In this document: piece after piece, positions 1 to 38,920 of the stretch
How the letters are laid out: every line of letters starts with the position of its first letter
Numbering within the stretch: position 1 is the stretch's first letter
NCBI GenBank assembly: GCA_947492135.1
Contig: CANLQR010000009.1
Coordinates: forward strand, 1 to 38,920
Source of the DNA: Deltaproteobacteria bacterium
GTDB taxonomy: Bacteria > Myxococcota_A > Polyangia > Nannocystales > Nannocystaceae
Direction of reading: 5' to 3'
Length of the DNA stretch: 38,920 bases
Notes under the pieces: generated by a model
Database searches by the model: none
Told to the model about the DNA's origin: nothing
Seen by the model: the letters and a program-made list of their open reading frames with translations, nothing else
Program-made: the position numbers and the translations under genes

Positions 1-1731
1 GAGGCCGAGGCGGTTATCGGCCGCACGAAGGTATGCGATCCACCGCTTGGCGTCGCCGTCGGCGTAGCGGCTGATCGCGAGCCAGGCCAGACGCTCGGCG
101 ATGGTGACGGCGATCTCATCGTGCCCCAGGCCGGAGGCCAGCTCGAAGCCCTCATCGAGCAGCGGTTTGGCTTCGACGAGCCGGCCTGCAAGCATCAGCG
201 CGCTGCCCATCTCGCCGCGGCACCGCGCCCACTGGGGGCTGTCGTGCGCCGAGAGTTTGGCGCACGCCAGCACGCTGGTGGCGTAGGCATCCTGCGGCCG
301 CCCCGCCTGCGCGAGCACCCGGGCCTCGGCCAGCAGCTCTGCGGCTTCGGGCTCGTCGTCGCGGGCGACCGACGTGTCGCACTGATGGGGCTCGCGTAGG
401 CCGTCGATCACCGCGGCGAGCTGCCCCCGGGTTTGCGCCCCGCCGCGCACGAGCAGAGCGAGCGCAGCCGCATGCTCGCGCTCGAGGTCCTCGAGGCATT
501 GAAGCTGCGGCACCGCGACGTCGGCCTCGTGCGCGCAAGCCTGAGCACGGAGCTCGCGCAAGCGCCGGGCATAGTCGTCGAGCCGCGCCTCGGTGTGCGT
601 GGCGATCTCCTGGCCGAACGCGAGCGCATGCTCGTTCGTCTGCGCACGGGTGATGCTGTCCCACCCGCGTGCAGACTCGACCCCGAACTCGTGGCAGGGC
701 ACGTCGCCTTCGATCTGCGGCCTGGGCTGGGCCGTCACCGCGAGCGCCCCGGTCATGAGTCCGCCGACCAAGGCGGCGATGACGATCGTCCGCCCAGAGC
801 TGTGGGCTCGCGACAACAGCGACCGCACCAGCTTCATCGACGGATGACGATGCGCGGGCTCGGCAGCGAGCCCGCGGCGCAACAGCCGGCGAAGCCACGC
901 AGGAACCTCCGCGCGCGCAGGAAACTCGAGCGCGACCTCGGGGTCGAACGCGAGCACGCGCCCAGAACAGCTGCCAAAGGGTCGCTGACCGCATAGCGCC
1001 TCGTAGAGCATGACAAAGAAGCCGAACTGATCAGCGGCGGCCGCAGCGACTTGGCCCTGCCACACCTCGGGCGCAGCGTAGGCAGGTGTACCCCCGCCGG
1101 TCGGCACCGAAACCTCGTCCACCGCCTCACCGAGGCCGATCGAAGCGGTCACCAGCGCCGAGGCGGCGGTCAGCTCGAGCTCGACCGGGTCTACGGCTCG
1201 CTGCAATCGCGCCAGTCCGAAATCCACGACCCGCGCGCGACCATCGCTGCCGACCAGGACGTTGTGTGGCTTGACGTCGCAGTGAACGAGCTGCGCGGCA
1301 TGGGCGAACTCGAGGGCGCCGGCGACCTGCACCATGATCTCGAGGATCTGCGCGACAGTGCGCGGCTCGGCCGCGAGCCATTCCTCGAAGTTGCAGCCGT
1401 CGACGAACTCCATCGCCAGGAATACCTGCCCGGACGCGACCCCGACGTCGTAGATCGTCGCGATGTTGGGGTGCGAAACCCGAGCCAGAAACTGGGCCTC
1501 GCGCAGGACCCGACGCACCTGGATCGGCTCCCCGGCCTCGACGAGCTTCAGGGCGATCTGGCGACCGATCACGGGATCCTCGGCGGCAAACACCACGCCC
1601 TGCCCGCCACGCCCCACGACCCGCGCCACGCGATACCGCCCGAACTCCGGGGGTGTGGCGACCTCGAACAGGGCGCTGCGAACGAGCTTCGCAGCGATGT
1701 CGGCCGCGACATCCCGCGGGGCGTCACGCAT
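1..1731 (-). CDS. Serine/threonine protein kinase with TM anchor and TPR-like tail (3' partial at left edge)
   Basis: Phosphorylates Ser/Thr on target proteins; membrane-anchored, with the kinase domain on the cytoplasmic side. Read on the minus strand from ATG 1731 it stays open to base 1 (577 codons, no stop). Visible motifs are the Gly-rich loop GRGGQGVVF (about 40-48), the VAIK-type lysine in ALKLV (K62), the catalytic loop HCDVKPHN (150-157, D152), DFG (170-172) and APE (220-222). A hydrophobic segment at about 315-333 is the single TM helix. The remainder is helical, with TPR-like stretches such as AGRLVEAKPLLDEGFELA, as in myxobacterial receptor-like kinases. Oddity: the usual HRD is HCD, so this is a non-RD kinase. 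An in-frame TAG just upstream limits the start; a GTG 12 codons further up is an alternative. Confidence 0.9.
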   Translation of the reverse strand, partial: MRDAPRDVAADIAAKLVRSALFEVATPPEFGRYRVARVVGRGGQGVVFAAEDPVIGRQIALKLVEAGEPIQVRRVLREAQFLARVSHPNIATIYDVGVASGQVFLAMEFVDGCNFEEWLAAEPRTVAQILEIMVQVAGALEFAHAAQLVHCDVKPHNVLVGSDGRARVVDFGLARLQRAVDPVELELTAASALVTASIGLGEAVDEVSVPTGGGTPAYAAPEVWQGQVAAAAADQFGFFVMLYEALCGQRPFGSCSGRVLAFDPEVALEFPARAEVPAWLRRLLRRGLAAEPAHRHPSMKLVRSLLSRAHSSGRTIVIAALVGGLMTGALAVTAQPRPQIEGDVPCHEFGVESARGWDSITRAQTNEHALAFGQEIATHTEARLDDYARRLRELRAQACAHEADVAVPQLQCLEDLEREHAAALALLVRGGAQTRGQLAAVIDGLREPHQCDTSVARDDEPEAAELLAEARVLAQAGRPQDAYATSVLACAKLSAHDSPQWARCRGEMGSALMLAGRLVEAKPLLDEGFELASGLGHDEIAVTIAERLAWLAISRYADGDAKRWIAYLRAADNRLGL

Positions 1732-2030
1732 GCCTGCAAACCGTCGCGACCAGGTGTGGCTGTCCACGCCGGCGCGAGCCTACCAGGGATCAATGTCTGG
1801 ATCGCATCCAACCATCGGGCGCACGCGTCCACTCGCGGGAGCGCTCTCGCGTGCGCCGCTTCTGCTACCGTCGGCGTTGGAGGCGGCTGTGGGGGCGACG
1901 AGAAGTTCGATTCCAAACGGCGATGCCGACGCACGAGCGCGAACAAACTCGCGATCTTCGCCGGCAAGACCCGCTCCCGAGTGACCTCGGAGCGGGTCTT
2001 CGCGTTTTTCCTCCTGCATTTTCTCTACCC
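1732..2030. other. Intergenic region between kinase and ABC exporter
   Basis: This holds the upstream region of the minus-strand kinase and, at its right end, a strong plus-strand intrinsic terminator 22 nt before the first ABC start. I see no convincing protein gene here. The stretch 1800-1965 could hold a small RNA that ends at the terminator, but no promoter was clearly recognisable. Confidence 0.5.
1966..2009 (+). terminator. Strong intrinsic terminator upstream of the ABC exporter
   Basis: Arm AAGACCCGCTCC (1966-1977) pairs perfectly with GGAGCGGGTCTT (1989-2000). The stem continues inside with GAG/CTC around a TGAC loop, leaving one bulged C. A run of five T follows at 2005-2009. The orientation is plus strand. 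No plus-strand gene lies upstream in the window, so it ends either a small RNA or a leader transcript of the exporter (attenuation). Confidence 0.8.
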
Positions 2031-3851
2031 ATGCCTTCGGTCCTCCCAGCCCTGCGTCTGATCCTTCGCGGTCAGCTCCCCCGCTTCGCCGCGGCCGTGC
2101 TCGCGCTGCTCGGAGCTTCGTGCCTGATGTACTTGGCGCCGCTGATCTGGCAGGTCGTGCTCGACGGCGTGCTCGCGCCCCAAGGTGACGCGCCGGCATG
2201 GATCGATGCGGTCGTGGCCGACGCCGGCGGCCGAGCCTATCTACGCGACCAGCTGTGGCTGCCCGCAGGGCTGTTCGTCGTCATGCTCGCGGCCGCTGGC
2301 CTGCTGACCCATCTGCGCGGGCGCCTCGCGGCGCGCGCGAGCGAGGACGCCATCGCAGCGCTGCGGCGGCGGCTCTACGACCACCTGCAACACCTGCCCG
2401 TCGCCTACTTCGACGGGGCCGAGACCGGCGACCTCGTGCAGCGCTGCACCGCCGACGTCGAACGCGTGCGGCTGTTCCTCGAGAGCCATGTGCCCGAGAT
2501 CGGCCACGCCTTGGTGATGTTCGCGGTGCCACTGCCGGTCATGTTCCTGCTCGATCCCACGATGACACTGGTCGCCGTGGCCCTGGTGCCACCGATCGTC
2601 GCCTTCTCGGTGGTGTTCTTCGTGCGCACGCAGCCGCACTTTGTCGCGGTCGACGAGGCCGAGGGCAAGCTCACCGCGACCCTGCAGGAGAACCTCACCG
2701 GAATCCGCGTGGTCCGGGCGTTCGCGCGCCAGGCCCACGAGCGCGAGCGTTTCGGCCGCACCAACGCGGTGCTACGCGACGCCACCGCCGGCGTGTTCCG
2801 TCTGCTGGCGGTGTACTGGTCGAGCTCGGACATCCTGTGCGTCACCCAGCGCGGCATCGTGCTCGGGTACGGCATCGTCCGCGTCGCCGAGGGCACGCTT
2901 GGGGTCGGCGCGCTGCTGTACTTCGTCACCGCGGTGTCGCTGTTCGTATTCCCGCTGCGGATGATGGGCCGCATCCTCGCGGACTTCGGCAAGACCCGGG
3001 TTGCGATCGGCCGGCTCGGCGACGTCCTCGACGCACCACTGGAGTCGGCGCCGACGTCTCCCGCGGCACCGGTGGCTGCACGTGGCGCGCTGGTGTTCGA
3101 CCGTGTCAGCTTTGCCTACGGCGACGGACCGCGCGCACTCGACGAGGTCTCGCTCGAGATTCCCGCCGGCACGACCTTGGCGATCGTTGGTGCCTCGGGC
3201 TCGGGCAAGTCGACGCTGGTCGAGCTGCTGTTGCGCCTGCGCGACCCCCAGTCAGGCACGATCCGCCTCGACGGCGTCGACCTCGCGACGATCGCTCGCA
3301 AGGAGGTCCGGCGGCAGATCACCACGGTGCTGCAGGAGCCGTTTTTGTTCTCGCGCAGCGTCATCGACAATCTCCGGCTGGGCCGACCCGACGCGAGCCT
3401 CGACGAGGTCGTCGCGACCGCCCAGATCGCGCGGGTCCACACCGCGATCACCGGGTTCGCTGCGGGCTACGACACCGCGGTGGGCGAGCGCGGCGTCACG
3501 CTGTCGGGCGGGCAACGTCAGCGCGTTGCCCTCGCCCGCGCGCTGCTGCGTGAGCGCGCCGTGCTCGTGCTCGACGACGCGTTGTCGGCGGTCGACACCG
3601 AGACCGAGGCACAGATTCTCGCGGCGCTCGAGGCCCGCCGCGGACGCGGCACCACGATCCTCATCGCCCACCGCCTGACCACGGTCGCGCGCGCGGATCG
3701 CATCGTCGTGCTCGAGCAGGGTCGTGTGCTCGAGCACGGCACCCACGCCGAGCTCGTGGCCGCTGGTGGACGCTATGCCCGCGGCTGGGCGCTGCAACAC
3801 CACGACCCCACACCGGCGGCCCCACTCGCCGCGCCAAGCGAGGCGTCATGA
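2031..3851 (+). CDS. ABC exporter half-transporter, MdlA/TM287-like subunit
   Basis: Inner-membrane efflux half-transporter of 606 aa: six TM helices (about 1-330) followed by a nucleotide-binding domain. Motifs are Walker A GASGSGKST (387-395), signature LSGGQ (491-495), Walker B VLVLDD (511-516) and H-loop IAHRLTT. The residue after the Walker B Asp is D516 rather than the catalytic Glu. That is the mark of the degenerate ATP site in heterodimeric exporters such as MdlAB, TM287/288 and BmrCD. The start is ATG 2031, just after the terminator, and the predicted N-terminus runs directly into TM1. The stop overlaps the next start by 4 nt (ATGA), so the two subunits are translationally coupled. 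The substrate is unknown; multidrug or lipid-like compounds are typical. Confidence 0.93.
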   Translation: MPSVLPALRLILRGQLPRFAAAVLALLGASCLMYLAPLIWQVVLDGVLAPQGDAPAWIDAVVADAGGRAYLRDQLWLPAGLFVVMLAAAGLLTHLRGRLAARASEDAIAALRRRLYDHLQHLPVAYFDGAETGDLVQRCTADVERVRLFLESHVPEIGHALVMFAVPLPVMFLLDPTMTLVAVALVPPIVAFSVVFFVRTQPHFVAVDEAEGKLTATLQENLTGIRVVRAFARQAHERERFGRTNAVLRDATAGVFRLLAVYWSSSDILCVTQRGIVLGYGIVRVAEGTLGVGALLYFVTAVSLFVFPLRMMGRILADFGKTRVAIGRLGDVLDAPLESAPTSPAAPVAARGALVFDRVSFAYGDGPRALDEVSLEIPAGTTLAIVGASGSGKSTLVELLLRLRDPQSGTIRLDGVDLATIARKEVRRQITTVLQEPFLFSRSVIDNLRLGRPDASLDEVVATAQIARVHTAITGFAAGYDTAVGERGVTLSGGQRQRVALARALLRERAVLVLDDALSAVDTETEAQILAALEARRGRGTTILIAHRLTTVARADRIVVLEQGRVLEHGTHAELVAAGGRYARGWALQHHDPTPAAPLAAPSEAS

Positions 3852-5683
3852 GCGAGTCCCTCGACGACGTCGACGACGACGCCCGACTCCCGCGCCGCAT
3901 CGACTGGGGATTGTGGCGCCGTCTGCTCGTGCATGTGCGCCCACACCTGCGCGTGGTGCTCGGCCTGGTCACCTGCGGTATCGCCCTCGCGATGATCGAC
4001 ATCGGCTTTCCGCTGCTGACCCGCACCGTCATCGACGCGATCACGGCCTCCGAACGACCCGACGTGGATGCGGTGCGCTGGGTGGCATGGGCGTGGGGCG
4101 GGGCAGTTCTGGCCTTCGGCGCGCTCATCTGGGCGCTGATCGTCCTGGCGGGGCGGCTGGCGTCGTCGGTGTCTCACGACCTGCGCCGCGCCGGCTTCGC
4201 GCGGCTACAAGAGCTGTCGTTCTCGTACTTCGACCGCCGCCCGGTCGGCTGGCTCGTGAGCCGGCTGACGTCCGACTGCGATCGGATCGCCAATCTGCTG
4301 CCGTGGTTCTCGCTCGACCTGGTGTGGGGTCCGAGCCTCGCGCTCGGAATCGCCGTGGCGATGCTGACGATCGACGCCAAGCTCGCGCTGGTGGTGTTGC
4401 TCATCGTGCCACCGTTGGTCCTGGTGAGCCTGGTGTTCCAGCGGCGCATGCTGCAGAGCTCGCGGCTGCTGCGGCGCGCCAACTCGCGGATCACCGCGTC
4501 GATCGGCGAGGCCGTGATGGGTGTTCGTACCACCAAGAGTTTCGCCCGCGAGGCCGCTGCGCTCGAGGAGTTCTCGGGGTTGGTCGACGAGTCGCGCATG
4601 CACGCGCTGCGCAACGCGATCCAGGGCGCGGTATTCTTGCCGATCGTCAGCACGCTCGGCGCCATCGGGGTCGGACTGGCGCTGTGGCAGGGTGGCGTGC
4701 GCATCGACGGCGATCTCAGCCTCGGCACGCTGGTCGCGTTCATGCAGTTCGCGGCCCTGTTTCACTCGCCGATCGAGGACGTCGCCCGGCGGCTCGCCGA
4801 TCTTCAGGGGGCGCAGGCGGCCGCGGAGCGCGTGCAGGGGCTGCTCGACACCGCCCCGGAGATCGGCGACGCGCCGCAGGTGCTCGACGCGATCGCACGG
4901 GCGAAGGCCGACGGCGGCGCCGTCATCGATGGTGGCCGTCGCGACATCGCCGAGGTCGAGTTCCGCGGCGTCTGGTTTGCCTACGGCGACGGGCCGTGGG
5001 TGCTGCGTGGCGTCGACCTCCACGCCGCACGTGGTCAGACCATCGCTCTGGTCGGCGAGACCGGCGGTGGCAAGACCACGGTGGTGTCGTTGCTGGCGCG
5101 GTTCTACGAGCCAACCCGCGGAGAGATCCTGCTCGACGGCGTCGAGCAGCGCGCCCGCAGTCTGGAGTGGTTGCAGTCGAGCATCGGCGTGGTCCTGCAG
5201 ACACCGCACCTGTTCTCGGGGACGATCCTCGAGAACATCCGCTACGGCCGCGACGGTGCCACGGACGACGAGGTCACCGCCGCCGCACGGCTCGCTCACG
5301 CCGACGAGTTCATCACGCGGCTGCCCGAGGGCTACACCACCGCCGTGGGCGAAGGCGGCGCGCGGCTGTCGACCGGCCAGCGTCAGCTCGTCGCTCTCGC
5401 GCGGGCGATCCTCGCCGATCCGCAGATCCTCATCCTCGACGAGGCCACCTCGTCGGTCGACACCGAGACCGAGGCGCTGATCCAGGCCGGGATCGCGCGC
5501 GTGCTCGCTGGCCGCATCGCGTTCGTCGTCGCCCACAGGTTGTCGACGATCCGCGCGGCCGACCGCATCCTCGTGGTCGACGACGGCCGCATCGTCGAGT
5601 CAGGCACCCACGACGAGCTGGTCGGTCGAGGTGGCCACTACGCGCGGCTGCATCGGCGGAACTTCGCGACCGCGCTGGCGTGA
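3848..5683 (+). CDS. ABC exporter half-transporter, MdlB/TM288-like subunit
   Basis: Partner of the preceding subunit, 611 aa, with the same TM6-NBD architecture. Walker A is GETGGGKTT (403-411) and Walker B is ILILDE (527-532), with the catalytic Glu present (E532). The signature is LSTGQ (507-511) instead of LSGGQ. The canonical Walker B here, paired with LSGGQ in the partner, makes one competent ATP site. LSTGQ here, paired with D516 of the partner, makes the degenerate site. This complementary asymmetry argues strongly for an obligate heterodimer rather than two homodimers. The start ATG 3848 overlaps the upstream stop. No regulator lies next to it on this strand. Confidence 0.93.
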   Translation: MSESLDDVDDDARLPRRIDWGLWRRLLVHVRPHLRVVLGLVTCGIALAMIDIGFPLLTRTVIDAITASERPDVDAVRWVAWAWGGAVLAFGALIWALIVLAGRLASSVSHDLRRAGFARLQELSFSYFDRRPVGWLVSRLTSDCDRIANLLPWFSLDLVWGPSLALGIAVAMLTIDAKLALVVLLIVPPLVLVSLVFQRRMLQSSRLLRRANSRITASIGEAVMGVRTTKSFAREAAALEEFSGLVDESRMHALRNAIQGAVFLPIVSTLGAIGVGLALWQGGVRIDGDLSLGTLVAFMQFAALFHSPIEDVARRLADLQGAQAAAERVQGLLDTAPEIGDAPQVLDAIARAKADGGAVIDGGRRDIAEVEFRGVWFAYGDGPWVLRGVDLHAARGQTIALVGETGGGKTTVVSLLARFYEPTRGEILLDGVEQRARSLEWLQSSIGVVLQTPHLFSGTILENIRYGRDGATDDEVTAAARLAHADEFITRLPEGYTTAVGEGGARLSTGQRQLVALARAILADPQILILDEATSSVDTETEALIQAGIARVLAGRIAFVVAHRLSTIRAADRILVVDDGRIVESGTHDELVGRGGHYARLHRRNFATALA

Positions 5684-5781
5684 TCCTCGAGTGCACGCCG
5701 GCATCCGCGTCGTCCTTGTGATCGATCGTGCACGATGGCCGGCTGCAACCTGAGGGTTGCGGTCGCGTCTCACCGCTCGAC

Positions 5782-6351
5782 ATGCACGCGCGATCCACCG
5801 CGAGGTTCCTGACCGCCCTGCTGCTCGTCGTCGGCTGCGGAGGCGACGACGGCCAGGGCGACGCGACGACCGTGGCGAGCGGAACCACGGACGTGGCGAC
5901 CACCGACGTGGCGACCACCGACGTGGCGACCACCAGCGCCGCCGACTCCAGCGCCGGCGAGGGCGACGACGCCCAGGCCGACAGCTCGGGCGAAGCCTCG
6001 ACCAACTCCTCCGCCGACTCTGGCGGCGACTCTGGCAGCGGCGGCAGCGAGAGCACCGGTGCCGGGCCGACCACAGGACCCGGCGTGTTGCCGGGCGAGA
6101 CCGGGCTGGACTCGTTCTGTCGCCGCTACGTCGAATGCGGCGGCACGTACTACGAGGACGAGCAGGCCTGCATCGACGCCTCACTCGACTACTGGGGCTC
6201 CTGTGCCACCCGTCAGGCCGCACTCGACGCGTTTGGCGGGTGCATGTCCGAGATCGAGTGCCGCGATTGGTCGCCGGATGCCTACAACCCCAGCAGCACG
6301 CCCTGCGCGGGGCAGTGGGACGATCTGGGCAACTCCGAGCCCTGCGCCTGA
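5782..6351 (+). CDS. Cys-rich lipoprotein with Ser/Thr-rich linker
   Basis: Predicted outer-surface lipoprotein of 189 aa; I do not recognise a family. The start ATG 5782 is chosen because it places a type II signal peptide right at the N-terminus, with lipobox VVGC and lipidated C19. The Ser/Thr/Ala/Asp/Gly-rich linker (about 20-105) includes a DVATT repeat encoded by three exact 15-nt units. The last 80 residues are compact and hold eight Cys (for example SFCRRYVECGG and GGCMSEIEC), suggesting a small disulphide-stabilised extracytoplasmic domain. Such lipoproteins are common in Nannocystaceae-type genomes. Confidence 0.8.
   Translation: MHARSTARFLTALLLVVGCGGDDGQGDATTVASGTTDVATTDVATTDVATTSAADSSAGEGDDAQADSSGEASTNSSADSGGDSGSGGSESTGAGPTTGPGVLPGETGLDSFCRRYVECGGTYYEDEQACIDASLDYWGSCATRQAALDAFGGCMSEIECRDWSPDAYNPSSTPCAGQWDDLGNSEPCA
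5890..5934 (+). repeat. Three exact tandem copies of a 15-nt unit
   Basis: The unit GACGTGGCGACCACC occurs at 5890-5904, 5905-5919 and 5920-5934, encoding DVATT three times in the lipoprotein linker. It is in frame, so copy-number change would only alter linker length. Confidence 0.95.
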
Positions 6352-6390
6352 CGACGCCCGGGCGCGGTGCGCCTGGGTTGCAACCCGTGG

Positions 6391-7071
6391 ATGCTCGGTC
6401 AAGCTCTGCTCGTGCTCCACAAGAAGCTGGTCATCGGCGGTGTGCTCGGGTTCCTCGGTCTGGCCGCGACCGTCGGCCCCGCAGCGGCAGCCCGCGCCAT
6501 CGAAGAGCCCGCCTATGTGCTCGTGGAGAAATTCGAGGGCTTCGAGGTGAGAGAGTACGCCAAGCGGGTGGTTGCGCAGACTCGGGTCCGCGCGGAGTCC
6601 CGCGAAGCCTCGTCCGCGGGCTTCAAGATCCTCGCGGGCTACATTTTTGGCGGCAACCGCAGCCAAGCCTCGATCGCGATGACGGCCCCGGTCGGTCAAG
6701 AACGAGCCAGCGAAAAGATCGCAATGACCGCTCCGGTCGGCCAACGTCGGGACGCGGACGAGTGGATCGTCACGTTCACGATGCCGGGCACGTACACCCT
6801 CGAGACGCTGCCCGAGCCGCTGGATGCCCGCGTGGAGCTACGCGAGACGCCGGCACGACGAGTCGCGGTGTGGCGGTTCTCGGGCAATCCGCGGCCGGAG
6901 ATCGTGGAGGAACGCAAGCGCGTGCTCGTGGAGCGCGTCGTCGCCCAGGGCTTGGTCGCTGTAGGCGAGCCGGAGTACGCCCGCTACGACCCACCTTGGG
7001 TGCTGCCGCTGTTGCGGCGCAACGAGCTATGGGTCGAGCTCGGCGAGCCCGTGGCAGCACCGGCGGGCTGA
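6391..7071 (+). CDS. SOUL family haem-binding protein
   Basis: Predicted haem-binding protein of the SOUL/HBP family, 226 aa from ATG 6391; a GTG at 6367 would add eight residues. An N-terminal hydrophobic segment (about 14-32, LVIGGVLGFLGLAATVGPA) suggests export or membrane anchoring. The SOUL core follows: YVLVEKFEGFEVREYAKRVV, then the paired IAMTAPV motifs (IAMTAPVGQERASEKIAMTAPVG) and an RRVAVWRFSGNP segment. The length suits bacterial SOUL proteins. The sequence just after its 3' end (7061-7245) is repeated at 10720, where it leads into the lipoprotein hydrolase. The original neighbour order was therefore probably SOUL then hydrolase. Confidence 0.85.
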   Translation: MLGQALLVLHKKLVIGGVLGFLGLAATVGPAAAARAIEEPAYVLVEKFEGFEVREYAKRVVAQTRVRAESREASSAGFKILAGYIFGGNRSQASIAMTAPVGQERASEKIAMTAPVGQRRDADEWIVTFTMPGTYTLETLPEPLDARVELRETPARRVAVWRFSGNPRPEIVEERKRVLVERVVAQGLVAVGEPEYARYDPPWVLPLLRRNELWVELGEPVAAPAG

Positions 7072-7245
7072 CGCCGCGAACCGTGGTCGAGCTTGCTACG
7101 TTGCCCCGGATGCTCCGCGCCTTGCTGACCGCGCTGTGTCTGGCGCTTGGCTGCTCTGACCCGCCGAGCCCACGGTCGACGCGCCCGAGCAGCGCTGGCT
7201 GGGGCGCGTCATGATTCCCAACGCCCCCCCGCTGGTCGTCGCACT
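7061..7245 (+). pseudogene. Truncated, frameshifted duplicate of the 5' end of the lipoprotein hydrolase gene
   Basis: This stretch aligns closely with 10720-10999: the intergenic leader, then ATG (7110) and a signal peptide MLRALLTALCLALGC matching MLRASLTALCLVLGC of the intact gene at 10769. After PPSP the left copy lacks about 95 nt, which is not a multiple of three, so its frame breaks and stops at 7212-7214. Homology resumes in another frame (VDAPEQRWLGRV, then PNAPPLVVAL) and ends near 7245, where unrelated DNA begins. It is a dead remnant that marks the left edge of the inserted segment. Confidence 0.88.
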
Positions 7246-7434
7246 GCGAGCAAACGTACGCGGAACAACGGTAGTTCTGCTCGTCCGGATCTGTGCGGGG
7301 GGCGCCCGGCAACGGGCGTCCCTACCGCGATCGCGGTTCTCGCCACCTTGCTCGGCGCCGCCTTGTTTGGCGTCTTGGCCGCGATCGTCCCTGGCGATGC
7401 CGAGCGTGTCCGCGAGTTCGTCGAGTCGCCGCAA
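7246..7434. other. Non-coding junction of the inserted segment
   Basis: No convincing gene. A plus-frame stretch resembles a TM helix (AVLATLLGAALFGVLAAIV) and the minus frame reads a Gly/Arg/Asp-rich shadow; neither has a credible start. It contains the left copy of a 13-bp direct repeat at 7256-7268 and lies downstream of the minus-strand operon. Confidence 0.4.
7256..7268 (+). repeat. 13-bp direct repeat, left copy
   Basis: GTACGCGGAACAA, identical to 10540-10552 in the same orientation. It lies about 10 nt inside the point where homology to the hydrolase gene stops. Candidate boundary of the inserted segment. Confidence 0.55.
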
Positions 7435-7911
7435 CTACAACGGGAAACACTGCACCTGCCAGAAACAACTCAACGACCCCACGCCGCGAAGCGGCGGGGG
7501 GGCTTCCCACGGTGGCTCGCCCGGCTCGCCCGGCTCGCCCGCCCTGCCGCCCAGAGACTCGGCGCGCTCCGCATCGCCAAGGACGCAACCCACAAGAACG
7601 CTCTGTTGCGGGATGTCTAGCAGGCCACACAACTCCTCGCAGACGCTCGTTTCAATCTCCCCGGTTTCCTTGTCGTCTGGGATGGCTTCCTTGGGAACAC
7701 GCCGCGGCTCGGATACGAACGGTTGGCACTCCGCGACAGCCACCGTCTCAGTCTCGTTTGCATCGCTATCTGGATCTGGTGACTGCACCACACATCCATT
7801 GGCCATTGCCGCGCCCGCCATTGCCGCGCCTCGCGCGTGACCGAGCCAATACTGCAGCAGCCGACACGGTTGGTTCGAAGACGCGGCGTTCTTGTAGTTC
7901 TCAGTCATCAT
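7435..7911 (-). CDS. Unknown protein, 158 aa, Cys-containing with GEP repeats
   Basis: Not recognised. It starts at ATG 7911 (or ATG 7908), overlapping the stop of the upstream 359-aa ORF (ATGATGACTGA), so it is probably translated by coupling. The N-terminal third is Ala/Gly/Met-rich (HARGAAMAGAAMANGC). The middle is acidic, then comes a Cys cluster (CEELCG, then VLVGC). Near the C-terminus is a collagen-like GEPGEPGEP from a 9-nt tandem repeat, and the protein ends with two more Cys. There is no clear signal peptide. It is the last gene of the minus-strand operon. The final 30 residues overlap simple-sequence DNA, so the true end could differ. Confidence 0.55.
   Translation of the reverse strand: MMTENYKNAASSNQPCRLLQYWLGHARGAAMAGAAMANGCVVQSPDPDSDANETETVAVAECQPFVSEPRRVPKEAIPDDKETGEIETSVCEELCGLLDIPQQSVLVGCVLGDAERAESLGGRAGEPGEPGEPPWEAPPPLRGVGSLSCFWQVQCFPL
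7514..7540 (+). repeat. Three tandem copies of a 9-nt unit
   Basis: GGCTCGCCC occurs three times in a row, encoding GEPGEPGEP on the minus strand within the 158-aa unknown protein. Confidence 0.9.
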
Positions 7912-8980
7912 CGGGCGTAGGCGGAGGCTCAAGCCATTGGAAACCGTCTGGAAGCAGGCCATCTTCGTTGAGCTGGGCCATCGAACGGGTATCCTGAAAA
8001 ATGTCGAACCCATCGTTCGGCCGCCGGAAGTGGATGAAGTATCTGTGCTGCCCGCCCTCTCCCCGCATGCGAACGTCAACCCCAACAAACTGTTGCGCAT
8101 TGCCGAAAAGCAAGTGCCATGGGATCGGCACAACTGCGGGTAGAAGTTGTCCAGCGGGCGGAGGGGGGAAGGGCACCCAGAATGTCTGCGAGAACCCCAT
8201 CCAATGTCCCTGCGGGATTACGGTGTCAACAACAGTCTGCCACCCGAGAATCGGTTCGTAGTATTCGACCTTCCACTCGGTATCGCCAACGCAGGCGACG
8301 CAAGAGGCATAGTAGGCTGCACAGCGATACCCGGTTTGGCCACCAGCCGACAGAAGATGCCACGCTTTCCAGGTGCCTCCGCCATGAAAGTGATCAGTCT
8401 CAGTCGTGAACGCGATCTGTGCCGGCATGCCCCGCCACGCCGCTTGGCGGACTCGCAGCTTGGAATGGTTGATCCACTTCGCGACCATCGATTGGTCGCC
8501 GACCTCACAGTATGATGGCTCGGGGTTCTTGAGATGGTCGGGCCCCGCCTGGGTCGCGACGGACGCGGAGAGGGCCGCACCGGCGGCACCGGGTGCAGCG
8601 TACTGGTATGGTGGCGGCAGTGAGTAGAGGTCCTGAATGTCGCCAGAGGGCGGTACGAAGGGCGGGCCGGAAGGCGTCGGCTTCCGGCGCCGAGGCTTCC
8701 GGGCTTCGTAAGCCGCGACGTCGAAGATGACGCCGTCCAGCGGCGCAGCTGCTGCGGCCTGGCTGTCGCCCTCGAGACTGCCGAAGGAGTAGACCGCGCG
8801 TGTCGACAACGCTGGCCGCGTCACGAGCCCGCGAGCGATCAACTCAGAAGGGTGCAGGGGCGCCGTGTCGCGATTGCCCGCCCGCTGCTCCTCGCAGCAT
8901 TCACGACGGAGGTCCGGCAGCCGAATGTTCGCTGCGCGTATCGCCGCCTCCAGCGCCTCGCGGTCACGACGGGCGACCAT
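7901..8980 (-). CDS. Unknown protein, 359 aa, Pro-rich centre and Trp/Tyr-rich C-terminal domain
   Basis: No family recognised. From ATG 8980 the first 45 residues form a helix-like charged region (REALEAAIRAANIRLPDLRR). Next is a variable Ala/Pro-rich section (RRRKPTPSGPPFVPPSG, then SLPPPYQYAAPG). From about residue 150 there is a compact domain rich in Trp, Tyr, His and Cys (MVAKWINHSKLRVRQAAW, TETDHFHGGGTWKAWH, CAAYYASCVACVGD), probably beta-rich. No signal peptide or TM helix is evident. The start may be wrong: the upstream small ORF overlaps it by 17 nt, and joining the two by one base in a CCC run (8971-8973) would give a protein of about 409 aa with a far better ribosome site. It probably overlaps the next gene by 11 nt. 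Confidence 0.65.
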   Translation of the reverse strand: MVARRDREALEAAIRAANIRLPDLRRECCEEQRAGNRDTAPLHPSELIARGLVTRPALSTRAVYSFGSLEGDSQAAAAAPLDGVIFDVAAYEARKPRRRKPTPSGPPFVPPSGDIQDLYSLPPPYQYAAPGAAGAALSASVATQAGPDHLKNPEPSYCEVGDQSMVAKWINHSKLRVRQAAWRGMPAQIAFTTETDHFHGGGTWKAWHLLSAGGQTGYRCAAYYASCVACVGDTEWKVEYYEPILGWQTVVDTVIPQGHWMGFSQTFWVPFPPPPAGQLLPAVVPIPWHLLFGNAQQFVGVDVRMRGEGGQHRYFIHFRRPNDGFDIFQDTRSMAQLNEDGLLPDGFQWLEPPPTPDDD

Positions 8981-9134
8981 ACAGTACCCCGCTGAGCTCC
9001 GCGTAGCCCCGCGTCGCCGTGCCCGTCGCCTGCGTCGGCGACGCGGGCGCCATAGGCGTGCGTCCTCTGACTCCAGTTGGCGTTGACAACTCGTGCAGGT
9101 AGACCTCGAATGGACGTCGTTGCTTGCTCAACAT
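8964..9134 (-). CDS. Small ORF, 56 aa, or frameshifted N-terminus of the 359-aa protein
   Basis: ATG 9134 has an excellent Shine-Dalgarno site (GGGAGG, 9141-9146, 6 nt away) and reads MLSKQRRPFEVYLHELSTPT to a TGA at 8964-8966. Composition is coding-like, whereas the alternative frame here is a run of arginines. The end, ELSGVLYGRPS, reads naturally into REALEAAIRAANIRLP of the 359-aa ORF if one C is removed at 8971-8973. It is therefore either a coupled small gene or the real N-terminus of the downstream protein split by an indel. Confidence 0.6.
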   Translation of the reverse strand: MLSKQRRPFEVYLHELSTPTGVRGRTPMAPASPTQATGTATRGYAELSGVLYGRPS

Positions 9135-9140
9135 CGCATA

Positions 9141-9146
9141 CCTCCC
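9141..9146 (-). promoter_or_regulatory. Strong ribosome binding site for the small ORF at 9134
   Basis: GGGAGG on the minus strand, 6 nt before ATG 9134. This is the clearest ribosome site between the 152-aa and 359-aa ORFs, and it decides that translation of this part starts at 9134 rather than at 8980. Confidence 0.7.
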
Positions 9147-9249
9147 AGCCTTCTCTTGGCGTCATGTCGGAGCCCGTTGCCCGAACCCCTTGCATCCTCA
9201 GGTCTCACGAGGTCGCGGAGCTTGTACCCGCACCATCTCTCCCATCCAC

Positions 9250-9681
9250 TCACCCGCTCATCCTCATGATGAGGTCGAAACTGACCACGATGTACAGGCT
9301 GCCGGTCGCGGTTGGCCCGGTGGCCTTGAGCACGACCCGCACCATGGGGTGTTGCAAGTCGCTGATGATCGTCGACAGTTGCATCAAACCTGGCACCGTC
9401 GTCGGATTTGAGGTCCCGGTCGTGGCCAGGGTACTGCCGAGGTCGGTCGCCCAGACGAAATCGACGCCGTCGTCCTTGGACGGGTTGATCCCCCGGATGA
9501 TGATCTGGTACAAGCCGCCGGAGCTGATGTTGCGCCTGTGGACGCGCAGAGAGCCGCCGATCTTCGCGAACGGTGCGGCCGGAACGCGATCGGCCAGGAT
9601 CACCTCCTCGCTCGCGCCCGGCGCGAGGAAGCTGTGGTTGTACACGGCGTACTGACAGATGGGGACGACGATTCCACTCAT
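9250..9681 (-). CDS. Unknown beta-rich protein, 143-152 aa
   Basis: Not recognised. ATG 9681 begins MSGIVVPICQYAVYNHSFL; ATG 9708, nine codons earlier, is equally possible. The sequence alternates hydrophobic and polar residues (GLYQIIIRGINP, MVRVVLKATGP, GSLYIVVSFDLIMRM) and looks like a small beta-sandwich, without signal peptide or TM helix. It is in the same frame as, and just downstream of, the regulator gene. Neither start has a good ribosome site. The strong site nearby (9742-9748) serves ATG 9736 in another frame, whose first 20 residues (MTGEIRFDVDAPRPYRHV) also look coding. This gene may therefore be frameshifted near 9670-9690. Confidence 0.65.
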   Translation of the reverse strand: MSGIVVPICQYAVYNHSFLAPGASEEVILADRVPAAPFAKIGGSLRVHRRNISSGGLYQIIIRGINPSKDDGVDFVWATDLGSTLATTGTSNPTTVPGLMQLSTIISDLQHPMVRVVLKATGPTATGSLYIVVSFDLIMRMSG

Positions 9682-9732
9682 GCACGTGTCTATACGGGCG
9701 TGGCGCATCGACGTCGAACCGAATCTCGCCCG

Positions 9733-10479
9733 TCATTTTGACCCCCTCGGTTTGGACCCGTCGGTTCGGAGGGGCTGGGGCGCCTGGGGCGCCTCGGTGA
9801 TCTCGCCGATGCGTGCAGCGAGCCCCGCGTCGCCGAGCACGTCCGCGAGCACGGGTACGAGGTCGCCGGCGAGTTCGCGAAGCAAGTCGCGTGCACCCTC
9901 GTCGAGTGAGCGCCAGCCGAGTCGCTCTTGCGCCTCCGACAGGTAGCTGCGAACCGAACTCTCCTGGATCGACAGCGCGAGCGACATCTCCTTGTAGGTC
10001 AGGCCCAGGAAGCGCATCACCGTGACGGCGCGGTGTTGTCGCGTCAGCGCGCGAAACCCAGTCGCAGACAGCACCTGCTGCAACGCCGTGACCACCTCGG
10101 CGTGTCTGCGCCGTTCGTCTCCGCGTCCCGTTCCCTTCCGCGCCGCGCTGAGAACGCGAAGGGTATCGTGCGGGGGACCGATCACGACCGCGTCGGACAC
10201 GACGTCCTCGACCGCGTCCGGCTGCGGCGATAGGACGACCATCACAGCGCCAGGCGAATGAGCGCGCAGCAGCGCCAACGACGGACTGACCGGATCGGTC
10301 GCGTCACGTGCGTCCACGATCGCGGCGTCGAGCCTCTGCGACGAGGCGGCAAGGCGTCGCTGCAGTGCCGCATCATCGCGGGCAACCGCAACCCAACCTC
10401 CGCTGACCTCGAGGTCTTCGACGCACGCGGTCCTCAGCGCGTTGCAGTCCCCGACCCAAACCACGTGAAGCCCGTCCAT
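9733..10479 (-). CDS. LuxR-type HTH regulator with receiver-like N-terminal domain
   Basis: DNA-binding regulator of 248 aa. Residues 1-120 resemble a receiver fold (GLHVVWVGDCNALR, DAAIVDARDA, GAVMVVLSPQPDAVEDV). A possible phosphoacceptor Asp sits in AAIVDARD, but the acidic pocket is poor, so phosphorylation is doubtful. A GerE/LuxR-like helix-turn-helix follows in the second half: LTRQHRAVTVMRFLGLTYKE, then MSLALSIQESSVRSYLSEA. The start ATG 10479 is preceded by GGAGGA, 5 nt upstream. It is the first gene of the minus-strand operon in the insert and likely controls it. Its stop overlaps ATG 9736 (ATGA). Confidence 0.8.
   Translation of the reverse strand: MDGLHVVWVGDCNALRTACVEDLEVSGGWVAVARDDAALQRRLAASSQRLDAAIVDARDATDPVSPSLALLRAHSPGAVMVVLSPQPDAVEDVVSDAVVIGPPHDTLRVLSAARKGTGRGDERRRHAEVVTALQQVLSATGFRALTRQHRAVTVMRFLGLTYKEMSLALSIQESSVRSYLSEAQERLGWRSLDEGARDLLRELAGDLVPVLADVLGDAGLAARIGEITEAPQAPQPLRTDGSKPRGSK
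9742..9748 (-). promoter_or_regulatory. Strong ribosome site before ATG 9736
   Basis: GAGGGGG on the minus strand, 5 nt before ATG 9736, which itself overlaps the regulator stop (ATGA). The frame it opens begins MTGEIRFDVDAPRPYRHV but soon turns Arg-rich, whereas the plausible downstream protein is in another frame. Confidence 0.6.
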
Positions 10480-10484
10480 GGCAT

Positions 10485-10490
10485 TCCTCC
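10485..10490 (-). promoter_or_regulatory. Ribosome binding site of the LuxR-type regulator
   Basis: GGAGGA, 5 nt upstream of ATG 10479 on the minus strand. It excludes the longer in-frame extension reading back towards 10641. Confidence 0.75.
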
Positions 10491-10539
10491 GACGACAGCC
10501 TACGTCAGGATGGAGGGGGGGGCAACCAGTTCGCCCAAT

Positions 10540-10552
10540 GTACGCGGAACAA
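10540..10552 (+). repeat. 13-bp direct repeat, right copy
   Basis: GTACGCGGAACAA, identical in sequence and orientation to 7256-7268. Flanking bases differ apart from a loose AA upstream. Confidence 0.55.
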
Positions 10553-10768
10553 TGTCCAGCGGGAACTCGCGACGACATTGGCCGCAAGATCGCTCGGCCC
10601 GGACACAACGCCCGCACTGTCGGCACCTCTGCATCGCGCATCGCCGCCGCCGGCAGCGCGAGGAAGTCGAGGAAGCACGGTGCCGCACGGTGCCGAACGA
10701 GAGGCGCTCAGCACCGAACCGGCGGGCTAACGCCGCGAACCGGAGTCGAACTTGCTACGTTGCCCCGG

Positions 10769-12328
10769 ATGCTCCGCGCCTCGCTGACCGCGCTGTGTCT
10801 GGTGCTTGGCTGCTCCGACCCGCCGAGCCCACCGCCGACGACGGCAGCCGACGCGAGCCCAGCACCGACACCGATCGACGTCACCGCGCCAGTGAGCGAG
10901 GCGCGACCCGCAGCCCCTGCGCCCACGGTCGACGCGCCCGAGCAGCACTGGCTTGGGCGCGTCACGATTCCCAACGCACCTGCGCTGGTCGTCGAACTGA
11001 AGTTCGATCCCGACGTCATCGCTGCTGCGACCCTCGCCATCCCCGCGCAGAAGGTGCCGCCGACAGCACTGGTCGACGTCGCGATCAGCCCGACGTCGAT
11101 GGCGTTCACGCTGCCGATCCCCGGTGCCGATGATCGTGGCCAGGCGAGGTTCACGGTGGCGTTGGTCGAGGGGTCGGACACCGCCACCGGCACGCTCGTG
11201 CAGGCGGGGCTCACGATGCCGCTGACCATGCGTCGCATGGCCCAAGGCGAGACGCTCGCCGAGGCCCTGCGCCCGCAGACACCCAAGCCGCCATTTCCGT
11301 ATGCCCTGCGCGACGCCGTGTACACGAGTGCCGATGGGACGACGCTGGCGGGGACGATGACGCTGCCCAGTACACCTGGCAAGCATCCCGCCGTCGTGCT
11401 GATCAGCGGTACGGGCGAGCAGGATCGCGACATGACGCTGGGCGATCACCGATTCTTCGCCGTCGTCGCGGACCACCTGACGCGCGCCGGCATCGCGGTG
11501 TTGCGGGTCGACGATCGTGGCGTCGGCGGATCGGGCGGAAACACCAGCGAGACCGGCTTCGACGGCAAGGTCGAGGACGTCGTGGCGGGCATGGCCTGGC
11601 TTGCCGTGCAGCCCGAGATCGACGCCGCGCGTGTGGGGCTGGTCGGTCACAGCGAGGGCGGCTTGATCGGACCGCTGGTCGCCGTGCGTGCGCGACCCCC
11701 TGCGATCCCGGTGGCATTTCTCGTACTGCTCGCCGCGCCGGGGGTCCCGACCGCGGAGCTGATGATCACTCAGATGGATCAGACCCTTCGCGCGCAGCGA
11801 GTGTCGGCGGAGCGCCTCGCCGTCGGCAACGCCGGACAGCAGCGAGTCCTCGAGGCGGTGTTGAGCGGCGCCGACGATGCCGCGCTACGCGTGATCGTCA
11901 CCGAGCAGCTCGACGCCATCTTCGCGCTGACACCCGACAACAAGCCCGGCTTTCTCGGCCGTCGTGCGCAGATCGAAAGCGCACTACTCCAGGTCGCGAC
12001 CCCAGCGATGCGCGACTTCATCCGCGCCGAGCCAGGCCCGACGCTCGCGCAAGTCCGCTGCCCGGTGATCGCCATGGGCGGAACCATGGACCTGCAGGTC
12101 GACGGCGAGACCAACCTCGCGGCGATCCGGGCCGCGCTCGAGCGCGGCAAGAACCCCGACATCACCACGGTCCTGGTGCCCGGTCGCAATCATCTGTTCC
12201 AGCCGGCCGCGATCGGTACCCCCGAGGAGTGGGCCTCGATCGACACGACCATCGACCCGGCAGTGCTTGCCCAGATCTCCGACTGGGTGCGGGTGCGGGC
12301 TGCGGTGGATCATGCGAGCGCGCAGTAG
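10769..12328 (+). CDS. Lipoprotein alpha/beta hydrolase (serine esterase/peptidase S33-like)
   Basis: Predicted lipid-anchored serine hydrolase of 519 aa. Lipobox VLGC gives lipidated C15, followed by a Pro/Ala-rich linker to about 55. An N-terminal beta domain (about 60-165) precedes the alpha/beta-hydrolase core. The oxyanion-region motif is LISGTGEQDRD, then VLRVDDRGVGGSGG. The nucleophile elbow is GHSEGG (293-298, S295), the likely acid is D441 in GGTMDLQVD, and the catalytic His is H475 in PGRNHLF. The acyl substrate is not deducible. A broken copy of its 5' end lies 3.5 kb upstream, so the gene was partly duplicated around the inserted module. The start is set by the signal peptide and by conservation of this ATG in both copies. 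Confidence 0.88.
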   Translation: MLRASLTALCLVLGCSDPPSPPPTTAADASPAPTPIDVTAPVSEARPAAPAPTVDAPEQHWLGRVTIPNAPALVVELKFDPDVIAAATLAIPAQKVPPTALVDVAISPTSMAFTLPIPGADDRGQARFTVALVEGSDTATGTLVQAGLTMPLTMRRMAQGETLAEALRPQTPKPPFPYALRDAVYTSADGTTLAGTMTLPSTPGKHPAVVLISGTGEQDRDMTLGDHRFFAVVADHLTRAGIAVLRVDDRGVGGSGGNTSETGFDGKVEDVVAGMAWLAVQPEIDAARVGLVGHSEGGLIGPLVAVRARPPAIPVAFLVLLAAPGVPTAELMITQMDQTLRAQRVSAERLAVGNAGQQRVLEAVLSGADDAALRVIVTEQLDAIFALTPDNKPGFLGRRAQIESALLQVATPAMRDFIRAEPGPTLAQVRCPVIAMGGTMDLQVDGETNLAAIRAALERGKNPDITTVLVPGRNHLFQPAAIGTPEEWASIDTTIDPAVLAQISDWVRVRAAVDHASAQ

Positions 12329-12351
12329 TGCTGGACTAGAGCACCGCACAG

Positions 12352-13512
12352 CTAGCCAAAGCGGCGCTCGCGAACGAGCAGCTCCAGGTCCCGTAGCGCG
12401 AGCGAAGAAATTCCATCGCCCAGCGGGAGACTGCGCTCGCCGGGGTGCACGACCCAGAGATGTTCGAGCTGCAGATCCTGCTGCGCCACCCGCATCGACT
12501 TGGTGATGGTCGGCGTGTCACCGTACTTGGCCTCGAAGCCGAACCGCCGCGACCCGCGAACGATCAGCAGGTCGAGTTCCGCCCCCGCATGCGTGCGATA
12601 GAAGAACGCGTCGCGTTCTGCCGACAGCCGCCGGATCACTTGGTCGACCACCAAGCCCTCCCACGACGCCCCCAGCCCGGGATGCGCGAGCAGGCCGAGC
12701 CGGTCACGGATCCCGAGGAAGTAGTGCAGCAGCCCCGAGTCCCGCACGTAGACCTTCGGTGCCTTGACCAGGCGCTTGCCGACGTTCGCTGCCCATGGCG
12801 CGAGCTGTCGCACGACGAACGCTCCGGTGAGCACATCGACGTGGTGACGGACGGCGGCCTCGCCCGTGCCCATCGATCGGGCAAGCTCGGCGGCGTTCCA
12901 GATCCCCCCGTGGTGATGCGCCAGCATGGTCCAGAATCGGCGCAGTGCCGCCGCGGGGACCCGGACCCCGAGCTGGGGCAGATCGCGCTCGAGAAAGCTC
13001 TGCACGAAATCACCACGCCAGGCGAAGCTGTCGCGCTCCGAGCGGGCGAGAAACGACCGCGGGAATCCCCCCCGTAGCCAAAGCGCCGACTGTCGAGCGG
13101 CAGGCACCTCGCTCAGATCAAAGCCCGCCATTTCGCAGTGGGTCACACGGCCGGCGAGCGTCTCTGCGGCGCCGCGAACCAGCAACGGCGAGGCGCTGCC
13201 CAGCAGCAGGAATCGAGCCGGGGTCGGCCGCCGATCGGCAAGCACCCGCAGCAGCGGCAACAGAGCAGGTTCACGCTGGCACTCGTCGATCACGACCAGG
13301 CCGCGTAGTGGCGCGAGGACCTGTTTGGCGACGTCGGCTCGCAGGGGCGTCTCGGGATCTTCGAGATCGAACCACGTGCACCGACGGTTGGCCGCGGCGA
13401 TGGTTCGGGCTAGCGTGGTCTTGCCGCACTGCCTGGGCCCGAGAAGCACTGTCACGGGTGCGCGACGCAGTGCGCGCTGCAGCTCGGCGAGGAGGTTGTC
13501 CCGAGGGAACAC
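12352..13512 (-). CDS. AAA ATPase with C-terminal DUF4143/nuclease-like domain
   Basis: P-loop ATPase of 386 aa from the widespread ATP-binding/DUF4143 family, whose cellular role is poorly known. Walker A is GPRQCGKTT (25-33) and Walker B is GLVVIDE (71-77, D76/E77). A sensor-type LLLGSAS follows, then a winged-helix-like middle (SMGTGEAAVRHHVDVLTGAF). The C-terminal domain carries E312-L-D314 and FEAK (K329), which resembles a PD-(D/E)xK core. The start is GTG 13512, preceded directly by AAGGAA; no ATG is available in frame before an upstream stop. The gene stands alone, converging on the hydrolase gene with a 23-nt gap. No toxin, antitoxin or transposase partner is adjacent. Confidence 0.87.
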   Translation of the reverse strand: MFPRDNLLAELQRALRRAPVTVLLGPRQCGKTTLARTIAAANRRCTWFDLEDPETPLRADVAKQVLAPLRGLVVIDECQREPALLPLLRVLADRRPTPARFLLLGSASPLLVRGAAETLAGRVTHCEMAGFDLSEVPAARQSALWLRGGFPRSFLARSERDSFAWRGDFVQSFLERDLPQLGVRVPAAALRRFWTMLAHHHGGIWNAAELARSMGTGEAAVRHHVDVLTGAFVVRQLAPWAANVGKRLVKAPKVYVRDSGLLHYFLGIRDRLGLLAHPGLGASWEGLVVDQVIRRLSAERDAFFYRTHAGAELDLLIVRGSRRFGFEAKYGDTPTITKSMRVAQQDLQLEHLWVVHPGERSLPLGDGISSLALRDLELLVRERRFG

Positions 13513-13587
13513 TTCCTTGAAGATACGCTGGTTGACAGAGGATTTTCAAGGATCGGCACGGCTGGTGGGGCGCGACGATCCGCCCTC

Positions 13588-14568
13588 TCAGCCCGCAGCC
13601 GAGGGTGACAGTCGTCGATTCGGCACGATCAACCGATCACGACGCTCGACGACCAGCTCGGTGCCACCGAACTCGCCGACATCGAACGTGACCACCGAGG
13701 TTCGGCTCGCGGTGACCCGTAGCGCCTCGACCTGTCGCGACAGCCCCAGCACCGACAGCTGACGCAGATCGAGGCGGGCGGTCCCGTGATCGGCGAGCAC
13801 GCACGTGATCTCCTCGCCGGCGGCTTCGCCCGCGGCGAGCGGCATCAGCCGCACTGTGATCACCTCGTCTCCACCTTGTGGTGTCCAACGCAGGACCAAG
13901 GCGCCCTCGCGCTGCTCCTCGAGGTCGGCCTCGGTTGCGCCCAGGTCGAGTGCTGCGGGGACCCGCGCCGCTGCGGTAAACGGCGGCAGGTCCTCGGTCG
14001 TCGAACCACTCGCCACCACGACGATCTCGGGGGTGCTCACGGCGCGAAGCGGCAGCGCGTCGCCCTCGTGGAGATACTCGACGCCGGACATGTACGGCAG
14101 CAGGTCGGGCACCAACACCAGCGGCACATCGAACGCAGAGTCACCGATCGACAGGGTCACGTCACCGGCGTCGAGCAACACCAACTCGCGCGCGTCGTGA
14201 TCCTCGGGCTCTGCCGCCGCGAGCACCAGCGACGCCGTCGGCACGCACTCGCCAGGGCGCAAGGCCTCGTGCGGCAGCACGGGAACGTCGATGCGCGCGC
14301 GAACAAACTCCTCGTCGAGTCCGCGAACGAACGCGAAGCGAGCGGTCACCTCGAGCTGGGTGTCGATCGCACCATCACCGCCGAGGTCGCGTCCGTCGGG
14401 GGCAAGTGCGTCATCGCTGGACTCCAACACGACGTGGACTCGCCCCAGCCTCAGGGCATCGCCCTCGGACTCCGGCCGCGTATCGGTCACGTCCGAGCAC
14501 GCTGCGGCCAAGACGGCCAGAGCGAGCACGCACGGACGCAGTCCGCGACCGGGACGGTGGGCGAGCAC
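13588..14568 (-). CDS. Lipoprotein of unknown function
   Basis: 326-aa predicted lipoprotein, family not recognised. An n-region with several Arg is followed by CVLALAVLAAAC, so lipobox LAAAC with lipidated C24. The mature part is acidic and beta-rich (ARELVLLDAGDVTLSIGDSA, VRLMPLAAGEAAGEE), with few Cys and no enzyme motif I can see. It is consistent with a periplasmic or surface beta-sandwich protein. It is divergent from gatC; the 179-nt gap holds both upstream regions. Confidence 0.8.
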   Translation of the reverse strand: MLAHRPGRGLRPCVLALAVLAAACSDVTDTRPESEGDALRLGRVHVVLESSDDALAPDGRDLGGDGAIDTQLEVTARFAFVRGLDEEFVRARIDVPVLPHEALRPGECVPTASLVLAAAEPEDHDARELVLLDAGDVTLSIGDSAFDVPLVLVPDLLPYMSGVEYLHEGDALPLRAVSTPEIVVVASGSTTEDLPPFTAAARVPAALDLGATEADLEEQREGALVLRWTPQGGDEVITVRLMPLAAGEAAGEEITCVLADHGTARLDLRQLSVLGLSRQVEALRVTASRTSVVTFDVGEFGGTELVVERRDRLIVPNRRLSPSAAG

Positions 14569-14747
14569 GTCCCCAACCTACCGCCGCGGTGACCAACTGT
14601 CACGAACGCGGCATCCATGGCAGTGGGCGGCGCCATCCGGCCAACGACGGGTCTGTCACAGAGCACGCGCAGTCCGCGGACCCCGTGCCGTGGCCGGTTC
14701 CGAGGTGACTTCCGGCCACCTTCGGCACTAACGTCGGCTGAGGACCC
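14569..14747. other. Divergent intergenic region before gatC
   Basis: Contains the upstream regions of the minus-strand lipoprotein and of the gatCAB operon, plus a long interrupted hairpin (14685-14728) that would lie in the gatC leader. No small gene seen. Confidence 0.5.
14685..14728 (+). promoter_or_regulatory. Hairpin in the probable gatCAB leader
   Basis: GTGCCG (14685-14690) plus TGGCCGG (14691-14697) pairs with CCGGCCA (14712-14718) plus CGGCAC (14723-14728), with a 4-nt bulge and a 14-nt loop. There is no T-run after it, so it is not a terminator. It ends 19 nt before ATG 14748, next to the ribosome site GAGGA (14740-14744), and could affect translation of gatC. Confidence 0.5.
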
Positions 14748-15053
14748 ATGGCCGCACTGCACGCCGATGACGTCGACGCCCTCGCCCGACTCGCCCGGCT
14801 GACACTTTCCCAAGACGACAGTGTCACGTTCGCGCGGCAGCTCGGAGAGATCCTGGGCTACCTCGAGGCGATCGCTGCGGTCGACATCACCGAGGTCGCC
14901 GCATGGGAGCCACCGGTGCCTTCGTCCGCGGCTTGGTCCACGCCGCTGCGCGACGACCTCGCCGTCGCGCCGCTGCCGGCCGACGACATCCTGGCCGGCG
15001 CCGCGGCAACCGCCGACGGGCTGGTGATCGTGCCGCGCTTCGTGGAGTCGTGA
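14748..15053 (+). CDS. gatC: Asp-tRNA(Asn)/Glu-tRNA(Gln) amidotransferase subunit C
   Basis: Small subunit (101 aa) that stabilises the GatAB amidotransferase, which converts mischarged Glu-tRNA(Gln) or Asp-tRNA(Asn) to the correct aminoacyl-tRNA in the cytoplasm. Family features are the N-terminal ALARLARLTLSQDD helix, then FARQLGEILGYLEAIAAVD, a Pro-rich linker and a C-terminal TADGLVIVPRFVES tail. The length is normal. GAGGA lies 3 nt upstream of the ATG. Its stop overlaps the GTG start of gatA by 4 nt. Confidence 0.93.
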   Translation: MAALHADDVDALARLARLTLSQDDSVTFARQLGEILGYLEAIAAVDITEVAAWEPPVPSSAAWSTPLRDDLAVAPLPADDILAGAAATADGLVIVPRFVES

Positions 15054-16576
15054 CGTTGATCGCCGCAGACGACCAAGCGGACCTCACCAGCTGGAGCGTT
15101 CGCGCCCTGGCCACGGCCGTGCGCAGCGGCGAGGTCACAGCCACCGCAATCGTCGAGGCTCACCTCGCTGCCCTCGACCGCGGTGCCGAGCTTCATGCGT
15201 GGTTGTGTCGCGTCGATGAGCGCGCGCGCGCACACGCGGCGACCCTCGACGCCGCGCATGCCCGCGGTGAAGCGCTGGGTGTGCTGGGCGGGGTGCCCCT
15301 GGGTCTCAAAGATCTGTTCGTCACCGAGGGCATCCCGACCACCGCCGGCTCGTGCATTCTTGCGGGGTGGATCCCGCCCTACGACGGCGAGCACAACACC
15401 CGCATGCGTGACGCCGGCGCAGTGCTGCTGGGCAAGCTCTCGCTCGATGAGTTCGCGATGGGCTCATCGAACGAGAACGTCCCCGGCGAGGCAGTGCGCA
15501 ACCCCTGGGCCCACGACCGCGTGGCCGGCGGCTCCTCGGGTGGCGCCGCGGCGGCCGTCGCTGCGCGGATGGTGCCGTTCGCCCTGGCAACCGACACCGG
15601 AGGATCGATCCGTCAGCCCGCGGCGCTGTGCGGGGTCGTGGGCTTGAAGCCGAGCTACGGTCGAGTGACGCGCGCCGGCATGATCGCCTTCGCGTCCAGT
15701 CTCGATCAGGCCGGGCCGATCACGCGCTCGGTTCGCGATGCAGCGGTGGTGCTGGGCGCACTCGCGGGGCCGAGCCCGGGCGACGCGACCTGCGTCAACG
15801 AGCCGGTGCCTGACTTTGCACAGGCGTGTGAACGTGGCACCCAGGGCCTTCGCGTCGGCGTATGCCGCCGCGCGCTCGACGGTGACGGACTCGACCAAGA
15901 CGTGCGGGTCGCGTTCTTCGCCGCGCTCGAGGTGCTGCGCGACGCAGGCGTCACGCTGGTCGACATCGAGCTTCCCCACGCCGATCTCGGCGTCGCCACC
16001 TACTACGTGCTGTGCGCCGCCGAGGCCTCGAGCAACCTCGCGCGGTACGACGGCATGCGCTACGGCCCGCGGGTCACCGCCAGTTCGGTCGAGGCGAGCG
16101 TCGAGGCCACGCGGAGTGCGGGTTTTGGCGCCGAGGTCCGGCGGCGGATCTTGCTGGGCACGTTCGTGCTGCGCAAAGCCGGCTACGAGGCGTACTACGG
16201 CCGCGCCGCGCGGGTGCGGCGGCTCGTCGCCGACGACTACCTCGAGGCCTTTGCCCACTGCGATGTGATCGCGAGCCCGACCGCGCCGCAGCCGGCGTTT
16301 GGTCGTGGCGAGCGCAACGCGGATCCGCTCGCGATGTATCTCGGCGACGTCTTCACGGTCGGGGCCAATCTCGCGGGATTGCCGGCGATCTCGATCCCTT
16401 GCGGCTTCACCCGCAGCGGACCGCGGCTGCCCATCGGGCTGCAGCTGGTCGGTCCGCCGTGGCGCGAGGATCTGATGCTCGCCGTCGCTGCCGGCCACGA
16501 GGACGCGACCCGGTGGCATCACGAGCGTCCGCCGAGGCTCATCGACGAAACTTCTCCCGCCGCGGGGTCGTCGTAG
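15050..16576 (+). CDS. gatA: Asp-tRNA(Asn)/Glu-tRNA(Gln) amidotransferase subunit A
   Basis: Glutaminase/amidase subunit of 508 aa. It releases ammonia from Gln (or Asn) and passes it to GatB. The amidase-signature triad is intact: K87 in GVPLGLKD, cis-Ser S162 in AGGSSGG, and nucleophile S186 in DTGGSIRQPA; the spacing equals that of characterised GatA. The start is GTG 15050, overlapping the gatC stop (GTGA); the open frame runs further upstream only inside gatC. It abuts gatB, whose ATG follows the stop directly. Confidence 0.95.
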   Translation: MTLIAADDQADLTSWSVRALATAVRSGEVTATAIVEAHLAALDRGAELHAWLCRVDERARAHAATLDAAHARGEALGVLGGVPLGLKDLFVTEGIPTTAGSCILAGWIPPYDGEHNTRMRDAGAVLLGKLSLDEFAMGSSNENVPGEAVRNPWAHDRVAGGSSGGAAAAVAARMVPFALATDTGGSIRQPAALCGVVGLKPSYGRVTRAGMIAFASSLDQAGPITRSVRDAAVVLGALAGPSPGDATCVNEPVPDFAQACERGTQGLRVGVCRRALDGDGLDQDVRVAFFAALEVLRDAGVTLVDIELPHADLGVATYYVLCAAEASSNLARYDGMRYGPRVTASSVEASVEATRSAGFGAEVRRRILLGTFVLRKAGYEAYYGRAARVRRLVADDYLEAFAHCDVIASPTAPQPAFGRGERNADPLAMYLGDVFTVGANLAGLPAISIPCGFTRSGPRLPIGLQLVGPPWREDLMLAVAAGHEDATRWHHERPPRLIDETSPAAGSS

Positions 16577-18043
16577 ATGAACGTGCGCTACGAGAGCGTG
16601 ATCGGGCTCGAGGTGCATTGCCAGCTCGAGCTGGCAAGCAAGCTGTTTTCGCCGTGCCCGCTCGAGATCGGTGCCGTGCCCAACACCCGGACCGACGCCT
16701 ACACCTGGGGCCTGCCGGGCACCCTGCCGATGCCCAACCGCGCCGCGGTTCAGGCTGCCATCGCCCTGGCTCTGGCGACCCGCTGTACGGTGCACCGACA
16801 CAGCCGGTTTGCGCGCAAGCACTACTTTTATCCCGATCTGCCCAAGGGCTATCAGATCACGCAAGCCGACGAACCCTACGCGACCGGCGGCGAGGTCGAG
16901 ATTCCCGGCTTCACCCGAGACGACGGCGCGCCGTGGCGGGTGCGCTTGCATCGGATCCACCTCGAGGAGGACGCCGGCAAGAACGTCCACGTCGGGCGCA
17001 CCAGCGGTGTCGACTACAACCGAGCAGGTGCACCGTTGGTCGAGATCGTCAGCGAGCCCGACCTGCGCAGCGCCGAGCAGGCAGCCGCGTACATGCGCGA
17101 GCTCCGGACCCTGGTGCGAGCGCTGGGGATCTCGCAGGCCAACATGGAAGAGGGCACGTTGCGCTGCGACGCCAACGTTTCGTTGCGTCCCGTGGGCACC
17201 GAGCCCCTGGGTGAGCGCTGCGAGATCAAGAACGTCAACTCCTTTCGTTTCCTCGCCCGAGCCATCGACGCCGAGATCCGGCGGCAGACCGACCTGCTCA
17301 CGCACGGCGAGAGCATCACGCGCTGCACGCTGGGCTACGACCATGAACACGACCGGCTGTTCGTGATGCGCACCAAAGAGGACGCCGCGGACTATCGCTT
17401 CCTGCCCGACCCCGACCTGCCACCCTTGGTGATCGACGACGCTTGGGTCGACGAGGTGCGCAACGCGTTGCCCGAGCTGCCCGCCGCGAGGCGCGAGCGC
17501 TGGCGGGGGCTTGGCGTCGCGGCCGACGACGCCTCGATGCTGGCCGCCGAGCGCGACCTCGCCGAGTACTTCGATGCGCTGCTGGTGGCGACCGGCACCG
17601 CTCGGGCGCGACGCGCCGCGAACTGGCTGGTGACAGACCTGCTCGGCCGACTCGGCAGCGCCCCCATCGCGAGCTGCCCGGTCCCCGCAACGATGCTCGC
17701 CGAGATCGTCACCATGGTCGACGACGACGTCATCTCCGGTCGCACCGGCAAAGACGTTCTCGGCCTGTGTTGGTCGGGCGAGGGCACGCCTGCGCAGCTC
17801 GTCGAGCAACGCGGCCTGGGCCAGCTGAGCGACGCTGGCCCGGTCGACGCGCTGATCGCCGAGGTCTTTGCCGAGAATCCGCGGCAGCTCGCGTCGCTGC
17901 TCGCGGGCAAGGACAGCCTGCGGGGTTTCTTCGTGGGCCAGATCATGAAACGCAGCCGCGGTCAGGCGAATCCACGTCTGGTCGCCACGCGGCTCGACGC
18001 CGCCCTGGGGCAGGCGGCGGGATCGACCGAGGAACCATCGTGA
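16577..18043 (+). CDS. gatB: Asp-tRNA(Asn)/Glu-tRNA(Gln) amidotransferase subunit B
   Basis: tRNA-binding kinase/transamidase subunit, 488 aa, normal length. The N-terminal signature is VIGLEVHCQLELASKLFSPC. Other conserved blocks are GLPGTLPMPN, KHYFYPDLPKGYQI, RIHLEEDAGKNVH and NRAGAPLVEIVSEPD, then EEGTLRCDANVS. A helical YqeY-like tail (about 350-488, ending GQIMKRSRGQANP) binds tRNA. Its stop overlaps the GTG of the metallophosphoesterase gene by 4 nt, tying translation of a membrane protein to gatB. Confidence 0.95.
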   Translation: MNVRYESVIGLEVHCQLELASKLFSPCPLEIGAVPNTRTDAYTWGLPGTLPMPNRAAVQAAIALALATRCTVHRHSRFARKHYFYPDLPKGYQITQADEPYATGGEVEIPGFTRDDGAPWRVRLHRIHLEEDAGKNVHVGRTSGVDYNRAGAPLVEIVSEPDLRSAEQAAAYMRELRTLVRALGISQANMEEGTLRCDANVSLRPVGTEPLGERCEIKNVNSFRFLARAIDAEIRRQTDLLTHGESITRCTLGYDHEHDRLFVMRTKEDAADYRFLPDPDLPPLVIDDAWVDEVRNALPELPAARRERWRGLGVAADDASMLAAERDLAEYFDALLVATGTARARRAANWLVTDLLGRLGSAPIASCPVPATMLAEIVTMVDDDVISGRTGKDVLGLCWSGEGTPAQLVEQRGLGQLSDAGPVDALIAEVFAENPRQLASLLAGKDSLRGFFVGQIMKRSRGQANPRLVATRLDAALGQAAGSTEEPS

Positions 18044-19266
18044 CCCCGAGCTGGATCGCACTAGGCGCCTACGCGGTCGTCGTGGCCGCCGCGTTCGTGC
18101 GCAGCCGCCCCTACGGGATCTTTGCCGCGATCGTACTGATGTTCCCGACCCTGGTCGGCAACGCGCTGCGCGACGACCTCGCGCCGTTTGGCCCCGTGGT
18201 CACCTACGCGCAGCTCGTGACGTGCATCCACTTCGGCGCGCTGCTCGTGCGACCGGCACTGCGGCCACGATGGTTCCGGGCACTGGTGAGCATCCCCGGG
18301 CTGTGGTTTTGTGCCGCTTGTCTGCTCGGGTTTCCCTGGGCGATCTGGGCCGCCGCGGGTGGCGATCCGATAGCGTCGTGGCTGCCCTTCGCGATCGCGA
18401 CGTTGGGGCTGTACGAGTCGCTGGTGACCCGGCGCGAACGTGTCGACCTCGTGCTCGATGGCCTCGACTACGGCGAACTCGCGCGGCAGACGGGGTCAGT
18501 GACGCGGCGCAGCCTCGACAGCAATACGTCGCCGCTGCGCAGCGATCGCGCGCTGCGCATCGTGCAGATCACCGACCCCCACCTGGGGCCGTTCATGTCG
18601 GTCGCACGACTGCGTGAGATCTGTCGCCGCGCGGTCGAACAGGATCCCGACTTGATCCTGATCACCGGCGATCTGATGACGATGGAATCCCATGATGTCG
18701 CGGTGGTGACCGAGGCTCTCGCGCCGCTGGCAAAACTGCCCGGCCGGGTGTTTGCGTGTCATGGCAATCACGACCACGAGGCCCGCGCGGTGGTCGCCAA
18801 CGCCTATGCCACCCACGGCATCACGCTGTTGATCGACGCGCTCGCCTCGGTGACCACCCCCGCCGGCGTGGTGCAGATCGTCGGTGCCGACTTCGTGTGG
18901 CGTAACCGCGGCGAGCACCTCGCCGCGCTCGCCGGCCGATTCCCTCGCGAGCCGGCGGCGTCCGGCGGCACCGCCCCGCTGCGACTTTGGCTTCTGCACG
19001 ACCCGGGAGCATTTCGTCACCTCCCCGAAGGCGACGCCGACCTGGTGTTGTCCGGTCATACCCATGGCGGCCAGGTTGGACTGGTGAGCCTTGGACTCAA
19101 CGGGACCTTCCTCAGCGCGGTCTCCTCGATCCCCGATCACGGCCTGTGGGCGCGAGGGACCGATCGCCTCTACGTGCATCGAGCGAACGGGCACTATGGA
19201 TTCCCGATCCGCCTCGGGGTGCCGGCCGAGGAAAGCGTGGTGTACGTCTGGCGGGGCTCACGATGA
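18040..19266 (+). CDS. Membrane-associated metallophosphoesterase (YkuE/YaeI-like)
   Basis: Calcineurin-like phosphoesterase of 408 aa with a dinuclear metal site. About 130 residues of hydrophobic N-terminus (ALGAYAVVVAAAFV, GIFAAIVLMFPTLVG, LWFCAACLLGFPWAIW) form several TM helices. The catalytic domain carries all five family blocks: DPH (179-181), GD (D211), GNHDH (N243-D245), HDPG, and GHTHGG (H340, H342). Relatives act on lipid-linked pyrophosphates or UDP-diacylglucosamine-type substrates; the actual substrate here is unknown. The start is GTG 18040, overlapping the gatB stop, and the stop overlaps the next ATG (ATGA). Confidence 0.88.
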   Translation: MTPSWIALGAYAVVVAAAFVRSRPYGIFAAIVLMFPTLVGNALRDDLAPFGPVVTYAQLVTCIHFGALLVRPALRPRWFRALVSIPGLWFCAACLLGFPWAIWAAAGGDPIASWLPFAIATLGLYESLVTRRERVDLVLDGLDYGELARQTGSVTRRSLDSNTSPLRSDRALRIVQITDPHLGPFMSVARLREICRRAVEQDPDLILITGDLMTMESHDVAVVTEALAPLAKLPGRVFACHGNHDHEARAVVANAYATHGITLLIDALASVTTPAGVVQIVGADFVWRNRGEHLAALAGRFPREPAASGGTAPLRLWLLHDPGAFRHLPEGDADLVLSGHTHGGQVGLVSLGLNGTFLSAVSSIPDHGLWARGTDRLYVHRANGHYGFPIRLGVPAEESVVYVWRGSR

Positions 19267-20171
19267 AGACCGGTCTAGCCGCACTGCTCCATCCCCGCTC
19301 GACGGACGACTTCCTCGCGAGCTACGAACAGCAAGAGCCCTTCGTCGTACACGGCAACGAGGCCCACACCGGCGAGCTGACGAGCCTGCCGATGCTCGCC
19401 TCGCTCGAAGCCTTGCTGGGCTCTTGGCCCCGCGCCGTCGAGGCGCACTTGCCCGATCGGCGTGACGAAGCGAGCGCGATCGAGACCGACACGACCCAAG
19501 CGCGAAGGCTCTTCGACGAGGGCATGGGCTTGCTCTTTGGCGAGGCAAATCTGGTTTCGCCGGTGCTGAGCCGCTGGCTCGAGCAGGTCCGGCGCGACCT
19601 GGGCCTGTCGGCGTTGACGTATGGGCGTTGCCTGATCTACGCGACGCCTGACGGCAAAGGCACCGCCGCGCACTTCGACCACAACCACAACTTTGTCCTG
19701 CAAATCCGCGGGACCAAGATCTGGACGCTCGCGGAGAATCACGACGTGGCGCATCCGATGTGTCGCCACACGATGGGCCTACCCGAGGACCCCGAGCTGA
19801 CGACCTACATGGACCGGCCGATGCCGACGACCATGCCTGAACCCACGCAGACCTTCGAGCTGCGGCCCGGCTCGTTGCTCTTCGTTCCGCGCGGCTATTG
19901 GCACGCGACTGCGGCCACGGGTGACGCGTTGGCGCTGAACTTCACGTTCACCGCACCCACCTGGCTCGATCTGTTCAGCGCCGCGCTGCGAAGTCGTCTG
20001 GTGCTATCGCCCCACTGGCGTGAGACTGCCGAAGGCGTGGCCGATCCCGCGCGGCGGCGGTCGGCGACGCAAACCCTCGATCTGCTACTCGCAGGTCTCG
20101 TCGACGATCTGCCGCACTGGCAAGCCGCGGACATCCTCGACGCGACCGAGGCCGATCCCACCGACGCGTAG
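19263..20171 (+). CDS. JmjC/cupin-type Fe(II)/2-oxoglutarate oxygenase, RoxA/cupin_4-like
   Basis: Predicted non-haem Fe(II) oxygenase of 302 aa. The iron triad is visible as H137-F-D139 (AAHFDHNHNFVLQIRG) and H214 (VPRGYWHATAATGD), with the FVLQIRGTKIW strand typical of JmjC/cupin_4 proteins such as the ribosomal-protein hydroxylase YcfD/RoxA. Peptide or protein hydroxylation is therefore the likely activity; the substrate is unknown. It is the last gene of the gatCAB-phosphoesterase operon (ATGA overlap upstream), a context that weakly favours a translation-related substrate. The C-terminal helical part (about 225-302) could support dimerisation. Confidence 0.8.
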   Translation: MKTGLAALLHPRSTDDFLASYEQQEPFVVHGNEAHTGELTSLPMLASLEALLGSWPRAVEAHLPDRRDEASAIETDTTQARRLFDEGMGLLFGEANLVSPVLSRWLEQVRRDLGLSALTYGRCLIYATPDGKGTAAHFDHNHNFVLQIRGTKIWTLAENHDVAHPMCRHTMGLPEDPELTTYMDRPMPTTMPEPTQTFELRPGSLLFVPRGYWHATAATGDALALNFTFTAPTWLDLFSAALRSRLVLSPHWRETAEGVADPARRRSATQTLDLLLAGLVDDLPHWQAADILDATEADPTDA

Positions 20172-20195
20172 GGCCCTACGGCTGCACTCCGTCGC

Positions 20196-20558
20196 TCACC
20201 CGTGGTAGACGCGCGACGCGACGATCCGTCCCATCTCGACGTCGAATGCCTCGGCCACGGGCATTGGCTCGTCGCCAGGCGCGTGGCGGACGTACTCGAT
20301 GATCACCCGCGCGTCGTCGGCGACGATCGAGGTCTGCTCGTAGCGCAACCCCGGCAGCCGCGCCATCGCGTCGGCCCACCACGTCGTCAGCGCGGCTTTG
20401 CCGACGATCTTGCCGCCAGTGTCGGGGTGCAGCGCGCGGATCTTCGGTGACGTATGGGTGCACCGCTCGTCGTACAGCGCGACCAGAGCCGCCACGTCGT
20501 GGGCGTTGAACGCATCGAGCCACCGCTGGGCCAGCGCGGCGTTGTCGACGGCGCCCAT
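20196..20558 (-). CDS. SnoaL/NTF2-like protein
   Basis: Small alpha+beta-barrel protein, 120 aa. NTF2 features are the N-terminal helix LAQRWLDAFNAHDVAALVAL, then YDERCTHTSP, a GKIVGKAALTTWWADAMARL helix, and C-terminal strands (RVIIEYVRHAPGD, AEAFDVEMGRIVASRVYH). Relatives include isomerases, hydrolases and ligand-binding proteins; no catalytic role can be fixed. The ATG shares one base with the upstream stop (TGATG), so it is co-translated with the unknown protein before it. The stop faces the JmjC-type gene. Confidence 0.8.
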   Translation of the reverse strand: MGAVDNAALAQRWLDAFNAHDVAALVALYDERCTHTSPKIRALHPDTGGKIVGKAALTTWWADAMARLPGLRYEQTSIVADDARVIIEYVRHAPGDEPMPVAEAFDVEMGRIVASRVYHG

Positions 20559-21169
20559 CACGACCCCGCGGCGGACAGATCGGCGAGCCGACTGCGGTGT
20601 CGATCGATCAGCCCGAACAGCTCGGGCAGACCTTGCAGCACGAATTCGTCGAAGGGGCGGGTGGTCCACAGCGACAGATGCTCGAGGATCCAGCGATCGG
20701 CCTCGTCGGCCGCCGTCGCGGTACCCAGCTTCGCGCGGGCGCCCAGCTCGCGGGACAGTCGGGTGGTCGCGCGAAGCATGGCGTCGAACTCGCGAGCGCT
20801 GAGATCCGTCGCGACCATTGCGAAGACCCCCAGATGGATCGCAGCCCGGTAAAACGCCAGCTGATCCCGCATGATCGCATAGCCCAGCGCGTCGACCTCG
20901 TCGGCCGTCAGGTCGGCGTCGAACCCCCACGAGTGCGACTCGTCGCCGCCCCACGAGCGCAGCAACACCACATCGACCGACCGCGGCCAGACCTCGACGC
21001 GACGGAGGATCTCGCTGTCGATGGCCGAGGCTTTGGCCGGCGTCGGCGCTTGCGAGAGTCGGCTCCGGCCCACGCGGATCTTCTGCACCGGCGCCACGAC
21101 CAAGGCCCGACGCGCCACGCCGAGTATCTCGGTCTCGAACTCAGTGAACTCGAGCTGTGACTCCCCCAC
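20558..21169 (-). CDS. Unknown protein, about 203 aa
   Basis: Family not recognised. From GTG 21169 it begins GESQLEFTEFETEILG; a GTG at 21259 would add 30 residues that look non-coding (Arg/Pro/Ala-rich), so the shorter form is preferred, though neither has a clear ribosome site. The middle contains VDVVLLRSWGGDESHSWGFD. The second half is helical (ALGYAIMRDQLAFYRAAIHL, then REFDAMLRATTRLSREL). No signal peptide or TM segment. It overlaps the SnoaL-like gene by one base and probably works with it. Confidence 0.65.
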   Translation of the reverse strand: MGESQLEFTEFETEILGVARRALVVAPVQKIRVGRSRLSQAPTPAKASAIDSEILRRVEVWPRSVDVVLLRSWGGDESHSWGFDADLTADEVDALGYAIMRDQLAFYRAAIHLGVFAMVATDLSAREFDAMLRATTRLSRELGARAKLGTATAADEADRWILEHLSLWTTRPFDEFVLQGLPELFGLIDRHRSRLADLSAAGS

Positions 21170-21286
21170 GGTGAAGTCAGCGTGGCCGAGGGCAGCTTGG
21201 CCGTCAACTGGGGCGTGGGCTCGACTCCGACACGAGGCTCTTGGTCGGGGCGCGCACACGCGAGATCGCGCCGGCGCAGGCTGCGA

Positions 21287-22735
21287 TCAGCTGGGAACAA
21301 GTCGGTAGTACGGCGCGTCCGCGTCGGGTACGTCGATCGCGATCGACACGGGATACGGCACCGAGCCGGTGAACACCGTCTCCCACGGTCCGTCGGCAGT
21401 GGCCCCAGCCTGTACCTCGTAGTCGACTCCCGGCGCGAGCAGTGTGGTGCGAATCGTCAGGGTACCGTCCGCGAACGACACCTGTGCCCCGTCCCACGGC
21501 CGCGCAAGGGGCTCGCCGACAAACAGGCCCTCGCCGGGCTGCGCGACCGACTTCCAGTAGGACTCGATCAGGGTCTGACCGCGAAAGTAGTGGGCCGTCG
21601 CAATCACAGGGTTGGGAAATTTCGCGGGAAAATTGCACGGCTCGACCACCGTGCCGTAGCTGCCGGTTGCGCCGGCCTCGAGCCAGGCGACCACACTCAT
21701 CTGCGAGCTGGTCGGGACCTCGCCGCCGTAGGACGTCAGGTGATCCGCCATGGCACCGGGCGAATAACCGTTGGTCGCGATCTGCGGCACGTTCATCAGT
21801 CCGGTGAAGTAGAACATCACGTCCTGGGTGTTCTCGATGTAGTCGAGACCCGAGCCGTCGGAGTTGTCGATGTACTCGAGCGGCAGGCCACCTTCGTGAT
21901 CGAACAATGCCACGGTGTCGATGAAGCTCGGTGATCGCGTGCTGCGATCGGCATCGGTCGTGCGGATCAAGTAGCCGTCACCGACCGGCCACGTGGCATC
22001 GGCCGCGACGCCACGATCGACGAGCGCCTGGATCGGCGCGATCTCGCTGCCTGCGAGCATCATGGCCGGCCGGAGTCCGTGATCCGTCCATGGCGCGAAG
22101 CTCGGCGAGTCGTAGTAGTCGACCGGGGCGCTGGGGTTGCAGGGCGTCGCGCAGTACTGCGGGTCGAAGCCCAGCGCAAACGCCGAGGTGACCGACATGC
22201 ACTCCACGCGGTACGGCTGCGTCCAGGTGATGGCGAGCGCCTGGATCTCGTCGCCGAGCGCAGCATCGACGGTGCTCTTGGCGGCGGCAAAGTCGGCCTG
22301 CGAGAGCACCGCGCCCGCCGGTAGATTGAGATGCACGAGGTTGGCGGCGGGAATCTGGCGCGCGTTGACGTAGTAGTCGGCGACCGCCACCGACTGGGGG
22401 TCGGCGTCGTTGACCAGCACCGCGAGCTCGCTCGCGACGATCGACGTTCGCGGAAAAATCACCTCGGGCTCGATCGGCTCACCGGTCGTGCCCGAGGTTT
22501 CCCCGGTGGTGCTCGACTCGGCGGGGGTCTCGGTCGTCTCGCTGCTCTCGTCGACGGCGGTGGTCACCGTGGTCGCGGTCGACGACGTGCCTTCGGTCGA
22601 CACCGCGACCGTGGTGCTGCTTTCGCTGCCGGTTTGCGCGGGTGACTCGCCATCACCACCACAGGCAACCGAGATCAACGCGGCGAGGCAGGCCTGCGGG
22701 CCCCGGCCACGCCGTCGCTCAATGGAACTCTGCAT
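21287..22735 (-). CDS. TIGR03790-family lipoprotein
   Basis: 482-aa predicted surface lipoprotein. The start ATG 22735 is chosen over TTG 22750 because it gives a compact signal peptide with lipobox SVAC and C25. A Ser/Thr-rich linker follows (about 30-85, EGTSSTATTVTTAVDESS). The core matches the TIGR03790 family of unknown function: LAVLVNDADPQSVAVADYYV, then NARQIPAANLVHLNLP, and ITWTQPYRVECMSVTSAFAL. C-terminal strands (about 400-482) look like a fibronectin/beta-sandwich extension. Its 5' end overlaps the end of the preceding gene by 61 nt in another frame. Confidence 0.8.
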   Translation of the reverse strand: MQSSIERRRGRGPQACLAALISVACGGDGESPAQTGSESSTTVAVSTEGTSSTATTVTTAVDESSETTETPAESSTTGETSGTTGEPIEPEVIFPRTSIVASELAVLVNDADPQSVAVADYYVNARQIPAANLVHLNLPAGAVLSQADFAAAKSTVDAALGDEIQALAITWTQPYRVECMSVTSAFALGFDPQYCATPCNPSAPVDYYDSPSFAPWTDHGLRPAMMLAGSEIAPIQALVDRGVAADATWPVGDGYLIRTTDADRSTRSPSFIDTVALFDHEGGLPLEYIDNSDGSGLDYIENTQDVMFYFTGLMNVPQIATNGYSPGAMADHLTSYGGEVPTSSQMSVVAWLEAGATGSYGTVVEPCNFPAKFPNPVIATAHYFRGQTLIESYWKSVAQPGEGLFVGEPLARPWDGAQVSFADGTLTIRTTLLAPGVDYEVQAGATADGPWETVFTGSVPYPVSIAIDVPDADAPYYRLVPS

Positions 22736-24036
22736 GCGACCCCACGACAACGGTTATGCCCGATGACGAGGTCGTTGAGGCAGGAGAATCTCTCAGCAGG
22801 GGCAAAGAACGGTACTTCGCCCAGGCTCGCGATCTCACGGAGTGCGTTTGGGCGCAGTGCGTTTGGGCCTGCCGAGGCGTTTTGGCTGGTCACGTGTTGC
22901 TCACCACCTGTGGTCGCGAACACCCGAGTTGGGCCAAGCCAGCTGTGCGCGAGCACCTCGGCGTTGCCGTCCCCATCGAGATCGAACACAGCCTGGACGT
23001 CGTCGGACTGGGCGTCGACCCAGACTGGCTCCGCTGGAGAGCCGTCGGCATCGAGGGCAATCGCGGCCCATGCCGGATCGAAACCACCGCAGCCGCCGAA
23101 CTCCTCGCCGTCCAAGCTGAACACGTCGAGTTCTCCGCCGCGGGTCGGCTCGATCCAGCGGCGGCCTTGGAGGCGATCGACCAGCCGTCGGGTCGTGAAG
23201 ACCTCGTCGTCGAACTTGGCGACATGCTCGGCGAACGCCGTGATGATCGGCCGCAAGCCGGGCGCGCGCTGCACCATCCGCCTCGCCACCGGCGACGGCA
23301 AGCCATCGACGTCGGCGGTGTCCTGCGCGACATAGACCAGCGGCTCGGACAGCGCGGTGTCACGCGCCCACACGCCACCCTCGCAACCTACGCCCTCGAG
23401 CGGAGCCACCACGACGCGGCGACCATCATCCCACAGGGATGCGGGGTCGAGGATCGTGCGACCGTCCTGTTCGAGCTCGGAGACCTCGTCGTCGGGCAGG
23501 TACGCCACGGTTCCGAATGACTCGCTGACCAGCGAAGGGTTCCCGATGCGTGCGACACAGACCCGACCGGCGGCCGAATACACGCGCACATGGCGACCGA
23601 CTGCCAGGCGCGCCCGCTCAGGCAGGCGGGCGACGTCGAGATCGCGCCACACGGGTTGGTCAATCGAGTCATCGGCTGGCTCGCCGCGATAGTGCGGCGC
23701 GTTGACGGCCAGCGCGTCGAACTGGGCCTCACCGAGATCCGCTGCACTGGCGAGCACCAGATACGGCGCCGGCATCTCGATGACGAACGCGAAGTCGTAG
23801 GCACCTCGAGTGCTGTCGGTCGGCGCCGAAACCACGGCCGGCAGCAACACCGGCGTGTGCACCGGCACCACCTGCGTCACCACCTCGGACTGGACCACCG
23901 GCGCCGCCACCTCGGCAGTCGCGAGGCAGGCGCGCTGGGCCTCGACATGCTCGAGGTGCATGGCGACACCCAGTGCGATGGGCGCCAGGGCAGCGGTACA
24001 GAGCAAGAGCAGGCCACGGGCGGTGGGGGTCAGCAT
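22675..24036 (-). CDS. Secreted or membrane-anchored protein with VCBS/FG-GAP-like motif
   Basis: 453 aa. The N-terminal hydrophobic segment (about 8-27, GLLLLCTAALAPIALGVAMH) is a signal anchor. The extracytoplasmic part has beta-strand character and one clear calcium-type loop DLDGDGNAEVL, as in VCBS/FG-GAP repeats, near residue 355. The rest is unassigned. The tail (LVIGHNRCRGVACRVPLSDG) overlaps the start of the TIGR03790 lipoprotein gene, so the two are probably coupled. A 49-nt gap separates it from the transporter gene. Confidence 0.75.
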   Translation of the reverse strand: MLTPTARGLLLLCTAALAPIALGVAMHLEHVEAQRACLATAEVAAPVVQSEVVTQVVPVHTPVLLPAVVSAPTDSTRGAYDFAFVIEMPAPYLVLASAADLGEAQFDALAVNAPHYRGEPADDSIDQPVWRDLDVARLPERARLAVGRHVRVYSAAGRVCVARIGNPSLVSESFGTVAYLPDDEVSELEQDGRTILDPASLWDDGRRVVVAPLEGVGCEGGVWARDTALSEPLVYVAQDTADVDGLPSPVARRMVQRAPGLRPIITAFAEHVAKFDDEVFTTRRLVDRLQGRRWIEPTRGGELDVFSLDGEEFGGCGGFDPAWAAIALDADGSPAEPVWVDAQSDDVQAVFDLDGDGNAEVLAHSWLGPTRVFATTGGEQHVTSQNASAGPNALRPNALREIASLGEVPFFAPAERFSCLNDLVIGHNRCRGVACRVPLSDGVAGARRPASPR

Positions 24037-24085
24037 TGGGGTCCGCCGGATCGACGCCCCAGCCCGCCCGGGCCATTCCGGACGC

Positions 24086-25483
24086 CTATTTCGCCTTGGG
24101 CTGGGGCTTGGCGTGCCAGACGCGGCGCGCCAGCACCAACCCGACGAGCGCCATCGGAATCATCGCGACCGGCCACGCGATCCAGTTGGCCGCGTCCTTC
24201 GCCGCCTCTTCGGTGGGCAGGACCGCCCAGTAGGTGAACGACATCACCGCGGTGCCCGCGTAGACAAAGCCGTCGATGATCCCCACAGCAACCCCAGCGT
24301 TGCGCCGGCCACCGAAGTCCATCCCGGCGGTGGCGGTGAGCATGCCGTGCACGCCGATCACACACATCGACATGAAGGCGAAGATGGGCCCCAGCAGCGG
24401 CGATTCGAGCGCGATCACGGCGACGATGCTGCCGACGAGCAGCAAGCCATACAACACCGCGCTCACGGGTCCGCGCCGCGACTGGAACAGCTGGTCCGAG
24501 ATGACCCCAGCGAACACGCCGCCGAGGATGCCGGCACAGCACGAGACCATCCCCCAATGGGCGTACACGAAGCCATCGGTCTGACCGATGGCCTCGACGA
24601 ACGAGCGGTACCACTGAAGGATCGCCTGGCGCAGAAAGCCGGTGCAGAACTCGATGCACGCGATCGTCACGATGACGCGGTTGCGCAGCATCTGCCGGAA
24701 CACCTCGACCACCGGCAACCTCGGCCCATCGTCGCCCGACGATGCATCGGCGGTGTCGAAGTCCGCGAACCCGGCCTCAGCAGGGCTGTTCTCGACCAGG
24801 GCAATCGTCGCGACAGCAAGCCCAGACAGCAGCAAAGCCGGGGCAAAGAACACCCACTCGAGGGTGATCCCTCCGACGATCAACCGACTGACATCGAACG
24901 AGAGATACAGCCCCAGCGCGATGAGGATGCCAAAGATGGCGCCGAAGGTGCCGCGCTCGCGCACGTGGAACCACGGCGCGTTGATCTTGACGATCGCGAC
25001 GGCGCCGAAGCTCTGGAAGTACATGTTGAGCGCGTAGATGATCGAGAACCAAGTCGAGAGACCGGAGTCGGGGCGGATCCAGGTGACGATCCCCAGGCCG
25101 ACGTTGGCGCCAATCGAACCGAACGCGCCCAGCAACAGCGCCCGCTTGCCGCCGATGCGATCGGTCAGAGGGCCGTTGATGACGAAGGCGCAGCCATAGA
25201 CGGCGGTCCCGATGCCGAAAATGACGGCGAAGTCCCCGTTGTCCATCATCGGGGCGCCGTCGACCCCGATGATCCCGTTGAAGACACTCTTGGCGACCGT
25301 CAGGTTGTAGCGGCCCATGTAGAGCAGGGCGTACAGCAGACCGACCGGGACCCAGTTGCGCAGCCTTCTGGAGCGGAACGCCTTGGAGTGACCGACCTCG
25401 ACCTTGGGCAATCGCGCGACGACGAAGCCGATCACCACCACCAAGGCGACGATCGCGATCGACTCTTCGAGCACCTTGTGCAT
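24086..25483 (-). CDS. MFS transporter, organophosphate:phosphate antiporter (OPA, GlpT/UhpC-like)
   Basis: Polytopic inner-membrane transporter, 465 aa, about 12 TM helices plus an extra N-terminal helix (ESIAIVALVVVIGFVVA). The first core helix reads LLYALLYMGRYNLTVAKSVF; its R58 aligns with the substrate-phosphate Arg of GlpT. The MFS loop 2-3 motif is GPLTDRIGGKRALLLGAFGS. A long central loop (about 230-250, acidic) separates the halves, and GMDFGGRRNAGVAVGIIDGF marks the second half, as in OPA members. The expected substrates are phosphorylated C3 or sugar compounds exchanged for Pi. It starts 2 nt after the HAD phosphatase stop, so the pair is one transcription unit. Confidence 0.83.
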   Translation of the reverse strand: MHKVLEESIAIVALVVVIGFVVARLPKVEVGHSKAFRSRRLRNWVPVGLLYALLYMGRYNLTVAKSVFNGIIGVDGAPMMDNGDFAVIFGIGTAVYGCAFVINGPLTDRIGGKRALLLGAFGSIGANVGLGIVTWIRPDSGLSTWFSIIYALNMYFQSFGAVAIVKINAPWFHVRERGTFGAIFGILIALGLYLSFDVSRLIVGGITLEWVFFAPALLLSGLAVATIALVENSPAEAGFADFDTADASSGDDGPRLPVVEVFRQMLRNRVIVTIACIEFCTGFLRQAILQWYRSFVEAIGQTDGFVYAHWGMVSCCAGILGGVFAGVISDQLFQSRRGPVSAVLYGLLLVGSIVAVIALESPLLGPIFAFMSMCVIGVHGMLTATAGMDFGGRRNAGVAVGIIDGFVYAGTAVMSFTYWAVLPTEEAAKDAANWIAWPVAMIPMALVGLVLARRVWHAKPQPKAK

Positions 25484-25485
25484 TG

Positions 25486-26427
25486 CTAGCTCGTCGACTC
25501 CCGCGCGGGGATCTCGCGACCCACTCGGGTGGCGATCACGTCGACCAGGTCGCCGACCTGATCGACCACGACATCGATCGCTCCGCCGGCGCGATCGCCA
25601 AGGACCCACTCGGGAGTGTGCGAATGGCGGCGCAGCGCCAAGACCTGCGGCGAGGCCGAGTCGCCGGCGGTTCGCATCGCGTGGGGCAGCGCGAGATCCA
25701 GCGAGAACACGTCGCCGATGACCAGCGCGGGTCGCTCGTCGGCGATCACGGCGCGGTAACGCGGGCGGTCGACGTGGATCTTGCGATCCCCGACGGTGAT
25801 CGACTGATCAGTCTCACCGAGAAACCACTTGCCGGCCGCTCCACGCACGCGGAGTTCACCGGGAGCGTGGCCGTCGTGGCCATTGTCGCGGTCGTGGTCA
25901 GCCGCGTGAATGCCAGCGGCGGCGAAAAATGCGACGAGCTTCTCGGTTGCCGAGTTCGACACCACGACGACCTCGGCGCCGACCTCGTACAACGCCAGCA
26001 GCATGTCTTTGGCGCCGGCGACAATGCACGGGGGGTGCTCGTCCCGAAAGCGCGCAGTGCCACCATGAAAGCAGTGCTCGGCGAATGCGGCCAGCGAGAC
26101 GTGCCCGGCATCGGCCACACCCTGGCGATACTGAGCCGCGACCGCGCCGCTGGCGGTGTCGAGGAATCGGCAGACCGCACTGCACTCACACAGCGGATCC
26201 TCGTCCACGTAGGCCGAGATCCGTCCGTCGGGGGCCCAACCGTGATCGCCGGGTCGCTCGCCAACCTCACGAGCGAACGCGGTGTAGTCGGCCTCGGCGT
26301 CGGCGTGCGAACGACCGGCCGCTGCAGCGAGCGCGTCGATCGCGAAGCGCCGCACACACACCGCCTCGATCGCCTGATCGGTCCATACGCCGTCGAAGTC
26401 GGAGAGTATCTTGTACGGGCGAGGCAT
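25486..26427 (-). CDS. HAD-family phosphatase
   Basis: 313-aa HAD hydrolase, probably cytoplasmic, removing phosphate from a small metabolite. Motif I is SDFDGVWTD (nucleophile D10, acid/base D12), which resembles the KdsC-like DxDGVxTD form. Motif II is VVVSNSATEK, a lysine in AAGKWF is a candidate motif III, and motif IV is VIGDVFSLD. A long insert between motifs I and II (about 25-125) is a cap domain. The start is ATG 26427. It heads the six-gene minus operon, lies directly before the OPA-type transporter and is divergent from mtnA. Confidence 0.82.
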   Translation of the reverse strand: MPRPYKILSDFDGVWTDQAIEAVCVRRFAIDALAAAAGRSHADAEADYTAFAREVGERPGDHGWAPDGRISAYVDEDPLCECSAVCRFLDTASGAVAAQYRQGVADAGHVSLAAFAEHCFHGGTARFRDEHPPCIVAGAKDMLLALYEVGAEVVVVSNSATEKLVAFFAAAGIHAADHDRDNGHDGHAPGELRVRGAAGKWFLGETDQSITVGDRKIHVDRPRYRAVIADERPALVIGDVFSLDLALPHAMRTAGDSASPQVLALRRHSHTPEWVLGDRAGGAIDVVVDQVGDLVDVIATRVGREIPARESTS

Positions 26428-26550
26428 CGCGGGACGGTGTCCGCCAAGGACGACCTGGGGCGGAGCGTACCAGGCCCTCGGCCAACTGGGGATCGGGTGG
26501 GGCAGCGGCTGCAGCTCGTGGACGCGCGATGCGCTGGTGCGCGATGCTCC

Positions 26551-27642
26551 ATGCCTGTGACCAACCTCGCGACCGTCTGCCCCTTCGCCCTCGACCAAGG
26601 GGGGGCGGCCCTGCTCGTCCTCGATCAGCGGCTGCTGCCGCGTGAGGAGCATTGGCTCGCGCTCGACAACGTCGAGGCCGTCGCCAATGCCATCGAGACT
26701 CTGGCTGTGCGCGGCGCACCGGCGATCGGCTGCGTCGCGGCCCTGGGCCTCGCGGTCGCCGCGCGCGGGTTCGCCAGCGATCCGTCGCGATGGCGGGTCG
26801 AGTTCGCGGCAGCTCACCGGCGCCTCGCCGGCACGCGACCCACGGCGGTGAACCTCTTCGTTGCGCTCGATCAGCTCGCGGACGCAGTGAGCGCTTGCGA
26901 GGCTCGAGCCGACGCCTCGACACTGCAGGCGGCGGTGCTCGACGCCGCGACCCGTCACGCGCGCGAGGATCTCGCGGCGTGCCATGCGATCGGCCGATTC
27001 GGCGCCGAGCTGTTGCCCGATCGCGGCGCGATCTTGACCCACTGCAACGCGGGCGCCCTGGCCACCGCGGGCTATGGCACCGCCCTGGGCGTCATCCGCA
27101 GCGCGATCGCCAGCGGCAAGCAGCTCCGCGTGATCGCGGACGAGACCCGCCCGGTCCTGCAGGGTGCGCGCCTGACCGCGTGGGAGCTCCAACGCGACGG
27201 CATCGACGTCACCGTGATCGCCGACAACATGGCCGGCGCGCTGATGGCCAGAGGCGAGATCGCCGCGGCCATCGTCGGTGCCGACCGGATTGCACGCAAC
27301 GGTGATGTCGCGAACAAGATCGGAACCTACACCGTCGCCGTGCTGTGCAAGCACCACGGCATCCCGTTCTACGTCGCCGCGCCGTGGACGACGATCGACC
27401 GCAACATCGCCTCGGGCGCTCAGATCCCGATCGAGGAGCGCGATGCCGACGAGATCCGACTCCACGGCGGGCAGCCCATGACGCCCGTGGGCGTCGCGGT
27501 GCGCAACCCGGCCTTCGACATCACGCCCGCTGCGCTGGTGACCGCGATCATCACCGATCTCGGTGTCCTCGCACCTTCGCAGATCGCCGACTTCGCTCAG
27601 CCACCGAGCTTGCGCAGCAGCCACTCCGCGCCGCCGCGGTAG
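26551..27642 (+). CDS. mtnA: S-methyl-5-thioribose-1-phosphate isomerase (MtnA) or 5-deoxyribose-1-P isomerase paralogue
   Basis: Aldose-ketose isomerase converting 5-methylthioribose-1-phosphate to the ribulose form in methionine salvage; 363 aa. Family blocks are VRGAPAIGCVAALG, ILTHCNAGALATAGYGTALG (catalytic C165), DETRPVLQGARLTAWEL, and VGADRIARNGDVANKIGT (catalytic D245). The C165-D245 spacing of 80 equals that of the Bacillus enzyme. The start ATG 26551 follows the divergent HAD gene by 123 nt. No other mtn gene is nearby. Paralogues in 5-deoxyribose disposal look the same, so the substrate is not certain. The 3' end overlaps the convergent membrane acyltransferase gene by 46 nt. Confidence 0.88.
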   Translation: MPVTNLATVCPFALDQGGAALLVLDQRLLPREEHWLALDNVEAVANAIETLAVRGAPAIGCVAALGLAVAARGFASDPSRWRVEFAAAHRRLAGTRPTAVNLFVALDQLADAVSACEARADASTLQAAVLDAATRHAREDLAACHAIGRFGAELLPDRGAILTHCNAGALATAGYGTALGVIRSAIASGKQLRVIADETRPVLQGARLTAWELQRDGIDVTVIADNMAGALMARGEIAAAIVGADRIARNGDVANKIGTYTVAVLCKHHGIPFYVAAPWTTIDRNIASGAQIPIEERDADEIRLHGGQPMTPVGVAVRNPAFDITPAALVTAIITDLGVLAPSQIADFAQPPSLRSSHSAPPR

Positions 27643-28676
27643 CCGACCCGCTGCCACATCGAGCATGCGCCGAGCGCGAACAACAAGAAGGCCGCGATCA
27701 TCCCCAACGTGGCGACGGCGCTCATCTTGTGCCAGAGCCCCAGGGGTCGGGTGAGCTCGCGGAACAGCGGCACGTGCAACAACAGCAACGTCAGCGACGC
27801 CCGGCCCAGCACCACCATCGGGCTACGCTCGGAGATCGGCCGGCCGGCATCGCGCCACGACACGGCGGCGACCACCAGCAACGAGACCCCCGCGAGCAGG
27901 CCGACGATGGCGATCGACGCCGGGAAGAACCCGAGGTGAACCACGAACGCTCGCCCGGCGAACGATGGGCCCGCAAAGCCGAGCCACTGCGAGATCAACC
28001 ATCCGAGCCCGCCGATCAGCGCGGCGCAGACCCCCAGCCAAGCGATGCGCGCGAACGCCCCCGCCGCGATCGCTCGGCCGGCAACCATGCCGAGCAAAAA
28101 CGGCGCCAGCCACGGCAAGATCGGGAACTGACTCTCGGCGACTGCCAGCCGCAGCGCACCACCGGGCCGGCTGGTGCTGCGCATCATGTCGTTGTTGAGC
28201 GCCATGGGCGTATCGATCCACGCCTGCATCGCGACCGCGCCGATGGCGATGGCCATCGCGACGCCCACGAGTCCCGCATCGGAGATTCGCCGCCACAAGG
28301 GTGACGTCAGCATCGCGAAACCCATCAGGTGCAGCACGAACCATGATCCCCACGAGAACCAGCTCGGCGTCATGGCACTGAGCAGGTAGCCCAGCGCCAG
28401 CAGCACCGCTCCGCGGCGGACCAGCACGGCGTCGACACCGTGGGGCCGCGCGCGCACCAGCAGCGCGGTGCCGACCCCCGCGAGCGTGATGAACATCGGC
28501 GCCGCGCCGCCACCGAGCGCATTGAAGGCGATCAGCGGCCAGGCAGCGGCGAGGGCCTTGCCCTTGGCCACGCCCTGCCACAGCCACACGCCCATGTGTT
28601 GCTCGATCATCAGGAACACCGCGATGCCGCGCAGGGCATCGAGGCCGCACATCCGGTTCGTCGCAGGCGCCCCCAC
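27597..28676 (-). CDS. DUF1624/HGSNAT-like membrane acyltransferase
   Basis: Integral membrane protein, 359 aa from GTG 28676; ATG 28652 is an alternative eight codons later. The N-terminus CGLDALRGIAVFLMIEQHMG matches the DUF1624 / heparan-alpha-glucosaminide N-acetyltransferase-like pattern (D-x-x-RG in TM1). About ten TM helices follow, and the C-terminal block TLLLLHVPLFRELTRPLGLW is typical. Such proteins transfer acyl groups to envelope sugars, using a cytoplasmic acyl donor; the acceptor here is unknown. It is divergent from dinB (53-nt gap) and convergent with mtnA. Confidence 0.78.
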   Translation of the reverse strand: MGAPATNRMCGLDALRGIAVFLMIEQHMGVWLWQGVAKGKALAAAWPLIAFNALGGGAAPMFITLAGVGTALLVRARPHGVDAVLVRRGAVLLALGYLLSAMTPSWFSWGSWFVLHLMGFAMLTSPLWRRISDAGLVGVAMAIAIGAVAMQAWIDTPMALNNDMMRSTSRPGGALRLAVAESQFPILPWLAPFLLGMVAGRAIAAGAFARIAWLGVCAALIGGLGWLISQWLGFAGPSFAGRAFVVHLGFFPASIAIVGLLAGVSLLVVAAVSWRDAGRPISERSPMVVLGRASLTLLLLHVPLFRELTRPLGLWHKMSAVATLGMIAAFLLFALGACSMWQRVGYRGGAEWLLRKLGG

Positions 28677-28729
28677 CGGCCCATACTCTACCGCAGGATC
28701 AACGCTGGCCGCGCGCGCGCAGATCGACC

Positions 28730-29971
<1,242 letters not shown>

Positions 29972-29984
29972 AGCGTGCGGGCGC

Positions 29985-30002
29985 GGGCACGGGCACGGGC
30001 AC
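29985..30002 (+). repeat. Hexanucleotide tandem repeat GGGCAC x3
   Basis: Three exact copies just after the dinB stop (29985-29990, 29991-29996, 29997-30002), followed by a partial unit. Simple sequence between convergent genes; no product. Confidence 0.85.
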
Positions 30003-30004
30003 GG

Positions 30005-30029
30005 AGCAGACTGTTCAGAACAGTCTGCT
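30005..30029. terminator. Perfect hairpin between convergent dinB and orn
   Basis: AGCAGACTGTT (30005-30015), loop CAG, AACAGTCTGCT (30019-30029): an 11-bp perfect stem with a 3-nt loop. It lies exactly between the two 3' ends and includes the last bases of orn. There is no T-run on either side, so it may act as a bidirectional RNA end or stabiliser rather than a classic terminator. The core CTGTTCAGAACAG also resembles an SOS-type palindrome. Confidence 0.55.
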
Positions 30030-30567
30030 AGCGAAAGAGATACTCGCGATAGAACTTCAGCTCCGCGATCGACTCGCGGATATCGTCGAGCGCGCGGTGG
30101 CTGTCGGACTTCCCCGGCGCCTTGAGCGTGGGGTACCACCGACGCGCGAGCTCTTTGAGCGTACTGACGTCGACCAGCCGGTAGTGCAGATGCGCCTCGA
30201 GTTCAGGCATGTAGCGCAGCAAGAACCGACGATCTTGCCAGATCGTGTTGCCGCACAACGGCGAGATCTTGGCGCCGCAATGGGCGCGAAGAAACTCGAG
30301 GGTGAGGGCCTCGGCCTGCGCGAGCGAGATCGTCGAGGCTTGAACCTGGGCGGTCAGACCACTGCTGCCGTGGTGCTTGGTGCACCACTCGTCCATCGCC
30401 TCGAGCACCGCGTCGTCCTGATGGATCACCAGGTCGGGACCCTCGGCCACGACGTTCAACTCGGCGTCGGTGACGATCGTGGCGATCTCGAGGATCGTGC
30501 AACAATCCGGGTCGAGCCCGGACATTTCGAGGTCCATCCACACCAAAGGCGCATTCACGTCCCTCAT
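30028..30567 (-). CDS. orn: Oligoribonuclease
   Basis: 3'-5' exoribonuclease that degrades 2-5-mers and dinucleotides such as pGpG to mononucleotides; 179 aa, the usual size. DEDDh residues are visible: D12 and E14 in [12 protein letters not shown], the middle Asp in [13 protein letters not shown], and the final H and D in [12 protein letters not shown]. Diagnostic blocks are [20 protein letters not shown] and [15 protein letters not shown]. The start is ATG 30567; a GTG three codons in is possible. It is divergent from the propeller lipoprotein gene. Confidence 0.94.
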
Positions 30568-30682
30568 GGTGTACTCGATTTCCGCACCCGGTGTGCACCC
30601 GCCCCCTGGTCGCCTCACGAATGCGTTTTGGCCCCCGGTGTGGATCCCGAGCCGGCTTGGGGTGATCCTCGACTGGGCAACC

Positions 30683-30689
30683 CGAGGGG
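30683..30689 (+). promoter_or_regulatory. Ribosome binding site of the propeller lipoprotein
   Basis: GAGGGGG, 7 nt before ATG 30697. It decides the start inside a much longer upstream open frame. Confidence 0.75.
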
Positions 30690-30696
30690 GAACGAC

Positions 30697-32091
30697 ATGA
30701 TCCGCAGCACGACGATCACGATCACGATGGCGACGACGCTCGCGCTGGGGTCCTGCGGTGACTCGAGCAGTGGCGGACAAACCGCGTCGGACTCCGCGTC
30801 CGCCGGTGCCACCACCGACGGCGCCTCCACCAGCGACTCGGTGGGCACCACCGTCGGTGAGGGCGAGACGGCCGCGATGACCGCCAGTGCCTCTGCCACG
30901 GACGCCTCCGCGGATTCGAGCAGCACCGGTGGCGGTCCCAAGTTCGATGTCGGCACCAACGCCGACGTCCCCGAGGGTGACTGCTCGCAGAACTGCGGCT
31001 TCTCCGACTGGAGCTACGTGTTCGTCGCCAACAGCAACGAGGCGACGATCAGCAAGATCAACACCCGCACACTGCTCGAGGAGGGGCGCTATCGCACCCG
31101 CCCCGACGGCAGCGGCAACCCGTCGCGCACCAGCGTCAGCGTCGATGGTCGGGCCGTGGTGGTCGCCAATCGCCTGGGCGGCGTCACCAAAGTCTGGGCC
31201 CGCCCCGAGCTTTGCACCGACCAAAACGCCAACGGGATGATCGAAACCTCGACCGGCGCTGGCGATGTCCTGGCCTTCGACGCCGAGGAGTGTGTCGCGT
31301 GGCATACGCCCTTCCCCGACGCGACCACCCAGCGACCGGTCGCATGGACCAGCGGGGTCTACAACGAGGAGACCTGCGAGTGGGAGCAGCAAAAGGTGTG
31401 GACGGCGGCGGCCAACGGCACTCCGGGCTCGATCTGGCCCTGCGATGGCGCCGAGGGCATCTATGTCTATCGGCTCGACGGTGAGTCGGGTGCAGTCGAA
31501 GACGTCGTTCACATGCCCGACGTCACCTGTGGTGGCACCTTCGGGCCCTACGGCGGCGCGGTCGACTTCAACAACGACCTGTGGATGTACATCTGGTCGG
31601 CGGGCACGATCGTTCACGTCGACTTCGAGACGCTCGACTACGAGACGGTGTCGGGCGGCTCCTACGGCATCACCGTCGACAACGAAGGTCGCGTGTGGGT
31701 CGACTCGGGGTCGCGCTACGATCCGGCGTCCGGCCAGTGGGCGAACAAGGTGCCCGCGAACGGTCTGCCCGGCAGCGGTGGCAGCGGCGTCGCCGTCGAT
31801 GGGATGGGCAGGGTGTGGACCGCCACCCAGGGCGGCGTCGGCTGGATCGACGTCGAGACCATGGCGGTCGGCGACACCGTGCCGCTGCCCGAAGGCGGCC
31901 TGTATCGCGGCATTGCCGTCGACGTCGACGGCTTCGTGTGGGCGGTGCTGCTGGGTGGGACGTCCGCCCATCGCATCGATCCGATCACGTACGAGATCCA
32001 GACCGTCAACGGTCTCAATGCTCCCTACACCTACTCGGACATGTCCGGCGGTCAGCTCAGCAACGTGACCTGCAATCCGCCCGCGGGCTGA
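30697..32091 (+). CDS. Beta-propeller lipoprotein (NHL/Vgb-like repeats)
   Basis: 464-aa predicted surface lipoprotein. Signal peptide with lipobox LGSC (C20), then a Ser/Thr/Ala-rich linker (about 21-90). The rest repeats a propeller-blade pattern: [83 protein letters not shown] and [19 protein letters not shown]. This resembles virginiamycin-B-lyase/NHL propellers, but I see no catalytic set, so binding or display is as likely as enzymatic activity. Paired Cys (for example ETCEWE and VTCGG) suggest extracytoplasmic disulphides. Confidence 0.82.
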
Positions 32092-32094
32092 CGG

Positions 32095-32715
32095 CTACGC
32101 TTCGCGCTTGATCGCGCCGCGCAGGCCTGCGGCCCAGTCATCGAGGTTCGCCAGCGTCGACTCGAGCAGCTCCGGCGCCGCCGAGATGCGCTCGATCTGC
32201 TTGCGCAGCTCGGTCTTGGCGCGAAACAGCCGCGAGCGCAGCGCGGCCTCGGTGATCTCGAGCGCCTCGGCGAGCTCGGGACCGGTCAGGCCTTCCCAGT
32301 GATAGAGCTCGAGCGCGATCTGGTAGTCGATCGGCAGGGCCCGCAGCGCCTCGAGCATCAGTCGCTGCTCGCCACGCGCAACGATGATGCTGCTGGGCCC
32401 CGGGGCCAGGTCGATGACGCTGATGACCTCGGGATCGATCGGCACGCCCGTCCGTCGCTGCTTGCGAAAATGATACAGCAGGATGTTGCGCGCGGTCGCA
32501 AACACGAAGGTCCGAAAGCTCGCTTCGCGGCGGAACCGCTCGCGCCCCTGCACGCACGCGAGAAACGTGTCCTGCACGAGATCCTCGACGCCCTCGTTGC
32601 CGAGCTTGTTGCGAAAGAAGCGAAAGATCGAATCGAAGTGGCGATCGATCAGATCTTTGGCGGCCCGCTTGTCGCCGGCGGCCCACGCATCGAGCAATTC
32701 GAAATCCGTGATCAC
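32095..32715 (-). CDS. ECF-type RNA polymerase sigma factor
   Basis: 206-aa alternative sigma factor. Region 2: LIDRHFDSIFRFFRNKLGNE, then VEDLVQDTFLACVQGRERFR and SFRTFVFATARNILLYHFRK. Region 4: ALRALPIDYQIALELYHWEG, LTGPELAEALEITEAALRSR, LFRAKTELRKQI. It has an extended C-terminus of about 25 residues (ELLESTLANLDDWAAGL). No anti-sigma gene lies next to it: upstream is endonuclease V, and downstream the propeller gene converges. It is the last gene of the minus run 35465-32095, 53 nt after endonuclease V. Confidence 0.9.
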   Translation of the reverse strand: MITDFELLDAWAAGDKRAAKDLIDRHFDSIFRFFRNKLGNEGVEDLVQDTFLACVQGRERFRREASFRTFVFATARNILLYHFRKQRRTGVPIDPEVISVIDLAPGPSSIIVARGEQRLMLEALRALPIDYQIALELYHWEGLTGPELAEALEITEAALRSRLFRAKTELRKQIERISAAPELLESTLANLDDWAAGLRGAIKREA

Positions 32716-32768
32716 GCCCTGGGGAGAGTATCAGGTCACGGGCCGATCGATGGCGGGCACCGAAGCCT

Positions 32769-33293
32769 TCACGGGGCGCTGGGCCATGGCGGTGGATCTC
32801 CGGCCGCCAAGCGGTCGACCCAGGTCAGCAGCGAGGGGATCCGAAAGCCTCCGTGCATGCTCCGAACCCGCTGCGCAGCCTCGTCCTTGTCCATGCCGAT
32901 CGCGGTCACGAACAGCGGATTCTTGCTGCCGCCACGCAGCACTGGGCTCGCGAAGCCAGCGTCGCCGTAGGCGGTCTTGGCCACGCCGACCACGGCGTAG
33001 CGGCCCTGATAGTGCGCGTGCAGGTGCGCGCCCAGGCCCGGCGTGCCCGCGGCGTCCAGGACCACGTAACCGTCGATGACGATGACCTCGACGGCGACGC
33101 CGACCCGGGGCAACACCGCGAGCAGACACGGCAGCTCGCGCTCGAAGAACCGGCCGGGGGTGTAGGCCAGCACCGAAGGGATCGCGACGGCATGGGTCTC
33201 GATCGGCACCGCGTCGGTCCATCGCTCGGCGACGAGGCAGGCAGCGGTGGCGCCCGGGCCGGAGTAGTCGACGTCGAGAATGGCGATCGGCAT
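32769..33293 (-). CDS. Endonuclease V homologue, short form
   Basis: DNA/RNA repair nuclease that cleaves near deoxyinosine or inosine; 174 aa from ATG 33293. Catalytic acids match the family pattern: D7 in LDVDYSG, E53 in YTPGRFFERELP, and D74 in VIDGYV. Further blocks are GLGAHLHAHY, VVGVAKTAY and RGGSKNPLFVTAIGMD, then MHGGFRIPSLLTWVDRLA. Classical Nfi is about 220 aa and has an extra N-terminal helix; this one begins almost at the first catalytic strand. DGYV replaces the common DGHG. A longer in-frame extension to 33464 is Arg/Trp-rich and looks non-coding. Confidence 0.85.
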   Translation of the reverse strand: MPIAILDVDYSGPGATAACLVAERWTDAVPIETHAVAIPSVLAYTPGRFFERELPCLLAVLPRVGVAVEVIVIDGYVVLDAAGTPGLGAHLHAHYQGRYAVVGVAKTAYGDAGFASPVLRGGSKNPLFVTAIGMDKDEAAQRVRSMHGGFRIPSLLTWVDRLAAGDPPPWPSAP

Positions 33294-33321
33294 GGGGTCG
33301 GATCTCGCGGGAGGGCGATGG

Positions 33322-34491
33322 TCAGTCTTGGGACTGCCCCGACCCGAGCACCTTCGCCACCGTCGACCGCACCCACGCCATCTGATCCGCACCACCCGGA
33401 TCACCACGCGGCGCGACCACCCGCACGACCAAGTGCCCCTGCGGATCATGCGGCTCGGCATCACGCTTGCGCAGCGCGAGCATCACCCGCCCCACGCACG
33501 CATCACAGCGCGGGATCAACCCCTGCTGCCGCGAGTACGCCCGCGTGATATCGGCGTGCGAGACCTCGACATCCTCGGTCAACTCCAGCGGATACCCCGA
33601 GGGATCGAGCTCGGCGAGCCGCGCCATCTGATACGCGAGTCCGTGCAGCAAGAAGGTCGCGTTCTGCAGCGCCTTGCCCTCCAGCGCCAAGCCATCGAGC
33701 TCGAGGTCGGGGCTGCCAAAGCGCCGCATGCCTCGGCTGGTAAGGCGGATCCACGGCTCGCCATGGCGTCGATCGGGGAAAGGCACCACCGCAACCTGAT
33801 CGGCCACATTGCCCAGACCCGCCTGCAGTCGGCGCCGCGTGAACGCCTCGGTTCCCAAGGTCTCGCCGGTATCCGGGTCGTGGATGAGCGCCCCGCGATC
33901 GATCGCCAGCAGCCTCACCAGCGTCTGCAACAGCCGCAGGCCTCGCACCGCGCGTTCGTTGCGGTAGTCGCCACGCAGCAGGATCGCGCTGTGCCGCGTC
34001 GGCACCGACGCGAGTTCGGTGGGCGACAGCTCGCGGACCAGCACAGGATCCTCGAGCGCCGCCGCACTCACAGCCGCGCGCAAGCCGGCCCGATCGAGGG
34101 CCTCGACATGCAACCCGAGCAGATCGTGCGGTCGTTCCTTGCTCCCGAGCCGTGGATCGTTCGCGGCAGCGATCAATGGATCCATGCCGATGTACTGAAT
34201 CAGCACGTCGACCTCGGGCTCGCGAACATCGGTCCCGAGTTCGCGTCGCACCAGCGCGACCAGCTCGTCACGGGTCGGCGCCACCGTGCCTTCACCGGGC
34301 AGCAGCAGCACATACGCAAGACTCGTGCGGTCGGCGAACGCGATGCCCTCGGCCGGTGGCACCACCACGGCAGGCGCAGGCGCAGGGACCGACACCACCG
34401 AGGGCACAGGCTCACCGGTGTTGCTCTCGGGTTTGGGTGAGCACGCGCCGACGAGGCAACCGAGCGCGAGCACGAGCCCCAGGCGGCTCAT
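33322..34491 (-). CDS. Lipoprotein of unknown function, 389 aa
   Basis: Predicted lipoprotein with signal [17 protein letters not shown], lipobox VGAC, C17. After a Pro/Val-rich linker (about 20-48) comes a domain with [60 protein letters not shown] and a late CDACVG motif that could bind metal or form a disulphide. I do not recognise the family. The start overlaps the stop of the dehydratase gene (ATGA), so the two are co-translated. It precedes endonuclease V by 28 nt. Confidence 0.78.
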
Positions 34492-35465
34492 GCGAAGATC
34501 ACTTCGCCGCGTGTGAGCAGCTCGGCCACGAGCGAGGGCTCGACATTGCCCCCCGAGAGGATCACGCCGACCCTTCGCGGCGCGCCGGGCAGGTCGCGCC
34601 GCAGCGCCGCCGCGAGGCCAGCCGCGCCCGAGGGCTCGACCAAGACCTTGCCGTACACCAGCAGGGCCACCATCGCGCGCGCAAGCTCGGCATCATCGAC
34701 GTGCAGGCAGCCCCGCAGCCCCTGCTGCGCGATCGCGAAGTTCAGCTCGCCGACCTGCACCGGCTTGAGCCCGTCGGCCAGGGTCGGGCCGGGCTCGACG
34801 CTGACGCGGCGACCGGCAAGGATGCTCTGCGCCATCGCATCGCACCCGTGCGGCTCCACGCTGTAGACCGCCGTCGGACCGTCGCCGCACACCAGGCATG
34901 CGCCGGCGACCAGGCCGCCTCCGCCGGTCGGAACCAGCAGCGCGTCGAGGGCCGCGCCGGTCTGCGCGCGGACCTCGTCGACCAGCTCGAGGGTCGCCGT
35001 GCCCTGACCGGCGATCACGTGGGGATCGTCGAAGGGCGGCACGATGACACCACGGGTCCGCGCCTCGATCTCGAGCGCCGCGGCGCGCCGCTCGGACGAC
35101 GTGGTGCCTGCGAGCACGACCTCGGCACCCAGGGCTCGCACGGCGGCGAGCTTGATCTTGGGCGCGTCGGTCGGCATCGCGATGATCGCAGGCACGCCAA
35201 AGTGCCGTGCAGCCAAGGCAACCGCCTGGGCGTGATTGCCCGAGCTGTACGTGATGAGCCCGCGCGCGCGCGCCGTCGCGTCGAGCCGCCCTGCCGCATG
35301 CAGAGCCCCCCGCGCCTTGAACGCCCCGATGCGCTGCAGGTTCTCGGCCTTGAGCCAGAGTTCACAGCCCGCGACAGCGTCGAGCGCGGGGATGCGCAAC
35401 ACCGGCGTCCGCGCGGTGAGTCCGTTCAGTCGCGTCGCCGCCGCGCGGACGAAGGAGGCGTCCAT
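34488..35465 (-). CDS. PLP-dependent threonine/serine dehydratase or serine racemase-like enzyme
   Basis: Fold-type II PLP enzyme, 325 aa, deaminating Thr/Ser to 2-oxoacids (or racemising Ser). The Schiff-base lysine is K50 in [14 protein letters not shown], and the Asn loop is [16 protein letters not shown]. The PLP-phosphate Gly loop is [11 protein letters not shown], and SGGNVE near the C-terminus contacts the PLP ring. There is no C-terminal ACT domain, so allosteric isoleucine control as in IlvA is not expected; it resembles catabolic TdcB or serine racemase. It overlaps the lipoprotein start by 4 nt. Confidence 0.9.
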
Positions 35466-35563
35466 GACCGCAGGCTACACCGCCGATGACGGGGGTGCAC
35501 GCCGGCCTCGGGCTGCCTGGCCCAAAAATCGCGGGCAAGGCGACGGCGATCGAGGATCGAGAT

Positions 35564-35570
35564 AAGGTGG
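35564..35570 (+). promoter_or_regulatory. Ribosome site supporting a TTG start
   Basis: AAGGTGG, 6 nt before TTG 35577. The first ATG in frame (35601) has no comparable site. Confidence 0.6.
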
Positions 35571-35576
35571 CACGGA

Positions 35577-37592
35577 TTGGGCGTCGGGTTGCGACTCGCG
35601 ATGTTGTCGGGCTCGCCCGCCATGTGGGCGTTGTTGGTGGCGGTCGCGGTGATCGGCATCGACCTGGGAACGATCGCGCAGGCCGGTGCGTGGGATCCCT
35701 GGGAGACCCACTACGGCGAGGTCGCCCGCCAGATCCTGGTGCGCAGCGACCCGATGGATCTGTGGTGGCAGCCCGGCAACGGCGGCCCCGATGCCGAGTC
35801 GGAGAAGAGTTTCGCGAGCAAGCCGGTGCTCTCGTTCTGGTTGATCGCGCTGGCGATGAAGATTTTTGGCGTCGGCACCCAGGCGGATCCCGCCGAGATG
35901 GTGCGCTCGCCCTGGCCCGAGGTCGCACTACGCCTGCCGAGCATGCTCGCGGGTTGGACCGCTGCGCTCGCCCTGGGCACGACCGCGTGGCGGCTCGCGT
36001 CGCCACGCGCGGGGGTCTTGGCCGGAACGATCGTCTCGACGATGCCGCAGTACGCGATCGTCACGCGGCAAGCGCTGACCGACATGATCTTCGTCGCGCC
36101 GGTGGTTGCGGCGGCATGTGCGTGGGCGCTGGCGTGGCTGCAACCCGATCGCGATCTCGGCACGCGAGGCAGCAGCTGGCGACGCATTCCGTTCGATCGC
36201 GCGTACCTGGTGTTCCTGGTGGTGCTGATCGCCGGCGCGGTCGTGCCGCTCGCGGTGCTCCACCAGCACTCGTTTGATCCGCTGACGTGGCGATACTTCG
36301 GAAAGATCGCCCGACGGGCCGAGGGCCTGCGCGATATCCAGAAGCACATGGCGCTGTACTGGGTGCTGCTGGCCGTGGTGTTCGTGCGCAGCCTGCGATG
36401 GCGCTCCCGAAGCCAGCCGCTGATGGGCATCCTTTACGTCTGCGCGGGTCTGTCGCTGATGGCCAAGGGCTTCATCGGGCCCGGCATCATCGGCGTGATC
36501 GTCCTGGTCCATCTTGCCGCGAGCGGCCGCTGGGAGCTACTTCGCCGTTGTGGCCTGCCGACCGGCATCGTGCTGTTCGTGCTGGCGTGTTTTCCCTGGC
36601 ACCACGCGATGTCGCTGTACCGCGGTGAGCGCTGGGTCAGTGAGCTCATCATCGACAACAACCTGCGTCGCTTTGCCACCGGTGAACAGAAGCAGGCGGT
36701 CGGTGGTTTCGCCTACTACTTCGAGACCCTCGGCATCGCGGCCCTGCCCTGGTCAGCCGTGGTGCCGATGGCTGGGATCTTCGGCCTGCGCTCGTTCACG
36801 CGCTCGGGTGAGGAACACGGCGTGCAGCTACAGCGCTTCGCGACGCTGTGGCTCGCGGTCGCGCTGTTCGCCATCAGCTACAGCACCACCAAGTACTACC
36901 ACTACATCTTGCCGTGCTTGCCGCCGGCCGCACTGGTCACCGCATTGTGGCTCGATCGAGCCGCCGACGAGCGCGGCCGAACGACCACGGTGTGGGCGAC
37001 CGTCGTGCTCGGTCTCGCGATCGTCGCGGTGGTGATTCGCGACGCGATCTACTCGCCGTCATGGCTGGCGCACCTGACGACCTATCTCTACACGGGGATG
37101 TGGACCGAAGGCGCCCCCGACGTCACCGTGCTGATGGCGACCTGCGCACCGTTCGTGGTGGCGCTCGTGGCGTGGCCGTTCGTGCCGCGGCGCTGGTGCC
37201 TGATGGGCTTCGTGCTGGCCGGCATGCTCACGCGGGGCTGGATCATCGGTCGATACCTCCCTGGCGCCTCCGAGAGCTGGTCCCAACGCTCGGCGATGCG
37301 GGCGTACTTCGACGCGCGAGGCCCCAACGATCGCCTGGTGAGCTGGTGGTTCTACTATCGGGGCGAGACGTTCTTCGCCAAGGGCGATCTGTGGGTGATG
37401 AAAGACCCCGACCGCACCTCCATCAGCGAGCTGGTCGAGGCCAGCCGCGGCCAGGGCATGACCTTGTGGTTTCTCACCACCGTGCAGCACGCCAATCGCC
37501 TCGGCACCCACCTGCCCAGCGACGTCCGCGGCTACATCGAGCCGGTCTACGAGAATTTTCACTACGCGCTGCTGCGGGTCGACGTGCCTTGA
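35577..37592 (+). CDS. GT-C glycosyltransferase, family 39 / ArnT-like
   Basis: Integral membrane glycosyltransferase using a polyprenyl-phosphate sugar donor; 671 aa, about 11-13 TM helices. The first periplasmic loop has the family pattern DPWETHYGEVARQIL (acidic catalytic residues), followed by KPVLSFWLIALAMKIFG. Later landmarks are LMAKGFIGPGIIGVIVLVHL and a conserved TKYYHYILPCLPPAAL motif, common in ArnT/PMT-like proteins. A soluble C-terminal part (about 570-671) follows the last helix. The acceptor (lipid A, protein or another glycan) cannot be told. The start is TTG 35577, chosen for its ribosome site; ATG 35601 is the alternative. Confidence 0.85.
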   Translation: MGVGLRLAMLSGSPAMWALLVAVAVIGIDLGTIAQAGAWDPWETHYGEVARQILVRSDPMDLWWQPGNGGPDAESEKSFASKPVLSFWLIALAMKIFGVGTQADPAEMVRSPWPEVALRLPSMLAGWTAALALGTTAWRLASPRAGVLAGTIVSTMPQYAIVTRQALTDMIFVAPVVAAACAWALAWLQPDRDLGTRGSSWRRIPFDRAYLVFLVVLIAGAVVPLAVLHQHSFDPLTWRYFGKIARRAEGLRDIQKHMALYWVLLAVVFVRSLRWRSRSQPLMGILYVCAGLSLMAKGFIGPGIIGVIVLVHLAASGRWELLRRCGLPTGIVLFVLACFPWHHAMSLYRGERWVSELIIDNNLRRFATGEQKQAVGGFAYYFETLGIAALPWSAVVPMAGIFGLRSFTRSGEEHGVQLQRFATLWLAVALFAISYSTTKYYHYILPCLPPAALVTALWLDRAADERGRTTTVWATVVLGLAIVAVVIRDAIYSPSWLAHLTTYLYTGMWTEGAPDVTVLMATCAPFVVALVAWPFVPRRWCLMGFVLAGMLTRGWIIGRYLPGASESWSQRSAMRAYFDARGPNDRLVSWWFYYRGETFFAKGDLWVMKDPDRTSISELVEASRGQGMTLWFLTTVQHANRLGTHLPSDVRGYIEPVYENFHYALLRVDVP

Positions 37593-37605
37593 ACCGCACG
37601 AGCGA

Positions 37606-38727
37606 TCAGCGCGCGAACGGCTTGGCGTGCACCCACTTGGACTGCTGAAACCACAGCTCGACCAGGTGTTTTTTACCGCGCGGTCCGTCGCGATCGGCAA
37701 ACCGCAGCATCGCCGGCGCCGATACATAGCCGCACTCCGCCGCGTGGGCGTTGCAGGTCAGCGCTGTGTTCTCGGGAGCGACGAGCGAGCGCCCCACGAT
37801 CCCGCCATCGAGCCCGACGGCGCCTTCGAACCACTGCGACTCCGCCTCGCCCACGACCAGCGTCGCTGTCACCTTCGCCCCGACGAAGGCGACCACGAGC
37901 TGCGGACCACTGACATCGGTGGCGGCCTCGTCGGCGTAGCGACCCGCGTGGAGCTTCGCCGCAGCCTTCGCGACGACCGCGAGCAACGCCTCCGACGCCG
38001 CCTCGAGCGCCTTGGACCGAGCCTCGAGCGCCTGCTGGGTCTTGGCGATCGCACCGGTCGAACGGAAGATCGCGGCGTTGTCGAGCTCGAGCTGCAGGCG
38101 CACGACGTCGAACATCGCCGCCTCGAGTTGCTTGGCGTAGACCTTGGCCAGCCGTACCGTCGCGGGCTCGTGGGCCAGTCGGGCGATCTCGCGGAGCCGC
38201 TGGGCATGCACGTCGAGGACCTTGGCTTCGAAGCGCGACAGGGCCATCCGCGCATCCAGCCACGCGCGCTGCGTGGCCTCATCGACCGGCAGCGGGCCCG
38301 GTACGCTCGAATCGGTGGGCTCGGCCGTCCGCATCGGGTCGCACGCATCGCACAGCGCCACGCTCGGCGAGCTCCATCGCGGGTCCAGGGCGAGGTCGAA
38401 CAGGCGAGCGTTTTGTCGGGCGTAGCCGAGCATCCGCTCGCGCTCCTTGATCAGCGCCGACAGGCTCGCCGCAGAGCTGATGCCCCAGACCTTGCCAGCC
38501 ACGCTCCACTCGATCTTCCACCGCGTGCAGCCGCGCGCAGGCTCGACGCGCAGGCTCGACCGAGTGCCGTCGCACTGCTCGGCCGCCATCGGGGCCGAAA
38601 AACCCGAGAGCGTGGGCTCGGACGGCATGCTGGCGTCGTTGTCAGGCCAGACGATCTCGCGCGGCCCATCAGGCTCGGCGAGGGCGAACACGAACAACAG
38701 CGACGACAGGGTAGACACGAGGCCCAA
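37606..38727 (-). CDS. Secreted coiled-coil protein of unknown function
   Basis: 373 aa with an N-terminal Sec-type signal (LVSTLSSLLFVFALAEP), no lipobox Cys. The mature protein has paired Cys near the N-terminus (AAEQCDGTRSS, GCTRWKIEW) and a CDACD motif. A long Ala/Leu/Glu-rich helical stretch follows (about 155-265, for example LAKVYAKQLEAAMFDVV and KTQQALEARSKALEAASEAL) and should form a coiled coil. The C-terminal domain is beta-rich (PQLVVAFVGAKVTATLVVGE) and ends basic. Not recognised as a known family. It converges on the GT39 gene with a 13-nt gap. Confidence 0.78.
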   Translation of the reverse strand: MGLVSTLSSLLFVFALAEPDGPREIVWPDNDASMPSEPTLSGFSAPMAAEQCDGTRSSLRVEPARGCTRWKIEWSVAGKVWGISSAASLSALIKERERMLGYARQNARLFDLALDPRWSSPSVALCDACDPMRTAEPTDSSVPGPLPVDEATQRAWLDARMALSRFEAKVLDVHAQRLREIARLAHEPATVRLAKVYAKQLEAAMFDVVRLQLELDNAAIFRSTGAIAKTQQALEARSKALEAASEALLAVVAKAAAKLHAGRYADEAATDVSGPQLVVAFVGAKVTATLVVGEAESQWFEGAVGLDGGIVGRSLVAPENTALTCNAHAAECGYVSAPAMLRFADRDGPRGKKHLVELWFQQSKWVHAKPFAR

Positions 38728-38768
38728 CCATGGTGGGGAGATCGATCGGTTTCACGCAAGGACGCCCG

Positions 38769-38920
38769 TCACACCCCACGTGAACCGGGGGCCAGGGCAC
38801 CGACGACGGTGCTCGCGACCTCGGCCCGCGAACCCGCCGGGGGTCGCGACGCCGCGAGCGCGAGCAGCTCGGGCGTGCGCGAAACGCAGGACACGGCCGC
38901 CTTGAACGCGGCTTTCTGGG
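38769..38920 (-). CDS. C-terminal fragment of a gene entering from the right edge
   Basis: The minus frame is open from the right edge to TGA 38769-38771, reading QKAAFKAAVSCVSRTPEL, then LALAASRPPAGSRAEVASTV and VGALAPGSRGV. Composition is coding-like and helical. Only about 50 residues are present, so no family can be given. The gene just downstream (38727) has the same orientation. Confidence 0.45.
   Translation of the reverse strand, partial: QKAAFKAAVSCVSRTPELLALAASRPPAGSRAEVASTVVGALAPGSRGV

What the first reader, a model, noticed from the sequence alone, without database searches (positions are those of the whole stretch)
7061..10999. A 3.5 kb unknown operon sits between a broken and an intact copy of the same gene start
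Seen: 7061-7245 and 10720-10999 are near-identical, apart from a 95-nt deletion in the left copy. Both carry the leader and signal peptide of the lipoprotein hydrolase. Between them lies a minus-strand operon (regulator plus unknown proteins) with lower apparent GC. Inference: a module entered next to or inside a duplicated hydrolase 5' region and split the original SOUL-hydrolase neighbourhood. This is the clearest sign of an accessory island in the window.
Basis: partly seen in the sequence, partly recalled or inferred. Interest (0 to 1): 0.72.

Follow-up and report, generated by a model that had tools for sequence, protein, structure and literature searches.

The report
Swappable-enzyme operon inserted beside duplicated gene
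A foreign-looking 3.5 kb operon has landed between two genes of a predatory-type soil bacterium; it belongs to an undescribed set of operons that pair one conserved shell-like protein with many different enzymes, which makes the set worth testing as a swappable arsenal.

Summary
7060-7246 and 10719-10999 are direct copies (93% and 88% identical) apart from a 95-nt deletion in the left copy. Both copies carry the end of the SOUL gene and the start of the hydrolase gene, so SOUL and hydrolase were once adjacent and 3.47 kb separated them. The insert's GC (0.653) is below every equal window outside it here and in the lowest 3.7% of sampled genome windows. No transposase or integrase was found.

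The content is the surprise. The '152 aa unknown' (9250-9681) belongs to an unnamed ~140-aa Myxococcota family, modelled as a jelly roll (pLDDT 80; best match the projection domain of birnavirus VP2, Z 11). The genome holds at least seven copies. In 27 of 29 copies examined the next called gene is on the same strand, but it encodes unrelated enzymes: trypsin-like, matrixin, HExxH peptidases, amidase, beta-lactamase-like, PLD. Two copies share 94-96% identical upstream DNA and jelly-roll genes yet carry different proteases. Three of these leaders hold perfect 10-nt arrays (8 to 11 copies; a fourth has two).

I infer a constant carrier with exchangeable cargo. The window's own cargo (359 aa) has no detectable relatives; function and secretion route are unproven.

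The parts
7060..7246 (+). Left, broken copy: SOUL stop region plus hydrolase 5' end, lacking 95 nt (frameshifted remnant)
10719..10999 (+). Right, intact copy: SOUL tail remnant plus leader and N-terminus of the hydrolase
6367..7071 (+). SOUL haem-binding family protein
   Evidence: Pfam SOUL E 4.7e-45
10769..12328 (+). Intact lipoprotein alpha/beta hydrolase
   Evidence: Peptidase_S15 / Hydrolase_4 hits; homologues in 35 of 39 genomes searched
9733..10479 (-). Regulator with a C-terminal sigma-r4/LuxR-like helix-turn-helix (248 aa from ATG 10479)
   Evidence: Sigma70_r4_2 E 2.4e-5 (just under cut-off); homologue next to the jelly-roll gene in G002 (37%)
9250..9681 (-). Jelly-roll protein, 143 aa from ATG 9681 (152 aa from the upstream start)
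   Evidence: family; AF2 model pLDDT 79.6 / pTM 0.78; fold matches
8964..9134 (-). 56-aa ORF MLSKQRRPFEVYLHEL..., N-terminal motif shared with the first downstream ORF in G003 and, more loosely, G002; overlaps the 359-aa ORF by 17 nt (leader ORF, or a frameshifted start of it)
7901..8980 (-). Putative cargo protein, 359 aa, Pro-rich middle, no detectable relatives
   Evidence: positive codon score; no homologue in 38 relatives, plasmids or viral contigs
7435..7911 (-). Possible third protein, 158 aa, start overlaps the cargo stop; weak coding signal for the longer frame
7269..7334 (.). 66-nt GC-rich palindromic genome repeat, 22 nt past the broken copy
   Evidence: six further copies in the own genome at 84-98%; hairpin
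7256..7268 (+). Left 13-nt direct repeat GTACGCGGAACAA
   Evidence: only two exact occurrences in the genome; end-zone chance 1 in 3000
10540..10552 (+). Right 13-nt direct repeat GTACGCGGAACAA

Best explanation
The stretch 7247-10717 is an accessory operon that inserted at the SOUL/hydrolase junction and left a duplicated target of about 280 nt; the left copy then decayed (shown: duplication, deletion, atypical composition; inferred: insertion as one event). The operon is one member of a dispersed repertoire in Myxococcota in which a conserved jelly-roll protein is co-transcribed with an exchangeable cargo, usually a hydrolytic enzyme (shown by comparison: adjacency and cargo diversity; co-transcription is inferred from spacing). 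Most likely the jelly-roll protein self-assembles and carries, displays or protects the enzyme outside the cell, with the cargo N-terminus (Cys-X-Cys or RRP-x-E motif plus Pro-rich linker) as docking or export signal, and new cargo arises by recombination downstream of the constant block (inferred). In the window copy expression is probably governed by the linked HTH regulator instead of a repeat-array leader (inferred).
For: Duplication spanning the SOUL stop. Atypical GC and codon scores of 0.11-0.14 per codon for cargo and regulator against 0.19-0.33 for neighbours (the jelly-roll gene itself scores 0.215, normal). Family: 9 of 29 genomes of the bacterial family, 14 of 290 of the class, and genomes of another class. 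Next called ORF co-directional in 27 of 29 cases, mostly within 270 nt. Cargo domains: Trypsin, Matrixin, Amidase_2 + PG_binding_1, Beta-lactamase (twice), PLDc_2, beta-helix, and HExxH motifs in five proteins without a good Pfam hit. C116 and C58 share 94-96% DNA identity in upstream and jelly-roll sequence, then unrelated catalytic domains with only about 50 similar N-terminal residues in common. N-terminal CxC in 10 of 18 cargos against 4 of 83 other proteins. Jelly-roll model and matches. Regulator + jelly-roll order conserved in G002.
Against: No empty site in relatives. No recombinase, so how the cassette moves is unknown. The window's own cargo has no recognisable enzyme domain and its structure model failed (pLDDT 34), so its cargo role rests on gene order. 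Not all next genes are hydrolases (a glycosyltransferase in G098, unknowns in several). Neither the jelly-roll proteins nor most of the cargos show an obvious signal peptide (simple hydropathy), so export is not shown. No direct evidence that jelly roll and cargo bind. The background set for CxC is small and includes a few cargos.
Confidence: 0.55

Rival explanations
1. Jelly-roll protein as inhibitor or immunity protein: each upstream protein keeps its neighbouring enzyme inactive inside the producer.
For: Proteins directly upstream of and often overlapping enzyme genes; many cargos are proteases.
Against: Nearly identical jelly-roll proteins (95% aa) sit next to enzymes of unrelated folds (trypsin-like and matrixin); family members also precede a glycosyltransferase and a PLD. 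A specific inhibitor should co-vary with its enzyme.
Confidence: 0.12
2. Surface fibre or tail-like structure: the jelly roll is a structural repeat unit (appendage or spike) and the downstream enzyme is its tip or processing factor.
For: Tandem copies of the gene in G001, G016 and G267; one G001 copy lies in a long repetitive open frame; Ena2A fibre subunit and the Pgp3 trimer domain among the fold matches.
Against: Jelly rolls are very common; the Ena2A match has Z 8.8, tied with unrelated proteins. Phage sheath PF04984 not found in the four genomes of the genus, so a contractile injection machine is unlikely there.
Confidence: 0.2
3. Ordinary neighbourhood change: a small tandem duplication followed by unrelated gene gain; the pairing of jelly roll and enzymes has no functional meaning.
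For: Tandem duplication alone explains the repeats; the low GC is in the lowest 4%, not extreme.
Against: The pairing recurs over genera and classes with co-directional genes; the insert lies exactly between the two copies.
Confidence: 0.13

Closest known systems
Jelly-roll projection (P) domain of birnavirus VP2 (PDB 2df7, 1wcd)
   Same: Same jelly-roll arrangement over 125 residues, Z 11.3, rmsd 2.9
   Different: 14% identity, no S or base domain, bacterial chromosomal gene paired with enzymes; fold likeness only, no implied descent
Bacillus Ena2A endospore appendage subunit (PDB 9i0y)
   Same: Small single-domain bacterial jelly roll, Z 8.8 over 104 residues
   Different: No convincing Pfam match to any of 18 members; operon partners are enzymes; Z tied with unrelated jelly rolls
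Polymorphic toxin/effector systems (conserved N-terminus, exchangeable C-terminal activity)
   Same: Exchangeable catalytic ends behind a conserved 5' part
   Different: The constant part is mainly a separate gene; cargos are common hydrolases; no immunity gene identified
Contingency loci with repeat arrays in the promoter or leader (general knowledge, e.g. Haemophilus hmw)
   Same: Perfect short tandem arrays of differing length directly upstream of the gene
   Different: 10-nt unit between promoter-like site and ribosome-binding site; variation within one locus not shown; absent from the window copy

Membership tests
Transposon / insertion sequence | Transposase gene inside the element | tested here: not met
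   Pfam scan of the four main operon ORFs finds none
Transposon / insertion sequence | Short target-site duplication and terminal inverted repeats | tested here: not met
   Flanking duplication is ~190-280 nt, far beyond usual; no inverted repeat at the ends
Site-specific mobile island | Integrase plus att direct repeats | tested here: inconclusive
   13-nt direct repeats near both ends, unique in the genome, but no integrase in the insert and no tRNA in the window
Jelly-roll fold | Beta sandwich of jelly-roll topology | tested here: met
   AF2 model pLDDT 79.6, pTM 0.78, eight strands; Z 11.3 to VP2 P domain; model from only 3 sequences
Ena / DUF3992 spore appendage | Sequence match to the family model | tested here: not met
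   No Pfam family matches any of 18 members better than E 0.05
Extracellular contractile injection system cargo | Sheath and tube genes in the same genome | tested here: not met
   Phage_sheath_1 not found in G000-G003, although found in 14 of 29 genomes of the family; own genome is 90% complete
Polymorphic toxin system | Conserved N-terminal part with variable C-terminal domains | tested here: met
   C116 vs C58 cargos: ~50 similar N-terminal residues, then trypsin-like vs matrixin
Polymorphic toxin system | Cognate immunity gene downstream | tested here: inconclusive
   Small lipoprotein-like ORFs follow some cargos; none is identifiable as immunity
LuxR/NarL-type or sigma-r4 regulator | Helix-turn-helix over the curated cut-off | tested here: inconclusive
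   Sigma70_r4_2 24.3 bits against cut-off 25.7; GerE 17.3 against 23.5
Phase-variable contingency locus | Copy number varies within one locus between clones, with expression change | not testable with these tools
   Only variation between paralogous loci was seen: about 2, 8, 9, 11 copies

The most novel reading that the evidence does not exclude
Myxococcota hold a previously undescribed exo-enzyme delivery repertoire: a jelly-roll carrier gene constant in sequence, followed by exchangeable enzyme cargo with a short cysteine-rich docking N-terminus, partly under the control of a variable 10-nt leader repeat array; the window shows a regulator-driven version inserted as a cassette.
Probability: 0.3. 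Interest if true: 0.82.

Novelty: new variant of a known kind. Interest (0 to 1): 0.56.

Why it matters
Predatory bacteria are thought to rely on secreted enzymes, but how enzymes without usual export signals leave the cell and are diversified is open. A constant-carrier, exchangeable-cargo operon family, with paralogues 95% identical in the carrier and unrelated in the enzyme, gives a direct handle: co-purify the pair, delete the carrier, swap cargo N-termini. It also draws attention to an unannotated protein family (no convincing Pfam, NCBIfam or PHROG match) that recurs up to ten times per genome.

Tried and rejected
Empty-site search in relatives: no SOUL in the three other genomes of the genus, so no direct proof of insertion. 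DNA copies of the whole cassette elsewhere in the genome: only the 66-nt repeat and short stretches of jelly-roll paralogues. Relatives of the 359-aa cargo in 38 relatives, plasmids and viral contigs: none. Jelly-roll family in viral contigs: none; PHROGs: none better than E 0.01, so a phage origin has no support. PDB by sequence profile: none. Structure of the cargo C-terminal domain: failed, pLDDT 34, not searched further. Sheath genes for a contractile injection route: not found in the genus. Literature: no paper found in five searches that describes this pairing; that is weak evidence of absence.

Full report
Observation. The two ends are direct copies: 7059-7181 with 10718-10840 at 93%, and 7161-7246 with 10914-10999 at 88%; the left copy lacks 95 nt, bounded by GCCCAC. 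The copies begin inside the SOUL gene: CCGGCGGGCTGA at the SOUL stop, CCGGCGGGCTAA before the intact hydrolase. Hence the duplicated unit contains the SOUL/hydrolase junction, and the intact hydrolase still carries a piece of SOUL in front of it. The left copy is frameshifted; of ten codon differences six change the amino acid, as expected when one copy is no longer constrained. Copies that are not identical speak against a simple assembly duplicate, though a chimera of strains in this 754-contig draft cannot be excluded without reads.

Composition. The insert 7247-10717 has GC 0.653; all 281 windows of that length elsewhere in the window are higher. Against 1.6 Mb of the same genome the insert is in the lowest 3.7%: unusual, not extreme. 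Cargo and regulator score 0.11-0.14 per codon against 0.19-0.33 for the neighbours; the jelly-roll gene is normal at 0.215.

Ends. A 13-mer, GTACGCGGAACAA, lies 9 nt inside the left break and again at 10540; these are its only exact occurrences in the 8 Mb draft. A 13-nt match between such end zones arose once in 3000 simulated pairs, but some 13-nt direct repeat anywhere in 3.5 kb arises in 23%, so the meaning depends on position and I count it as suggestive. A 66-nt palindromic repeat with six further genome copies begins 22 nt after the left break. No recombinase was found in the insert.

Operon. On the minus strand: regulator (10479-9733), jelly-roll protein (9681-9250), a 56-aa ORF (9134-8964), a 359-aa protein (8980-7901) and perhaps a 158-aa protein (7911-7435). 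The regulator has a close homologue only in G002, next to the jelly-roll homologue in the same order. The 56-aa ORF starts with RRPFEVYLHEL; G003 has RRPYEMSLGEL at the start of the first ORF downstream of its jelly-roll gene, and a degenerate DNA pattern for the motif matches only those two places in the four genomes of the genus. G002 has the looser RRREHEISLAEL. This ORF may be the true start of the cargo, separated by a frameshift, or a separate leader peptide.

The jelly-roll family. Profile searches find it in 9 of 29 genomes of the bacterial family, 14 of 290 of the class and 15 of a 379-genome phylum sample, with seven copies in this genome and up to ten in G001. No convincing Pfam, PHROG or NCBIfam match. 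A model from three sequences has pLDDT 79.6 and pTM 0.78. Its best solved match is the P domain of birnavirus VP2 (Z 11.3, 125 residues, 2.9 A), above a plateau of unrelated jelly rolls near Z 8.8. This is fold likeness, not descent.

Partners. With a codon-based ORF caller 27 of 29 copies are followed by a same-strand ORF. One of the two exceptions, C116, is in fact followed by a trypsin-like gene overlapping by one base, which the codon filter missed; the other is G003:C299. Domains of the next gene: Trypsin in three, Matrixin, Amidase_2 with PG_binding_1, Beta-lactamase in two, PLD, right-handed beta helix, glycosyltransferase; HExxH motifs in five more without a good Pfam hit. Several lack any known domain, among them the window's own.

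Modularity. Loci C116 and C58 of this genome share about 200 nt upstream (94%) and the whole jelly-roll gene (96%); similarity stops about 11 nt after that gene, apart from a 64-nt patch, and the enzymes are unrelated except for about 50 N-terminal residues. C74 shares the same block at 84-86% and carries a third enzyme. CxC motifs occur in the first 130 residues of 10 of 18 cargos against 4 of 83 other proteins.

Repeat arrays. Perfect arrays of GTGCCGGCGA lie 15-20 nt before the jelly-roll start: 8.0 copies in C116, 11.1 in C74, 8.9 in G001, two in C58. No array of this unit occurs in the 1.6 Mb sample, where only three perfect period-10 arrays of three or more copies exist, the longest with four. 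In C116 and C58 a TTGACA hexamer precedes the array. The window copy has no array.

Judgement. Insertion at a duplicated junction: about 0.8. Membership of the jelly-roll plus partner repertoire: about 0.95 for the jelly-roll gene, 0.7 for the 359-aa protein as cargo. Carrier mechanism: about 0.4. The combined statement gets 0.55. None of the function is tested; export, binding and regulation are inferences.

Noticed in passing
L058:2861-2940, L109:9231-9341, L061:409-497, L059:4892-4911: Perfect 10-nt tandem arrays (unit GTGCCGGCGA; 8, 11.1, 8.9 and 2 copies) directly upstream of paralogous jelly-roll genes; candidate contingency repeats.
   Followed up: partly
window 7269-7334; L002-L007: Dispersed 66-nt GC-rich palindromic repeat with six other copies in the draft genome.
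   Followed up: partly
window 10500-10634 (-): 44-aa ORF with a zinc-ribbon-like pattern (CxxCGxC...CGQC) just upstream of the regulator, overlapping the right 13-nt repeat.
   Followed up: no
window 12352-13512; L069:263-1426: AAA_14/DUF4143 ATPase with a 52% identical paralogue on contig C514, which also carries a copy of the 66-nt repeat.
   Followed up: no
L101:3683-5532 (G001:C189): Four tandem jelly-roll domains, one within a long repetitive open frame that looks like a fibre protein.
   Followed up: no
L056:3989-4414 (G003:C311): Jelly-roll homologue with a TAG stop next to a short run of N: gap artefact or pseudogene.
   Followed up: no
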